A DNA stretch of 64,000 nucleotides from Streptococcus oralis (GTDB lineage: Bacteria; Bacillota; Bacilli; Lactobacillales; Streptococcaceae), in contig NZ_CP097843.1 in the NCBI RefSeq assembly GCF_023611505.1, forward strand, positions 62,001 through 126,000, read 5' to 3'. The notes under the pieces are model-generated. The model was not told the DNA's origin and did no database searches. It saw nothing but the letters and a program-made list of their open reading frames with translations. Positions within the stretch are counted from its first letter, which is position 1. Each line of letters opens with the position of its first letter. This document shows positions 1 to 64,000 of this stretch, piece after piece. The translations under genes were made by a program, and so were the position numbers.

Positions 1-839
1 TTATGTCTCCTGAGATTTCTGGAGTGCAAGGGTCAGTTTCTCAAGTGCGAGAGGTGACAGCTGAGCTCATGCAGCTGGCCAAGACTAATAACATTGCTAT
101 CTTTATCGTAGGGCATGTGACCAAGGAAGGAACCTTGGCTGGTCCGCGTATGTTGGAGCATATGGTAGATACGGTGCTTTACTTTGAAGGGGAACGCCAC
201 CATACCTTCCGTATCTTGAGAGCAGTCAAAAACCGTTTTGGATCCACTAATGAGATTGGCATCTTTGAGATGCAGTCGGGCGGATTGGTTGAGGTACTCA
301 ATCCGAGTCAAGTTTTCCTAGAAGAGCGTTTGGATGGGGCTACTGGCTCGTCAATCGTTGTGACCATGGAAGGGACCCGTCCGATTTTGGCGGAGGTCCA
401 GGCTTTGGTAACACCGACTATGTTTGGAAATGCTAAACGCACGACGACAGGACTTGATTTCAATCGTGCGAGTCTGATTATGGCTGTTTTGGAAAAACGA
501 GCAGGGCTTCTCTTGCAAAATCAGGATGCCTATCTCAAATCTGCTGGCGGTGTCAAATTGGATGAACCTGCGATTGACTTGGCTGTTGCGGTTGCCATTG
601 CTTCGAGCTACAAAGACAAGCCTACCAATCCTCAGGAATGTTTTGTAGGTGAACTGGGCTTGACGGGAGAGATTCGACGCGTGAATCGTATCGAACAACG
701 CATAAATGAAGCGTCAAAACTAGGCTTTACTAAGATTTATGTACCTAAGAATTCCTTGACAGGAATTACTCCACCCAAGGAAATTGAAGTCATTGGTGTG
801 ACGACGATTCAGGAAGTTTTGAAAAAGGTCTTTGCATAA
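1..839 (+). CDS. radA: DNA repair protein RadA, C-terminal part
   Basis: This is the 3' part of radA; the gene begins before the window. RadA (Sms) is a RecA-like, DnaB-type helicase that promotes branch migration during recombination, including the integration of transforming DNA in streptococci. The visible part starts just after the Walker B region. It contains the diagnostic RadA motif KNRFG (in [17 protein letters not shown]), followed by the inactive Lon-protease-like domain ([17 protein letters not shown], then [19 protein letters not shown]). The zinc finger and Walker A lie outside the window. The carbonic anhydrase gene follows closely and probably shares the transcript. Identity is secure. 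Confidence 0.97.
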
Positions 840-911
840 TCCGTGACAAATCCTCTTAAAAATGATAAGATAGGAGAAATATTTGATTATCAAATTTTTG
901 AGGAGGGAATC

Positions 912-1406
912 GTGTCGTATTTTGAACAGTTTATGCAAGCCAATCAGGCTTATGTTGCCCTACATGGGCAGTTAAATCTGCCACTTAAACCCAAAACCAG
1001 AGTAGCTATTGTGACCTGTATGGACTCACGTCTGCACGTTGCGCAAGCTCTAGGTTTGGCCCTTGGGGATGCCCATATCCTACGGAATGCGGGTGGTCGA
1101 GTAACTGAGGACATGATTCGTTCACTGGTGATTTCCCAGCAACAAATGGGGACTAGAGAGATTGTGGTGCTTCACCATACAGACTGTGGAGCTCAAACCT
1201 TTCAAAATGAAAGTTTTCATGAACATTTGAAACACGAGCTCGGAGTTGATGTGTCTGATCAAGATTTTTTACCATTCCAGGATGTTGAAGAGAGTGTGAG
1301 AGAGGATATGCAATTGCTTCGAGAATCTCCACTGATTCCTGATGATGTGGTTATTTCAGGTGCTGTCTATGATGTGGATACAGGAAGTATGAGAGAAGTA
1401 TACTAA
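912..1406 (+). CDS. beta-class carbonic anhydrase
   Basis: A 165-residue beta-carbonic anhydrase, which interconverts CO2 and bicarbonate in the cytoplasm. From the chosen start the zinc ligands and catalytic dyad are visible: C36, D38 and R40 in CMDSR, then H89 and C92 in HHTDCG. The length fits the short bacterial beta-CA group. The frame is open upstream to a GTG at 843, but that start has no ribosome binding site. GTG 912 sits 5 bases after AGGAGGG and gives the family's usual N-terminus (MSYFEQFMQANQAYV), so I prefer it. It lies 72 bases after radA, and a strong terminator follows at 1495. Confidence 0.93.
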   Translation: MSYFEQFMQANQAYVALHGQLNLPLKPKTRVAIVTCMDSRLHVAQALGLALGDAHILRNAGGRVTEDMIRSLVISQQQMGTREIVVLHHTDCGAQTFQNESFHEHLKHELGVDVSDQDFLPFQDVEESVREDMQLLRESPLIPDDVVISGAVYDVDTGSMREVY

Positions 1407-1494
1407 CTTTGTCTCGAAAAAATTTCATCCTAGCATAAAATCGATTGTTAAAATGTAGTGATTTTAATTTTAATACAGCTAATATAAAATAGTA

Positions 1495-1530
1495 AAAACA
1501 AGGGTATAAATGTTTGCCCTTGTTTTATTT
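1495..1530 (+). terminator. rho-independent terminator after radA-carbonic anhydrase
   Basis: A perfect 10-bp stem (AAAACAAGGG at 1495-1504 with CCCTTGTTTT at 1517-1526) and a 12-base loop, followed by a T-rich run. It separates the upstream operon from prs. Confidence 0.8.
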
Positions 1531-1534
1531 TTGA

Positions 1535-1563
1535 TTGAAAAATAAAGGAAAAAGCGCTACAAT
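1535..1563 (+). promoter_or_regulatory. sigma-A promoter for prs
   Basis: TTGAAA (1535-1540), a 17-base spacer and TACAAT (1558-1563), placed about 55 bases before the prs start codon and just after the upstream terminator. The promoter is near consensus; it is inferred from sequence only. Confidence 0.65.
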
Positions 1564-1619
1564 GGTAGATGGAAAATGTTGTGTAAAAAACAAGTGATAC
1601 ATAAATACCGGAGGAAATC

Positions 1620-2588
1620 ATGTCTTTTTCTGATTTAAAGCTGTTTGCCCTTTCTTCTAATAGAGAATTGGCAGAGCGTGTGGCGCAAGAAATTGGGATA
1701 GAGTTGGGGAAATCGACTGTTCGCCAATTTTCAGATGGGGAGATTCAGGTCAACATCGAAGAATCAATCCGTGGAAAACACGTCTTTATCCTACAATCAA
1801 CGAGTTCACCTGTAAATGATAATTTACTTGAAATTTTGATTATGGTGGACGCATTGAAGCGTGCTAGTGCAGAATCTGTCAACGTTGTCATGCCTTACTA
1901 TGGCTATGCACGTCAGGATAGAAAAGCGCGCGCACGTGAGCCAATCACTGCAAAACTCGTTGCAAACATGCTAGAAGTTGCTGGGGTAGATCGTTTGTTG
2001 ACGATTGATTTGCACGCTGCGCAAATTCAGGGATTCTTTGATATTCCTGTAGATCACTTGATGGGTGCTCCATTGATTGCGGACTATTTTGAACGTCGTG
2101 GCATGGTTGGCTCTGACTACGTGGTTGTCAGCCCAGACCATGGTGGGGTAACTCGTGCTCGTAAATTGGCAGAGTTTTTGAAAACTCCGATTGCAATTAT
2201 TGACAAACGCCGTAGTGTAGACAAGATGAATACCAGCGAGGTGATGAACATCATCGGTAAGGTCGAAGGCAAGACTTGTATCTTGATTGACGATATGATT
2301 GATACAGCTGGAACAATCTGCCATGCAGCAGATGCACTTGCTGAAGCAGGTGCTGTTGAAGTTTACGCAAGCTGTACGCACCCAGTTCTTTCTGGACCAG
2401 CTATGGACAATATCCAAAAATCAGCTATTAAAAAATTGGTTGTTTTGGATACTATCTACCTACCAGAAGAGCGTTTGATTGATAAGATTGAACAAATTTC
2501 GATTGCTCATCTTCTGGGCGATGCTATTATTCGTATCCACGAAAAACGTCCTCTTTCTCCATTATTTAGTATCGAGAAAAAAATCTAA
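1620..2588 (+). CDS. prs: ribose-phosphate pyrophosphokinase
   Basis: 322-residue PRPP synthase. It transfers pyrophosphate from ATP to ribose 5-phosphate, making the PRPP used by PurF (encoded later in this window), by pyrimidine and NAD synthesis, and by histidine/tryptophan synthesis. Recognisable motifs are the flexible catalytic region ([17 protein letters not shown]), the pyrophosphate-binding stretch ([16 protein letters not shown]) and the PRPP signature ([14 protein letters not shown]). The length is typical of class I bacterial Prs. The start is set by GGAGG 5 bases upstream. It is monocistronic, with its own promoter and a terminator at 2608. Streptococci often carry two prs paralogues, and which one this is cannot be told from here. 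Confidence 0.95.
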
Positions 2589-2607
2589 ACTTTCACTTGA
2601 ATAAACG

Positions 2608-2648
2608 AATTTCCTGGCAAGCTTTTTCTCTTGCTAGGAATTTTTTTG
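2608..2648 (+). terminator. rho-independent terminator after prs
   Basis: TTCCTGGCAAG (2611-2621) pairs with CTTGCTAGGAA (2630-2640) with one G-T pair, followed by seven T's. Confidence 0.8.
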
Positions 2649-2678
2649 TAGTCAAAATCTGCAAGCCTTTTCAAAATA

Positions 2679-2687
2679 TGCTATACT
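2679..2687 (+). promoter_or_regulatory. extended -10 promoter for the CoA-binding protein gene
   Basis: TGCTATACT, an extended -10 element ending 20 bases before the start codon at 2708. No convincing -35 is seen. The short leader carries an AAAAAGGAGG ribosome binding site. Confidence 0.5.
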
Positions 2688-2707
2688 GAGAAAAAAGGAG
2701 GATTTCT

Positions 2708-3145
2708 ATGAGCCAAGAATTTATCAATCCAAGTGATGGTGTGGTACGTCAGTATCTTGCAACCAGTAAAACGTTAGCAGTAGTAGGCTTGTCCGATCGT
2801 GAAGAAACAACTAGCAATCGAGTGACCAAGGAAATGCAGGCTCGGGGCTATAAAATCATTCCAGTCAATCCCAAGGCTGCAGGTGGGGAAATCCTGGGAG
2901 AAAAGGCTTATACGAGTCTAGCTGAGATTCCTTTTCCTGTGGATATTGTCAATGTATACCGACGGAGCGAGTTTTTGCCAGATGTGGCGCGTGATTTTCT
3001 CAAGGCTGATGCCAAGATTTTTTGGGCGCAATTAGGACTTGAAAATCTAGAAGCGGAAGAAATCTTGCGTGCTGGAGGATGCGATGACATCGTGATGAAT
3101 CGCTGTATCAAGAGAGAACATACTCGCTTAATTCTTGAGCAATAA
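2708..3145 (+). CDS. CoA-binding domain protein (YccU family)
   Basis: A 145-residue protein made of a single CoA-binding Rossmann domain of the YccU type, related to the N-terminal domain of succinyl-CoA synthetase alpha subunits. Visible hallmarks are the nucleotide-binding start (KTLAVVGLSDREETTSNRVTKEM), the IIPVNPKAAGGEILGEKAY stretch, the IVNVYRRSE strand, and the IFWAQLGLEN and MNRCIKREH segments. The biological role of this widespread family is not established. It is monocistronic, with its own extended -10 promoter and a bidirectional terminator shared with the converging yeiH-like gene. Confidence 0.85.
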   Translation: MSQEFINPSDGVVRQYLATSKTLAVVGLSDREETTSNRVTKEMQARGYKIIPVNPKAAGGEILGEKAYTSLAEIPFPVDIVNVYRRSEFLPDVARDFLKADAKIFWAQLGLENLEAEEILRAGGCDDIVMNRCIKREHTRLILEQ

Positions 3146-3170
3146 AAAGGTAGCCATGGGCTACCTTTTG
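3143..3170. terminator. bidirectional terminator between converging genes
   Basis: AAAAGGTAGCC (3145-3155), loop ATG, GGCTACCTTTT (3159-3169): an 11-bp perfect stem with A's on one side and T's on the other. It can end both the CoA-binding gene and the opposite-strand transporter gene. Confidence 0.8.
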
Positions 3171-3172
3171 TA

Positions 3173-4183
3173 TTATAAAGTACCAATCAATGCTTGCATA
3201 CCAAGACTGGTGAGGATGATGGCAATCCAGCAAAGAGCTCCGAGGACAATAGATTTACCACTGGATCTAACCATGGCAATTAGATTGGTTTTGAGACCGA
3301 TAGCACTCATGGCCATGATGATAAAGAATTTAGAGAGTTGTTTGAGAGGGGTAAAGAAACTACTGGACACACCAAGAGAGGTAAGTAGAGTCGTTAAGAT
3401 AGAGGCCAGGATAAAATAAAGGATAAAAAGTGGGAAAACTTTTTTCAGTTGTACGCCTTGTTTATTTTCTTGTTGGCGACTTTGCCAGTAGGAGAGAAAG
3501 AGAGTGATGGGAATGATCGCTAAGGTGCGTGTGAGTTTAACAATGGTTGCAGACTCGAGGGTATTGGTCTGATAAAGACTGTCCCAGGCACTAGCTGTGG
3601 CCGTTACAGAAGAAGTATCATTGACCGCAGTTCCTGCAAAGAGGGCAAAGCCGTCATTAGATAGGTGAAGCCAGGTTCCTAGAGTTGGAAAGATGAGCGC
3701 AGCCAAGATATTGAAGAAAAAGATAACGGAAATGGCTTGGGCAACCTCCTTTTCTTTGGCATGGATAACGGGTGCTGTCGCAGCAATGGCAGAGCCACCA
3801 CAGATAGAAGAACCCACACCAATCAAGGTAGCCAGTTTTGTGTCTAGTGCAAAGAAACGCTGGAAGAGGTAGGCGACGATTAAGGAAATCGAAATGGTGG
3901 AAAGGATGACAGGGAGTGAGGTTTGTCCGACTGCAAAGACTTGCGAGATATTGAGACCAAAACCAAGCAAGATGACGGCATACTGGAGTAATTTTTTGGA
4001 ACTAAAGGTCAAACCTGCATCTAGTTGTTTGTAGGGCGAGAGCCAGGGGTGTAGGAGCATTCCTATAAAGATTGCAAAAACGGGTGCACCCACGACGGGG
4101 AAAAGTCCTCCTAGAAACCAAGAAATGATAGAAATGAGAAGGCAGGCCAAGATGCCTGCTCCATTTTTTGATAGAAATGACAT
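3173..4183 (-). CDS. YeiH/YadS-type putative sulfate exporter family membrane protein
   Basis: 336-residue integral membrane protein of the YeiH (UPF0324) family, annotated by homology as putative sulfate exporters; the true substrate is unproven. About ten hydrophobic helices are visible, beginning with [17 protein letters not shown]. The family-typical motifs [16 protein letters not shown] and [14 protein letters not shown] are present. The frame is open to a TTG 12 bases further upstream, but that codon lies in the ribosome binding site (GGAGGT), so ATG 4183 is the start. It is transcribed divergently from araT. On the minus strand, TTTACT-17-TATAAT just upstream (about 4210-4238) is a plausible promoter. 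Confidence 0.82.
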
Positions 4184-4272
4184 AAAAACCTCCAATCATA
4201 ATCTGTTACCATTATAGACCTGTAAACGGGAAAAGTAAAATAGAAAGTGGAAAGCTATTCTATAATGTATTT

Positions 4273-4301
4273 TTGCGGTCGGGGGGCTTTTGTAGTATAA
4301 T
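4273..4301 (+). promoter_or_regulatory. promoter for the araT-recO-plsX-acpP operon
   Basis: TTGCGG (4273-4278), a 17-base spacer and a perfect TATAAT (4296-4301). The start codon follows 30 bases later. Confidence 0.65.
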
Positions 4302-4331
4302 AGAGATACGTTTTGAGAGTAGGAGGTATCT

Positions 4332-5501
4332 ATGGACTTAACTAAGCGCTTTAATAAACAATTAGATAAGATTCAAGTTTCGTTGATTCGCCAGTTTGAC
4401 CAGGCTATTTCGGAGATTCCTGGGGTCCTGCGTTTGACCTTGGGGGAACCTGATTTTACAACGCCAGATCATGTTAAGGAAGCGGCTAAGCGGGCCATCG
4501 ACCAGAACCAATCCTACTATACAGGGATGAGTGGTCTGTTAACATTACGTCAGGCAGCCAGTGATTTTGTAAAAGAAAAATACCAGCTAGATTACAATCC
4601 TGAAAATGAAATCTTGGTTACAATTGGGGCGACAGAGGCTTTATCGGCTACTTTGACAGCTATTTTGGAAGAGGGAGATAAGGTGCTCTTGCCAGCTCCT
4701 GCCTATCCAGGTTATGAGCCAATTGTCAATCTAGTTGGGGCAGAGGTTGTCGAGATTGATACGACTGAAAATGGTTTTGTCTTGACTCCTGAGATGTTGG
4801 AAAAGGCCATTTTGGAGCAAGGCGACAAGCTCAAGGCTGTCATTCTCAACTATCCGGCTAATCCGACAGGAATTACCTATAGTCGGGAGCAGTTGGAAGC
4901 CTTGGCAGACGTTTTACGCAAGTATGAGATTTTTGTTGTCTGTGATGAGGTTTACTCAGAATTAACCTATACAGGCGAAGCCCATGTATCTTTGGGAACT
5001 ATGCTGAGAGACCAGGCTATTATTATCAATGGTTTATCTAAGTCTCATGCTATGACAGGTTGGCGTTTAGGCTTTATCTTTGCTCCTGTGGCCTTTACAG
5101 CTCAGTTAATCAAGAGTCACCAGTACTTGGTAACTGCCGCAAACACTATGGCTCAACATGCTGCGGTGGAGGCTTTGACCGCTGGTAAAAACGACGCGGA
5201 GCCTATGAAGAAGGAGTACATCCAGCGTCGAGATTATATCATCGAGAAGATGACTGCTCTTGGTTTTGAGATTATCAAACCAGACGGAGCCTTCTATATC
5301 TTTGCTAAGATTCCAGCAGGTTACAATCAAGACTCCTTTGCTTTTCTGAAGGATTTTGCTCAGAAGAAGGCTGTTGCCTTTATTCCGGGTGCTGCTTTTG
5401 GTCAGTATGGAGAAGGCTATGTGCGTCTGTCTTATGCAGCCAGCATGGAAACGATCAGAGAGGCTATGAAACGACTTGAGGAGTACATGAGAGAAGCATG
5501 A
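4332..5501 (+). CDS. araT: aromatic amino acid aminotransferase (PLP fold type I)
   Basis: 389-residue class I/II aminotransferase; its position before recO matches streptococcal araT. It moves amino groups between aromatic or related amino acids and 2-oxoglutarate. Visible features are the substrate region ([13 protein letters not shown]), [12 protein letters not shown], the NYPANPTG motif, DEVYSEL (the Asp that binds the pyridine nitrogen) and the PLP lysine in [16 protein letters not shown]. The length is normal. An AGGAGG site precedes the start. The stop overlaps the recO start by 4 bases (ATGA), which indicates translational coupling. Exact substrate preference cannot be read from sequence. 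Confidence 0.88.
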
Positions 5502-6268
5502 TTCAGTCTATCACGAGTCAAGGCTTGGTGCTCTACAATCGTAACTTTCGTGAGGATGACAAGTTAGTCAAGATTTTTACCGAGCAAGCGGGCAAGCGCA
5601 TGTTTTTCGTCAAACACGCTGGTCAGTCCAAACTGGCCCCTGTTATTCAGCCCTTGGTATTGGCTCGGTTTCTCTTGCGAATCAATGATGATGGACTCAG
5701 CTATATCGAAGACTACCATGAGGTGATGACCTTTCCCAAGATTAATAGTGATCTCTTTGTTATGGCTTATGCGACCTATGTGGCTGCCCTTGCAGATGCT
5801 AGTTTGCAGGATAATCAGCAGGATGCTCCCCTGTTTGCTTTTTTGCAAAAGACTTTGGAGTTGATGGAAGCAGGATTGGATTATCAGGTTTTGACCAATA
5901 TTTTTGAAATTCAAATCTTGACCCGATTTGGAATTGGGCTCAATTTTAATGAGTGTGTCTTTTGCCATCGGGTCGGTCAGGCTTTTGACTTTTCTTTTAA
6001 ATATGGAGCCTGCCTCTGCCCAGAGCATTATCATGAAGATGAGAGACGTTGTCATCTGAATCCCAATATCCCTTATCTGCTCAATCAATTTCAAGCTATT
6101 GATTTTGAGACCTTGGAGACTATTTCGCTCAAGCCTGAAATCAAGCAAGACTTGCGCAAGTTTATAGACCAAATCTACGAAGAGTATGTTGGAATTCACC
6201 TAAAATCAAAGAAATTTATTGATTCCCTAGCCGACTGGGGACAATTACTAAAAGAGGAAGACAAATGA
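5498..6268 (+). CDS. recO: DNA repair protein RecO
   Basis: 256-residue RecO, which loads RecA on SSB-coated single-stranded DNA and anneals strands in the RecFOR pathway. The N-terminal OB-fold region ([30 protein letters not shown]) is clear. The zinc-finger-like cysteines follow at about residues 147-175 ([11 protein letters not shown], then CLCPEH). It overlaps araT and plsX by 4 bases each, so the three genes are translationally coupled. The araT-recO-plsX-acpP order is usual in this streptococcal group. Confidence 0.94.
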
Positions 6269-7257
6269 AAAAAATCGCAGTAGATGCTATGGGGGGCGAT
6301 TACGCACCTCAAGCTATCGTTGAGGGTGTCAATCAAGCCCTTGCTGACTTTTCAGATATTGAGATTCAACTCTATGGAGACGAAAGCAAAATCAAGCAAT
6401 ATCTAACAGCGACAGAACGCGTCAGCATTATTCATACGGATGAGAAGATTGATTTTGATGATGAGCCTACAAAAGCTATTCGTAAGAAGAAAAATGCCAG
6501 TATGGTATTAGCGGCTAAGGCAGTCAAAGAAGGAGAGGCAGACGCTGTCCTCTCGGCTGGGAATACAGGTGCCTTGTTGGCTGCAGGATTCTTCATTGTG
6601 GGTCGTATCAGGAATATCGATCGTCCTGGGCTCATGTCGACCTTACCGACCATTGATGGCAAAGGCTTTGACATGCTAGACCTTGGAGCCAATGCAGAAA
6701 ATACAGCTCATCATCTGCACCAATACGCTGTTTTGGGTTCCTTTTATGCGAAAAATGTTCGTAGAATTTCGAGACCACGTGTTGGTTTGCTCAATAATGG
6801 AACAGAAAGTAGCAAGGGTGATCCCCTTCGTAAGGAAACCTACGCCTTGCTAGCAGCGGATGAAAGCTTGAATTTTGTCGGAAACGTGGAAGCGCGTGAT
6901 TTGATGAATGGCGTTGCGGATGTTGTTGTGGCAGATGGTTTCACGGGAAACGCTGTGCTCAAATCTATTGAAGGGACAGCCATGGGTATCATGGGCTTGC
7001 TTAAGACAGCTATCACAGGTGGTGGTCTTCGAGCGAAACTAGGTGCTCTTCTTCTCAAGGATAGCCTTAGAGGTTTGAAAAAGCAACTCAATTATTCAGA
7101 TGTTGGTGGAGCAGTCTTGTTTGGTGTTAAGGCACCGGTTGTCAAGACTCATGGCTCAAGTGATGCCAAGGCTGTGTATAGTACGATTCGCCAGATTCGT
7201 ACTATGCTAGAAACAGACGTAGTTGCCCAGACTGCGCGTGAATTTTCAGGAGAATAA
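6265..7257 (+). CDS. plsX: phosphate acyltransferase PlsX
   Basis: 330-residue PlsX. It converts acyl-ACP to acyl-phosphate, the donor that PlsY uses to acylate glycerol 3-phosphate in membrane lipid synthesis. The N-terminal [15 protein letters not shown] signature is present, as are [35 protein letters not shown] and [16 protein letters not shown], all typical of the family. The next gene, an acyl carrier protein 3 bases downstream, encodes the direct partner that carries the acyl chain. It overlaps recO by 4 bases. Confidence 0.96.
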
Positions 7258-7260
7258 CAA

Positions 7261-7497
7261 ATGACAGAAAAAGAAATTTTTGACCGTATTGTAACCATTA
7301 TCCAAGAGCGACAGGGAGAGGACTTTGTCGTGACAGAATCTTTGAGTTTGAAAGACGATCTCGATGCGGACTCAGTTGACTTGATGGAGTTCGTCTTGAC
7401 ACTAGAAGATGAATTCGGAATTGAAATCAGTGATGAGGAAATTGACCAACTGCAAAGTGTAGGAGATGTGGTAGCAGTTGTCAAAAGTAAAGAATAG
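7261..7497 (+). CDS. acpP: acyl carrier protein (plsX-linked copy)
   Basis: 78-residue acyl carrier protein, very acidic. The phosphopantetheine attachment serine is S38 in the DADSVDLMEF motif (normally DSLD). It directly follows plsX, so it is probably the ACP that serves phospholipid synthesis; the main fatty-acid-synthesis ACP of streptococci is usually encoded in the fab cluster. A strong terminator starts 2 bases after the stop. Confidence 0.93.
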   Translation: MTEKEIFDRIVTIIQERQGEDFVVTESLSLKDDLDADSVDLMEFVLTLEDEFGIEISDEEIDQLQSVGDVVAVVKSKE

Positions 7498-7498
7498 C

Positions 7499-7530
7499 AA
7501 AAAGCAACATGATTTGCATGTTGCTTTTTT
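7499..7530 (+). terminator. rho-independent terminator after acpP
   Basis: AAAAAGCAACATG (7499-7511), loop ATTTG, CATGTTGC plus six T's (7517-7530). A very strong hairpin that insulates the peptide cluster that follows. Confidence 0.88.
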
Positions 7531-7564
7531 GTTTGTAGAAAAAAGAAAAATTTTTAGTAGAAAT

Positions 7565-7572
7565 TGCGAATA
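7565..7572 (+). promoter_or_regulatory. candidate SigX (ComX) box upstream of mini-peptide 1
   Basis: TGCGAATA matches 7 of 8 bases of the streptococcal com-box/cin-box TACGAATA, recognised by the competence sigma factor ComX. It ends 31 bases before the ATG at 7604. CGAATA motifs occur at nearly the same distance before the other two mini-peptide genes. Assignment is by pattern only; eight bases are a weak signal by themselves. Confidence 0.35.
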
Positions 7573-7603
7573 AAGAGATGAGAAAGAAAAAGGAGGAACG
7601 TTT

Positions 7604-7654
7604 ATGTATGTTACCGGTTTTTATCCGTGGTTCATTAAGTGGTTTTTAAAATAA
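7604..7654 (+). CDS. 16-residue hydrophobic cationic peptide 1 (W-F-I-K-W-F core)
   Basis: A 17-codon gene with product MYVTGFYPWFIKWFLK, preceded by AAAAAGGAGG 7 bases before the ATG. It is the first of three tandem genes of identical length whose products align without gaps and share W9, F10, [IL]11, K12, W13 and [FY]14. There is no double-glycine or signal-peptide leader, no cysteine and no acidic residue; the charge comes from two lysines. I do not recognise the family. Possible roles are a leaderless bacteriocin, a PSM-like surfactant peptide, a short hydrophobic pheromone, or a regulatory leader ORF. The reading frame and homology between the three are directly visible; function is unknown. 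It lies upstream of double-glycine bacteriocin genes and comAB. Confidence 0.6.
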   Translation: MYVTGFYPWFIKWFLK

Positions 7655-7686
7655 AAATGAATGAGTTGCTCATTTTCGAATTGTTT

Positions 7687-7694
7687 TTCGAATA
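7687..7694 (+). promoter_or_regulatory. candidate SigX (ComX) box upstream of mini-peptide 2
   Basis: TTCGAATA, 7 of 8 bases of TACGAATA, preceded by a T-run and ending 33 bases before the ATG at 7728. A caveat is that TTCGAA also occurs about 10 bases earlier, so part of the motif could belong to a local repeat. Confidence 0.35.
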
Positions 7695-7727
7695 GATAGG
7701 TAAGGAAAAAGGGAAGGAGACTACGCG

Positions 7728-7778
7728 ATGTATTTACCAATCTTATTGCCATGGTTTATCAAATGGTATTTGAAATAA
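7728..7778 (+). CDS. 16-residue hydrophobic cationic peptide 2
   Basis: Product MYLPILLPWFIKWYLK, 17 codons including stop, with GGGAAGGAGA 7 bases before the ATG. Residues 8-13 (PWFIKW) are identical to peptide 1, although codons differ at several positions (CCG/CCA, TTC/TTT, ATT/ATC, AAG/AAA). That synonymous pattern argues for selection on the peptide rather than a chance ORF. No leader or export signal is seen. See peptide 1 for possible roles. Confidence 0.6.
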   Translation: MYLPILLPWFIKWYLK

Positions 7779-7809
7779 ATGAAATTTACCTGTTCATTTT
7801 AAATCACTT

Positions 7810-7817
7810 TTCGAATA
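7810..7817 (+). promoter_or_regulatory. candidate SigX (ComX) box upstream of mini-peptide 3
   Basis: TTCGAATA within CTTTTCGAATAGATAAG, ending 32 bases before the ATG at 7850. It shares 14 bases (TTTTCGAATAGATA) with the site before peptide 2. Confidence 0.35.
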
Positions 7818-7849
7818 GATAAGTGAGAAGAACAGGAGGGAGAGAAAAA

Positions 7850-7900
7850 ATGATTTCAGTTATTTTTCCAATCTGGTTTTTAAAATGGTTTAAAGCCTAG
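7850..7900 (+). CDS. 16-residue hydrophobic cationic peptide 3
   Basis: Product MISVIFPIWFLKWFKA, 17 codons including stop, with AGGAGGGAGA 7-8 bases before the ATG. It is the most divergent of the three, yet it keeps W9, F10, K12 and W13 and has conservative changes at 11 and 14. The next gene, a double-glycine peptide, starts 40 bases later with no terminator between, so transcripts could run through. Confidence 0.6.
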   Translation: MISVIFPIWFLKWFKA

Positions 7901-7940
7901 AGACCATAAACTAAAAAAATAAAAATAAAGGAGAAAAAAG

Positions 7941-8132
7941 ATGACAAACTTTGACAAAATGGAACAGAACTTTGCAGCTCTTACAGAAGAAGAGTTGACG
8001 GATGTGAATGGGGGATTGATTATTACAGCAGCTGGAATTATTTTAGCAGGAAAAGTAGCAGGTGCTGTGGTTACAATTGGAGGAGCTCTTTATGGAGCAG
8101 GATATGCTATTGGAAAAGCATTGCGACCTTAA
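7941..8132 (+). CDS. double-glycine bacteriocin-like peptide (class IIb/Blp type)
   Basis: 63-residue precursor. The leader MTNFDKMEQNFAALTEEELTDVNGG is of the double-glycine type (L, E/L, V and GG at the expected -12, -8/-7, -4, -2/-1 positions) and is cut by C39-peptidase transporters such as ComA or BlpA. The predicted mature part is 38 residues, starts LIITAAGIILAGK, and is rich in Gly and Ala with GxxxG-like spacing (VAGAVVTIGGALYGAGYAIGKAL), typical of two-peptide pore-forming bacteriocins. An AAAGGAG site precedes the start. The next gene encodes a second such peptide, so the two may act as a pair. Confidence 0.82.
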   Translation: MTNFDKMEQNFAALTEEELTDVNGGLIITAAGIILAGKVAGAVVTIGGALYGAGYAIGKALRP

Positions 8133-8156
8133 TATGATTAGAAAGGAGGCTTAACA

Positions 8157-8339
8157 ATGAAACAATTTCAAGAATTATCTTTTCAAGAACTTGAAGAGGT
8201 TCAAGGCGGTGTTATTACATTAACGATAGGTACGGTAGTGCTTGTAGGCTGGAAAGCAGTAGCAGCTTATGGAGCAGCGGCTACTGTAGCAGGAGGTACA
8301 CTTGGATTGGGAGTCTATAATGGATACAGAGGGCGTTAG
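8157..8339 (+). CDS. double-glycine bacteriocin-like peptide, second component
   Basis: 60-residue precursor with an 18-residue double-glycine leader (MKQFQELSFQELEEVQGG). The mature peptide starts VITLTIGTVVLVGWKA and is Gly/Ala-rich (AAYGAAATVAGGTLGLGVYNGYRGR), a membrane-active bacteriocin profile. An AAAGGAGG site lies upstream. It sits 24 bases after the first peptide and 3 bases before a small membrane protein that may confer immunity. Confidence 0.82.
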   Translation: MKQFQELSFQELEEVQGGVITLTIGTVVLVGWKAVAAYGAAATVAGGTLGLGVYNGYRGR

Positions 8340-8342
8340 ACT

Positions 8343-8567
8343 ATGAACAATCGGAACCTTAATCTCAATACACTCTTACCCAAATTAGCTACTATAGTTC
8401 CTTTCTTGGCTATAGCTCTCAATCTTGTACTTCATGTGATTCGTACAGGTTCATTAGTATCCTTTGATTGGCAATGGACTGTAGTTGGTTTACTTGCTTC
8501 GGGCTATTTTGGTATTTTTTGTAAGGATTTGACGAAAAATAATCAAAACTATAAAAGATCAATCTGA
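8343..8567 (+). CDS. small two-helix membrane protein, possible bacteriocin immunity protein
   Basis: 74 residues with two hydrophobic segments (about 15-31 and 45-61) and a basic C-terminus (KDLTKNNQNYKRSI). It begins 3 bases after the second bacteriocin gene. Position, size and topology resemble small hydrophobic immunity proteins of streptococcal bacteriocin loci, but I recognise no specific family. Function is inferred from context only. Confidence 0.55.
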   Translation: MNNRNLNLNTLLPKLATIVPFLAIALNLVLHVIRTGSLVSFDWQWTVVGLLASGYFGIFCKDLTKNNQNYKRSI

Positions 8568-8629
8568 ATGAAAAGGATTTTATGCATGTAAATGGTGGAG
8601 TTTTCCCGCCTTTCTTTTCAGGTAAATAG
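8555..8629 (+). pseudogene. relic or cryptic double-glycine peptide (mature VFPPFFSGK)
   Basis: An open frame reads KINLNEKDFMHVNGG then VFPPFFSGK and a TAG stop. LNEKDFMHVNGG fits the double-glycine leader pattern at every key position: L at -12, D at -8, F at -7, V at -4, GG at -2/-1. Upstream, an in-frame TAA (8552-8554) occurs before any ATG, GTG or TTG. The only ATG is inside the leader (8582) and lacks a good ribosome binding site. It is therefore most likely the 3' end of a third bacteriocin or pheromone gene that lost its start, or a peptide with an unusual start. Confidence 0.45.
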
Positions 8630-8638
8630 GAGTCTATC

Positions 8639-8827
8639 ATGAAAAAATTCTTATTAGGATTTGCTGAGGGGTATTTTGTCGTATCGATCATTATTTATAT
8701 CGCAACGTATTTGATTATGAAAAATCCGATCAATACCTTGTTTTATCCAGAAACCTATCCAATTCTACTTGGTCTGTTTTATCTAGGATACAAGTACAAA
8801 ACAAAAGAAAGTAAAATAGGGAATTGA
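8639..8827 (+). CDS. small membrane protein of the bacteriocin cluster
   Basis: 62 residues with two hydrophobic segments (FLLGFAEGYFVVSIIIYIATYLIM, then YPILLGLFYLGYKY) and a charged C-terminus. An AGGAG site lies 7-8 bases upstream. No family recognised; it may be an immunity protein or an accessory protein. It directly follows the double-glycine relic, so it may be the immunity partner of that lost peptide (inference). Confidence 0.5.
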   Translation: MKKFLLGFAEGYFVVSIIIYIATYLIMKNPINTLFYPETYPILLGLFYLGYKYKTKESKIGN

Positions 8828-8851
8828 TGAACCATCAGATCGGAGTTTGAG

Positions 8852-9061
8852 ATGAAAGTCGTTCAATTACTACAAAAAGCTTGGCCAGAGTTTATTGTAT
8901 TGTTTAGCTCAATGGCTTATCTAATGATTAGAATTGTGGCTGATGTAAACAAAATAAATTTACCTACATGGTTTGAATGTTTTGATATACCTACGATTTC
9001 ATTATTTTTGATGACCTTTATCTTACTTTATAAAAGTAAAGAAAATATCATTTCAGAATAA
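8852..9061 (+). CDS. small membrane protein of the bacteriocin cluster
   Basis: 69 residues with two hydrophobic stretches (FIVLFSSMAYLMIRIVA and ISLFLMTFILLYK). The ribosome binding site is weaker (GGAG, 11 bases upstream). It is similar in size and topology to its two upstream neighbours and is the last gene before the terminator at 9102. Function unknown; possible immunity protein. Confidence 0.48.
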   Translation: MKVVQLLQKAWPEFIVLFSSMAYLMIRIVADVNKINLPTWFECFDIPTISLFLMTFILLYKSKENIISE

Positions 9062-9101
9062 TTTATTTCTGGGCATTCATTTTTTAACGGTTGCTTTAAG
9101 C

Positions 9102-9127
9102 AGGCAGAACTTTCGTTCTGCCTTTTT
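9102..9127 (+). terminator. terminator of the bacteriocin cluster
   Basis: AGGCAGAAC (9102-9110), loop TTTC, GTTCTGCCT (9115-9123), then T's. It separates the peptide genes from the comAB promoter. Confidence 0.82.
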
Positions 9128-9159
9128 ACATTTAAATGATAGTTTATGCTTTTTAAAGT

Positions 9160-9226
9160 GCGTTTTAGGCGTAAAAATAGTTTTTTCAGAAATAATTCCC
9201 TTATTTCTTCCTTGTTTGGTTAAAAT
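9160..9226 (+). promoter_or_regulatory. ComE-type direct repeat and -10 of the comAB promoter
   Basis: Two imperfect 9-base direct repeats, GCGTTTTAG (9160-9168) and TTTTTTCAG (9181-9189), are separated by exactly 12 bases. This is the geometry of ComE-binding sites in front of the pneumococcal early competence genes. A -10-like TAAAAT lies at 9221-9226, about 46 bases before the comA start. The match to the right-hand consensus is moderate; the assignment rests on geometry and on comAB being a known ComE target. Confidence 0.55.
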
Positions 9227-9271
9227 AATCTTACAAAGTTTTTAGAGATTATTAGAAAAAAGGAGATGGAT

Positions 9272-11425
9272 ATGAAATTTGGGAAAAGGCACTATCGTCC
9301 CCAGGTGGATCAGATGGATTGCGGTGTGGCTTCCTTGGCCATGGTCTTTGGCTACTATGGTAGTTATTACTCCTTGGCTCACCTGCGAGAGTTAGCCAAG
9401 ACGACTATGGATGGGACAACTGCTTTGGGTCTTGTCAAGGTGGCAGAAGAAATTGGCTTCGAGACGCGCGCTATCAAAGCGGATATGACGCTCTTTGATC
9501 TGCCTGATTTGACTTTTCCTTTTGTAGCCCATGTGCTCAAGGAAGGGAAATTGCTCCACTATTATGTGGTGATTGGTCAGGACAAGAAGACGATCCACAT
9601 CGCTGATCCAGATCCTAGTGTTAAGCTGACGAAGATTTGCCGTGAGCGATTTGCGCAAGAATGGACAGGGGTCAGTCTCTTTATGGCACCGTCTCCAGAC
9701 TACAAACCTCACAGGGAGAAAAAACAAGGGCTCCTATCCTTCTTGCCAATCTTACTCAAACAGCGTGGCTTAATTACCAATATCGTTCTAGCGACACTCT
9801 TGGTAACCTTGATTAACATTGTGGGTTCTTATTATCTGCAGTCGATCATTGATACCTATGTGCCAGATCAGATGCGTTCGACGCTGGGGATTATTTCTAT
9901 TGGGCTGGTCATCGTCTATATCCTCCAGCAAATCTTGTCCTATGCGCAGGAATATCTTTTACTTGTTCTGGGGCAACGGTTGTCAATTGACGTGATTTTG
10001 TCTTATATCAAGCATGTTTTTCACCTGCCAATGTCCTTTTTCGCGACACGCAGGACAGGGGAAATCGTTTCTCGTTTTACAGATGCTAATAGTATCATTG
10101 ATGCGCTAGCTTCGACCATTCTTTCTATCTTTTTGGATGTGTCAACGATTTTGATTATCTCGCTTGTCTTGTTTTCACAAAATATAACACTCTTTTTCAT
10201 CAGTCTGCTTGCACTTCCCATTTATACAGTGATTATATTTGCCTTTATGAAGCCTTTTGAAAAGATGAATCGGGACACTATGGAAGCCAATGCGGTTCTG
10301 TCTTCTTCTATCATCGAGGACATCAACGGTATTGAGACCATTAAGTCTTTGACTAGTGAAAGTTCACGCTATCAAAAGATTGATAAGGAATTTGTGGCTT
10401 ATCTGAAAAAATCCTTTACCTACAGTCGGGCAGAAAGCCAGCAAAAGGCTCTGAAAAAAGTTGCCCAGCTTCTTCTCAATGTTGCCGTTCTTTGGATGGG
10501 AGCTGTTCTGGTCATGGATGGCAAGATGAGTTTGGGGCAATTGATTACCTATAATACTTTGCTTGTTTACTTTACCAATCCTTTGGAAAATATCATCAAC
10601 CTGCAAACCAAACTTCAAACAGCGCAGGTTGCCAATAATCGCTTAAATGAGGTTTATCTGGTAGCTTCGGAGTTTGAGGAGAAGAAAACAGTAGAAGATT
10701 TGAGCATGATGAAAGGGGATATGGCTTTCAAGCAGGTTCACTACAAGTATGGCTACGGTCGAGATGTTTTGTCGGATATCAATTTGACCATTCCGCAAGG
10801 TTCTAAAGTGGCTTTCGTGGGGATTTCAGGGTCAGGCAAGACCACCTTGGCCAAGATGATGGTTAACTTTTACGACCCTAGTCAGGGAGAGATTAGTCTG
10901 GGTGGTGTCAATCTTAATCAGATTGATAAAAAAGCCTTGCGCCAGCATATCAACTATTTGCCTCAACAGCCCTATGTCTTTAACGGAACGATTTTGGAGA
11001 ATCTTCTCCTTGGAGCCAAGGAGGGGACGACACAGGAGGATATTCTGCGAGCAGTTGAATTGGCAGAGATTCGGGAGGATATCGAGCGGATGCCACTGAA
11101 TTACCAGACAGAATTGACTTCGGATGGCGCAGGTATTTCTGGTGGCCAACGGCAGCGAATCGCTCTGGCGCGAGCTCTTTTAACGGATGCACCTGTTTTG
11201 ATATTGGACGAAGCGACCAGCAGTCTGGATATCTTGACAGAGAAGCGGATTGTGGATAATCTTATGGCTTTAGACAAGACCTTGATTTTCATTGCCCACC
11301 GCTTGACCATTGCTGAGCGGACAGAGAAAGTTGTTGTCTTGGATCAGGGCAAGATTGTCGAAGAGGGAAATCATGTGGACTTACTGGCTCGAGGTGGATT
11401 TTACGCCCATTTGGTCAATAGCTAG
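9272..11425 (+). CDS. comA: competence peptide ABC exporter with C39 peptidase, ComA
   Basis: 717-residue transporter that cleaves the double-glycine leader of the competence pheromone and exports the mature peptide; it can also process related bacteriocins. Domains in order: C39 peptidase at residues 1-150 (catalytic C17 in MDCGVASLAMVFGYYG, His in HYYVVIG, Asp in IADPDP); six-helix membrane domain at about 165-450; ATPase with Walker A GISGSGKTT, signature SGGQRQRIALARALL, Walker B LILDEATSSLD and the switch His in IAHRLT. The first in-frame ATG (9266) abuts the AAAAAGGAG site, so the second (9272) is chosen, which gives the known ComA length. comB follows after 12 bases. Confidence 0.96.
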   Translation: MKFGKRHYRPQVDQMDCGVASLAMVFGYYGSYYSLAHLRELAKTTMDGTTALGLVKVAEEIGFETRAIKADMTLFDLPDLTFPFVAHVLKEGKLLHYYVVIGQDKKTIHIADPDPSVKLTKICRERFAQEWTGVSLFMAPSPDYKPHREKKQGLLSFLPILLKQRGLITNIVLATLLVTLINIVGSYYLQSIIDTYVPDQMRSTLGIISIGLVIVYILQQILSYAQEYLLLVLGQRLSIDVILSYIKHVFHLPMSFFATRRTGEIVSRFTDANSIIDALASTILSIFLDVSTILIISLVLFSQNITLFFISLLALPIYTVIIFAFMKPFEKMNRDTMEANAVLSSSIIEDINGIETIKSLTSESSRYQKIDKEFVAYLKKSFTYSRAESQQKALKKVAQLLLNVAVLWMGAVLVMDGKMSLGQLITYNTLLVYFTNPLENIINLQTKLQTAQVANNRLNEVYLVASEFEEKKTVEDLSMMKGDMAFKQVHYKYGYGRDVLSDINLTIPQGSKVAFVGISGSGKTTLAKMMVNFYDPSQGEISLGGVNLNQIDKKALRQHINYLPQQPYVFNGTILENLLLGAKEGTTQEDILRAVELAEIREDIERMPLNYQTELTSDGAGISGGQRQRIALARALLTDAPVLILDEATSSLDILTEKRIVDNLMALDKTLIFIAHRLTIAERTEKVVVLDQGKIVEEGNHVDLLARGGFYAHLVNS

Positions 11426-11437
11426 AAAGAGGAGAAG

Positions 11438-12787
11438 ATGCAACCAGAATTTTTAGAAAGTGCGGAGTTTTACCATCGTCGTTACCATAATTTTTCCAGT
11501 CGAGTGATTTTACCTATGTCACTTCTGCTCGTGTTTTTACTTGGATTTGCAGTTTTTGCAGAGAAGGAGATTAGTTTGTCTACCAGAGCGACTGTCGAAC
11601 CTAGTCGGATCATTGCCAACATCCAGTCAACTAGCAATCAACGGATTGTGGCCAACTATCTGGAAGAAAACAAGTTGGTCAAGCAAGGCGAACTACTCGT
11701 TGAGTACCAGCAAGGGGCGGAGGCTGTCCAGGTCGAAGCATATGCCAGTCAATTGGAGATGTTAAAGGATCAAAAAAAGCAGTTGGGTTATTTGCAATCC
11801 AGTTTGAAAGAGGGGAGTGATCAATTTCCAGAGGCGGATAAGTTTGGATATCAGGAGATGTTTCGAGACTATCTCAGCCAAGCTAGTAGTCTGAGGAGCA
11901 ATGTTTCACAGCAAAATGAGACCATCGCGTCCCAGAATGCAGCGGCTAGTCAAACCCAAGCTGAAATCGGGAACCTCATCAGTCAAACAGAGGCTAAAAT
12001 TCGCGATTACCAGACAGCTAAGTCGGCTATTGAAACAGGTGCTTCCTTGACCAGTCAGAATCTAGCCTACTCTCTCTACCAGTCCTACAAGTCTCAGAGG
12101 GAGGAAAATCCGCAAGCTAAGGCTCAGGCTGTTGCACAGGTTGAAGCACAGCTTTCTCAGTTAGAATCTAGTCTTGCTACTTATCGTGTTCAGTATGCAG
12201 GTTCGGGAACCCAGCAAGCCTATGCAACGGGACTGGATAGTCAACTGGAATCGCTCAAGTCCCAGCACCTAGTCAAAGTCGGTCAGGAATTAACTCTTTT
12301 GGATCAGAAAATTTTAGAAGCAGAGTCGGGTAAGAAAGTCCAAGGAGGTCTCCTAGAGAAGGGGAAGATTACAGCAAGCGAGGATGGGGTGCTTCACCTT
12401 AATCCTGAGACCAGTGAATCTACGATGGCTGCAGAAGGAACCCTGCTAGCCCAACTCTATCCATCTTTGGAAAAAGAAGGAAAAACCAAACTCACAGCCT
12501 ATCTCAGTTCAAAAGATGTTGCTAGAGTTAAGATTGGAGACTCTGTCCGTTATACTACGACTAATGATGCGAAGAATCAAATTTTCCTGGATTCCACTAT
12601 TACAAGTATTGATGCGACAGCTACAAAGACTGAAAAAGGAAATTTCTTTAAAATTGAGGCGGAAACCCATCTGCCCCCTGAGCAGGCTGCAAAACTTCGC
12701 TATGGCTTAGAAGGCCGCCTGCAGATGATCACAGGAAAGAAAAGTTATCTCCGTTATTTTTGGGATCAATTTTTGAATAAAGGCTAA
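11438..12787 (+). CDS. comB: competence exporter accessory protein ComB
   Basis: 449-residue membrane-fusion-type partner of ComA. It has an N-terminal cytoplasmic stretch, one transmembrane helix (about residues 22-42, [19 protein letters not shown]), then an extracellular region with long Gln/Ser/Ala-rich coiled coil (about 80-290) flanked by lipoyl-like halves ([22 protein letters not shown] and [11 protein letters not shown]). It completes the ComAB secretion unit. It shares the ComE-controlled transcript with comA and ends before a terminator at 12819. Confidence 0.95.
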
Positions 12788-12818
12788 TATTCGTGTTTTT
12801 CAGAGGATAAATGATTTT

Positions 12819-12853
12819 AAAACTGTAAGAGGAGCTTATCTTGCAGTTTTTCT
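12819..12853 (+). terminator. terminator after comAB
   Basis: AAAACTGTAAGA (12819-12830) pairs with TCTTGCAGTTTT (12839-12850) through one T-G pair, then T's. Confidence 0.75.
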
Positions 12854-12895
12854 TTACGCTTAAAATAGGAAAAACGTTATTTATTCGTAAAAACC

Positions 12896-12924
12896 TTGAA
12901 TTTTTCATGCTTTTATGTTAGAAT
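12896..12924 (+). promoter_or_regulatory. promoter of the pur operon (purC)
   Basis: TTGAAT (12896-12901), a 17-base spacer and TAGAAT (12919-12924), about 32 bases before purC. Just upstream, TTTATTCGTAAAA (minus-strand reading TTTTACGAATAAA) keeps the ACGAA heart of the streptococcal/lactococcal PurBox (AWWWCCGAACWWT). A PurR site is plausible but weak here. Confidence 0.55.
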
Positions 12925-12956
12925 GTGCTCAAGTAAAACGAAAGGCGAACTTTAAA

Positions 12957-13664
12957 ATGTCAAAACAACTGATCTATTCGGGAAAAGCCAAGGATATCTA
13001 TACAACTGAGGATGAAAATCTCATTATTTCAACTTACAAGGACCAGGCAACTGCCTTCAACGGTGTCAAGAAGGAGCAGATTGCGGGCAAGGGAGTGTTA
13101 AATAATCAGATTTCATCTTTTATTTTTGAGAAATTAAATGCGGCTGGTGTAGCGACTCACTTTGTGGAGAAAATTTCGGACACGGAACAGCTCAATAAAA
13201 AGGTTGAGATTATTCCTTTGGAAGTTGTGCTCCGCAACTACACAGCTGGTTCCTTTTCAAAACGTTTTGGCGTAGAAGAAGGTATCGCATTTGAGACTCC
13301 GATTGTCGAATTTTACTATAAAAATGATGATTTGGATGATCCCTTTATCAATGACGAGCATGTGAAATTCCTTAAAATTGCGGATGACCAGCAGATTGCC
13401 TACTTGAAGGAAGAAACCCGTCGTATCAATAAACTTTTGAAAGCTTGGTTTGCTGAGATTGGTCTTAAATTGATTGACTTTAAGCTAGAGTTCGGTTTTG
13501 ACAAGGATGGCAAGATTATCTTGGCAGACGAATTTTCACCAGATAACTGCCGTTTGTGGGATGCAGATGGCAATCACATGGACAAGGATGTTTTCCGTAG
13601 AGGTCTCGGAGAATTAACAGACGTTTACGAGATTGTCTGGGAGAAATTGCAGGGTTTGAAATAA
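12957..13664 (+). CDS. purC: SAICAR synthetase
   Basis: 235-residue PurC, which joins aspartate to CAIR with ATP to make SAICAR in purine synthesis. Family motifs are [50 protein letters not shown] and [14 protein letters not shown]. The frame is open 14 codons further upstream, but that ATG overlaps the promoter. ATG 12957 has AAAGGCG upstream and gives the usual length, so it is the start. First gene of the pur cluster, followed by purL. Confidence 0.95.
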
Positions 13665-13730
13665 TCTGTTTGCAATACTCTCAAGGTCGTTGGGAACATT
13701 GCAAGAGCTGAAATAAAGGAATAAGAATTG

Positions 13731-16700
13731 ATGGATAAACGTATTTTTGTTGAAAAAAAGGCCGATTTTCAGGTTAAGTCAGAGAGTTTGGTAAGAGAAC
13801 TCCAGCACAACTTGGGGCTTTCAACCTTAAAAAGTATTCGCATTGTGCAAGTTTATGATGTTTTTGATTTGGCAGAGGACTTGTTTGCACCTACAGAGAA
13901 GCACATCTTCTCTGAGCAGGTGACGGATCATGTCTTGGATGAAGCGGCTGTGCAAGCAGATCTTGCTAACTATGCTTTCTTTGCCATTGAAAGCCTGCCT
14001 GGTCAGTTTGACCAGCGTGCAGCTTCTTCACAGGAAGCTTTGCTTTTGCTGGGAAGTTCGAGTGATGTTATGGTCAATACAGCCCAACTTTACTTGGTTA
14101 ATAAAGATATTGATGCTGCTGAGTTAGAAGCGGTCAAGAACTACCTGCTCAATCCAGTGGATTCTCGTTTTAAGGACATCACGACAGGGATTGCCAAACA
14201 GGAATTTTCAGAGTCAGACAAGACCATTCCAAAATTGACTTTCTTTGAAAGCTATACAGCAGAAGACTTTGCCCGCTACAAGGCCGAGCAGGGGATGGCC
14301 ATGGAAGTGGATGATTTGCTCTTTATCCAAGACTACTTCAAGTCAATCGGGCGCGTGCCAACAGAAACAGAGCTCAAGGTCTTGGACACTTACTGGTCTG
14401 ACCACTGCCGTCACACGACTTTTGAGACAGAGTTGAAACAGATTGATTTCTCAGCATCTAAGTTCCAAAAACAATTACAGGCAACCTATGATAAGTATAT
14501 TGCCATGCGTGAGGAGTTGGGGCGTTCTGAAAAACCGCAAACCTTGATGGATATGGCGACTATTTTTGGTCGTTATGAGCGTGCTAATGGTCGTTTGGAC
14601 GATATGGAGGTGTCTGACGAAATCAATGCCTGCTCGGTTGAAATCGAAGTGGACGTTGATGGTTTCAAGGAACCTTGGCTCCTCATGTTCAAAAACGAAA
14701 CCCACAACCACCCAACGGAAATTGAACCATTTGGTGGGGCTGCTACTTGTATCGGTGGCGCCATTCGTGACCCATTGTCAGGCCGTTCTTATGTTTACCA
14801 AGCCATGCGTATCTCAGGCGCGGGTGACATTACAACGCCGATTTCAGAAACGCGCGCTGGGAAATTGCCACAACAAGTCATTTCGAAGACAGCGGCTCAT
14901 GGTTATTCTTCATATGGTAACCAAATTGGTCTTGCAACGACTTACGTTCGTGAATACTTCCACCCAGGCTTTGTAGCTAAACGTATGGAGCTAGGTGCCG
15001 TTGTTGGTGCTGCTCCTAAGGAAAATGTAGTCCGTGAAAAACCGGAAGCGGGGGATGTGATTATCCTTCTTGGTGGTAAAACAGGTCGTGATGGTGTCGG
15101 TGGTGCGACAGGTTCTTCTAAGGTTCAAACAGTTGAGTCTGTAGAGACTGCTGGTGCTGAGGTTCAAAAGGGGAATGCCATCGAAGAACGCAAGATTCAG
15201 CGCCTCTTCCGTAATGGTGAGGTTACCCGCCTCATCAAGAAATCCAACGACTTTGGTGCGGGTGGTGTCTGTGTGGCCATCGGTGAATTGGCAGACGGTC
15301 TTGAAATCGACCTCAACAAAGTGCCTCTTAAATACCAAGGCTTGAATGGTACAGAAATTGCCATCTCTGAATCACAAGAACGGATGGCAGTCGTGGTTCG
15401 TCCTGAGGATGTAGATGCCTTCGTTGCAGAATGTAATAAAGAAAATATTGACGCGGTTGTGGTTGCGACAGTGACTGAAAAACCAAATCTAGTCATGCAC
15501 TGGAATGGTGAAACGATTGTTGACTTGGAACGCCGTTTCCTTGATACCAATGGTGTGCGTGTCGTTGTCGATGCCAAGGTTGTGGACAAGGATGTCAAAC
15601 TCCCAGAAGAACGCAAGACAAGTGCTGAAGCCCTTGAAGCGGATACTCTTGCGGTTCTATCTGACATCAACCATGCGAGTCAAAAAGGCTTGCAGACCAT
15701 CTTTGACTGCTCGGTCGGTCGTTCTACGGTCAATCACCCACTTGGCGGTCGTTACCAATTGACACCGACTGAGGCTTCTGTGCAGAAATTGCCAGTTCAA
15801 CATGGTGTAACTCACACTGCGTCAGTCATGGCTCAAGGCTTTAACCCTTATGTAGCAGAATGGTCTCCATACCACGGTGCTGCCTATGCAGTAATCGAAG
15901 CAACTGCTCGTTTGGTGGCTGCTGGTGCCAACTGGTCTAAGGCTCGCTTCTCTTATCAAGAGTATTTTGAGCGCATGGACAAACAAGCAGAGCGTTTTGG
16001 TCAGCCAGTAGCAGCTCTTCTAGGCTCTATCGAAGCACAAATCCAGCTTGGTTTGCCATCTATCGGTGGTAAGGACTCTATGTCTGGTACCTTTGAAGAA
16101 TTGACAGTGCCACCAACCTTGGTAGCCTTTGGGGTGACAACAGCAGATAGCCGTAAGGTCCTTTCTCCAGAATTTAAGGATGCTGGTGAAAATATCTACT
16201 ACATCCCAGGTCAAGCTCTTTCTGCGGAGATTGATTTTGACTTGATTAAGTCTAATTTTGCTCAGTTTGAAGACATCCAAGCTGATCACAAAGTGACATC
16301 TGCATCAGCTGTTAAATACGGTGGTGTCCTTGAAAGCTTGGCTCTTGCTACTTTTGGAAATCATATCGGTGCAGAGGTGCTTTTGCCTAAACTTGAAATG
16401 GCTTTGACAGCTCAGTTAGGCGGATTTGTCTTCACGTCTCCTGAAGAAATCGTTGGAGTGGAGAAAATCGGTCAAACGAAAGCAGATTTTACACTCCTTG
16501 TCAACGGTGTGAAGCTAGATGGACACAAGCTTGACAGTGCCTTCCAAGGGACATTGGAAGAGGTTTACCCAACAGAATTTGCCCAAGCGAAAGAACTGGA
16601 AGAAGTACCTGCTGTGGCATCAGATGCTGTGATTAAAGCCAAAGAAACAGTTGAAACACCTGTGGTTTACATCCCAGTATTCCCAGGAACCAACTCAGAA

Positions 16701-17456
16701 TATGACTCAGCCAAGGCTTTTGAAAAAGAAGGTGCAGAGGTTAACTTGGTGCCATTCGTGACACTCAATGAAGAAGCTATTGCCAAGTCAGTTGAAACCA
16801 TGGTTGACAACATCGACAAGGCTAACATTCTCTTCTTTGCAGGTGGTTTCTCAGCTGCGGATGAGCCGGATGGATCAGCTAAGTTTATTGTCAATATCCT
16901 GCTCAATGAAAAAGTGCGTGTAGCGATTGATAGCTTTATCGCTCGTGGTGGCTTGATTATTGGTATCTGTAATGGATTCCAAGCTCTTGTCAAATCAGGT
17001 CTTCTTCCATACGGTAACTTCGAGGATGCAAGCAGCACTAGTCCAACCCTCTTCTACAATGATGCCAACCAGCACGTGGCCAAGATGGTGGAAACTCGGA
17101 TTGCCAATACCAACTCACCATGGTTGGCTGGAGTGCAAGTGGGCGATATCCACGCCATTCCAGTATCGCACGGTGAAGGAAAGTTTGTTGTGACGGCTGA
17201 GGAATTTGCAGAGCTCCGTGATAATGGTCAAATTTTCAGTCAATACGTAGACTTTGATGGCAAGCCAAGCATGGATTCTAAGTACAATCCAAATGGTTCT
17301 GTAAATGCCATCGAAGGAATTACCAGCAAGAATGGTCAAATCATCGGTAAAATGGGACACTCAGAACGTTATGAAGATGGTCTTTTCCAAAATATTCCAG
17401 GAAATAAGGACCAGCACCTGTTCGCGTCGGCTGTGCGTTATTTCACAGGGAAATAA
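13731..17456 (+). CDS. purL: phosphoribosylformylglycinamidine synthase (single-chain, glutamine-dependent)
   Basis: 1241-residue large PurL that combines synthetase and glutaminase in one chain, as in Gram-negatives; many Gram-positives instead use separate PurS, PurQ and PurL. The linker domain (TYWSDHCRHTTF) is at about residue 222, and the metal/ATP site stretches KNETHNHPTEIEPFGGAATCIGG and VGGATGSSK follow. The C-terminal class I glutaminase starts near residue 985 (FPGTNSEYDSAKAF), with nucleophile Cys in GICNGFQAL and His/Glu in SHGEGKFV. A TTG one codon upstream is in frame, but ATG 13731, with AAAGGA before it, is preferred. purF follows 12 bases later. Confidence 0.95.
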   Translation: MDKRIFVEKKADFQVKSESLVRELQHNLGLSTLKSIRIVQVYDVFDLAEDLFAPTEKHIFSEQVTDHVLDEAAVQADLANYAFFAIESLPGQFDQRAASSQEALLLLGSSSDVMVNTAQLYLVNKDIDAAELEAVKNYLLNPVDSRFKDITTGIAKQEFSESDKTIPKLTFFESYTAEDFARYKAEQGMAMEVDDLLFIQDYFKSIGRVPTETELKVLDTYWSDHCRHTTFETELKQIDFSASKFQKQLQATYDKYIAMREELGRSEKPQTLMDMATIFGRYERANGRLDDMEVSDEINACSVEIEVDVDGFKEPWLLMFKNETHNHPTEIEPFGGAATCIGGAIRDPLSGRSYVYQAMRISGAGDITTPISETRAGKLPQQVISKTAAHGYSSYGNQIGLATTYVREYFHPGFVAKRMELGAVVGAAPKENVVREKPEAGDVIILLGGKTGRDGVGGATGSSKVQTVESVETAGAEVQKGNAIEERKIQRLFRNGEVTRLIKKSNDFGAGGVCVAIGELADGLEIDLNKVPLKYQGLNGTEIAISESQERMAVVVRPEDVDAFVAECNKENIDAVVVATVTEKPNLVMHWNGETIVDLERRFLDTNGVRVVVDAKVVDKDVKLPEERKTSAEALEADTLAVLSDINHASQKGLQTIFDCSVGRSTVNHPLGGRYQLTPTEASVQKLPVQHGVTHTASVMAQGFNPYVAEWSPYHGAAYAVIEATARLVAAGANWSKARFSYQEYFERMDKQAERFGQPVAALLGSIEAQIQLGLPSIGGKDSMSGTFEELTVPPTLVAFGVTTADSRKVLSPEFKDAGENIYYIPGQALSAEIDFDLIKSNFAQFEDIQADHKVTSASAVKYGGVLESLALATFGNHIGAEVLLPKLEMALTAQLGGFVFTSPEEIVGVEKIGQTKADFTLLVNGVKLDGHKLDSAFQGTLEEVYPTEFAQAKELEEVPAVASDAVIKAKETVETPVVYIPVFPGTNSEYDSAKAFEKEGAEVNLVPFVTLNEEAIAKSVETMVDNIDKANILFFAGGFSAADEPDGSAKFIVNILLNEKVRVAIDSFIARGGLIIGICNGFQALVKSGLLPYGNFEDASSTSPTLFYNDANQHVAKMVETRIANTNSPWLAGVQVGDIHAIPVSHGEGKFVVTAEEFAELRDNGQIFSQYVDFDGKPSMDSKYNPNGSVNAIEGITSKNGQIIGKMGHSERYEDGLFQNIPGNKDQHLFASAVRYFTGK

Positions 17457-17468
17457 AAGGTATAAAAA

Positions 17469-18911
17469 ATGACATACGAAGTAAAATCTCTTAATGAAGA
17501 ATGTGGTGTTTTCGGTATCTGGGGGCATCCAGATGCTGCTAAATTGACCTATTTTGGTCTCCATAGTCTTCAGCACCGTGGTCAGGAAGGGGCAGGAATC
17601 CTCTCCAATGATCAGGGGAAATTGAAGCGTCATCGTGATATGGGGCTTTTATCAGAAGTGTTCAGAAATCCAGCTAATTTGGATAAACTGACTGGAACGA
17701 GCGCGATTGGGCATGTTCGTTATGCGACTGCTGGCGAAGCTTCTGTAGATAATATCCAGCCCTTTCTCTTCCGCTTTCACGATATGCAGTTTGGACTTGC
17801 TCATAACGGAAACTTGACCAATGCAGAATCTCTCAAGCAAGAATTGGAACAAAGAGGAGCGATTTTCAGCTCAACTTCCGATTCAGAAATCTTGGCTCAC
17901 CTCATTCGTCGTAGTCACAATCCTAGTCTAATGGGTAAAATCAAGGAAGCACTTAGTCTTGTCAAAGGTGGTTTCGCTTATCTCTTGATGTTTGAAGATA
18001 AGTTAATTGCAGCCCTCGACCCAAACGGCTTCCGTCCTCTTTCTATCGGGAAGATGGCAAACGGAGCGGTGGTGGTTTCGTCTGAAACCTGTGCCTTTGA
18101 AGTCATCGGTGCTGAGTGGATTCGTGATGTAAAGCCAGGGGAAATTGTGATTGTGGATGACAATGGTATCCAGTACGATAGTTATACGAATGATACCCAG
18201 CTGGCGATTTGCTCTATGGAGTATATCTACTTTGCTCGCCCTGACTCTAACATCCATGGGGTCAATGTCCATACAGCTCGCAAACGTATGGGGGCCCAAT
18301 TAGCGCGTGAATTCAAGCATGAAGCGGATATTGTGGTTGGTGTACCAAATTCCTCGCTGAGCGCAGCTATGGGATTTGCAGAAGAATCTGGTCTGCCAAA
18401 TGAAATGGGACTGATCAAAAACCAATACACCCAACGCACCTTTATCCAACCGACTCAAGAATTGCGGGAGCAAGGGGTGCGGATGAAACTGTCTGCTGTT
18501 TCGGGTGTTGTCAAAGGCAAACGTGTGGTGATGATTGATGATTCCATTGTTCGTGGGACAACCTCTCGCCGTATCGTTCAGCTTTTGAAAGAAGCAGGTG
18601 CGTCTGAGGTTCACGTTGCCATTGGTAGTCCAGCGCTGGCTTATCCATGTTTCTACGGGATTGATATCCAGACGCGTCAGGAGTTGATTGCGGCTAATCA
18701 TACAGTCGAAGAAACCTGCCAAATCATTGGTGCGGATAGCCTGACCTATCTTTCGATTGATGGCTTGATTGATTCTATCGGCATCGAAACAGATGCGCCG
18801 AACGGTGGTCTCTGTGTCGCTTATTTTGATGGAGACTACCCAACTCCTCTCTACGATTATGAGGAAGAATATCGTAGAAGCTTGGGGGATAAGACCAGTT
18901 TTTACAAATAG
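17469..18911 (+). CDS. purF: amidophosphoribosyltransferase
   Basis: 480-residue PurF, the first committed step of purine synthesis (PRPP plus glutamine to phosphoribosylamine). An 11-residue propeptide (MTYEVKSLNEE) precedes the catalytic C12 of the Ntn-type glutaminase (CGVFGIWG), as in self-processed PurF. LQHRGQEGAGI, GHVRYATAG, GNLTN and the PRPP loop VVMIDDSIVRGTTSRRIV are visible. No Fe-S cysteine pattern was checked in detail. It follows purL by 12 bases. The spacer to purM is unusually long (213 bases). Confidence 0.95.
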   Translation: MTYEVKSLNEECGVFGIWGHPDAAKLTYFGLHSLQHRGQEGAGILSNDQGKLKRHRDMGLLSEVFRNPANLDKLTGTSAIGHVRYATAGEASVDNIQPFLFRFHDMQFGLAHNGNLTNAESLKQELEQRGAIFSSTSDSEILAHLIRRSHNPSLMGKIKEALSLVKGGFAYLLMFEDKLIAALDPNGFRPLSIGKMANGAVVVSSETCAFEVIGAEWIRDVKPGEIVIVDDNGIQYDSYTNDTQLAICSMEYIYFARPDSNIHGVNVHTARKRMGAQLAREFKHEADIVVGVPNSSLSAAMGFAEESGLPNEMGLIKNQYTQRTFIQPTQELREQGVRMKLSAVSGVVKGKRVVMIDDSIVRGTTSRRIVQLLKEAGASEVHVAIGSPALAYPCFYGIDIQTRQELIAANHTVEETCQIIGADSLTYLSIDGLIDSIGIETDAPNGGLCVAYFDGDYPTPLYDYEEEYRRSLGDKTSFYK

Positions 18912-18949
18912 ACGGATAAAGACTCTCCATGAAAGGAAAGGAAGAGAAG

Positions 18950-19088
18950 ATGACAAATAAAAATGCTTATGCTCCACGTCTCGCTACTGACTAAAAGCTA
19001 AAGCATTTGTCAATAGACGCTTTGTCTTATGGGACCAAAGCTAGAGCCCTGACTAGTATTTTTAGATAAAATAATTGTTTATCTAAAA
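18950..19088 (+). repeat. duplicated purM start region with an inserted hairpin segment
   Basis: An ATG at 18950 with a GAAAGGAAAGGAAG site begins a 14-codon frame, MTNKNAYAPRLATD, that ends at 18994. Its first 8 residues copy the start of purM (MANKNAYAQ at 19125, 175 bases downstream), and the ribosome binding region is similar too. Between the copies lies an 11-bp perfect inverted repeat (TTTTAGATAAA 19060-19070, TTTATCTAAAA 19078-19088) with a 7-base loop. It looks like an insertion that split or duplicated the 5' end of purM. It could also act as a small leader ORF plus hairpin ahead of purM. Confidence 0.6.
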
Positions 19089-19124
19089 TACGTCGCAATC
19101 TTCTCAAAGAAAAGGAAAAATAAA

Positions 19125-20147
19125 ATGGCAAATAAAAATGCGTATGCCCAGTCGGGTGTAGATGTTGAAGCAGGTTATGAAGTTGTTGAGCGGATCAAAA
19201 AGCACGTGGCTCGTACGGAGCGTGCAGGTGTTATGGGAGCTCTGGGTGGCTTTGGTGGCATGTTTGACCTTTCAAAAACAGGTGTCAAAGAGCCGGTCTT
19301 GATTTCAGGGACTGACGGTGTCGGAACCAAGCTCATGCTGGCTATCAAATACGACAAGCATGACACGATTGGGCAGGACTGTGTGGCCATGTGTGTTAAT
19401 GACATCATCGCTGCAGGTGCGGAGCCTCTTTACTTCCTTGACTACGTCGCGACTGGCAAGAATGAACCAGCTAAACTAGAACAAGTCGTTGCTGGTGTAG
19501 CAGAAGGTTGTGTGCAGGCAGGCGCTGCTCTCATTGGTGGGGAAACGGCTGAAATGCCTGGTATGTATGGCGCAGATGACTACGATCTGGCTGGTTTTGC
19601 AGTCGGTGTGGCTGAAAAATCTCAAATTATTGACGGGTCAAAAGTGTCTGAAGGCGATGTTCTTCTCGGACTTGCTTCAAGTGGGATTCACTCAAATGGT
19701 TACTCCCTCGTTCGTCGTGTTTTTGCGGACTACACAGGTGAGGAAGTCTTGCCGGAATTGGAAGGCAAGAAACTCAAGGAAGTCCTTCTTGAGCCGACTC
19801 GTATCTACGTCAAGGCTGTCTTGCCACTCATCAAGGAAGAGTTAGTCAACGGGATTGCCCACATCACTGGTGGTGGCTTTATCGAAAATGTCCCTCGCAT
19901 GTTTGCAGCTGACTTGGCTGCTGAGATTGAGGAAAGCAAGGTTCCAGTTCTTCCAATTTTCAAAGCCCTTGAAAAATACGGTCAGATCAAACACGAAGAA
20001 ATGTTTGAAATCTTCAATATGGGTGTGGGACTTATGCTGGCAGTTAGCCCTGAAAATGTAGACCGTATCAAGGAATTATTGGATGAACCAGTTTATGAAA
20101 TTGGTAGCATCGTCAAGAAAGAAAACGAAAGTGTCATCATTAAATGA
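19125..20147 (+). CDS. purM: phosphoribosylformylglycinamidine cyclo-ligase (AIR synthetase)
   Basis: 340-residue PurM, which closes the imidazole ring using ATP. Typical motifs are [20 protein letters not shown], the glycine-rich [36 protein letters not shown] and [12 protein letters not shown]. The length is normal. Translation starts at ATG 19125 behind AAAAGGAA. A second near-copy of the first codons lies 175 bases upstream. It overlaps purN by 4 bases. Confidence 0.95.
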
Positions 20148-20689
20148 AAAAAATAGCGGTTTTTGCCTCTGGTAATGGCTCAAATTTTCAGGTGATTGCC
20201 GAAGAATTTCCGGTGGAGTTTGTCTTTTCAGACCATCGTGACGCCTATGTGCTCGAGCGTGCAGACAAGCTTGGTGTTCTATCCTACGCTTTTGAACTCA
20301 AGGAATTCGAGAACAAGGCAGACTACGAAGCAGCCCTTGTCGAACTCTTGCAAGAACACCAGATTGACTTGGTTTGTCTAGCAGGCTACATGAAAATCGT
20401 TGGGCCAACCTTATTGGCGGCTTATGAAGGTCGAATCATCAATATCCATCCAGCTTACTTGCCAGAATTTCCAGGAACTCATGGAATTGAGGACGCCTGG
20501 AATGCTGGTGTTGCTGAGAGTGGCGTGACCATTCACTGGGTGGACTCCGGTGTGGATACAGGCAAGGTCATCAAACAAGTCCGTGTACCACGGCTAGCTG
20601 ATGATACCATTGACAGTTTTGAAGCTCGGATTCATGAAGCGGAGTACAAGTTGTATCCAGAGGTTATTAGAGAATTGTTGGATAAGTAA
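20144..20689 (+). CDS. purN: phosphoribosylglycinamide formyltransferase (folate-dependent)
   Basis: 181-residue PurN, which transfers a formyl group from 10-formyl-THF to GAR. Visible are [24 protein letters not shown], and the catalytic region [22 protein letters not shown] with [17 protein letters not shown]. Its start overlaps the purM stop (ATGA), so the two are coupled. purH begins 15 bases after its stop; the vanZ-like gene found between purN and purH in some pneumococci is absent. Confidence 0.95.
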
Positions 20690-20704
20690 ATGAAAGGAAC
20701 AAAA

Positions 20705-22252
20705 ATGACTAAACGCGCCTTAATCAGTGTCTCAGATAAAGCGGGCATTGTTGAATTTGCCAAAGAACTTAAAAAACTGGGTTGGGATATCATCTCGACA
20801 GGCGGAACCAAGGTTGCCCTTGATAATGCTGGGGTAGAGACTATTGCCATTGATGATGTGACTGGTTTTCCAGAGATGATGGACGGTCGTGTCAAGACCC
20901 TTCATCCAAATATCCACGGCGGACTTTTGGCTCGTCGTGATTTGGATAGCCACTTGGAAGCGGCTAAGGACAATCAAATCGAGCTCATTGACCTTGTAGT
21001 GGTCAATCTCTATCCTTTCAAGGAAACCATTCTCAAACCAGATGTGACGTATGCTGATGCGGTGGAGAATATCGATATCGGTGGTCCTTCTATGCTTCGA
21101 TCAGCAGCGAAGAACCATGCTAGCGTAACAGTTGTGGTGGATCCTGCGGACTATGCTGTGGTTTTGGACGAGTTGTCAGCCAATGGCGAAACGACTTACG
21201 AAACACGGCAACGTTTGGCGGCTAAAGTTTTCCGTCACACAGCGGCTTATGATGCCTTGATTGCAGAATACTTCACAGCTCAAGTGGGTGAAGAAAAACC
21301 TGAAAAACTCACTTTGACCTACGACCTCAAGCAACCAATGCGCTATGGGGAAAATCCTCAACAGGATGCAGACTTTTACCAAAAAGCCTTGCCGACAGAT
21401 TACTCCATTGCTTCAGCCAAACAGCTTAACGGTAAGGAATTGTCCTTCAACAATATCCGTGATGCGGATGCTGCCATTCGTATTATCCGTGACTTCAAAG
21501 ACCGTCCAACCGTTGTGGCTCTCAAACACATGAACCCATGTGGAATCGGTCAGGCTGATGACATCGAGACTGCTTGGGACTACGCTTATGAGTCAGACCC
21601 AGTCTCTATCTTCGGTGGGATTGTCGTTCTCAACCGTGAGGTGGATGCTGCGACAGCTGAGAAGATGCACGGCGTTTTCCTTGAAATCATCATTGCGCCA
21701 AGCTATACAGATGAAGCGCTAGCTATTTTGACCAACAAAAAGAAAAACTTGCGCATTCTAGAATTACCATTTGATGCCCAAGATGCCAGCGAAGTGGAAG
21801 CAGAATACACAGGCGTTGTCGGTGGACTTCTGGTGCAAAATCAAGACGTGGTCAAAGAAAGCCCAGCTGACTGGCAAGTGGTGACCAAACGCCAACCAAC
21901 AGAGACAGAAGCAACCGCCCTCGAGTTCGCTTGGAAGGCTATCAAGTATGTCAAATCAAACGGTATCATCGTGACCAATGACCACATGACACTCGGTGTT
22001 GGCCCAGGTCAAACTAACCGTGTGGCTTCTGTTCGTATCGCCATTGACCAAGCCAAAGACCGCCTTAACGGCGCTGTACTTGCCTCTGATGCCTTCTTCC
22101 CATTCGCGGATAACGTGGAAGAAATCGCCAAAGCTGGTATCAAGGCCATCATCCAGCCAGGGGGCTCAGTTCGTGACCAAGAATCTATCGAAGCAGCTGA
22201 CAAATATGGCTTGACCATGGTCTTTACAGGCGTGAGACATTTTAGACATTGA
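20705..22252 (+). CDS. purH: bifunctional AICAR formyltransferase/IMP cyclohydrolase
   Basis: 515-residue PurH, the last two steps to IMP. The N-terminal IMP cyclohydrolase domain ([35 protein letters not shown]) occupies about residues 1-190. The C-terminal transformylase ([24 protein letters not shown], and the end [28 protein letters not shown]) occupies the rest. The frame opens 5 codons earlier, but ATG 20705 follows GAAAGGA and gives the family N-terminus. A terminator follows at 22259, then an accessory island. Confidence 0.96.
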
Positions 22253-22258
22253 GAAAGT

Positions 22259-22292
22259 AAAGGAAAGAAAACAGTTTCTTTCCTTTTTTTTT
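22259..22292 (+). terminator. terminator after purH
   Basis: AAAGGAAAGAAA (22259-22270) pairs with TTTCTTTCCTTT (22275-22286), followed by more T's. Downstream, 22293-22463 is very AT-rich with a TATAAT (22423-22428) likely serving the next operon. Confidence 0.8.
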
Positions 22293-22463
22293 GAAATGAA
22301 ATAATAGATTAATAACAAATTATGAGAAGCGAATTTATTTGTAAATTAGAAAACATCATAGTTTTATCTGCAAGGTAATAAATAAAGTTATGATAAACTA
22401 TGTTAGAAGTAAATATTTTTGATATAATGATGTTAGCAGAGCGCAATCAAGGAGGGGATTGAT

Positions 22464-23297
22464 TTGGAAATTAAAAAAAATTATTTAATAAATAGATTTT
22501 TTTCCAGAAATACTATCAAAAATCTCGTACAAAATAAAAAAGATCCAGTTTTTGAGCGTGTTTCGCAACATTATAAATTAGAAAATAATTTGTCCACTAT
22601 TCAAAATGTTTATAATAAACTATCTCGGTCGTATCGGAACGAATACTTCTATAAGAATACTCTTTTAAATAAACGTTTATTAGGAATACATAGTGTCAAT
22701 ACTACAACAGCTTTAACAGAGATACCTGTCGGTCGAGCAAAACCAGATTTTATTTTAATCAACGGAAAGGCGGTTGTGTATGAAATAAAAACAGAATTAG
22801 ACAATTTTGACAGACTTGAAAATCAAATCAATGAATATTATAAAGCTTTTAACCATGTTGCCATTTTGACATACGAAAAGAACATAGAAATGGCGAAAAG
22901 AAAAATTGATGAGATTAATAAACCTATTGGTCTATATATTCTACAAAAAAACGTAAAAATTAAAACAGTGATGGAACCTAAGGAATACAATGATGATTTA
23001 GATAGAGATGTCATTTTCAGTATTCTTCGGAAACGCGAATATGAAAGTATTATTGAGAAGCGTTTTGGTTTTTTACCTCAGGTCTCTCAATTCGATTATT
23101 ACGATGTTTGTAGGCAACTAACTGAAGATATTCGACTAGAGCAATTTTATTCAGATTTTTTAATTGAACTGAAAAAAAGAAATCCAATCAATAAAGAATT
23201 GTTTGCGGCGGTCCCATATGAACTCAAGTTTTTGGTGTATTTCATGAACTTTAAACCAAAGGATTATGATGCACTTGCACAATTTTTACAAAAATAG
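22464..23297 (+). CDS. sce7726 family protein, predicted PD-(D/E)XK nuclease
   Basis: 277 residues. The stretch at about 93-112 (AKPDFILINGKAVVYEIKTELD) has the D...E-x-K pattern of PD-(D/E)XK nucleases, which supports a DNA- or RNA-cleaving role. It resembles the sce7726 family, which usually pairs with sce7725-type proteins. The start is TTG, chosen because GGAGGGG lies 6 bases upstream and no ATG is near. It is AT-rich compared with the flanking pur genes, a sign of transfer. It is first in a three-gene operon with an sce7725-like and a RES-domain gene, probably a defence or toxin module (inference). Confidence 0.72.
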   Translation: MEIKKNYLINRFFSRNTIKNLVQNKKDPVFERVSQHYKLENNLSTIQNVYNKLSRSYRNEYFYKNTLLNKRLLGIHSVNTTTALTEIPVGRAKPDFILINGKAVVYEIKTELDNFDRLENQINEYYKAFNHVAILTYEKNIEMAKRKIDEINKPIGLYILQKNVKIKTVMEPKEYNDDLDRDVIFSILRKREYESIIEKRFGFLPQVSQFDYYDVCRQLTEDIRLEQFYSDFLIELKKRNPINKELFAAVPYELKFLVYFMNFKPKDYDALAQFLQK

Positions 23298-23309
23298 GAG
23301 GAGCAAAGT

Positions 23310-24251
23310 ATGTATTTTCCATACCTAAGAGGTCGGCAATATGAATTAATAGCGCTCAGAGAGTTATTAGAAAATAATAAGTTAAGCAACAATGTTATTC
23401 CAATTATTGAACCAGTGAGATTATCCCCAACTCTGGTCAGTACTTTGGAAGCATTTGCAACGAAGAAGCAACCGTGTGCCCTCATCATGAATCCAGCAGT
23501 AGGGTTCTTTAATGAGGAATACAGCAAAAACGAAAAAAATCGAGCAAGCCACTTAGACAAAGTGATTGAGCAGAGTGAGCATTTGTACTTTGCCTCACTG
23601 ATAAGCACAGATTATCAAAAAGCTGATAATTTCAAGCAGAATGATGACATGAGTAGGCAAATCACAATATGTAAAGATCCTGATGATTTAAATGGATACG
23701 AAGATAATTATAATACAGAACTAACAGCCTACAATATTATTGGGGAAGACAGTAAGTTAAACAGAGAGGTTAGCGGGAGCAAAGTCAAAATTAGTGACAG
23801 ATTTAAGAAAGCGCCAAGAAATGTAGATTATGCTAAAAAAACAGATGAATTTTTCTCAGAAGATCATAAATATTTTTTAAAGGATGGGTATAAGGGATTT
23901 TCGGATTACTCTATTGTTGGCGAGAGCTACAGTGATTCAGGATTTGCCCCCACTGCTATAGCTATTCATATCGTTTATTTTAACGAAAAACAAGATTTAA
24001 GAATTCATCATTTTGTATCTAATACAAATGAAAAGCAGAGAAACCAAGCGGGTAAGTTTGAGGAGGCTCTCGAAAAGTTAATCAATGCTATTGAAGAAGG
24101 TAAAATATCACAGACAATGGCGATCAAAGAGTTTCAACGATTGTCCGATACCAAAACATATCCAGGACTTGGCACCATTAAAAAATTAACCATGATGCAT
24201 CATATTGAATTGGTTGGTAAATATCTTGATCAAATAAATGGAGACAGATAG
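23310..24251 (+). CDS. sce7725 family protein
   Basis: 313 residues beginning MYFPYLRGRQYELIALREL, followed by VIPIIEPVRLSPTLVSTLEAF, a TIM-barrel-like beginning seen in the sce7725/phage beta-protein group. The family function is unknown. It follows the sce7726-like nuclease by 12 bases with an AGGAGG site and precedes the RES protein by 3 bases, so the three are co-expressed. No transmembrane segment or signal peptide is apparent. Confidence 0.68.
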   Translation: MYFPYLRGRQYELIALRELLENNKLSNNVIPIIEPVRLSPTLVSTLEAFATKKQPCALIMNPAVGFFNEEYSKNEKNRASHLDKVIEQSEHLYFASLISTDYQKADNFKQNDDMSRQITICKDPDDLNGYEDNYNTELTAYNIIGEDSKLNREVSGSKVKISDRFKKAPRNVDYAKKTDEFFSEDHKYFLKDGYKGFSDYSIVGESYSDSGFAPTAIAIHIVYFNEKQDLRIHHFVSNTNEKQRNQAGKFEEALEKLINAIEEGKISQTMAIKEFQRLSDTKTYPGLGTIKKLTMMHHIELVGKYLDQINGDR

Positions 24252-24254
24252 TTA

Positions 24255-25346
24255 ATGAAGTTTTGTCAAAAATGCTTTGCAGATGAAATTCTTAAATCTC
24301 AAGTAATCATAGCTGGAAGACAGTCTAGCTGTGATTTATGTAGTAATGCGAATGACTTTGTTTATGATACACAGAAAGATAAATATTTAATTGATTATTT
24401 TAGTTCATTTATTTCTATTTTTTCTCCAATAGAAAAAATAGAAAATTTCCAATCTGGGCAAGAGATGCTATTAAAAACTGAAGTAGCAACAAATTGGAAC
24501 ATATTTACTACTAATGATGAGTATAAGGTTTATCAAATGCTTTCAGAAATTTGTAAAGAACTGTTTGAAGAAATTCCAAACTTGTTAAACTCACCTGTTG
24601 GGGTAGATAAAATGTATGATCCTATCTATTTACAGGAGCATTCGTTATTCAGTAAGGGTTGGGAATGTTTTGTTGAAGATATTAAATATAATAATCGTTT
24701 TCATTCTAACCAGATTAATAAAGGTATTTTAGCAAAGTATTGTGAAGCTATCCAAAAGACTTATTCAAGAGGAGAGCAATTCTTTAGATGTAGAATTTCA
24801 AAAGATAGAAAACAATTTGAGCCGAAAGAAATAGGTGCACCTCCTAAAGGTAAATCTGCTGATGGAAGAGCGAATGCAAGAGGGATTGTGACGTTATATT
24901 TGGGTGATACAGAAAAAACAGCAATACATGAAACTAGAACAGGTTTATATGACCATGTCTGCATTGGGACTTTTGAATTAAAGTCTCCTATAACAGTTAT
25001 TGATTTTAAAAAAATCAATGAAATTAGTCCCTTTCTAGATGGGATTATTGATGATATTGCTGAGTTGGCAATTAATAAAAAGCATCTAAAACAAATTGAT
25101 TATGAGATGGGGAGAGTAATGAGAAAGTCTGATGATGTTTTAGATTATCTCCCAACTCAATATATAGCTGATTTTGTCAGATCTATAGTCTCAGAAGAAT
25201 ATCCTGAACAATATGCCTTTCAAGGAATTGAATTCCGTAGTGTTATGAATCCAGAAGGTTTCAATTTAGCTATATTCACACCAGAGTGTTTTGATGTAAT
25301 TGATATAAAAATGAAACGAATAAATCAGATTTCCTATGTCTGGTAG
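24255..25346 (+). CDS. RES-domain protein with N-terminal zinc-ribbon-like region (HEPN/RES type)
   Basis: 363 residues. The N-terminus has two CxxC pairs (C4/C7 and C26/C29), probably a zinc site. The C-terminal half (from about residue 175) has RES features: FRCRISKD, then GRANARGIVTLYLGDTEKTAIHETR, with the conserved Arg and Glu. RES domains degrade NAD+ and act as toxins in Res-Xre systems. No Xre-like antitoxin is next to it; instead it is coupled to the sce7726/sce7725 pair, which suggests an abortive-infection effector (inference). It starts 3 bases after the previous gene. Confidence 0.7.
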   Translation: MKFCQKCFADEILKSQVIIAGRQSSCDLCSNANDFVYDTQKDKYLIDYFSSFISIFSPIEKIENFQSGQEMLLKTEVATNWNIFTTNDEYKVYQMLSEICKELFEEIPNLLNSPVGVDKMYDPIYLQEHSLFSKGWECFVEDIKYNNRFHSNQINKGILAKYCEAIQKTYSRGEQFFRCRISKDRKQFEPKEIGAPPKGKSADGRANARGIVTLYLGDTEKTAIHETRTGLYDHVCIGTFELKSPITVIDFKKINEISPFLDGIIDDIAELAINKKHLKQIDYEMGRVMRKSDDVLDYLPTQYIADFVRSIVSEEYPEQYAFQGIEFRSVMNPEGFNLAIFTPECFDVIDIKMKRINQISYVW

Positions 25347-25383
25347 ATATAAAACTTGGCTACATATTTTAGAGATACTCCGC

Positions 25384-25554
25384 ACTTAATGAGCTTGGGA
25401 CAAAAGTCTAGCTTTAAATATAAAAAGCGAACAAAGATAGTTTTCTGACAATCAGAATTTTTTCTTGTTCGCTTTTTTATTTCATTTACCAAGTCTAAGA
25501 ATTTATCGTATAGGACTCCTAAAGCTAAAATTTTTTTGTCCCAGCCTCATTAAG
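25384..25554. repeat. MITE-like intergenic element with long terminal inverted repeats
   Basis: 171 bases bounded by ACTTAATGAGCTTGGGACAA at the left and, inverted, TTGTCCCAGCCTCATTAAGT at the right; the arms stay alike for about 33 bases and end in AGCTTTA. Inside is a second strong stem (AAAAAGCGAACAA with TTGTTCGCTTTTT), which can act as a terminator. GGCTGGGACAAAA is the heart of a small repeat common in streptococcal intergenic DNA. It occupies the boundary between the RES island and purD. Confidence 0.6.
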
Positions 25555-25634
25555 TGTTTAAAGATTTAAAAAATGGACTAGCTTCAGTAAGTTTACTCTA
25601 TGTTGTATTTTTCTACTTGTAGATATAATTAGAT

Positions 25635-25658
25635 TAAAGCGAACGTTTATGGTATAAT
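25635..25658 (+). promoter_or_regulatory. PurBox-like site and extended -10 promoter of purD
   Basis: TAAAGCGAACGTT (25635-25647) matches 10 of 13 positions of the PurR box AWWWCCGAACWWT. It lies directly before an extended -10, TGGTATAAT (25650-25658). The start codon follows 32 bases later. PurR in this family usually activates pur genes when PRPP is high. Confidence 0.6.
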
Positions 25659-25690
25659 ATTAGTAAATAATTCGCAAAAGAGGTTGAAAG

Positions 25691-26953
25691 ATGAAGCTGT
25701 TAGTTGTCGGCTCGGGTGGTCGTGAACATGCCATTGCTAAGAAGTTGCTGGAATCAAAAGACGTTGAAAAAGTCTTTGTAGCTCCTGGGAATGACGGGAT
25801 GACTCTGGATGGTCTGGAATTGGTGGACATCTCTATTTCCGAACATTCTAAATTGATTGAGTTTGCAAAAGCCAACGATATTGCTTGGACCTTCATTGGT
25901 CCAGATGATGCCCTTGCTGCTGGGATTGTGGATGATTTCAATGCAGCTGGGCTAAAGGCTTTTGGTCCGACCAAGGCTGCAGCTGAGCTGGAATGGTCTA
26001 AGGATTTTGCTAAGGAAATCATGGTCAAATATGATGTTCCGACAGCCGCTTATGGGACTTTTTCAGATTTTGAGGAAGCCAAGGCCTATATCGAAGAAAA
26101 AGGCGCTCCAATCGTCGTCAAGGCAGATGGGCTAGCTCTTGGGAAAGGTGTTGTCGTTGCTGAGACAGTCGAGCAAGCGGTCGAAGCTGCTCATGAGATG
26201 CTTTTGGACAATAAATTTGGTGACTCAGGTGCGCGTGTGGTTATCGAGGAGTTTCTTGCAGGAGAGGAATTTTCACTTTTTGCCTTTGTCAATGGTGACA
26301 AGTTCTACATCATGCCAACGGCTCAGGACCACAAACGTGCCTATGATGGCGACAAAGGGCCTAACACGGGTGGTATGGGTGCCTATGCGCCAGTTCCTCA
26401 CTTGCCACAGAGTGTGGTTGCCACAGCAGTTGATACTATTGTCAAGCCTGTCCTCGAAGGGATGATTAAAGAAGGTCGTCCTTATCTTGGTGTCCTTTAC
26501 GCAGGGCTTATTTTAACAGCAGAGGGACCTAAGGTCATCGAGTTCAACGCTCGTTTTGGAGATCCAGAAACACAAATTATCTTGCCTCGTTTGACATCTG
26601 ATTTTGCGCAAAATATCACGGATATTCTGGATGGTAAGGATCCGAAGATCACGTGGACGGACAAGGGTGTGACGCTGGGCGTAGTTGTCGCATCCAAGGG
26701 CTACCCGCTAGATTATGCAAAGGGTGTCGAGTTGCCAGCTAAGACGGAAGGCGACATCATCACCTACTATGCAGGAGCTAAGTTTGCGGAAAATAGCAGA
26801 GCACTGCTATCAAACGGTGGACGTGTCTATATGCTCGTCGCCACTGCTGATACCGTCAAAGAAGCCCAAGAAACCATCTACCAAGAACTCGCCCAACAAA
26901 ATACAGAAGGCCTCTTCTACCGAACCGATATCGGAAGCAAGGCAATTCGATAA
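25691..26953 (+). CDS. purD: phosphoribosylamine-glycine ligase
   Basis: 420-residue GAR synthetase, second step of purine synthesis. The MKLLVVGSGGREHAIAKKL N-terminus, ATP-grasp motif VVKADGLALGKGVVV, RVVIEEFLAGEEFSLFAFV, AQDHKRAYDGDKGPNTGGMGAYAP and IEFNARFGDPETQ are all clear. It has its own promoter and candidate PurBox because the RES island separates it from purH. It is followed by a 189-base structured spacer before purE. Confidence 0.96.
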   Translation: MKLLVVGSGGREHAIAKKLLESKDVEKVFVAPGNDGMTLDGLELVDISISEHSKLIEFAKANDIAWTFIGPDDALAAGIVDDFNAAGLKAFGPTKAAAELEWSKDFAKEIMVKYDVPTAAYGTFSDFEEAKAYIEEKGAPIVVKADGLALGKGVVVAETVEQAVEAAHEMLLDNKFGDSGARVVIEEFLAGEEFSLFAFVNGDKFYIMPTAQDHKRAYDGDKGPNTGGMGAYAPVPHLPQSVVATAVDTIVKPVLEGMIKEGRPYLGVLYAGLILTAEGPKVIEFNARFGDPETQIILPRLTSDFAQNITDILDGKDPKITWTDKGVTLGVVVASKGYPLDYAKGVELPAKTEGDIITYYAGAKFAENSRALLSNGGRVYMLVATADTVKEAQETIYQELAQQNTEGLFYRTDIGSKAIR

Positions 26954-26966
26954 AGATATAAGAAAA

Positions 26967-27117
26967 GGCGACGCAGTCGCCAAATACGATAATGGTCACC
27001 GTGGTGAAAAGACCAGAACAGTATCTGTTCTGGTCGGGGAAACTTTGAGACCTTAAGCTCAAAGTTTAGGAATGAAACCGAAGGTTTGCTTCCGTCCCCA
27101 CCACCTAAGACCATTAT
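26967..27117 (+). ncRNA. highly structured multi-branch RNA element between purD and purE
   Basis: Nested perfect stems are visible. A separate GC hairpin GGCGAC/GTCGCC (26967-26981) comes first. An outer helix ATAATGGTC (26989-26997) with GACCATTAT (27109-27117) is extended by GTGGTG (27001-27006) with CACCAC (27099-27104). Inside are hairpin GACCAGAACA/TGTTCTGGTC (27011-27035) and helix GGGG (27036-27039) with CCCC (27095-27098). That last helix encloses AAACTTTGAG/CTCAAAGTTT (27040-27067) and GGAA..AAACC/GGTTT..TTCC (27069-27093). Such a closed multi-arm fold in a non-coding spacer suggests a cis-regulatory RNA or small RNA acting on purE-purK. I do not recognise a known riboswitch class. 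Small ORFs in this segment look spurious. Confidence 0.6.
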
Positions 27118-27142
27118 TAAAAAAGAAGAAAAAGGAAAAATT

Positions 27143-27634
27143 ATGACTAAACCAATTATTTCCATCATCATGGGCTCCAAATCCGACTGGGCCACCATGC
27201 AAAAAACAGCTGAAGTTTTAGATCGCTTCGGTGTAGCCTACGAAAAGAAAGTTGTCTCTGCCCATCGCACACCAGACCTCATGTTTAGGCATGCAGAAGA
27301 AGCCCGTAGTCGTGGCATCAAGGTTATCATTGCAGGCGCTGGAGGCGCAGCCCATTTGCCAGGTATGGTTGCAGCCAAAACAACCCTGCCTGTCATTGGG
27401 GTGCCAGTCAAATCACGTGCCCTTAGTGGCGTGGACTCGCTTTACTCTATCGTACAGATGCCGGGTGGCGTACCTGTTGCGACAATGGCTATCGGTGAAG
27501 CAGGTGCGACTAACGCAGCTCTCTTTGCCCTCCGTCTTCTCTCAGTAGAGGACCAGGCTATCGCGACAGCTTTGGCAGATTTCGCAGACGAGCAAGGAAA
27601 AATCGCAGAGGAGTCTACAAATGAGCTCATCTAA
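27143..27634 (+). CDS. purE: N5-carboxyaminoimidazole ribonucleotide mutase
   Basis: 163-residue class I PurE, which converts N5-CAIR to [48 protein letters not shown] and [20 protein letters not shown] are the expected motifs. ATG 27143 follows AAAGGAAAA; the longer open frame upstream runs through the structured spacer and is not used. It overlaps purK by 14 bases. Confidence 0.96.
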
Positions 27635-28694
27635 AACAATCGGAATTATCGGTGGTGGTCAGCTGGGGCAGATGATGGCCATTTCTGCTATCTACATGGG
27701 GCACAAGGTCATCGCGCTGGATCCTGCGGCGGATTGCCCGGCCTCTCGCGTGGCGGAAATTATCGTCGCACCTTATAACGATGTGGATGCCCTGCGTCAG
27801 TTGGCGGAACGTTGCGATGTCCTCACCTATGAATTTGAAAATGTCGATGCTGACGGTTTGGATGTTGTTATCAAGGATGGACAGCTCCCTCAAGGGACAG
27901 ACCTGCTCCGTATTTCCCAAAATCGCATTTTTGAAAAGGATTTTCTCTCAAATAAGGCTCAAGTAACGGTGGCACCTTACAAGGTTGTGACTTCTAGCCA
28001 AGACTTGGCAGATATTGACCTGTCGAAAAACTATGTCCTCAAGACTGCGACGGGTGGCTACGATGGACATGGGCAAAAGGTCATTCGCTCGGAAGCAGAC
28101 TTGGAAGAAGCCTATGCGCTAGCGGATTCAGCAGACTGCGTTATGGAAGAATTTGTCAACTTTGACCTTGAAATTTCTGTTATCGTGTCTGGTAACGGCG
28201 AGGATGTGACGGTTTTCCCAGTTCAGGAAAATATCCACCGCAACAACATCCTGTCTAAGACCATCGTCCCAGCTCGAATTTCTGATAGTCTAGCAGATAA
28301 AGCCAAAGCTATGGCAGTGAGAATCGCTGAGCAACTCAACTTGTCTGGAACCCTCTGCGTGGAAATGTTTGCGACAGCTGATGACATCATCGTCAATGAG
28401 ATTGCCCCACGGCCACACAACTCTGGCCACTACTCTATCGAAGCCTGCGACTTCTCCCAGTTTGACACGCATATTTTGGGTGTTCTCGGAGCACCATTAC
28501 CAGCCATAAAACTCCATGCACCTGCTGTTATGCTTAATGTTCTCGGCCAGCACGTCGAGGTCGCTGAACAATATGTGACAGAAAATCCAAGCGCCCACCT
28601 CCATCTGTATGGTAAAATAGAAGCGAAGCACAACCGCAAGATGGGACATGTGACTTTGTTTAGTGATGTGCCGGATGAGATTGAGGAGTTTTAG
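27621..28694 (+). CDS. purK: N5-carboxyaminoimidazole ribonucleotide synthase
   Basis: 357-residue ATP-grasp enzyme making N5-CAIR from AIR, bicarbonate and ATP; its product goes to PurE, encoded just before. Motifs: [70 protein letters not shown]. The start overlaps the purE 3' end. After it, the usual neighbour purB is displaced by a two-gene insertion. Confidence 0.95.
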
Positions 28695-28726
28695 GGAAAG
28701 GTTAAATTTCAGAAGGAATATAAGAC

Positions 28727-29905
28727 ATGGAAAATAAGGTATATTATGGAGAATATTCTTTGGAACATTGGAAAGAATTGATTTTAAAAAAGAATATTAT
28801 TTTACCCGGTTATCAACGTTATTTTGTTTGGGATGCCCAGAAAGCTAAAAAGCTGATTGAAAGTTTTGAAAAAAATGAGTTTGTTCCGCCGGTGACAATA
28901 GGATCATACGTGACGAGTGAAGGACGTGAAAATTTAATACTTGATGGACAACAAAGGTTAACAAGTATTTTATTGAGCTATTTGGGAATTTTTCCAAATA
29001 AAGAGAAATATAAAAAAGTAGTTCAAACTTTGGCAGATGATAACGATACAGAGCTTGATGATGACGAGTATGACAATGTTTTAGAATGGTCTTTAGATTA
29101 TCTGACAGATAAAGGTAGTAATAAAGAAAAGATACTATCTGAAATTGAAATAAGCACTTATGATGAAATTCCTTCGGTTGATGATAAGTTTATGAGAAAT
29201 CATTATCTAGGATTTTCTTACTTAGTACCACAGAAAGATAGTGGGAGAGCAGATATAGAATTTTATTCTGAACAGCAAAATTTTTATTCTTCTGTATTTC
29301 GTAATATTAATATACAAGGAGAACCGTTGTTGCCTCAAGAAAGTAGAAAGTCTCTCTATTTCCTAAAAGATACATTGGTAGATTTCTTTGAACCAAAATT
29401 TTCAAATCTAGTGTTTGTAAATGATTCTAAAATGGATTTTGTGCGATATATAGCCATTCTTTCTCACTATAGAAAAGTTGGGAGAATAACTAAAGTGGGA
29501 TATGGATATGCACGACGAATGGAAAATTTATATGAAAAATTCATATATGCAGTTGCTAATGATGAAAATCAAAATCTATTTGAACAACTACCGAAAGAAA
29601 TAATTGAAGGGGACTATAAAATTATTTTGGATGAGATAGAGAGTACTATTGAGCAATTATTTCCTGAAAGACGTTTTAAATCAATTATTGATTTAGATGT
29701 TAATTTCTTTGGTTTATTTGAGTATATGATTTTTCAACGGAGACAAATTGATATATCAAAAAAATCGAGCTTGATACAAGAATTACAAAATACAATATTA
29801 AAATTTAAGGAAGATAATAATCATACTAAGAATCCAGCAGCTTTAAAGCATTTGAGAAATAGAATGGAGAAATCTATAGATATTTATGGGAAGTATACAC
29901 TATGA
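28727..29905 (+). CDS. DUF262 (GmrSD/ParB-like nuclease N-terminal) protein
   Basis: 392 residues. The first 90 hold the DUF262 signature: LPGYQRYFVWDAQKAKKLIESF and then LILDGQQRLTSILL, where the DGQQR motif is the presumed nucleotide/nuclease site shared with ParB/Srx and GmrS proteins. The rest is AT-rich with no recognised domain (no DUF1524/HNH motif seen). Its stop overlaps the next gene's start by 4 bases (ATGA), so it is translationally coupled to a HEPN-motif protein. The pair interrupts purK-purB, differs in base composition from the neighbours, and is probably a mobile defence or toxin-antitoxin-like module (inference). Confidence 0.72.
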   Translation: MENKVYYGEYSLEHWKELILKKNIILPGYQRYFVWDAQKAKKLIESFEKNEFVPPVTIGSYVTSEGRENLILDGQQRLTSILLSYLGIFPNKEKYKKVVQTLADDNDTELDDDEYDNVLEWSLDYLTDKGSNKEKILSEIEISTYDEIPSVDDKFMRNHYLGFSYLVPQKDSGRADIEFYSEQQNFYSSVFRNINIQGEPLLPQESRKSLYFLKDTLVDFFEPKFSNLVFVNDSKMDFVRYIAILSHYRKVGRITKVGYGYARRMENLYEKFIYAVANDENQNLFEQLPKEIIEGDYKIILDEIESTIEQLFPERRFKSIIDLDVNFFGLFEYMIFQRRQIDISKKSSLIQELQNTILKFKEDNNHTKNPAALKHLRNRMEKSIDIYGKYTL

Positions 29906-30645
29906 TTAATCATGAAAAGTTCATTCTAGCACCCATTGAAAGTGTGTTAAAAGAAGCGATAGTTGCTAATTATGGAATTGGTAGTGGGATTGAAACCTAC
30001 CCTGTTAATGAATATGTTATGAATTCAGTTCTTTTAAAAATGACTGGTTTTCAAGAACAAAAATTAAAATTCATTACATGGGAAATCGCTTCTAATGATT
30101 TAGAATATAGAAGGAAGTTACTAAATAATGATGATAAATTAGGTGAATGTTCAACATTTGAAGCAAAAAACAAAGTATTTCGCAGATTAGTGGAAGCAAT
30201 TACGTCATTGGATAGAGAATTTAATATTTACGAAGTTTTAGACAAGAATAATCTCCAAAAAGAAACAATAGACTATGTAAAGAAACTCTTTAAAGATACT
30301 AATCTATCAACATGGCATCAAAGAAAATTCGATTATTTTTTTAAAACGAATGTAGATAAAATAATTCCTGTTAATCAATTTCTACAGCCTACTCAAAATG
30401 GAAAGTTGGGACCACTGTTTCAAAGTGTCGTCCAAAGTAGATATGATGAACTGTATGTTCAGAGAAATACACTAGCTCATAATTTATCTTCTTATAAAAT
30501 TAGTTCTCAATCTTTTTTAGAGTTGGCTATTAGCACAGATAAAGACAAAAATTATTTTATCTGGTTTTCAATTTTGATACTAATTGATAAAATAGTTATT
30601 GATTTATATAATATATATGTGATGAAATTGTTAGAAGAATATTAA
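29902..30645 (+). CDS. HEPN-motif protein, partner of DUF262 protein
   Basis: 247 residues with no signal or membrane segment. Near residue 192 it has RNTLAH, the R-x4-H motif of HEPN ribonucleases, within QRNTLAHNLSSYKI; the surrounding residues are helix-rich. HEPN proteins cut RNA in many toxin and phage-defence systems. It overlaps the DUF262 gene by 4 bases. The motif also occurs in catalytically silent structural HEPN proteins, so nuclease activity is inference. Confidence 0.62.
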   Translation: MINHEKFILAPIESVLKEAIVANYGIGSGIETYPVNEYVMNSVLLKMTGFQEQKLKFITWEIASNDLEYRRKLLNNDDKLGECSTFEAKNKVFRRLVEAITSLDREFNIYEVLDKNNLQKETIDYVKKLFKDTNLSTWHQRKFDYFFKTNVDKIIPVNQFLQPTQNGKLGPLFQSVVQSRYDELYVQRNTLAHNLSSYKISSQSFLELAISTDKDKNYFIWFSILILIDKIVIDLYNIYVMKLLEEY

Positions 30646-30691
30646 CTATTAAATCTTACTATTTGGTTTCTGTAATGCAAAAGGAGAAAAC

Positions 30692-31990
30692 ATGATCAAC
30701 CGTTACTCTCGCCCTGAAATGGCGAATATTTGGAGTGAAGAAAATAAATACCGTGCTTGGCTTGAGGTGGAAATCTTGGCTGACGAGGCATGGGCTGAGT
30801 TGGGGGAAATCCCTAAGGAAGATGTGGCTTTGATTCGCGAGAAGGCGGACTTTGACATCGACCGTATTTTGGAGATTGAGCAAGAGACTCGTCACGATGT
30901 GGTGGCTTTCACGCGTGCGGTTTCTGAGACTCTTGGCGAAGAGCGCAAGTGGGTTCACTATGGCTTGACTTCTACCGACGTGGTGGATACGGCCTACGGT
31001 TACCTTTACAAGCAGGCCAACGACATCATCCGTCGTGACCTTGAAAACTTCACCAACATTATCGCTGACAAGGCTAAGGAACACAAGTTCACCATCATGA
31101 TGGGTCGTACTCACGGTGTGCACGCTGAGCCTACAACCTTTGGTCTTAAATTGGCGACTTGGTACAGTGAAATGAAGCGCAATATCGAGCGTTTCGAGCA
31201 TGCGGCTGCTGGTGTAGAAGCTGGTAAGATCTCTGGTGCGGTTGGTAACTTTGCCAATATCCCACCGTTTGTAGAGCAATACGTCTGCGACAAGTTGGGT
31301 ATCCGTGCTCAAGAAATCTCTACACAAGTCCTTCCTCGTGACCTTCACGCTGAGTACTTTGCAGTTCTTGCCAGCATCGCAACTTCAATTGAGCGTATGG
31401 CGACTGAGATCCGTGGTCTACAAAAATCTGAGCAACGCGAAGTGGAAGAGTTCTTTGCTAAAGGTCAAAAAGGTTCATCTGCTATGCCTCACAAACGCAA
31501 CCCTATCGGTTCTGAAAACATGACTGGTCTGGCGCGTGTTATCCGTGGTCATATGGTGACAGCCTATGAGAACGTCGCTCTTTGGCATGAACGTGATATT
31601 TCTCACTCATCAGCTGAGCGTATCATCACACCAGATACGACTATTTTGATTGACTACATGCTCAACCGTTTTGGAAATATCGTCAAGAACTTGACGGTCT
31701 TCCCAGAAAATATGATCCGCAACATGAACTCAACTTTCGGTCTTATCTTTAGCCAACGTGCTATGTTGACCTTGATCGAGAAGGGAATGACGCGTGAGCA
31801 AGCCTATGATTTGGTGCAACCAAAAACGGCCTACTCTTGGGACAACCAAGTGGACTTTAAACCACTTCTTGAAGCAGATCCAGAAGTAACTTCACGCCTC
31901 ACTCAAGAAGAAATCGACGAAATCTTCAACCCTGCATACTACACTAAACGTGTGGATGATATCTTTGAACGTATCGGACTCGGTGATTAA
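30692..31990 (+). CDS. purB: adenylosuccinate lyase
   Basis: 432-residue PurB. It cleaves SAICAR to AICAR and adenylosuccinate to AMP. The superfamily signature [15 protein letters not shown] is near residue 265, [14 protein letters not shown] near 142, and [15 protein letters not shown] near 88. An AAAGGAG site lies upstream. Although the DUF262/HEPN pair sits before it, the coding sequence is intact. A terminator follows at once. Confidence 0.96.
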
Positions 31991-32000
31991 TCCTAACAAT

Positions 32001-32030
32001 AAAAAAGCGAGATTGAATCTCGCTTTTTTA
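32001..32030. terminator. bidirectional terminator between purB and strH
   Basis: GCGAGAT (32007-32013), loop TGA, ATCTCGC (32017-32023), flanked by six A's and seven T's, so it can serve both converging genes. Confidence 0.82.
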
Positions 32031-32048
32031 TATGCTTATCGAAGGGTG

Positions 32049-36095
<4,047 letters not shown>

Positions 36096-36106
36096 TTATT
36101 ATCATA

Positions 36107-36164
36107 TGTGATAGCGTTTACATAAAACCAATTTTATTTTATTATCTAAGGAGTAAAATGTCAA
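36107..36164 (-). promoter_or_regulatory. strH promoter with CcpA (CRE) site
   Basis: On the minus strand, TTGACA (36164-36159), a 17-base spacer and TAAAAT (36141-36136). Downstream of the -10, TGTAAACGCTATCACA (36122-36107) fits the CRE consensus WTGNAANCGNWNNCWW at nearly all positions. The position, just after the expected start of transcription, predicts CcpA roadblock repression in glucose. Confidence 0.78.
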
Positions 36165-36341
36165 GTGGGTTTATATAAGAACTATAATAAATAGAGGAAA
36201 TCATAAGATTTAGAAGAAAATTATTTCTAGAAATGAGAAAGAGAAAACCAATATTTAACTTGTTTTTAGTAAAAACGCTACTAATTAAATAAGAGTCCTC
36301 CATAGCGTTTTCACAACTTCTTTCTCGTGCTATAATGAATA

Positions 36342-36374
36342 TAGAAAAAGCCTGAGCTAGGCTCAAGCTTTTTC
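36342..36374 (-). terminator. terminator of bgaR
   Basis: AGAAAAAGCCTGAGC and GCTCAAGCTTTTTCT form a long stem with one mismatch, directly after the bgaR stop codon. Confidence 0.75.
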
Positions 36375-37091
36375 TTAATGACCTCGATTACATGAGAGGA
36401 ATTTAATTTTGTAGTAGTCTGCTCGCTTATAAGTTTCACTATAGGCAAGGACTTGGCCAGTGGCCTCAAGTTTTGTAGTCTTCGTTTGGAAGACTGTTGG
36501 AAATTGCGTATCGATTCCAAGTACAGAAGCAACATGCTCTGGTGTTGGAAATGCGATTTCATTGATTTCCTCAAAATGTTCATCGTTCATGTGAATGCGG
36601 TAATCCAATTTGAAACGTTTATAGATAGAACTATAATAGTCAAGATTTGGATAGTTGGCATTGATATATTGCTCAGGAATATAAGATGTGTGGTAGATGT
36701 ATGTCACGTCGTTTGTCTGACGAATACGTTCAATCTTATAGTAGAATTGATCTCCACGTAGTCCAAGTTTATCTAAATATTCAAGTTTGTTTCCGCGCTC
36801 GATAGAAAGGACAGTAACTTTATCGTCTTTTGTTTCAAAGATTTCGACATCTGAAAACTCAACGAGTTTGTGCTTGCGGGCACGTGAAACGAAAGTACCT
36901 TTACCTTGTTGGCGGACAATGTAGCCGTCTTTTGCAAGGTCATTCAAAGCACGTACAACAGTGATTGAACTAACATCATACATCGCGATCAATTCTGCTT
37001 CTGTATAAAATTTATCTCCACTTGCAAATTGACCAGAGATGATTTTGTTTTTTAATTCATCTTTAATATATTGGTATTTAGGAATAGCCAT
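36375..37091 (-). CDS. bgaR: GntR/UTRA family regulator of the bgaC operon
   Basis: 238-residue GntR-type regulator. The N-terminal winged helix-turn-helix (about 1-70) reads YQYIKDELKNKIISGQFASGDKFYTEAELIAMYDVSSITVVRALNDLAKDGYIVRQQGKGTFVS in family style; the remainder is a UTRA ligand-binding domain. It is divergent from bgaC, as in pneumococcus, where the regulator at this position (BgaR) controls the bgaC-PTS genes. The frame also opens at a GTG 9 bases upstream inside the GAGGTG site; ATG 37091 is preferred. Effector unknown, probably a phosphorylated sugar imported by the linked PTS (inference). Confidence 0.88.
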   Translation of the reverse strand: MAIPKYQYIKDELKNKIISGQFASGDKFYTEAELIAMYDVSSITVVRALNDLAKDGYIVRQQGKGTFVSRARKHKLVEFSDVEIFETKDDKVTVLSIERGNKLEYLDKLGLRGDQFYYKIERIRQTNDVTYIYHTSYIPEQYINANYPNLDYYSSIYKRFKLDYRIHMNDEHFEEINEIAFPTPEHVASVLGIDTQFPTVFQTKTTKLEATGQVLAYSETYKRADYYKIKFLSCNRGH

Positions 37092-37334
37092 AAATTTCAC
37101 CTCGATTCTCTTTCTCCAACCTTGATTTTACCACAAATACAGACAAAATAGTAGTATTTAGGTAAAAAAAATTAAAATAATAGACTAAAAATGTTATGTT
37201 ACATGTAAAAAATTCCATTTTATAACCTTGTGAATTATCATACATTAAAATATCGCTTTCATGCTATTTTTAGATAATTTTGGTAAATAGTAAGTAAAAA
37301 AATAGAAAAATTTTAAAGAATTTTCTAAAACCTA

Positions 37335-37393
37335 TTGACAAATGCAAAATATTTGATTATATTTAATATTATAATAAATGAAAGCGCAAACTT
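37335..37393 (+). promoter_or_regulatory. bgaC operon promoter with CcpA (CRE) site
   Basis: Perfect TTGACA (37335-37340), a 17-base spacer and TATATT (37358-37363). ATGAAAGCGCAAACTT (37378-37393) fits every position of the CRE consensus WTGNAANCGNWNNCWW and starts about 15 bases after the -10. The rest of the 313-base spacer (37101-37413) is very AT-rich; ATGTTACATGTAAAA near 37193-37208 is a partial palindrome that could be the GntR operator. Confidence 0.8.
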
Positions 37394-37413
37394 AATTCGT
37401 CAGAGGTGGTAAC

Positions 37414-39197
<1,784 letters not shown>

Positions 39198-39201
<4 letters not shown>

Positions 39202-39674
39202 CAATTGTAGGATGCCGTATCGATGGACGTTTGATCCACGGTCAAGTAGCCAATCTTTGGGCTGGAAAACTAAATGTTTCACGCATTATGGTTGTAGACG
39301 ACGAAGTTGTTAACAACGATATTGAAAAGAGTGGTTTGAAACTTGCGACACCACCAGGTGTGAAACTCAGTATCTTGCCAGTTGAGAAAGCAGCAGCAAA
39401 TATCCTTGCTGGTAAATACGATAGTCAACGTCTCTTTATCGTTGCACGTAAACCAGACCGTTTCCTTGGTTTGGTTGAAGCAGGTGTTCCACTTGAAACA
39501 CTTAACGTCGGCAATATGTCTCAAACACCAGAAACTCGCTCTATCACACGTTCTATCAATGTGGTAGATAAGGATGTGGAAGATTTCCACAAACTAGCAG
39601 AAAAAGGTGTGAAACTCACTGCTCAAATGGTTCCAAATGATCCAGTTTCAGACTTTTTGAGCTTATTAAAATAG
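39198..39674 (+). CDS. mannose-family PTS, IIB component
   Basis: 158-residue IIB. The phosphorylated His is H14 in the RIDGRLIHGQV motif. It receives phosphate from IIA and passes it to the sugar entering through IIC/IID. It overlaps bgaC by 4 bases, so enzyme and transporter are coupled. The likely substrate is galactose or a beta-galactosyl/aminosugar product released by BgaC; AgaS and LacD downstream point to galactosamine/galactose-6-phosphate metabolism (inference). Confidence 0.93.
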
Positions 39675-39700
39675 GAAAAAATTTTTAGGAGGTCATTGTT

Positions 39701-40606
39701 ATGATACAATGGTGGCAAATTTTACTTCTCACTTTGTACTCAGCTTATCAAATCTGTGATGAGTTGACAATCGTTTCATCTGCAGGTTCCCCTGTATTCG
39801 CTGGTTTTATTACTGGTTTGATCATGGGAGATGTGACAACTGGTTTGTTTATCGGTGGTAGCTTGCAGTTGTTCGTTCTTGGGGTTGGTACCTTCGGTGG
39901 TGCTTCTCGTATCGACGCAACTTCTGGTGCGGTTCTTGCAACAGCATTCTCTATCTCTCAAGGTATTGATACAGATCTTGCGATTACAACAATCGCTGTA
40001 CCAGTAGCAGCACTTTTGACATACTTCGACGTTCTTGGACGTATGACAACTACTTTCTTTGCACACCGTATTGATGCTGCGATCGAACGCTTTGACTACA
40101 AAGGTATCGAACGCAACTACCTACTTGGTGCGCTTCCATGGGCTCTTTCACGTGCCCTTCCAGTATTCTTCGCTCTTGCTTTTGGTGGTGCTTTCGTACA
40201 ATCAGTAGTAGACCTTGTTAAAGAATACCAATGGGTTGCAGACGGTTTGACACTTGCAGGTCGTATGCTTCCAGGTCTTGGATTTGCAATCTTGCTTCGT
40301 TACCTTCCAGTTAAACGTAACCTTCACTACCTTGCTATGGGATTTGGTTTGACAGCTATGTTGACTGTTCTTTACTCAAACGTACAAAGTCTTGGTGGAG
40401 CAGTTGCTGGTATCATTAGCACTCTTCCTGCTGAAGTTGCTGAAAAGATTGGCTTTGCTAACAACTTCAAAGGTTTGTCTATGATCGGTGTTTCTATCGT
40501 AGGTATCTTCCTTGCAGTTGTTCACTTTAAGAACAGCCAAAAAGTAGCTGTAGCAGCACCTTCTACACCATCAGAAAGTGGGGAAATCGAAGATGACGAA
40601 TTCTAA
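39701..40606 (+). CDS. mannose-family PTS, IIC component
   Basis: 301-residue membrane permease subunit with several hydrophobic helices, beginning WWQILLLTLYSAYQICDEL and including FAGFITGLIMGDVTTGLFIGG and LFVLGVGTFGGASRIDATSG, the conserved EIIC-sorbose signature. The C-terminus is Ser/Glu/Asp-rich. An AGGAGG site lies upstream. It overlaps IID by 14 bases. Confidence 0.94.
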   Translation: MIQWWQILLLTLYSAYQICDELTIVSSAGSPVFAGFITGLIMGDVTTGLFIGGSLQLFVLGVGTFGGASRIDATSGAVLATAFSISQGIDTDLAITTIAVPVAALLTYFDVLGRMTTTFFAHRIDAAIERFDYKGIERNYLLGALPWALSRALPVFFALAFGGAFVQSVVDLVKEYQWVADGLTLAGRMLPGLGFAILLRYLPVKRNLHYLAMGFGLTAMLTVLYSNVQSLGGAVAGIISTLPAEVAEKIGFANNFKGLSMIGVSIVGIFLAVVHFKNSQKVAVAAPSTPSESGEIEDDEF

Positions 40607-41414
40607 TTACAAACTTACAAAAGAAGATTTTAATCAAATCAACAAACGTAGCTTGTTTACTTTCCAATTAGGTTGGAACTACGAACGTATGCAAGCTTCT
40701 GGTTACCTTTACATGATCTTGCCTCAATTGCGTAAAATGTATGGGGATGGAACTCCTGAATTGAAAGAAATGATGAAAGTTCATACTCAATTCTTCAATA
40801 CTTCACCATTCTTCCACACTATTATCGCTGGTTTTGACCTTGCCATGGAAGAAAAAGATGGTGTGGGTTCAAAAGATGCCGTTAACGGTATCAAGACAGG
40901 TTTGATGGGACCATTCGCTCCTCTTGGAGACACAATCTTTGGTTCACTTGTACCTGCTATCATGGGATCTATCGCAGCAACTATGGCTATCGCTGGCCAA
41001 CCATGGGGTATCTTCCTTTGGATTGCAGTTGCAGTTGCTTATGACATCTTCCGTTGGAAACAATTGGAATTTGCCTACAAAGAAGGGGTTAACCTTATCA
41101 ACAACATGCAAAGTACCTTGACAGCTTTGATTGACGCTGCATCTGTACTTGGTGTCTTCATGATGGGTGCTCTTGTAGCAACAATGATCAACTTTGACAT
41201 TTCTTACAAATTGCCAATCGGTGAAAAGATGATTGACTTCCAAGACATCTTGAACTCAATCTTCCCACGCTTGCTTCCAGCAATCTTTACTGCCTTTATC
41301 TTCTGGTTGCTTGGTAAGAAAGGTATGAACTCTACTAAAGCGATCGGTATCATTATCGTTCTTGCAGTAGGTCTTTCATTCATCGGTAAATTCTTGCTTG
41401 GAATGGGCGCATAA
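40593..41414 (+). CDS. mannose-family PTS, IID component
   Basis: 273-residue IID. Conserved opening region LFTFQLGWNYERMQASGYLYMILPQLRKMYGD, then GLMGPFAPLGDTIFGSLVPAIMGSIAA, typical of EIID-AGA. The C-terminus has several membrane segments and pairs with IIC. ATG 40593 (MTNSNYKLTKEDF) is chosen over an upstream in-frame start inside IIC because GGGGA precedes it and it begins the family domain. Confidence 0.93.
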   Translation: MTNSNYKLTKEDFNQINKRSLFTFQLGWNYERMQASGYLYMILPQLRKMYGDGTPELKEMMKVHTQFFNTSPFFHTIIAGFDLAMEEKDGVGSKDAVNGIKTGLMGPFAPLGDTIFGSLVPAIMGSIAATMAIAGQPWGIFLWIAVAVAYDIFRWKQLEFAYKEGVNLINNMQSTLTALIDAASVLGVFMMGALVATMINFDISYKLPIGEKMIDFQDILNSIFPRLLPAIFTAFIFWLLGKKGMNSTKAIGIIIVLAVGLSFIGKFLLGMGA

Positions 41415-41417
41415 TTT

Positions 41418-41822
41418 ATGACAAAATCATTAATTTTGGTGAGTCATGGTCGTTTCTGTGAAGAACTTAAAGGTAGCACGGAAATGATTATGGGTCCACA
41501 AGACAACATTCATGCAGTGGCTCTTCTTCCAGAAGATGGTCCAGAAGAATTTACTGCAAAATTTGAAGCTGCTATCGAAGGATTGGATGATTTCCTAGTC
41601 TTTGCGGACCTTCTCGGCGGAACACCATGTAACGTGGTGAGCCGTCTAATCATGGAAGGTCGCGACATTGAACTCTACGCGGGAATGAATCTGCCAATGG
41701 TGATTGAATTTATCAATGCTAGCCTTACAGGTGCAGATGCGGACTACAAGAGCCGTGCTGCAGAAAGCATTGTGAAAGTCAATGATTTGTTAGCAGGCTT
41801 CGATGATGACGAAGATGAATAA
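41418..41822 (+). CDS. mannose-family PTS, IIA component
   Basis: 134-residue soluble IIA (EIIA-man fold). The phosphoryl His is H10 in LILVSHGRFCEEL; the second motif is FADLLGGTPCNVVSRL. It has an acidic tail (DDDEDE). It starts 3 bases after IID. A BOX element begins at its stop codon. Confidence 0.93.
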   Translation: MTKSLILVSHGRFCEELKGSTEMIMGPQDNIHAVALLPEDGPEEFTAKFEAAIEGLDDFLVFADLLGGTPCNVVSRLIMEGRDIELYAGMNLPMVIEFINASLTGADADYKSRAAESIVKVNDLLAGFDDDEDE

Positions 41823-41929
41823 TACTCTTCGAAAATCAAATTCAAACTACGTCAGCGTCGCCTTGCCGTACTCAAGTACAGCCTGCGGCTAGCTTCCTAG
41901 TTTGCTCTTTGATTTTCATCGAGTATAAG
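41821..41929 (-). repeat. BOX element (boxA-boxC, no boxB)
   Basis: About 108 bases from ATACTCTTCGAAAATC to GATTTTCATCGAGTAT, with short terminal inverted ends. CGTCAGCGTCGCCTTGCCGTA (41850-41870) is the reverse complement of the well-known BOXA1R primer region. boxA and boxC are joined without a boxB. It sits inside the operon between PTS IIA and agaS and could affect transcript stability. Confidence 0.88.
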
Positions 41930-42003
41930 ATGTGACAACGGCTAAACCGTTAGAACATCTTATATAGAATATACATGGGAATGGGAGTCACTCCCATTCC
42001 CAT
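41928..42003 (+). terminator. two strong hairpins between PTS IIA and agaS
   Basis: Hairpin 1: AAGATGT (41928-41934) with ACATCTT (41956-41962), plus an inner AACGG/CCGTT. Hairpin 2: TGGGAATGGGAG (41977-41988) with CTCCCATTCCCA (41992-42003), loop TCA, followed by TATTTTC. The second resembles a terminator or processing stem; with a weak T-tract it may only attenuate expression of agaS-lacD-galM. Confidence 0.55.
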
Positions 42004-42045
42004 ATTTTCAATAAGAATGAAACAACAATAGATTAGAGGAACTCT

Positions 42046-43212
42046 ATGCTAAATTACACAAAAGAAGAATTACTTGAACTGGGTGCAGAAATCACGACTC
42101 GTGAGATCTACCAACAGCCTGATGTATGGAAAGAAGCTTTTGAAGCCTATCAAGCGAAACGTGAAGAAATTGCAGCCTTTCTGCAAGGTATCGCTGATAG
42201 ACATGACTATATCAAGGTCATCTTGACGGGTGCTGGTACTTCTGCTTATGTGGGAGATACCTTGGTGCCATACTTTAAGGAAGTCTATGACGAGCGCAAA
42301 TGGAATTTCAATTCTATTGCGACAACAGATATTGTAGCCAACCCAGAAACTTATTTGAAAAAAGATGTGGCGACGGTCCTTGTTTCCTTTGCTCGTAGTG
42401 GGAATTCACCTGAAAGTGTGGCGACTGTTGATTTGGCTAAAGCCTTGGTTGACGACCTCTATCAAGTGACCATTACATGTGCTGCAGATGGTAAATTGGC
42501 GCTTCAAGCTCATGGCGATGAGCGCAATCTTTTGCTCTTGCAACCAGCTGCCTCTAATGATGCTGGATTTGCCATGACTTCTAGCTTTACGTCTATGATG
42601 TTGACAGCTCTCTTGGTCTTTGATCCTACAGAATTTGCTGTGAAAGCTGAACGTTTTGAAGTTGTGACGAGCCTTGCGCGTAAGGTTCTAGAAAATGCAG
42701 CAGATGTCAAAGAGCTGGTTGACCTTGACTTTAACCGTGTTATCTACCTGGGCGCTGGTCCTTTCTTTGGACTTGCTCATGAAGCTCAGCTCAAGATTTT
42801 GGAACTAACAGCTGGTCAAGTGGCGACCATGTATGAAAGCCCAGTTGGCTTCCGTCACGGTCCAAAATCTCTTATCAATGAAGATACAGTTGTTTTGACC
42901 TTTGGCACAACGTCAGAATACACTCGCAAGTACGACTTGGACTTGGTTCGTGAAGTTGCTGGTGATCACATTGCTCGTCGTGTTGTGCTTTTGAGTGATC
43001 AAGCCTCTGGTCTTGAAAATGTCAAAGAAGTGGCCCTTGGTTGTGGCGGTGTCTTGAATGATATTTACCGTGTCTTCCCTTACATCGTTTATGCCCAACT
43101 CTTTGCCCTGTTGACTTCGCTCAAAGTGGAAAACAAACCAGATACACCGTCTCCTACAGGTACAGTAAACCGTGTGGTACAAGGTGTTATCATTCATGAC
43201 TATCAAAAGTAA
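42046..43212 (+). CDS. agaS: AgaS family sugar isomerase/deaminase
   Basis: 388 residues with two SIS domains ([40 protein letters not shown], and [25 protein letters not shown]). AgaS acts as a galactosamine-6-phosphate deaminase/isomerase yielding tagatose 6-phosphate. In this operon it would process aminosugar phosphates imported by the PTS, and the aldolase LacD follows. An AGAGGA site lies 6-7 bases before the ATG. Same gene order as pneumococcal bgaC operons up to this point. Confidence 0.9.
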
Positions 43213-43222
43213 GGAAGTGTCT

Positions 43223-44218
43223 ATGAGTAAATTACAATTAAGTCCCAATAAAGTAGCTTGCTTGAAAAAACTCTCTGACGAGAACGGCATTATCTCAGCT
43301 CTTGCCTTTGACCAACGTGGTGCTTTGAAACGCCTCATGGCTCAATACCAAACAGAGGAGCCAACAGTGGCTCAAATGGAAGAACTCAAAGTCTTGGTTG
43401 CAGATGAATTAACAAAATACGCATCATCTATGCTTCTCGACCCTGAGTATGGTCTTCCAGCTACAAAAGCGCTTGATGCCAATGCTGGTCTTCTCCTTGC
43501 TTATGAGAAAACTGGCTACGACACAACTAGCACCAAACGCTTGCCTGACTGCTTGGATGTTTGGTCTGCCAAACGCATCAAAGAACAAGGTGCGGATGCA
43601 GTCAAATTCTTGCTTTACTACGATGTAGACAGTTCTGACGAACTCAACCAACAAAAACAAGCCTACATCGAACGCATCGGTTCAGAGTGTGTGGCGGAAG
43701 ATATTCCATTCTTCCTTGAAATCCTCGCTTACGATGAAAAAATTGCTGACGCAGGTTCTGCAGAATACGCAAAAGTGAAACCACACAAGGTTATCGGTGC
43801 TATGAAGGTCTTCTCAGACCCACGCTTCAACATCGATGTCTTGAAAGTGGAAGTTCCAGTCAATGTTAAATACGTTGAAGGCTTTGGCAAAGGTGAAATC
43901 GTGCATACTCGTGAAGAAGCAGCAGCCTTCTTCAAAGCACAAGATGAAGCGACTAACTTGCCATATATCTACTTGAGTGCTGGTGTATCAGCCAAACTCT
44001 TCCAAGAGACCCTTGTCTTTGCCCACGAATCAGGCGCAAACTTCAACGGCGTTCTTTGCGGCCGTGCAACCTGGGCTGGATCAGTTGAAGCCTACATCAA
44101 AGACGGTGAAGCAGCAGCTCGTGAATGGCTACGTACAACAGGTTTTGAGAACATTGACGAACTCAACAAAGTTCTTCAAACAACAGCAACTTCATGGATT
44201 GAACGTGTAGAAGCATAA
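43223..44218 (+). CDS. lacD: tagatose-1,6-bisphosphate aldolase
   Basis: 331-residue class I LacD-type aldolase that splits tagatose 1,6-bisphosphate to DHAP and glyceraldehyde 3-phosphate. Typical residues: [28 protein letters not shown], the Schiff-base lysine region [12 protein letters not shown], and [23 protein letters not shown] 43223 follows AAGGAAGTG; the open frame upstream overlaps agaS and is not used. No tagatose-6-phosphate kinase (lacC) or lacAB is present here, so the operon depends on genes elsewhere for the middle step. As I recall, pneumococcal bgaC operons lack this gene. Confidence 0.92.
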
Positions 44219-44365
44219 AAACAAGAATAGAAGAATCCCTTTTTGTTAAGAAGATACTTAAGGTTTTCTGACAAAGGATTCTGAAAATAGAAACTACAAC
44301 CATAGATGGTGCATACACTCTCTATGGTTTGTTTACTTAAGAGAAATGGATCAAAGGAGAGAAGA

Positions 44366-45403
44366 ATGAAAGCATACACAGAGCGTGTATTTGGAAATCA
44401 TGAGGGCAAGGATGTCTTGGCCTATCGCTTTGAGACTAACAGTGGCTATCAGCTTGAAGTTATGACCTATGGAGCGACCATCTTGCGCTATGTCACGCCT
44501 GACAAGGCTGGAAATTTTGCCAATGTGATTTTGGGCTTTGATGACTTTGATAGCTATATAAGCAATAGTCCCAAGCATGGAGCAAGTGTAGGTCCTGTAG
44601 CGGGCCGTATTGCAGGTGCAACATTTGAGCTCAATGGTCAGACCTATGACCTTGAAGTCAACAACGCTAGCAACTGTAACCACAGTGGTTCAACAGGTTG
44701 GGATTCGAGCTTGTTTGAATTGGTTGAGGTGAGCGACCATGGCTTGACTCTCTACACAGAGCGTACAGACGGGACAGGAGGATTTCCTGGTAATCTTAAG
44801 ATTTGGATTAGCTATCACTTGGAAGAAACTGGTGCCTACGAAGTCAGCTATAAGGTGACGACTGATCAGGACACGCTTGTCAATCCAACTAATCATAGCT
44901 ATTTCAACTTATCTGGTGATTTCACGCAGACAGTTGACCGCCATGTCTTTCAGCTAAATACGGAGGGCATTTACCCAATCGCTCCAGACGGTGTTCCAGC
45001 TAAGATTCCAGATGCTGATCGTGATGTAGTGAAACACATCTACAATGGTGCTTTGCTCAAGGATATCTTTGCAGAGGATGATGAGCAAATCCAGCTGGTA
45101 TCTGGTTTGGATCACCCATTTGCTCTTCCTGCAGGTCATGACAATGCTGGTTTCCTTTATGATCAAAACTCAGGTCGTTTCCTGCTTTTCAAGACAGAGG
45201 CCCCTTGCCTTGTGGTCTACACAGCAAACTTTGTGGATGAGAGTGTCGTCATAGGAGGCCAGCCAATGGTACAGCACAATGGGATTGCCCTTGAAGCGCA
45301 GGCCTTACCAGATGCTATTCACAGTGACCTCAAAGACCAAGTCATTCTCAAAGCAGGTCAAACCTTTACCAGCAAAACTCGTTATGAGCTTGTTGTCAAA
45401 TAA
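44366..45403 (+). CDS. galM: aldose 1-epimerase (mutarotase)
   Basis: 345-residue GalM, which interconverts alpha and beta anomers of galactose/glucose released by BgaC. Motifs are the NHSYFNLSG region, GPVAGRIAGATFELNG, SGLDHPFALP and the catalytic Glu near NGIALEAQALPDAIH. ATG 44366 follows AAAGGAGAG; in-frame codons upstream are in the spacer. Last gene of the operon, with a terminator at 45409. Confidence 0.93.
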   Translation: MKAYTERVFGNHEGKDVLAYRFETNSGYQLEVMTYGATILRYVTPDKAGNFANVILGFDDFDSYISNSPKHGASVGPVAGRIAGATFELNGQTYDLEVNNASNCNHSGSTGWDSSLFELVEVSDHGLTLYTERTDGTGGFPGNLKIWISYHLEETGAYEVSYKVTTDQDTLVNPTNHSYFNLSGDFTQTVDRHVFQLNTEGIYPIAPDGVPAKIPDADRDVVKHIYNGALLKDIFAEDDEQIQLVSGLDHPFALPAGHDNAGFLYDQNSGRFLLFKTEAPCLVVYTANFVDESVVIGGQPMVQHNGIALEAQALPDAIHSDLKDQVILKAGQTFTSKTRYELVVK

Positions 45404-45408
45404 AAAAG

Positions 45409-45432
45409 AAAGAGCTGGGTTCCAGCTCTTTT
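45409..45432 (+). terminator. terminator after galM
   Basis: AAGAGCTGG, loop GTT, CCAGCTCTT with A's before and T's after; a strong hairpin right after the galM stop. Confidence 0.82.
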
Positions 45433-45483
45433 GAGTTCCGTGCTGTTGTATTGACATTAGAGGCAGTTTGGTCAGTACATGGC

Positions 45484-46041
45484 TTATTTTTCTTTTTTCT
45501 GTTTCTCGATTCTCTCTAACATTCTGTTTTTACGCTCCTCCAGTTCTTGGATTTGCTTGAGTAAAAGATCTGAAAAGTCACTATCGAGCTCTTCAGCCTC
45601 TCCACTACTATACCAATCTAAGGCGACAATGTGATTATTTTTATCAAAGCAGAAAATCACATCTCCATCACCGATGATAGACAGAAAAGGGATATAATCT
45701 ACAAAGCCAAGTTCATGTAATTCTTTGGTCTTCAGTCGAATGTCTAGAAAATCAGGTATCTCATTTGCAATGCCGTAAACCTTAATACCACGGCAAAATG
45801 TCCAAAATGGGGCCACATCAAATGCTTTGGCTCTTGGCCACAGTTCCTCCCTGACTTCCATATAGAGTCCACCTAGGGGTGACATGGTAAAGTCCCTAAA
45901 GTCGTCTGGAAGGCTAATTTGATACAGTTTTTCAAAATCTTCTATATCCTCTTCAGAGGGTTCATTTCCCATGCAGGCTACAACTTGGTAGGTTTTAGAA
46001 TCATAATGATGAAAATAATCATAGACATTTTCTAGTGACAT
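45484..46041 (-). CDS. SMI1/KNR4 (SUKH) family protein, immunity-like
   Basis: 185 residues. EPSEEDIEDFEKLYQISLPDDFRDFTMSPLGG is the SUKH N-terminal pattern (acidic helix, then LPxDF, then G). YIPFLSIIGDGDVIFCFDKNNHIVALDWYSSGE is the typical second half (xFxxxGDGDxxxxD). The last 25 residues are a charged coiled coil ending in KKEK. SUKH proteins are common immunity proteins against contact-dependent or polymorphic toxins. It is last in a minus-strand array of such genes; no toxin gene is nearby. Confidence 0.78.
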   Translation of the reverse strand: MSLENVYDYFHHYDSKTYQVVACMGNEPSEEDIEDFEKLYQISLPDDFRDFTMSPLGGLYMEVREELWPRAKAFDVAPFWTFCRGIKVYGIANEIPDFLDIRLKTKELHELGFVDYIPFLSIIGDGDVIFCFDKNNHIVALDWYSSGEAEELDSDFSDLLLKQIQELEERKNRMLERIEKQKKEK

Positions 46042-46053
46042 GGCTACACCTCT

Positions 46054-46776
46054 CTATCCTAGGTAAATATATTCGACAACCAAATCACAAAGCTGATTAT
46101 CCTTATCATAGCCGAAGTAGACGGGATAGACTCCGTCTCCAAAACCTGATTGGATCATCGGAATGCTTAGGTCAGCGTTGGGGATTTTAAAATTAATCCA
46201 ATCCCCGCCCTCACGTTGATAAAGGGGATTGTCTATGGCATTTTGGGCAAAAATTGCTGCAAAAAAATCATCGTAGATATTTTTATCAGGATTTTCTTTA
46301 TACCAACTCTCTTCAAAATCGCAGTAGGCATTCTTGGTGTCAACGTCCACTATCGTTGCCAGACCTGCGTCAACTGCAAATCCAAAATAAGAGTCTTTTT
46401 CAACAGTGTCTATATCTTCATCACCAGTCAGTGCTTCATAGTAGATGACTGGCACTTGATCTGTAAATTGGATTCTCGTTGCTATATACCTGTAGTGATC
46501 TTCTTCTAACTTGGCTACTAAAGTTTTTAGTCTATATGTTCCTTTGGGAACAGATTGTAAGTAAGGCTTTTCCTCTCTACGGAGCCAGAACAAAGGATCT
46601 CGGACTAGAATTTCTCCACTAGGAAAAGTCACTTCCCCCATATCCAAAACAAAAACTTCCATGTCCTGTATTTCTTTCCTATCAAAATAGTCTGCATAAT
46701 TGATAGACGAAGTGAGCAGGTGTTTTATTTCTTGGTATTTCTGTAACCATTCTTGTGAAGTTTGTATTTTTTCCAT
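46054..46776 (-). CDS. DUF4241 family protein, immunity-like
   Basis: 240 residues with the DUF4241 marks: VTFPSGEILVRDPLFWL, PVIYYEALTGDEDID, FGFAVDAGLATIVD and the C-terminal MIQSGFGDGVYPVYFGYDKDNQLCDLVVEYI. The family is of unknown function and often found among polymorphic-toxin immunity genes. It precedes the SUKH gene by 12 bases on the same strand. An AAAGGAG site lies upstream of the start. Confidence 0.75.
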   Translation of the reverse strand: MEKIQTSQEWLQKYQEIKHLLTSSINYADYFDRKEIQDMEVFVLDMGEVTFPSGEILVRDPLFWLRREEKPYLQSVPKGTYRLKTLVAKLEEDHYRYIATRIQFTDQVPVIYYEALTGDEDIDTVEKDSYFGFAVDAGLATIVDVDTKNAYCDFEESWYKENPDKNIYDDFFAAIFAQNAIDNPLYQREGGDWINFKIPNADLSIPMIQSGFGDGVYPVYFGYDKDNQLCDLVVEYIYLG

Positions 46777-46871
46777 AAACAGCTCCTTTCTAAATCTTTT
46801 ATTTTAGGTGGGTACTTTCTGAGTTAGAGAATTGTGTACTCATTATCATTTTTCCTACAAATGCATTCATT

Positions 46872-47471
46872 CTATGCTTTTATTTCCCTAATGATCGAAA
46901 AGATTAGGTCTTTAAGACTTTCTGCTACATACACAACTTCATCAGGATCATGGATATAGCCGATAATCTGCCCTTCTTTTCCCTCTGTATTCGGATCAAA
47001 ATCCAGCATCAGAAAACAACTGTCACAATACTCGGCAAAAGGAATCCATTTTTTATTAAAAAGATAGGGTTTTATCCTCTCGTCCCGCATTTTTTCAATG
47101 TCTTGGCTTGTAAAATGCTCAGGAAATTCAGTTAAGAGGGCGTCTCTGTTTTGAAAATAGTGTTTAGTGTTCTCAATTTCCTGCAGGCTCATCAAGCAAA
47201 AGGGCATGCCTCTTTCATCTACAAGGCAAGGCAGAATACTGAGATAATTACTCCCGTTTTTATACCTGTATAGCTCTTTTACTTCATCAGGCAGCGTTAT
47301 CCCAAATTTCTCCTCAAATGCTACCAGTTCTTCCTCAGAAGCTCCAGGGATTTCCTGATAATCGTCTAGATATTCTTCCTCCACTGGGTCATCCAAATCC
47401 CATTCTTCAAAATTTTCACAGATGTACTCTTCTATCTTTTGGATTTCATTACTTATCTGCATATCATCCAC
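46872..47471 (-). CDS. SMI1/KNR4 (SUKH) family protein, second copy
   Basis: 199 residues, acidic N-terminus (about 1-40). Then GASEEELVAFEEKFGITLPDEVKELYRYKNGSNYL, the clear SUKH opening, and WIPFAEYCDSCFLMLDFDPNTEGKEGQIIGYIHD, the second SUKH motif. It differs strongly from the SUKH protein at 45484, so the two are not a recent duplication. It is probably immunity against a different toxin. Confidence 0.78.
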   Translation of the reverse strand: MDDMQISNEIQKIEEYICENFEEWDLDDPVEEEYLDDYQEIPGASEEELVAFEEKFGITLPDEVKELYRYKNGSNYLSILPCLVDERGMPFCLMSLQEIENTKHYFQNRDALLTEFPEHFTSQDIEKMRDERIKPYLFNKKWIPFAEYCDSCFLMLDFDPNTEGKEGQIIGYIHDPDEVVYVAESLKDLIFSIIREIKA

Positions 47472-47486
47472 CCTTTATTTTCTTAG

Positions 47487-48560
47487 TTACAGTTCTCCTT
47501 CGATTATTTGTTGCATATATGCTGACATATTATTTACAAAATCCGCAAAACTGCACATATCTTTCAACTCTTCATGCTCTATATCATAGAAAGCCACTTT
47601 CTTTGTTTTAGGATTCCATACGATATAGATATGGTCATAATCTCCCGTCTGTTTAGAAATACGTAGGACTTTCTGTCTGCCTTTTTTCATCGGAACAGTA
47701 TTGATTAAAGAGAAAAACTCTATCCATTTAAAGTTACAGTCTTTAAACTCAAAATGTAATTCCTCACTTTGAAGAAAATCAATGACCGCCTTAGGCAGTT
47801 TAAATGGCTTCAGTTCATCCAGTTTATTTTGTAAACTGTGGTATTCTTCAGGCTCTAACTGCTTAAAATAGTCAGCCATCTCTTCATCACCATTTTCAAG
47901 TGCGATGCTGTATGGACGCATACCGCCTTTTTCTGTTATGGTTACATCCGCCCCATTTTCTACAAGATATTGACACATTTTTAAATCAACATACCTAGCG
48001 GCTACACATAGCGGAGTCGGTTTAAAAGGATAGACTGTATCAGGGGCATTGTAGTTAATATCAACTCCGTTCTTTATAAAGAAATCAAGCACATCATAAT
48101 TTCTATCTGAAACGGCACTGCGAAATGCCTGCCCACCGTATTTTTCTACCCTATGACCTAATTCGTGGATGAGAGGCAGGTTCTCGTATTTTTTTCCATA
48201 TAAAGCCTGTTCAAATGCCTCTGTCTTTACATCATTTACACAGTTCACCTTTGCGCCATGTTCTACCAGATACCTGATAATAGCTTCATCACAATATCTT
48301 ACGGCAAGCAAAAACGCCGGATTGCCTTTTACATTCAGATTGACACCCTTTTCCACCAGTCATTTTAGAGAGTCAAAACTTTCCATAATCAGGGCAAGGT
48401 TTAAGGGCGACAGGGTGGTATATTTACCTATCTTTATGCTCTCTTCAATATCAAAACCCTTTAAAAACTGTTCATCTAATGCCGATGTATTTCCATTTAT
48501 GATATCATTTACAATTTGTGGAACAGATTTAAAACTTCCTATATCCTTTAATCTAATCAT
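47487..48560 (-). pseudogene. ankyrin-repeat protein interrupted by an in-frame TGA
   Basis: The gene starts at ATG 48560 and reads 66 codons to a TGA at 48362-48360. It then continues in the same frame for 290 codons to 47487. Across the stop the sequence is SFDSLK-stop-LVEKGVNLNVKGNPAFLLAV, where ankyrin repeats normally have an aromatic residue, so TGA probably replaced TGG (Trp). Several ankyrin units follow (VRYCDEAIIRYLVEHGAKVNC, AARYVDLKMCQYLVENGADV). The downstream part has a GTG at 48356 but no ribosome binding site of its own. Either a pseudogene or a readthrough case; a sequencing error is also possible. Confidence 0.75.
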
Positions 48561-48584
48561 TTTAAGTCTCCTATAAATTTAGAA

Positions 48585-49634
48585 TCATCTGTTATAATTT
48601 GTTTTGCCTAAAGGAAGCGGATTAGGATTTAAGCTTACCCAGAGAATCGAAAGTTCACACAAACGTTCAGTTATAGTATCTTCATCACTGCCTTTTGCAC
48701 GGATGCTGGAAATCAGTTCCTTAGTTTCTTCCAGTTTTTCTTCGGAAAGCGGTGTACCTGAAGCGAAATGGTTTGGCAGGGCTTTAAGCATGTTCCGGTA
48801 GTGTTTATCCCAGTTGACACCGCCATTTCTATAGAGCTCATCCTGTACGCGCCCTGTTATACGGATCACTTCGCCTTGTACAGTTTTCGCTGGCCCGCTT
48901 GAAGGAATCAACATCTCCCAAAGTTCATCGTATTGCTTTTGCCAAGGAACATCTTCTACAAGAATAGGAGAAACTCCGTCATATATCTTGCGTTTTGGAG
49001 CAGGTTCTACACCAAACAGTGCATAGAGTTTCTCAAGCCCTGCTTCTGTTTCAGTCAAGTAATCTTTATTAAAGTTTTCTCTGTGAAATTCAAAATCCTT
49101 TCCGATTAGTTCGACTCTTTCCGCCATTTCAGGCACTACCTCAGCACCCGCCTTTATGAGCATTTCTGCAATTTCTGCTACCTGTGCAATATTCATATTC
49201 CTGCAAGTAGCAAGGGATTCGGCTAAAGGAGTTCGTCCCATATCAGTTTTGGGATTAACATCTGCACCTTTTTCAATCAAAAAACTTACTATCTTAGGTC
49301 GGAAAAAACCTGCTGCCGTATGTAGAGGTGTACTGCCATATGTATCAGGTTTTTGTATATCTCTGCCTAATTCATACAGCAGTTTTACAGTATCTCTCCC
49401 CAAAGCGGCATGTTTATATAAAGGTGTACGTCCATAATAATCAGGAGTATTTACATCTAAACCCTGTTCCACTAGCCAGATAACAAACTCATCAGGAACA
49501 CCTCCAAAATGAAGTGCCGTATTTAAGCTGTATCTGCCGTCATGAGCAGTAAGCTCACATTTATCATATACGGCTTTAAGAGATTCAATATCTCCTGCTG
49601 TAATCAGTTCATCAAAATTTTTAGGTAAGGTCAC
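48585..49634 (-). CDS. ankyrin-repeat protein
   Basis: 349 residues. Residues about 1-165 are four to five ankyrin repeats (YSLNTALHFGGVPDEFVIWLVEQGLDVN, YGRTPLYKHAALGRDTVKLLYELG, YGSTPLHTAAGFFRPKIVSFLIEKGADVN, MGRTPLAESLATCRNM). The C-terminal half (190-349) has no domain I recognise. Ankyrin proteins in such arrays are usually immunity or protein-binding factors; the target is unknown. It lies 24 bases upstream of the broken ankyrin gene on the same strand. Confidence 0.78.
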   Translation of the reverse strand: MTLPKNFDELITAGDIESLKAVYDKCELTAHDGRYSLNTALHFGGVPDEFVIWLVEQGLDVNTPDYYGRTPLYKHAALGRDTVKLLYELGRDIQKPDTYGSTPLHTAAGFFRPKIVSFLIEKGADVNPKTDMGRTPLAESLATCRNMNIAQVAEIAEMLIKAGAEVVPEMAERVELIGKDFEFHRENFNKDYLTETEAGLEKLYALFGVEPAPKRKIYDGVSPILVEDVPWQKQYDELWEMLIPSSGPAKTVQGEVIRITGRVQDELYRNGGVNWDKHYRNMLKALPNHFASGTPLSEEKLEETKELISSIRAKGSDEDTITERLCELSILWVSLNPNPLPLGKTNYNR

Positions 49635-49694
49635 TCTTTTTTTGGCTATTGTTCTTCTCCTTTAATATAGAACTAACATTTGCATTTTACATTT

Positions 49695-50101
49695 CTAAAC
49701 CCACTTAAGCCCATCAACATTTTTTAAAATCATAGATTTTCCATCGTAGTCATTTTTTAACTCGATTTCTTTTTCCTTAACCGAAATGTTGTTGTACCAG
49801 TGATCTAAGCTGGCATATTTTCCTGTATGGATATTGATAAGCATGCTTGTTATAGAATCCCAAGTGCCCTTTTCCACTGTTTCTGCAAGCAAATAATAGG
49901 CATCTAAAAATATGAGATTTCTCCCATAAATCCAAAATGGAAGTTGAATATTTAACAAAGGCAATTTTGCAGAAAAATATCATCTCCATGTGGTGGCACG
50001 GTTTCATAATGAAATTCTATCTCACTCCCATAATATGCTATCGTTGCTCCTTCGCAACCGATGCTTTGAGGAATACCCTCCTCAGCTACTAAAAATCCCA
50101 T
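49695..50101 (-). pseudogene. frameshifted small gene of unknown family
   Basis: ATG 50101 with AAGGAG upstream starts MGFLVAEEGIPQSIGCEGAT, and the frame breaks after PPHGDDIFL. Adding one T to the T5 run (A5 on the plus strand, 49973-49977) would join it to KLPLLNIQLPFWIYGRNL and on to the stop at 49695, giving about 135 residues. The two separate open frames seen here are therefore halves of one gene. The product has no membrane segment or recognised domain. As the first gene of the immunity-like array it may itself be an immunity gene (inference). Confidence 0.65.
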
Positions 50102-50152
50102 TGGCTTCTCCTTATGTTGTAATTGAATGAACTCCGACCAGACTCTCCACGT

Positions 50153-51385
50153 TTACAACCAGATGGTAAAGGTAATCACCTGTTTTTTGTAGGTGACAAA
50201 TATTTTACCTCTAAATAGGCTGACAAGATGCTGAGCCATAGAGAGACCAATTCCGTGTCCAGATATGGTTTGGTTGTTGTGAGAGGTCTCCGCACGATAA
50301 AAGCGATCAAAGAAACGCTTAATATTAACTGCTTGTCCATCCTTATAATCATTAGAAATAGTGATGCAAGTTCGTTTGCGTAGTAGGTAATTTTTGCGTT
50401 GGAGCGTCAAGCGAATCGTTCCAGCGGGATCGCAGTATTTTCGGGCATTGTCAAGAAGGATGCTAAGAAGCTCATAAAATTCTTCTTGGGCTACTTTTTC
50501 TACAACGTCTGCTTCAATAGAACTTTCAAATTTTTTATCTTCTTTGGTAAAGAGAGGAGCAAAATCTGAGGCAACCTTTTCAGCGATAACGGAGATATTT
50601 TGAGGAGCTAGTTTGATATCCTCTTGTTCCTCGAGCCGAGCAAGTCGGATGAGTCTTCCAATCAGGTGGTTGAGTCGTTCCGTCTGTTCTTTAGTGCTGC
50701 TACTCCACTCAGTCTCTCCCTCTATTAACTCCTGTAGCTCGGTATTGGCCGAAATGATGGCTAGAGGCGTTTTGAGTTCGTGTCCTGCATTGGTGATAAA
50801 CATCCGTTGTTTTTCATAGTTTTTGATAAAAGGACGAATGACAATCCCTGAAATCAAGGTGAAGAGCAGTATGAGGAGGAGTAAGCTAGCCAAGGCCAGC
50901 CAGATAGAGACCTGAAGTAAGGTATCTCGTTCTCGGATATAGTTAGTCGTCTCAAAGAAAACCAGTAGTTTCCCAGTCGTAGATTGGCTCACTTGGTAGG
51001 TAAAATAGCGTCCCTTATGAGTAATAGAGCCATAAGTTTCTTGCCTTTTGAGGATGCTTGGGAGAAAACTTTTGACTTCAGCCTCAGTTAAGGACTGGAC
51101 ATTTGTAAGGGAGATGGCGTAGTCATTTTCCTTTTCTCTGACGGAGAAGTATTGAAAATTATAGACAATCCCTTCTTGGATATTTTTCTCAGTCAGACTT
51201 TCTTTGATTTCGTCTGTAATAGGAAGTTCCCCCTCATTCTTGGTTAAGATAGAGAGAACAGTGTGAATGTTGTCCTCAGTCTGAGTGTAGACGATACTAT
51301 TCATCAAAACTAGAAAGAAGGTTAGAATCAGAGTGATGGCAAGAGTAGCCGTTGCGATAAATTTGATACGAAGCTTTCGAAACAT
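50153..51385 (-). CDS. relS: sensor histidine kinase of the relPRS operon
   Basis: 410-residue membrane kinase. TM1 at about 7-30, an extracellular domain at 31-155, TM2 at about 157-180. The phospho-accepting His is near residue 200 in NAGHELKTPLA, followed by the ATPase with N-box LLDNARKY and G2 box GHGIGLSMAQ. The G1 box is reduced (ISNDYKDG rather than DxGxG). It ends at TFTIWL without a C-terminal extension. It starts 1 base after the response-regulator gene, and with relP upstream this is the relP-relR-relS order known from Streptococcus mutans. Confidence 0.85.
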   Translation of the reverse strand: MFRKLRIKFIATATLAITLILTFFLVLMNSIVYTQTEDNIHTVLSILTKNEGELPITDEIKESLTEKNIQEGIVYNFQYFSVREKENDYAISLTNVQSLTEAEVKSFLPSILKRQETYGSITHKGRYFTYQVSQSTTGKLLVFFETTNYIRERDTLLQVSIWLALASLLLLILLFTLISGIVIRPFIKNYEKQRMFITNAGHELKTPLAIISANTELQELIEGETEWSSSTKEQTERLNHLIGRLIRLARLEEQEDIKLAPQNISVIAEKVASDFAPLFTKEDKKFESSIEADVVEKVAQEEFYELLSILLDNARKYCDPAGTIRLTLQRKNYLLRKRTCITISNDYKDGQAVNIKRFFDRFYRAETSHNNQTISGHGIGLSMAQHLVSLFRGKIFVTYKKQVITFTIWL

Positions 51386-52060
51386 CTAGTCACCTCCTGT
51401 TAATTGGAAGGGGCCTTCTGCCGGCCCAAGTATCTGTAAGCTAGACTGGACACTTTGGAGTTTTTGGCGTAGGTAGGAGATATAGAGAAAGACGAGCTCG
51501 TGATCCTGTTCTTCCAGCTCGTCTGGCCAGACCTGCTCTAGTAGTTGTTGACAACTGAGGGGTTGGTTAGCGTGCTGGATGAGGAGAGTCAAGAGTTGGG
51601 TCTCCTTTTTCCCCAAACGAATGCTGTTTGTAGCAGCCAATTCTTGTTCATCAATATCCAAGCGGGTATTTCCTAATTGGACTGTATCCGGAGTATAGTC
51701 TTCCAGGCGGCGTGCAGTAGAACGGAGTCTAGCCAAGAGCTCCTTGAGCGAGAAAGGTTTAGTCAAGTAGTCGTCAGCACCTGCATCGAGTCCGGTTACA
51801 CGGTCATCTACTTCAGCCATGGCTGTCAGCATGATGACGTGGGTCGTATTGCCCAACTGGCGAATTTCTTTGAGGGCTTCAATTCCAGTTTTAATTGGCA
51901 TCATGATGTCAAAAATCATGAGGTGATAGTGGTTAGATTTAGCCTTTTCGACAGCATCTTGTCCATTAAAAACAGAATCAACGCTATAGCCCTCGCGTTC
52001 TAAAGCAACAGTGATGACACGATTTAGTTGAGCTTCATCTTCGGCAAGTAGGATTTTCAT
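51386..52060 (-). CDS. relR: OmpR-family response regulator of the relPRS operon
   Basis: 224 residues. Receiver domain 1-118 with acidic pocket ED at 7-8, phospho-acceptor D51 (MIFDIMMP), T-loop MLTA and K in TKPFSLKELLARL. C-terminal winged helix about 125-220 (LGKKETQLLTLLIQH, then QVWPDELEEQDHELVFLYISYLRQKL). It is followed directly by the kinase gene and preceded by relP. In S. mutans RelRS controls relP; autoregulation is inferred here. Confidence 0.86.
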   Translation of the reverse strand: MKILLAEDEAQLNRVITVALEREGYSVDSVFNGQDAVEKAKSNHYHLMIFDIMMPIKTGIEALKEIRQLGNTTHVIMLTAMAEVDDRVTGLDAGADDYLTKPFSLKELLARLRSTARRLEDYTPDTVQLGNTRLDIDEQELAATNSIRLGKKETQLLTLLIQHANQPLSCQQLLEQVWPDELEEQDHELVFLYISYLRQKLQSVQSSLQILGPAEGPFQLTGGD

Positions 52061-52069
52061 AGGTTCTCC

Positions 52070-52702
52070 TTAGTCTTGGTCAGATCGCTGAATCAAATCA
52101 CGGATGGTCTGCATGGTCAAGTCGCATGAAGCAAGCTCATCGGCACAACGTTTGAGCTCGCGCGTGATTCGCTCAGGATTTTGGATATTTTTCTTGTATT
52201 TCATCTGGTGTTCGAGGCTAGCCCAGGAGTCCATGGCAATTGTGCGCAGTTGAATCTCGATAAAATAGGTACCCTGGTCATTTCCCAGACAGTCTGGGTA
52301 GGGAGTGGTTACCTCTAGAATCAGATGATAGGAACGGTAGCCGTTGGGTTTGACCTGACGGATATAGTCTTTCTCTTTGAAAATATGGATGCTTGGCATC
52401 TGGCGAATATACTCTACGATGCGATAGATATCATCTGTAAAGCCTGTGATGATTCGAACGCCAATAGCATCTCGTATTTCTTTAAGAGCAGATTGACTTG
52501 TCTGAGGAAGGCCCTTGCGTTGGCATTTTTCACGCATGCTTTTTTCTGTTTTGATGCGCGCATGCAAATGCTCATATAGTTTGAGGTTGGTTTCTTTTTT
52601 GTAATTGGCTGCGGCCTCTTCTATGTCTTGAATAAAGGTTTGCAAGATGATGGGTAAATAGGTCTCACAGCTACCATAGATAGAATTCATAAGCACGTCC
52701 AT
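52070..52702 (-). CDS. relP: small alarmone synthetase RelP
   Basis: 210-residue stand-alone (p)ppGpp synthetase with only the synthetase domain. Motifs: IRDAIGVRIITGFTDDIYRIVEYI, KPNGYRSYHLILEV and IEIQLRTIAMDSWASLEHQMKYKK, the conserved RelA/SpoT synthetase core (D, the GYRS substrate motif, E in IEIQLR). There is no hydrolase, TGS or ACT domain. Streptococci may carry RelQ and RelP; linkage to a two-component system identifies this as RelP. It is first gene of the operon, 9 bases before relR. Confidence 0.86.
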   Translation of the reverse strand: MDVLMNSIYGSCETYLPIILQTFIQDIEEAAANYKKETNLKLYEHLHARIKTEKSMREKCQRKGLPQTSQSALKEIRDAIGVRIITGFTDDIYRIVEYIRQMPSIHIFKEKDYIRQVKPNGYRSYHLILEVTTPYPDCLGNDQGTYFIEIQLRTIAMDSWASLEHQMKYKKNIQNPERITRELKRCADELASCDLTMQTIRDLIQRSDQD

Positions 52703-52781
52703 TCTGAACAGTTTTTTACTATTATATCATGAAAACACAGATATGAGATAAGTTCCTACAAAGACAGATGGGATGAGAATT

Positions 52782-52810
52782 TTGACAAAGCCTCTTATTC
52801 GAGATATAAT
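52782..52810 (+). promoter_or_regulatory. consensus promoter of the CstR-like gene
   Basis: Perfect TTGACA (52782-52787), a 17-base spacer and perfect TATAAT (52805-52810), 27 bases before the start codon. No palindromic CstR-type operator is visible here. Confidence 0.75.
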
Positions 52811-52837
52811 GAAGAAAAATCGAGCAAGGAAAAAGAA

Positions 52838-53095
52838 ATGACAAACTCAAAGTATATAACACGCTTGAAACGTTCAGAGGGCCAGTTGCGTGGGATTCAA
52901 AAGATGATTGAAGAAGATCGTGACTGCGCTGATATTGTGACGCAGTTGACAGCAGTGAAATCGAGTGTTGAGCGCGTGATTGAGATGATGATTACGGAAA
53001 ATCTCACCGCCTGCATTAACCAACCACTAGATGATCCCGAGGCTCAAAAGGAACGCCTAGAAAAGGCCATCCGATACCTGATTAAACGGAAATGA
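52838..53095 (+). CDS. cstR: CsoR/CstR family persulfide-sensing repressor
   Basis: 85-residue all-helical DUF156 repressor. It has exactly two cysteines, C30 and C59, at the positions of the CstR pair that reacts with persulfides. At position 55, where copper-sensing CsoR has a His ligand, it has Asn (ENLTAC). That favours CstR (reactive sulfur) over CsoR (copper). The neighbouring rhodanese and CoA-disulfide reductase genes fit that assignment, and a palindromic site typical of CstR lies before them at 55737. The start follows AAGGAAAAAG. Confidence 0.82.
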   Translation: MTNSKYITRLKRSEGQLRGIQKMIEEDRDCADIVTQLTAVKSSVERVIEMMITENLTACINQPLDDPEAQKERLEKAIRYLIKRK

Positions 53096-53163
53096 ACTAA
53101 TTTTTTGAGACGATAGTTGCAAAGGCATATCTAACTATTAATAGAATAGTTTAATTTGAATCA

Positions 53164-53242
53164 AAAGAGGCTGGGTAAAAAGTCTTTAAAATTAAAAAAC
53201 GCATACTATCAGGTGTTGAAAAGCCTTGATACTATGCGTTTT
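53164..53242. repeat. degenerate copy of the GGCTGGG intergenic repeat with terminator-like stem
   Basis: AGAGGCTGGGTAAAAAGTCT resembles the end of the element at 25384 (GGCTGGGACAAAA). It is followed by a 16-base stem with one mismatch, AAAACGCATACTATCA (53196-53211) with TGATACTATGCGTTTT (53227-53242), which probably ends the cstR transcript. It lies directly next to a BOX element. Confidence 0.5.
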
Positions 53243-53256
53243 ATTGTGGGGAGATT

Positions 53257-53408
53257 TATACTCTTCGAAAATCAAATTCAAACCACGTCAGCTTCACCTT
53301 GCCGTATATATGTTACTGACTACGTCAGTTCTATCTGCAACCTCAAAGCAGTGCTTTGAGCAACCTGCGGCTAGCTTCCTAGTTTGCACTTTGATTTTCA
53401 TTGAGTAT
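53257..53408 (-). repeat. BOX element with one boxB
   Basis: From TATACTCTTCGAAAATC to GATTTTCATTGAGTAT. boxA at 53257-53316 and boxC at about 53359-53408 match the element at 41821. The middle, with a CTCAAAGCAGTGCTTTGAG hairpin, is one boxB unit. Orientation is as for the first element, read as reverse complement of the usual boxA-B-C. Confidence 0.85.
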
Positions 53409-53454
53409 TACTTCATTTTCTCCTGAAATTGAGTTGTTGCCCAGTTCCATTTGC

Positions 53455-53751
53455 TTATTCTATTTGACCGGGCCAAGCATTCATACCACCTTCTACATTG
53501 GTAACGGTGAGACCTTGGGCGCTGAGAAATTGACAGGCAGAGGCAGAACGTACTCCACCTTGACAGATAACATGGTATGCATGGTCAGGATTGAGTTCTT
53601 TGTAGCCTTGCTCCAAGGTACTTAAAGGCAGATTTTTTGCACCTGGTGCATGTCCTGCTTGGAATTCATGTACTTCACGTACATCAATAAGATTTAGATT
53701 TTCATGTTGATATTTTTCATAAAAGTCAGCCATGCTGATATTAGTTACCAT
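53455..53751 (-). CDS. single-domain rhodanese
   Basis: 98-residue sulfurtransferase. LIDVREVHEFQAGHAPGAKNLPLSTL is the rhodanese fold, with catalytic Cys in VICQGGVRSASAC. It overlaps the end of the upstream CoA-disulfide reductase gene by 11 bases, so the two are co-translated. Likely role: moves persulfide sulfur within the CstR-controlled detoxification set. Confidence 0.85.
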   Translation of the reverse strand: MVTNISMADFYEKYQHENLNLIDVREVHEFQAGHAPGAKNLPLSTLEQGYKELNPDHAYHVICQGGVRSASACQFLSAQGLTVTNVEGGMNAWPGQIE

Positions 53752-55396
53752 ATTCTACTCCTTCTGGTTTAGCCATTTTGTATAGTGAATAAGCGCCGTC
53801 AAGGTTTTGGACGGTAAATCCTGCTTGCTTGAGGATACGCTCTGCGATATAGCTACGTAAACCGCTGTGGCAGCTAACGATGTAGGCTTGATTCTTGTCC
53901 AGTTCGTCCAAGCGTTCCCGTAGTTCGTTTAGGGGGATGTGGATGGTATCGACTTTGAGTCGGCCACTCTGGAATTCGCCACTTGTCCGTACATCTAGGA
54001 ATTTCTTACCGGCGGCTAGTTCGTCTTCTAGTTGGTACCATTGAATATTGTCGCTTAAACCTTCGATTAGGTTCAAGGCTGCATAGCCCAGCATATTGAC
54101 GGGATCCTTAGCAGAGCCAAATGGTGGCGCATAGGTGAACTCCAATTCTGGTAAGTCAAAGACGGTGAGATTTCCCTTGATAGCAGTTGCTAGGATATCA
54201 ATTCGCTTGTCAACACCTTTCTTCCCAACTCCTTGGGCACCATAGATTGTTCCAGTGGTTGGGTCAAAGAGGAGTTTCAAGGTCATATCAGTAGCGCCAG
54301 GATAATAACCAGCGTGATCTTTTCCACTGACATGAAGTGCCTTGTAAGGAAGTTGATTCATGCGAAGGATACGTTCGCCGAGACCAGTCGAAGCAGCTGT
54401 CATATCAAAGGCACGAACGATAGCAGTGCCGATACTGCCCTTGTTTGTACGACCTAGTCCTGCAATGACATCCGCCACTTGGCGTCCTTGACGATTGGCA
54501 GGAGAAGCGAGAGAGATGAGAGCGTCTTGGCCTGTAATCTCTTGCTTGACGACGATGGCATCCCCAACTGCAAAAATATCTTTTTGACTGGTTTCGTAAT
54601 GTTCATCGACCAAGATCCCACCACGAAGTCCCAGTTCAATCCCCGCAGCTTTTGCTAGTCCGTTTTCAGGTTCAACACCGACAGAAAGGATGGTGAGGTC
54701 AGAAGTGATCTTTTGACCGTTTTCGAGAACGATGATTTTTCCTTGGTCTTCAAATCGAGTCGCAGACTGGGAAGTGATAACGCGGACACCATTTGCCAGC
54801 AATTCTGCTTGGACAAAGGCCGCCATTTCCTGATCTAATGGTGGCAAGACATGAGGTGCTTTCTCCACGATGGTGACTTGCAATCCTCGTTTCGCCAGGT
54901 TTTCAGCCATTTCAAGCCCGATAAAGCCTGCACCGATAACGACAGCTTCTTTTGGATGATTGTCCAAGGCCGCCATAATCTCGTCAAGATCGGGAACATT
55001 GCGGAGCGTGTAGGCATTCTTAGCTTCTGCCAAACCTTCAATGGTAGGAACAAATGGTTTAGCTCCTGGGGAGAGGATCAGCTTGTCGTAGCTTTCTGTG
55101 AATTCCTGTCCATCATAGCGTACGGTCACAGTGTGATCTGCTGGCGAAATGCTGATGACCTCGTGAAATGGTCGCACATCGAGATTAAAGCGTGCTTTGA
55201 GACTTTCAGGAGTTTGTACTAATAAACTATCACGGTTTGAAATTTCTCCTGAAACATAGTAAGGAAGTCCGCAGTTTGCAAAGGAAACAAAGGGACCTTT
55301 CTCAAAAATAGTGATTTCAGCGTCTTCCATGAGACGTCTGAGGCGGGTTGCTGCTGACATACCGCCTGCAACTCCCCCGACAATGATAATTTTCAT
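53741..55396 (-). CDS. CoA-disulfide/persulfide reductase with C-terminal rhodanese domain
   Basis: 551-residue flavoprotein. FAD site IIIVGGVAGGMSAATRLRRL at the N-terminus, active-site C43 in SFANCGLPYYVSG, NAD(P)H site VVIGAGFIGLEMAENLAKRGLQV, dimer domain to about 450, then a rhodanese domain with Cys in YIVSCHSGLRSYIAERIL. This CoADR-RHD architecture reduces CoA persulfide/disulfide and polysulfide. It lies between two single-domain rhodanese genes on the same strand and near a CstR-type regulator. Gene names such as cdr or coaDR are used in other species. Confidence 0.9.
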   Translation of the reverse strand: MKIIIVGGVAGGMSAATRLRRLMEDAEITIFEKGPFVSFANCGLPYYVSGEISNRDSLLVQTPESLKARFNLDVRPFHEVISISPADHTVTVRYDGQEFTESYDKLILSPGAKPFVPTIEGLAEAKNAYTLRNVPDLDEIMAALDNHPKEAVVIGAGFIGLEMAENLAKRGLQVTIVEKAPHVLPPLDQEMAAFVQAELLANGVRVITSQSATRFEDQGKIIVLENGQKITSDLTILSVGVEPENGLAKAAGIELGLRGGILVDEHYETSQKDIFAVGDAIVVKQEITGQDALISLASPANRQGRQVADVIAGLGRTNKGSIGTAIVRAFDMTAASTGLGERILRMNQLPYKALHVSGKDHAGYYPGATDMTLKLLFDPTTGTIYGAQGVGKKGVDKRIDILATAIKGNLTVFDLPELEFTYAPPFGSAKDPVNMLGYAALNLIEGLSDNIQWYQLEDELAAGKKFLDVRTSGEFQSGRLKVDTIHIPLNELRERLDELDKNQAYIVSCHSGLRSYIAERILKQAGFTVQNLDGAYSLYKMAKPEGVEYGN

Positions 55397-55416
55397 TGAT
55401 TTTCTCCTTTATGCTT

Positions 55417-55725
55417 CTAGATGACCTTACCTGTCCAAGCGCTCATACCGCCTCGGACATTGATGACATCGTAGCCTTTTTTCTTTAGCTTCTTCGCAGC
55501 TAGTTTGCTTCGCACACCAGAATGACAAATGACATAAAGTGTTTCTTTTGTTGCAGGTGTGTAAGAACCGATTTCTGTTAAAGGAACATTCTTGGCGTTT
55601 TTGATATGACCTCTACGGAATTCCGTAGGCGTCCGAACATCCAGTAGTTGAATCGGTTCCTTGAGTTTAACTTCTAACTCGCTGGTAGAAATACTGTCAA
55701 TTTTTGTAAATAATAAGTGAAACAT
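55417..55725 (-). CDS. single-domain rhodanese, first gene of the sulfur operon
   Basis: 102-residue rhodanese. IQLLDVRTPTEFRRGHIKNAKNVPLTEI and active Cys in YVICHSGVRSKLAAKKL. The frame opens at a TTG at 55737, but that is part of the GGAGGTG site; ATG 55725 is the start. Its promoter region contains the palindrome at 55737-55759. It precedes the CoA-disulfide reductase by 20 bases. Confidence 0.85.
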   Translation of the reverse strand: MFHLLFTKIDSISTSELEVKLKEPIQLLDVRTPTEFRRGHIKNAKNVPLTEIGSYTPATKETLYVICHSGVRSKLAAKKLKKKGYDVINVRGGMSAWTGKVI

Positions 55726-55736
55726 AGGCACCTCCA

Positions 55737-55759
55737 AATATACCCTTATGGGGTATATT
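55737..55759. promoter_or_regulatory. CstR-type operator of the rhodanese/CoADR operon
   Basis: AATATACCC (55737-55745) and GGGTATATT (55751-55759) form a near-perfect palindrome around TTATG. The G/C-tract with TAT flanks fits CsoR/CstR operators (TATACCCnnnGGGTATA class). It lies between the presumed promoter and the ribosome binding site of the first operon gene. Confidence 0.72.
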
Positions 55760-55844
55760 AAACCATGAAGTCAAGCTTTTGTCAAGCAAGTTGTTTTGAC
55801 TTGGGAGAGGGCTTGGTTTTGAGAGTTTAGAAAGCAGGCTATTC

Positions 55845-55873
55845 TTGACCTTTCAAAGGCTTTTTGATATGAT
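55845..55873 (+). promoter_or_regulatory. promoter of the acetyltransferase pseudogene
   Basis: TTGACC (55845-55850), a 17-base spacer and TATGAT (55868-55873), 29 bases before ATG 55903. Confidence 0.55.
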
Positions 55874-55902
55874 GGGCTCCAAAGTAAGTATGAGGTGATA
55901 CT

Positions 55903-56466
55903 ATGACCAGTGAATACCAGAAAATGATAGCAGGAGAACCCTATCATCCGTTTGATTCCGAGTTACGGGTCTTGGCTCAGGCTTCTCGCCAAAAACAGGC
56001 TGCCTTTAACCGGGAAGAAGATCCCTTGAAGGGAGCGGATATTATCAAGACTTGGTTTGGCTCAACTGGGTAAAATCTCTATGTCAATCCACGCCTGGTG
56101 GTCGATTATGGAGTCAATATCCATCTAGGGGAAAATTTTTATTCTAATTGGAATTTGACCATGCTGGATGTTTGTCCGATTCGCATCGGTAACAATGCCA
56201 TGATTGGCCCCAACTGTCAGTTTTTAACCCCACTCCATCCACTGGATCCGCATGAACGCAATTCAGGGGTCGAATACGGCAAGCCCATCACCATCGGGGA
56301 CAATTTCTGGGCTGGAGGTGGCGTCATCGTCCTTCCTGGAGTGACACTGGGCAATAACGTAGTGGCAGGAGCTGGATCTGTGATTACCAAATCCTTCGGA
56401 GATAATGTTGTCCTAGGTGGCAATCCTGCGCGTGTTATCAAGGAAATACCAGTAAAAGAAAACTAA
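55903..56466 (+). pseudogene. maltose/galactoside O-acetyltransferase with an in-frame stop
   Basis: ATG 55903 (GAGGTG upstream) starts MTSEYQKMIAGEPYHPFDSEL, the NodL/LacA/Maa acetyltransferase N-terminus. Codon 57 is TAA (56071-56073) within GSTG-stop-NLYVNPRLVVDYGVNIHLGE, where Lys (AAA/AAG) is expected. After it the same frame continues as a left-handed beta-helix with hexapeptide repeats (IGNNAMIGPNCQFLTPLHP, IGDNFWAGGGVIVLPGVTLGNNVVAGAGSVI) to 56466. A single A-to-T change explains it. The gene is a very recent pseudogene unless the stop is read through or is a sequence error. Confidence 0.85.
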
Positions 56467-56492
56467 AAAGAACAGCCTGGGCTGTTCTTTTT
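56466..56492 (+). terminator. terminator after the acetyltransferase
   Basis: GAACAGC, loop of about 4, GCTGTTC, with A's before and five T's after. The spacer onward to 56738 is AT-rich and has no ORF; TTTAAG-5-TTTCAG at 56649-56665 weakly resembles a CiaR box. Confidence 0.75.
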
Positions 56493-56738
56493 ATGAACTC
56501 TAATCTTATAGATTTTTCTTCTTTTTTGCTTTTTTGAATAGAGTGACATCGCACTTGGGGATGTTGCTTTTAAAAACTATTAAATGCATTTTAGTACTCT
56601 CAAATTGTTTCTAGTAGCCCTTTCAAAAGAATACTGAGTGAAACTAGATTTAAGGAAACTTTCAGAAAAGTTTTAGTTTTGTTTCAGGGATCTTCAGTAG
56701 ACTGTCTAGCTATATCATACGAAGGAGAGGAAAAAGGT

Positions 56739-57974
56739 ATGAAATCAAAGAAATGGACCCTACTCGCAACGAGTTTAACGGCAATGGTGTTGATGGCAGC
56801 ATGTTCCCAGTCAATAACTTCATCCAATACCAATGAAACGACAAATAGTTCTACAACAACTGAAACAAAGACAAATCAATCATCCTATTTTACAGAGAAG
56901 GATAATGATACTTCTTATGATGAAAGTACAGCTTCTAAGATTGAGCTATCTGGCTCATCAGCAAACGTCTCTGGAGATGGGGTAACAGTCTCTGAATCAA
57001 CAGTGACCATCACAAAATCTGGAACCTATGTGATTTCAGGTCAGTCTGACGGAGTGCAGATCAAGGTCAAGGCAGATAAGTCTGCAGATGTTCATCTAGT
57101 CCTAAAAGGTACAACCATGACCAATACCAATGCAGCGATATCTGCGACATCGGCTGACCATGTCTACCTGACTCTGGCAGAAGGAACCACCAACAGTCTC
57201 TCTGACTCAAGCTCGAACAGTGACGAAAAAGCCGACGCAGCTCTCTTTTCTAAGGTGGATTTGACCATCAACGGGAAAGGAACCCTCAATGTAGATGGCA
57301 AGAAGAACAATGGTATCAAGGCTAACGACACTCTTCACATTACGGGTGGAACCTATAACATCACAGCAGTTGGCGATGCCTTTAATGTCAATGATGAACT
57401 CAATATCACTGGTACGACCATGACCATTGATGCCAAAGAGGATGGGGTCAAGGTCGACAATGATGACGATATGACTGTCGGCAATATGTATTTGGCTAAC
57501 AATACCATAACAGTCACAGCAGGAGATGATGGCATCCACGCATCAGGTAATTTGGTCATCGATAGTGGTACCTACACCGTCAAGAATTCGACAGAAGGAC
57601 TTGAAGGTAAGTCCATCACTATCAACGGTGGGGACATTACCATCTATTCGACAGATGATGGAGTCAATGCAGCTAATAAAAACGCCCAACAAAGTGAGAT
57701 TTTCTTTACCATGAACGGTGGTAACCTGACAGTAGAAGTTGGTCAAGGGGATACAGACCCAATTGACTCAAACGGCAATATCACGGTCACAGGCGGAACC
57801 ATTAAAATGACTGGTCAGACAGGTTTTGACTTTGATGGAACTGCGACCTACACAGGTGGAGATATCTACCTCAACGGTGAAAAGCAAACGGAAATCGTCA
57901 ACTCTATGCCTGGAGGTGGTGGACCGGCTGGGGGACCTCAAGGCACAGGTCCAGCCCCTGGCGGACAAGGATAA
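56739..57974 (+). CDS. lipoprotein with carbohydrate-binding beta-helix repeats (Cthe_2159-like)
   Basis: 411 residues. Lipoprotein signal ending LMAAC with the lipidated C22. A Ser/Thr/Asn-rich linker follows (about 23-65), then a long array of beta-strand repeats such as LTINGKGTLNVDGKKNNGIKA, LHITGGTYNITAVGDAFNV and ITINGGDITIYSTDDGVNA. These are typical of carbohydrate-binding domain-containing proteins of the Cthe_2159 beta-helix type. The C-terminus is Gly/Pro-rich (GGGGPAGGPQGTGPAPGG). The start chosen at 56739 follows AAGGAGAGG; the longer frame upstream is not used. It is surface-exposed; the ligand is unknown, possibly acidic polysaccharide. Confidence 0.8.
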   Translation: MKSKKWTLLATSLTAMVLMAACSQSITSSNTNETTNSSTTTETKTNQSSYFTEKDNDTSYDESTASKIELSGSSANVSGDGVTVSESTVTITKSGTYVISGQSDGVQIKVKADKSADVHLVLKGTTMTNTNAAISATSADHVYLTLAEGTTNSLSDSSSNSDEKADAALFSKVDLTINGKGTLNVDGKKNNGIKANDTLHITGGTYNITAVGDAFNVNDELNITGTTMTIDAKEDGVKVDNDDDMTVGNMYLANNTITVTAGDDGIHASGNLVIDSGTYTVKNSTEGLEGKSITINGGDITIYSTDDGVNAANKNAQQSEIFFTMNGGNLTVEVGQGDTDPIDSNGNITVTGGTIKMTGQTGFDFDGTATYTGGDIYLNGEKQTEIVNSMPGGGGPAGGPQGTGPAPGGQG

Positions 57975-57977
57975 GCA

Positions 57978-58013
57978 AAAAAGATAGCATTCAATTAGAA
58001 TTGCTATCTTTTT
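57978..58013 (+). terminator. terminator after the beta-helix lipoprotein
   Basis: AAAAAGATAGCA and TGCTATCTTTTT form a 12-bp stem around a short AATT-rich loop. The remaining spacer to 58221 shows no gene. Confidence 0.78.
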
Positions 58014-58221
58014 ATATGGGTAATAGATTGATATGTTACGAGTGGTTTTATAGTTGTAGCTTTCAAGGATAAATTGTTAAGCCACTCATTTGTGTTTACT
58101 TAAATTTCTTGAATTTTAAGAGAGTATTGAGTAGTTTTCCTCTAAATGTTTTGTTTTGGTAGGCGATTGTGAGGGAATTGAAAAATTCAACTGCTAGGTG
58201 TTCCTGGTGACCGAACTCCAT

Positions 58222-58578
58222 CTAGCTTGAGGTTGCTTCTGGGGAAAAGACGCCTAATTTGATGCGGAGTCCACCTTTTTTCATCTTGAACTGATGCATA
58301 CCATACATCTTGATATCAAGGCTTGGATCGGGCATGAGAGTAGCAGTATCACCTGCCATAGAAATTTTTGTATCAGCATCAGGAATGACTGGTTTTTCAG
58401 CATCTAGACTGATAAAGATTTTTTGATAAGTTGGTTGTCCGTACTCTCCAATCAACTTCATCACTTCCTGTCCACCGTGCACCCCAGCAAATACAAAATG
58501 TTCGGGGTGAACTTTAGAAGGGAGCGCTTCGTCGCCCATTTTATTTAGTCCTTGGTTGAAGGCGAAGAAGTCTCCCAA
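58222..58578 (-). pseudogene. 5'-truncated gene of unknown function
   Basis: An open frame of 118 codons (GLNKMGDEALPSKVHPEHFVFAG, then KIFISLDAEKPVIPDADTKISMAGD, then MHQFKMKKGGLRIKLGVFSPEATSS). Codons just upstream in the same frame (LILGDFFAF) look like continued coding sequence but run into a TAA. No start codon has a ribosome binding site. I read it as the C-terminal remnant of a longer protein. I do not recognise the family. Confidence 0.4.
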
Positions 58579-58653
58579 AATCAGGTCTTAAGAAAGTTCG
58601 TAAGGCATCACAATTTAGTAAACGTTAATTCGAGAGAGTTGCTATATTTACAT

Positions 58654-58680
58654 AGAACAACCTTCGGGGTGTTCTTTTTT
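58654..58680 (+). terminator. orphan terminator hairpin
   Basis: AGAACAACC, TTCG loop, GGGTGTTCT with six T's. It stands alone before the restriction-modification operon and no plus-strand gene precedes it, so it may be left from a lost gene. The rest of 58579-58878 holds only the hsdM promoter. Confidence 0.65.
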
Positions 58681-58841
58681 ATGCTTGTAAATCGATTTAA
58701 GATAGTTTACCTAATGATTAGTCGTTTCAATTTTGTTGTCGAGGCCTAAGTAGATTTTTGATTGGTAATCAATAAGATGATGGTTAGCTTGATAAAAACT
58801 CTTGATAAATTTACTCTAACGGAATTAAATAATGAGAAAAA

Positions 58842-58850
58842 TGATATAAT
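58842..58850 (+). promoter_or_regulatory. extended -10 promoter of hsdM
   Basis: TGATATAAT, an extended -10 element, 28 bases before the hsdM start. Confidence 0.55.
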
Positions 58851-58878
58851 AAAAAGAATAAAAAGTTAATGAGGAAAT

Positions 58879-60438
58879 ATGATGTCAGAACAGGTACAAA
58901 GGCAAGAGCTACATAGAAAGATATGGAAAATTGCTGATGAAGTTCGTGGTGCAGTAGATGGTTGGGACTTCAAGCAGTATATTTTGGGAATTCTATTTTA
59001 TCGCTTTATTAGTGAAAATTTCAAAACCTATATCGAAGGTGGCGATGAATCAATTAACTATGAAGAGATTTCTGAAGATTTAATTACACCTGAAGTTCGA
59101 GATGATGCCATTAAAACCAAGGGTTATTTTATTATGCCTTCGCAGTTGTTTTCCAATGTTGTCAAAACTGCTCGTCAAAATGAGCACTTAAATACAGATT
59201 TAAAAGATATCTTTGATGATATTGAGTCTAGTGCGATTGGTTATGCGAGTGAACATGACATTAAGGGTCTTTTTGATGATGTAGATACCAGAAGTAACAA
59301 GTTAGGTAGTACGGTTCCGGAGAGGAATCAGCGCTTGGCTCTGATTCTTGAAGGAATCGCAAGTCTTGATTTTGGAAACTTTGAAGATAACCATATTGAT
59401 CTCTTTGGGGATGCTTATGAGTATCTAATCTCTAATTATGCTTCTAACGCTGGGAAATCTGGTGGAGAATTTTTTACACCGCAAAGTGTATCGAGACTCT
59501 TGGCGCGGATTGTTATGCTGGGTAAGAATGAAAAAAATAACATCAATAAAATTTACGATCCTGCCTGTGGTTCGGGTTCGTTGCTTCTGCAAGCTAAAAA
59601 GCAGTTTAATGAGCACATAATTGAAGATGGATTTTATGGTCAGGAAATTAATATGACCACCTATAATCTAGCTCGGATGAATATGTTTTTACACAATATC
59701 AATTATGATAAATTTAGCATTGAGCGTGGCAATACCTTGCTTGATCCTAAGCATGTAAACGATAAGCCTTTTGATGCTATTGTGTCAAATCCACCCTACT
59801 CTATCAAATGGATAGGAAGCGATGATCCGACGCTCATCAACGATGACCGCTTTGCACCTGCGGGTGTATTGGCGCCTAAATCTAAGGCTGATTTTGCTTT
59901 TATTATGCATAGCTTGTCATACTTGTCAAATAAGGGACGAGCTGCAATCGTAACTTTCCCAGGTATTTTCTATCGTGGAGGTGCTGAGCAAAAGATCCGT
60001 CAATATCTAGTAGACAATAACTTTGTTGAAGCGGTTATTCAGCTACCAGATAATCTCTTTTTTGGGACCTCCATTGCGACCTGTATTCTTATTTTAGCGA
60101 AGAATAAGCCAACGACTGATATCCTCTTTGTTGATGCAAGTAAGCAGTTTAAGAAAGAAACTAATAATAACGTCTTAACAGAAGAGAATATCGAAAAAAT
60201 CTTAGACAGTGTTGAAAAGAAAGAAAATGAAGATTACTTTTCTTGTATGGTGGCACAAGAAAAAGTAGCAGAAGCAGATTATAATCTTTCAGTGTCCACT
60301 TATGTAGAAAAAGAAGATACACGTGAGAAGATTGATATTGATGTGCTCAATAAAGAAATCGCTGAGACTGTTGCCAAGATTGACCACTTGCGTATGGAGA
60401 TAGATAAGATTGTAGAGGAATTGAGCCATGGCAAATGA
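58879..60438 (+). CDS. hsdM: type I restriction-modification methyltransferase subunit
   Basis: 519 residues (or 518 from the second ATG). N-terminal HsdM helical domain ([35 protein letters not shown]). SAM-binding motif [15 protein letters not shown] at about residue 233, and catalytic NPPY at about 302 in [12 protein letters not shown], which makes it an N6-adenine methyltransferase. A coiled coil at the C-terminus contacts HsdS. An AATGAGGAA site lies upstream. It overlaps rhuM by 11 bases. The restriction subunit hsdR is not in the window and may lie beyond the end. Confidence 0.94.
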
Positions 60439-61432
60439 TGTGATTCTCTATAGAACTGATGACGGAGAGTCCGCTATTGAACTCCACTTGGATAATGGAA
60501 CGGTCTGGCTGACTCAACAAGAACTAGCTGAGCTCTTTCAAACTTCCAAGCAAAACATTAGTAAACATATCAAGGCGATTTTTGAAGATGGTGAATTGGA
60601 TGAAACAGTGGTTGTCAACTATCAGTTGACAACCACTCGTCACGGTGCAATAGCTGGTAAAACTCAGTCAAAAAAAGTCGCCTACTATAATCTCGACATG
60701 ATTTTGGCGATTGGCTATCGTGTGCGCTCCCCTCGTGGAGTCCAGTTTAGACACTATGCTTCGACAGTCTTGAAAGAGTATCTGATCAAAGGCTTTGCTA
60801 TGGATGATGAGCGCTTGAAAAACTTGGGTGGAGGCTCTTACTTTAAAGAACTCCTGGAAAGAATCCGAGACATTCGCTCAAGTGAAAAAGTCTTTTACCG
60901 TCAGGTTTTAGATCTTTTTGCGACATCAAGTGACTACAATGCAAACTCACCAGAGGCAAAGAAATTCTTTGCGACGGTGCAAAACAAGATGCATTATGCC
61001 ATTCACCACAATACTGCGAGTGAACTCATTTATAACCGTGTTGATAGTGAAAAGGAGTTTATGGGCTTAACCACTTTTAAGGGAGACCTTCCTACTCTAT
61101 CTGAAGCAAAAGTTGCCAAGAACTATCTGACAGAAAAGGAACTCCGTGGGCTTAATCAGCTTGTATCAGGATATCTAGACTTTGCTGAAAGACAGGCAGA
61201 GCGAGAAGAAGTCATGACTATGGCGGACTGGGTGACACATGTAGATCGTATCCTTCAGACTACTGGAGAAGACTTGCTGGATAACAGTGGTTCGATCTCT
61301 CGTGAACAGATGAAGCAGAAGGTAGATAAGGAATATAAGAGATACCAAGCCAAGACCCTTAGTCAAGTTGAAAAAGATTACCTCAAGGAAATTAAAAGCA
61401 TTGAAAATCTAGCCAAGGAAGGAGGTAAGTGA
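60428..61432 (+). CDS. rhuM: RhuM family protein
   Basis: 334 residues. [41 protein letters not shown] is the RhuM N-terminal helix-turn-helix-like domain. [33 protein letters not shown] is the family core, and a helical C-terminus follows. RhuM (virulence RhuM) proteins are frequent in type I R-M and Salmonella pathogenicity loci, but their biochemical role is not known. It is placed between hsdM and hsdS with overlaps on both sides, so it is co-expressed with the R-M subunits. Confidence 0.88.
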
Positions 61433-62643
61433 TGAACATCCTAGAAGAAATCCAGAACTGTCCCGTTGAGTGGAAAGAGTTGGGAGATAAAAATGTAGCG
61501 AAATTATCTCGTGGCAAGGTAATGTCAAAACAGTTCTTAGAAGAAAATAAAGGAGAATATCCAGTATATTCTTCTCAAACAGCTAACAATGGAGAAATCG
61601 GAAGAATTTCAAGTTTTGAATACGATGGAGAGTATATAACTTGGACAACTGATGGGGCAAACGCAGGAACAGTTTTTTATCGCAAAGGAAAATTTAGTAT
61701 CACCAATGTCTGTGGATTAGTAGAGATTAATAGTGACCAACTCCTTACAAAGTTTGTTTATTATTATTTAACGATTTCAACTAAGAAATATGTTTCATCT
61801 GGAATGGGAAATCCAAAACTGATGTCTAATGTTATGGGAAAAATCAAAATCCCTATTCTTCCCCTAGAAATTCAAGAAAAAATCGTGCAAATACTTGACA
61901 AATTCACTGAGTATGTTACAGAATTGACCTCAGAATTGACCTCAGAATTGACCTCACGTAAAAAGCAATATTCTTTTTATCGAGATAAACTTTTATCATT
62001 TGAGGATGAGGTTTATCAGGTTGAGTGGAAGACGCTGAGAGAAGTCTGTGATGTGCGCGATGGAACACATGACTCGCCAAATAAAAAAGCTTTTGGTAAA
62101 TATTTAATAACCTCCAAGAATGTCAAAAATGGTTCGATAAATTTTGATAGTGCTTATTTTATAAGTGAATCTGACTTTGATAATATTAACAAAAGAAGTA
62201 AAGTTGATATTGATGATTTGTTATTTACTATGATTGGAACTGTTGGAGAAGTAGCTCATATTACTGAGGAACCAGACTTTGCTATTAAAAACGTAGGATT
62301 AATTAAGACGCAAAGTAGGATTTTAGCAAGATATTTATTACATTATTTACAGTCAACATATGCCAAAGATTATATTTTAAGCAATAGTAGTAAAGGTAGT
62401 CAAGTGTTTCTTGGACTTGGGAAATTAAGAAATTTTCCAATACCATATGTGGAACCTAAAATTCAATCTCGTATTGTTCAAGTTCTGGACAATTTTGATA
62501 TGGTTTGTAATGACCTAAACATCGGACTTCCTAAGGAGATTGAACTTCGTCAAAAACAGTATGAATATTTTAGAGAAAAACTCTTGACATTCACCGCCGA
62601 AGGCGTGTACACTGACAGTACAGTACAGACAAGACCTCATTAG
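61432..62643 (+). CDS. hsdS: type I restriction-modification specificity subunit, frame 1
   Basis: 403 residues from ATG 61432 (GGAGGT upstream, one-base overlap with rhuM). It has two target-recognition domains: TRD-A about 10-150, ending in the conserved [19 protein letters not shown], and TRD-B about 205-350, ending in [23 protein letters not shown]. They are joined by a helical linker with TSEL repeats. The frame ends prematurely in a conserved linker at [14 protein letters not shown]. Gaining one 5-base unit there would continue it into the next frame. Specificity cannot be read from the sequence. Confidence 0.88.
61921..61956 (+). repeat. three exact 12-bp repeats in the hsdS linker
   Basis: GAATTGACCTCA three times in direct succession, coding TSEL units in the helical linker between the two recognition domains. 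Linker-repeat number is known to change type I specificity by altering half-site spacing (EcoR124I-type). Copy number can change without loss of frame. Confidence 0.9.
62615..62628 (+). repeat. ACAGT pentanucleotide tract at the hsdS frame junction
   Basis: ACAGT-ACAGT-ACAG. With the present count the reading frame stops at 62641. With one more ACAGT the frame would read [23 protein letters not shown] and fuse frame 1 with the ORF at 62648, by direct reading. Confidence 0.8.
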
Positions 62644-62647
62644 GCTC

Positions 62648-63256
62648 TTGAACTGGGTTTTTGGTCCAATTCGGGTGGAATTGGGAGCTATATGTGACTT
62701 TGTAAGAGGGAATGGACTTCAGAAGAAAGATTTTACAGAAATTGGGAAATCTGTTGTTCACTACGGACAAATTTACACTAAATACGATTTTTCAGTCTCT
62801 GAAACTCTCTCAAAAACTAGTGAAATAGTGTTCAAAAAGTTAAAAAAAGCACAACCAAATGACTTGGTAATGGCAACTACATCTGAGAATGTTGAAGATG
62901 TTGGAAAAGCAATTGTTTGGGAAGGAAAAGAAGAGATCGGTATTTCTGGAGATAGTTATATCATTCAAACTACCCAAAATTCACGTTACTTAAATTATTG
63001 GCTGAGATCTACTTCTTTTCAAACTCAAAAGGAAAGAAAAGTGACGGGCACAAAAGTTATTCGTATCAATTCGAAGGATATAGAAAAATTTCAAATCATC
63101 CTCCCATCCCTTACAGAACAAGTAAGAATCGTCTCCATTCTTGACAATTTCAATACTTTAACCAACTCTCTTTCTGAGGGTCTTCCAAAAGAAATCGAAC
63201 TGAGACAGAAACAGTATGAATACTGGCGGGAACAATTGCTAAATTTTGATTTATAG
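62648..63256 (+). CDS. hsdS: specificity subunit second reading frame (single recognition domain)
   Basis: 202 codons from a TTG with no clear ribosome binding site. It begins within the conserved linker ([22 protein letters not shown]), contains one target-recognition domain (TRD-C) and ends with [19 protein letters not shown] and [23 protein letters not shown]. It is in a frame offset from frame 1; as it stands it is the detached 3' part of a longer three-domain HsdS. It could be translated by reinitiation as a half-subunit, could serve as a recombination reservoir, or is silent. See the ACAGT tract. Confidence 0.75.
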
Positions 63257-63275
63257 AAAAGAATAGGAAAGGGAT

Positions 63276-64000
63276 ATGGCAAAAGCGCTAAGTGATATTG
63301 CACAAGAGTTAAAAGCTTCGGATCAGAAAGTTCAGCTGATTTACGCCTTTAATGGGACAGGAAAGACCAGACTCTCTAAAGAGTTTGCTAAGTTGTTTCA
63401 AGCTGAAGAAGGCGGTCTTACGAGAGATAAGATTCTTTATTATAATGCTTTTACTGAGGACTTGTTCTATTGGGATAATGATCTTGACGGCAATCGGGAT
63501 TTTAAACTGAAGATTCAGCCAAATTCTTTTATATCTTGGATTATTCAAGAGCAGGGACAGGATCAGAATATTATTTCGCATTTTCAGCATTATACAAATG
63601 ATAAAATGACACCTTCATTTCTTTTGTCAGATGGTCATATTCTTTTCACTATTCAAAGTGGTGATGGTGAGGATAGACTAAACGAACAAATTAAGTTATC
63701 CAAAGGTGAAGAGAGCAATTTTATTTGGTCTATTTTTTATACATTGCTAGAGCTAGTTATTAGTGAGCTTGATATACTAGAACCTGATGAACGTAGTACT
63801 AGAGAGTTTGATGATTTAAAGTATGTATTTATTGATGACCCAGTTTCATCATTAGATGAAAACCACTTGATAGAAGTTGCATCAAATTTAGGTAAGTTAA
63901 TTAGAACGAGTAAGTCTGATCTTAAATTTATAATAACAACTCACAATCCTTTATTCTATAACGTCTTATATAATGAGTTAAAAAATATTAAAAGGAATGA
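63276..64000 (+). CDS. AAA family ATPase of the R-M island, truncated by the window end
   Basis: A 241-codon open frame from ATG 63276 (ATAGGAAAGGG upstream) that runs off the window. It starts [20 protein letters not shown], then Walker [32 protein letters not shown] and [19 protein letters not shown] (an ABC-like signature region) follow, then Walker [17 protein letters not shown] and the sensor region [13 protein letters not shown]. This is the AAA_13/anticodon-nuclease-type ATPase group often found within type I R-M loci (PrrC-like in architecture). Whether a nuclease domain follows lies outside the window. Confidence 0.8.

Follow-up and report, generated by a model that had tools for sequence, protein, structure and literature searches.

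Short conserved ORFs behind individual SigX boxes in the competence-associated bacteriocin locus of Streptococcus oralis and its relatives

The closest described system to the locus analysed here is the competence-associated bacteriocin (cab) locus. In S. mitis G22, expression of cabABC requires SigX and is lost in sigX1 sigX2 mutants. The G22 cab promoter contains five SigX boxes, and reporter expression falls once four of the five are removed (PMC13059744). The consensus of the SigX (ComX) box is TMCGAATA, found inside a longer T-rich/A-rich motif (PMC6560143). The known cab loci hold 2 to 38 boxes (38 in one strain), box number rises with locus size, and the multiple boxes have been interpreted as accumulated promoter repeats that amplify expression (PMC13059744). 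In another study, the multiple SigX boxes at the locus were called without clear explanation (PMC6001120). The Cab bacteriocins are highly diverse (95 variants), the cab region is repetitive and recombinogenic, and cab is absent from S. pneumoniae; the bacteriocins were sought among ORFs of 100-300 nt with a double-glycine (GG) motif (PMC13059744). Deletion of the S. mitis-specific SigX genes, apparently including the cab operon, left transformation unchanged (PMC6001120). Cab killing is contact-dependent, as published.

The S. oralis locus is like those of three cab papers (PMC13059744, PMC11921387, PMC6001120) in its location from acpP to comAB, its TTCGAATA boxes and its GG bacteriocins. 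In the available parts of these papers, the boxes figure as repeated promoters, and no 16-residue ORF behind each box is mentioned. One of the three looked for unannotated small ORFs, and the part available contains no report of the ORFs described here (PMC11921387). The SigX control in print covers the cab promoter and operon, not these ORFs themselves (PMC13059744, PMC6001120). What was previously known is the cab locus, its boxes and its SigX control; what is new here is the reading of "multiple SigX boxes" as micro-genes. Topic searches of the literature, by title and abstract start, yielded no description of the peptides, and six fragments of their sequences had no match in a search of the main texts of papers. 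Thus, the original prediction that the peptides are undescribed agrees with the papers searched, and its suggestion that they are too short for usual scans is borne out by the published size range of 100-300 nt (PMC13059744).

The window, the whole 64-kb (64,000-nt) stretch of S. oralis DNA that we analysed, has the following features in this region.

7261..7497, + strand: acpP, the 5' border of the locus, named by eye and from the published plsX-acpP..comAB borders (PMC13059744)
7499-7529: terminator-like hairpin after acpP
7565..7572, + strand: SigX/ComX box 1, TGCGAATA, 31 nt 5' of ORF 1; extended ComX motif 25/29
7604..7654, + strand: ORF of unit 1, MYVTGFYPWFIKWFLK, type U1, with an RBS; related units occur in other loci
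7687..7694, + strand: SigX box 2, TTCGAATA, 33 nt 5' of ORF 2; extended motif 26/29
7728..7778, + strand: ORF of unit 2, MYLPILLPWFIKWYLK, type U2, with an RBS
7810..7817, + strand: SigX box 3, TTCGAATA, 32 nt 5' of ORF 3; extended motif 25/29
7850..7900, + strand: ORF of unit 3, MISVIFPIWFLKWFKA, type U3, separated by 40 nt from the first bacteriocin gene
7941..8132, + strand: GG prepeptide of a Cab-type bacteriocin; TIGR03949, E 3.2e-7, above cut-off
8157..8339, + strand: second GG prepeptide; Pfam Bacteriocin_IIc, 35.2 bits, above cut-off; also TIGR03949
8343-8567, 8639-8827 and 8852-9061, + strand: three small hydrophobic proteins, putative immunity or accessory proteins from their position
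9266-11425, + strand: comA, peptide cleavage and export; TIGR01193 above cut-off
11438-12787, + strand: comB, peptide cleavage and export; TIGR01000 above cut-off

As the original prediction had it, three tandem 51-nt ORFs of 16 residues each are present, and all three have a good ribosome binding site (RBS) and share W9-F10-x-K12-W13. They also adjoin two GG bacteriocin genes and comAB, as the family matches listed above confirm; they lie on the + strand, 3' of acpP. The first prepeptide (7941..8132) falls just under the cut-off of Pfam Bacteriocin_IIc (26.9 bits, cut-off 27.1), and both prepeptides are class-IIb-like. With its GG bacteriocin genes between acpP and comAB, the interval is the known cab locus. 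The small hydrophobic ORFs at 8343-9061 matched no Pfam or NCBIfam family above its cut-off. What the original prediction overlooked is that the locus is cab, that each ORF has its own SigX box, and that the array is ordered; the peptide family, the selection on it and its location stand.

Each unit in the window consists of a SigX box, an RBS and an ORF, and is repeated every ~123 nt (box to box, 122 and 123 nt). The box TNCGAATA precedes all three ORFs, with a gap of 31-33 nt to the ATG. On the + strand of the window, the only three matches to TNCGAATA are these boxes. Both strands together have 9 matches, with 7.35 expected, so the count by itself is not significant. Boxes were scored against the 29-position extended ComX motif (PMC6560143), which is too weak to be the sole predictor: 38 29-mers in the window reach at least 24/29, and the scores of 25-26/29 of the array boxes are also reached at other sites. 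Transcription from box 3 probably extends into the bacteriocin gene at 7941..8132.

We compared the window with other genomes in 81 loci, that is, the window and 80 acpP-anchored stretches of at most 6.4 kb each. The stretches came from 83 other genomes top-ranked by their acpP match, 80 of which gave one (not G104, G233 and G128). The stretches reach comA, located by tblastn, in 51 of the 81 loci. There are 184 box-headed units, 183 of them complete, in 71 of the 81 loci within the stretches examined. The incomplete ORF was left out of the counts of length, pN/pS, charge and order (183), and its unit is included in the counts of co-occurrence and terminators (184). The gap from box to ATG is 30-35 nt in 178 units, and the octamer begins with CT or AT in 33 of the 184 CGAATA-headed units. 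The complete ORFs measure 51 nt in 164 of 183 cases, 54 nt in 14 and 57 nt in 5. The distance from one ATG to the next ranges over 113-131 nt, while ORF length stays mostly at 51 nt. A test for terminators between units gave a mean z of -0.89 without an alignment consensus.

The peptides fall into four types that are arranged in order. Type U1 reads MYVTG or MYMPI..PWFIKWFLK, type U2 is MYLPILLPWFIKWYLK, and type U3 begins with MISV or MIISV and continues ..WFLKWFKA-like. Type U4 (MYLPI[FL]YPWFTKLFFK and kin) is expanded among S. mitis-like loci. U1 lies within 200 nt of acpP in 43 of 44 cases, and the next element after these 44 is U2 in 27, U3 in 10, U4 in 3, a GG gene in 1 and nothing near in 3. 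At the other end, a GG bacteriocin gene lies 32-44 nt 3' of U3 in 38 of 38 cases. Among the 51 loci that reach comA, 47 have both box-headed units and GG genes, none has units only, one has GG genes only and three have neither. One of these three, L193, has a U3-type ORF whose box is altered and no GG gene found in the locus, so the linkage between units and GG genes is not absolute. The array and the Cab genes could also be lost jointly merely as one block.

Comparison of variants indicates that the peptide sequence is under selection. In-frame pN/pS over pairs of distinct ORFs is 0.19 for U1 (22 variants), 0.35 for U2 (9 variants), 0.35 and 0.50 for U3 of 16 and 17 aa, and 0.32 and 0.25 for U4 of 16 and 18 aa. 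For 71 distinct 16-aa ORFs with W9, pN/pS is 0.53 in frame and 1.14 and 1.05 in the shifted frames; K12 is present in 66 of these 71, a set selected for W9. Within types, shifted-frame values range from 0.69 to 6.2, with exceptions for 16-aa U3 in frame +1 (0.45) and 17-aa U3 in frame +2 (0.32), and frame +2 of U2 is without synonymous change. In 17-aa U3, for which the three frames give 0.50, 0.69 and 0.32, the in-frame value is not the lowest. Because pairs of ORFs share ancestry, each variant was also counted once. In this test 46 of 118 changes are synonymous, with 28.1 expected (binomial P 1.8e-4, assuming a transition/transversion weight of 3); by type, p is below 0.05 only for U1 (p 0.015) and the 18-aa set (p 0.044). 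The low in-frame pN/pS and the 184 units in the 81 loci uphold the claim that the peptides form a genuine family kept by purifying selection, and the ORFs of the units are probably translated as late-competence micropeptides.

Decay occurs as well. In 20 loci, at least 22 units survive as broken remnants that have lost the start, stop early or follow a decayed box, and 19 of these are of type U3; the remnant search used selected strings, so the number is a lower bound. One remnant, in L130, keeps a GTG start and may use it. Single units are dispensable, since these broken remnants exist. On whether frames break or Ka/Ks approaches 1 in related strains, the point on which the original prediction was to be judged, the comparison mainly favours coding, and broken copies do exist. 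As far as these sequences can tell, the peptide sequence is selected, yet the last unit is often lost. Eight intact family ORFs lie behind an altered box with no CGAATA core (L118, L120, L122, L124, L134, L184, L185 and L193), and the first ORF of L164 is a ninth intact ORF without a box. In seven loci (L125, L131, L144, L147, L153, L156 and L168) there is an apparently shared U3 deletion with the decayed box CTCAAATA, which suggests that the unit was lost once, in an S. mitis-like lineage.

The array is specific as a composite. The codon pattern TGGTTYNTNAARTGG for W-F-x-K-W alone matches 123 of 147 Streptococcus genomes, and controls also match often. We therefore adopted a composite pattern of box, gap, ATG and motif. 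This pattern matches 80 of 284 Streptococcus genomes, and its reversed control matches none among the results listed; four of the 80 (G020, G074, G250 and G015) are single matches without the architecture of a unit. The combination is specific within the genus Streptococcus. At the level of the order, 15 of 295 genomes match: seven Streptococcus with units, G074, and seven non-Streptococcus genomes with one match each. These last eight are chance matches; the reversed control matches in 7 genomes, alike at chance level. In a collection of 84,980 species, which may lack the window itself and its nearest records, at least 80 records match, and 21 of the matches listed are Streptococcus by title. 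The listed Streptococcus records include S. mitis, S. oralis, S. infantis and S. pseudopneumoniae, and two carry the label S. pneumoniae (SMRU824 and 19F, labels as given). The peptide is present in 20 of the 21, and its CGAATA begins 37-40 nt upstream of the ATG except in L045 (CGAATA 31 nt before an upstream ATG, peptide of 18 aa); the sequence of the remaining record, L086, runs into Ns. The other 59 records listed have unrelated ORFs or none.

The row of units is common in the closest relatives: of the 84 genomes ranked best by acpP match, 77 have it. In four of the carriers (G080, G095, G196 and G197) the units lie outside the stretch examined or on another contig, and in G104 and G233 they were found by the pattern searches. 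No box-headed units were found in G045 (where the stretch stops at a contig end), G074, G199, G079, G039, G275 and G128 (pattern search only), although G275 retains the U3-type ORF of L193. The rio3 and rio4 genes of S. pneumoniae D39 are, like the units, tiny ORFs in the acpP-comA interval (PMC9426450), but the sequences of rio3 (MNRNLERCYLF, 11 aa) and rio4 are unrelated to the units. A rio3 start is present in 14 of the 81 loci, 13 of which also have units. The unit-free locus of G039 contains a rio3 start and a gene that we take to be BlpU-like. This locus is probably pneumococcal, which agrees with the published finding that S. pneumoniae lacks cab (PMC13059744).

The unit peptides have no leader, and most have Lys close to the C-terminus. 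Net charge is +2 in 169 of the 183 peptides, +1 in 2 and 0 in 12. In six peptides for which properties were computed, there are 4-7 aromatic residues each, and Wimley-White interface energies are -5.9 to -7.4 kcal/mol. With ORFs of 51-57 nt and no GG leader, the peptides do not fit the description of Cab bacteriocins. ComA of the window carries a GG-type C39 peptidase, the unit peptides lack a GG leader, and we recognised no dedicated exporter for leaderless peptides in the window locus. We know of no such exporter at the cab locus. The cib genes encode bacteriocins with a GG leader, which the units do not have. CibAB, a two-peptide bacteriocin of S. pneumoniae, is late-competence and ComX-driven, like the units (PMC6560143 Table 3).

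We postulate, tentatively and at somewhat less than even confidence, that the units form a SigX micro-gene array whose peptides are membrane-active helpers or effectors of Cab predation at the envelope. Upon entry into competence, SigX would transcribe the units, each a SigX promoter, an RBS and an ORF of 16-17 codons, and transcripts from the last unit would run on into the GG Cab bacteriocin genes. The leaderless, mostly cationic and aromatic products would partition into membranes soon after synthesis, with the start Met kept. They might act at the producer's own envelope or, once released, on neighbours, in either case aiding Cab predation. The units are conserved beside hypervariable Cab peptides, and we therefore favour an interaction with some constant cellular component over an arms-race toxin. 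A more specific version, which we think improbable, makes the unit peptides a missing partner of Cab: short unprocessed membrane peptides that would hold or present Cab at the producer surface. If true, this would help explain contact-dependent killing, and the length of the array would set its strength. Should every box indeed precede a conserved micro-gene, the late-competence regulon of the mitis group would contain an overlooked peptide family. Published promoter truncations at the cab locus may then also have deleted peptide genes, in G22 provided that units are present there (PMC13059744).

Other explanations have to be weighed against a membrane-active role in predation. The locus could be an array of promoters in which the ORFs act as short leaders whose translation protects or tunes cab mRNA, with little part played by the peptide. 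The published five-box promoter that is stronger than one box, the rise of box number with locus size (PMC13059744), the placement of all 38 U3 units 32-44 nt upstream of a GG gene and the joint presence of units and GG genes in most loci all fit this. However, selection acts on amino acids beyond an open frame (pN/pS 0.19-0.50, K12 in 66/71), position-specific peptide types are kept over many loci, and intact ORFs persist behind altered boxes in eight loci, so that we regard this explanation as unlikely, if worth keeping in view. By analogy with micropeptides in the style of TisB and Ibs, the products might instead be self-acting competence peptides that depolarise or growth-arrest the producer from inside and time competence rather than kill neighbours. 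Their leaderless, hydrophobic character, the Lys near the C-terminus in most and the SigX promoters would suit such a role, as would conservation of the peptides alongside 95 Cab variants (PMC13059744). Yet among the 51 loci reaching comA, box-headed units occur only alongside GG genes, and Rfam, the one search bearing on a type I antitoxin RNA, had no match in the window; we consider a self-acting role rather doubtful.

Among the roles suggested in the original prediction, which also include PSM-like surfactants and hydrophobic pheromones, an extracellular leaderless bacteriocin of several peptides appears to be a poor candidate as well. In its favour, several similar cationic, Trp- and Lys-containing peptides without a leader lie within a bacteriocin locus, and multi-peptide leaderless bacteriocins exist: aureocin A70, garvicin KS and the cereucins likewise consist of similar cationic leaderless peptides encoded side by side (PMC6131525). 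However, aureocin A70 and garvicin KS have 30-34 residues, and the table rows consulted in that source span 26-44, whereas the unit peptides have 16-17 (18 with an upstream start) and a charge of +2 only (PMC6131525). Unlike the aureocin A70/garvicin KS type, the units have an alternative-sigma promoter for each ORF; moreover, no dedicated exporter was recognised in the window locus, and the sequences are conserved, not diversifying. That the units are non-coding or decaying repeats whose likeness reflects recent DNA duplication seems very improbable. Remnants do exist in a repetitive, recombinogenic region (PMC13059744), but this reading has against it the synonymous excess, the 51-nt length kept in 164 of 183 ORFs despite a varying period and the low in-frame pN/pS.

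Two published SigX boxes appear to have counterparts among the loci. The box of SMSK321_1305 (mature part 40 aa) is at -229 nt, and that of SM12261_0044 (mature part 20 aa) is at -33 (PMC6001120). In seven loci, the last intact unit is a U2 whose box sits exactly 229 nt upstream of a GG gene, and the mature part encoded by that gene is 40 aa in six of the seven. Because this distance recurs, a unit ORF is probably part of the induced SK321 transcript. Outside the units, 11 boxes precede a GG prepeptide by 33-35 nt, and a further 61 CGAATA sites have neither a unit nor such a gene; many of the 61 are AACGAATA outside the array, and others head broken units. The GG prepeptide MKEHYYGFVELTSEELTDIQGG lies 33-35 nt behind a unit-type SigX box in L119, L121, L122, L141, L142, L148, L151, L152, L157, L162 and L163. 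Its mature part has 20 residues, ENWTKTLVDWYIGFRRGFGF and variants, in 12 of 12 copies. This slot is a unit-type promoter with another short aromatic, basic peptide. The -33 box of SM12261_0044 would fit it, judging from distance and mature length.

Second unit arrays are found deeper inside the cab cluster in L122 (~2648-2898) and L139 (~1926-2049), and both end in U3. From these second arrays, we suspect that bacteriocin clusters may grow by modules of an array and bacteriocin genes. A pheromone of the Rgg/SHP type is disfavoured by the tandem multi-copy ORFs and, in the window, by the lack of any regulator-sized ORF from acpP to comA, where the adjacent Rgg-type receptor gene of an Rgg/SHP or ComS pheromone would be expected. 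The exception to this absence is a kinase/regulator pair within the acpP-comA interval of the S. mitis-like L144. There (L144:838-4422), acpP and the array are ~4 kb apart, and between them are genes for a choline-binding-type repeat protein and for the histidine kinase/response regulator pair, all named by eye. Where a locus has a gap of this kind, it often has two GG-leader ORFs ending in LT[PSL]EVL[EK]EVNGG.
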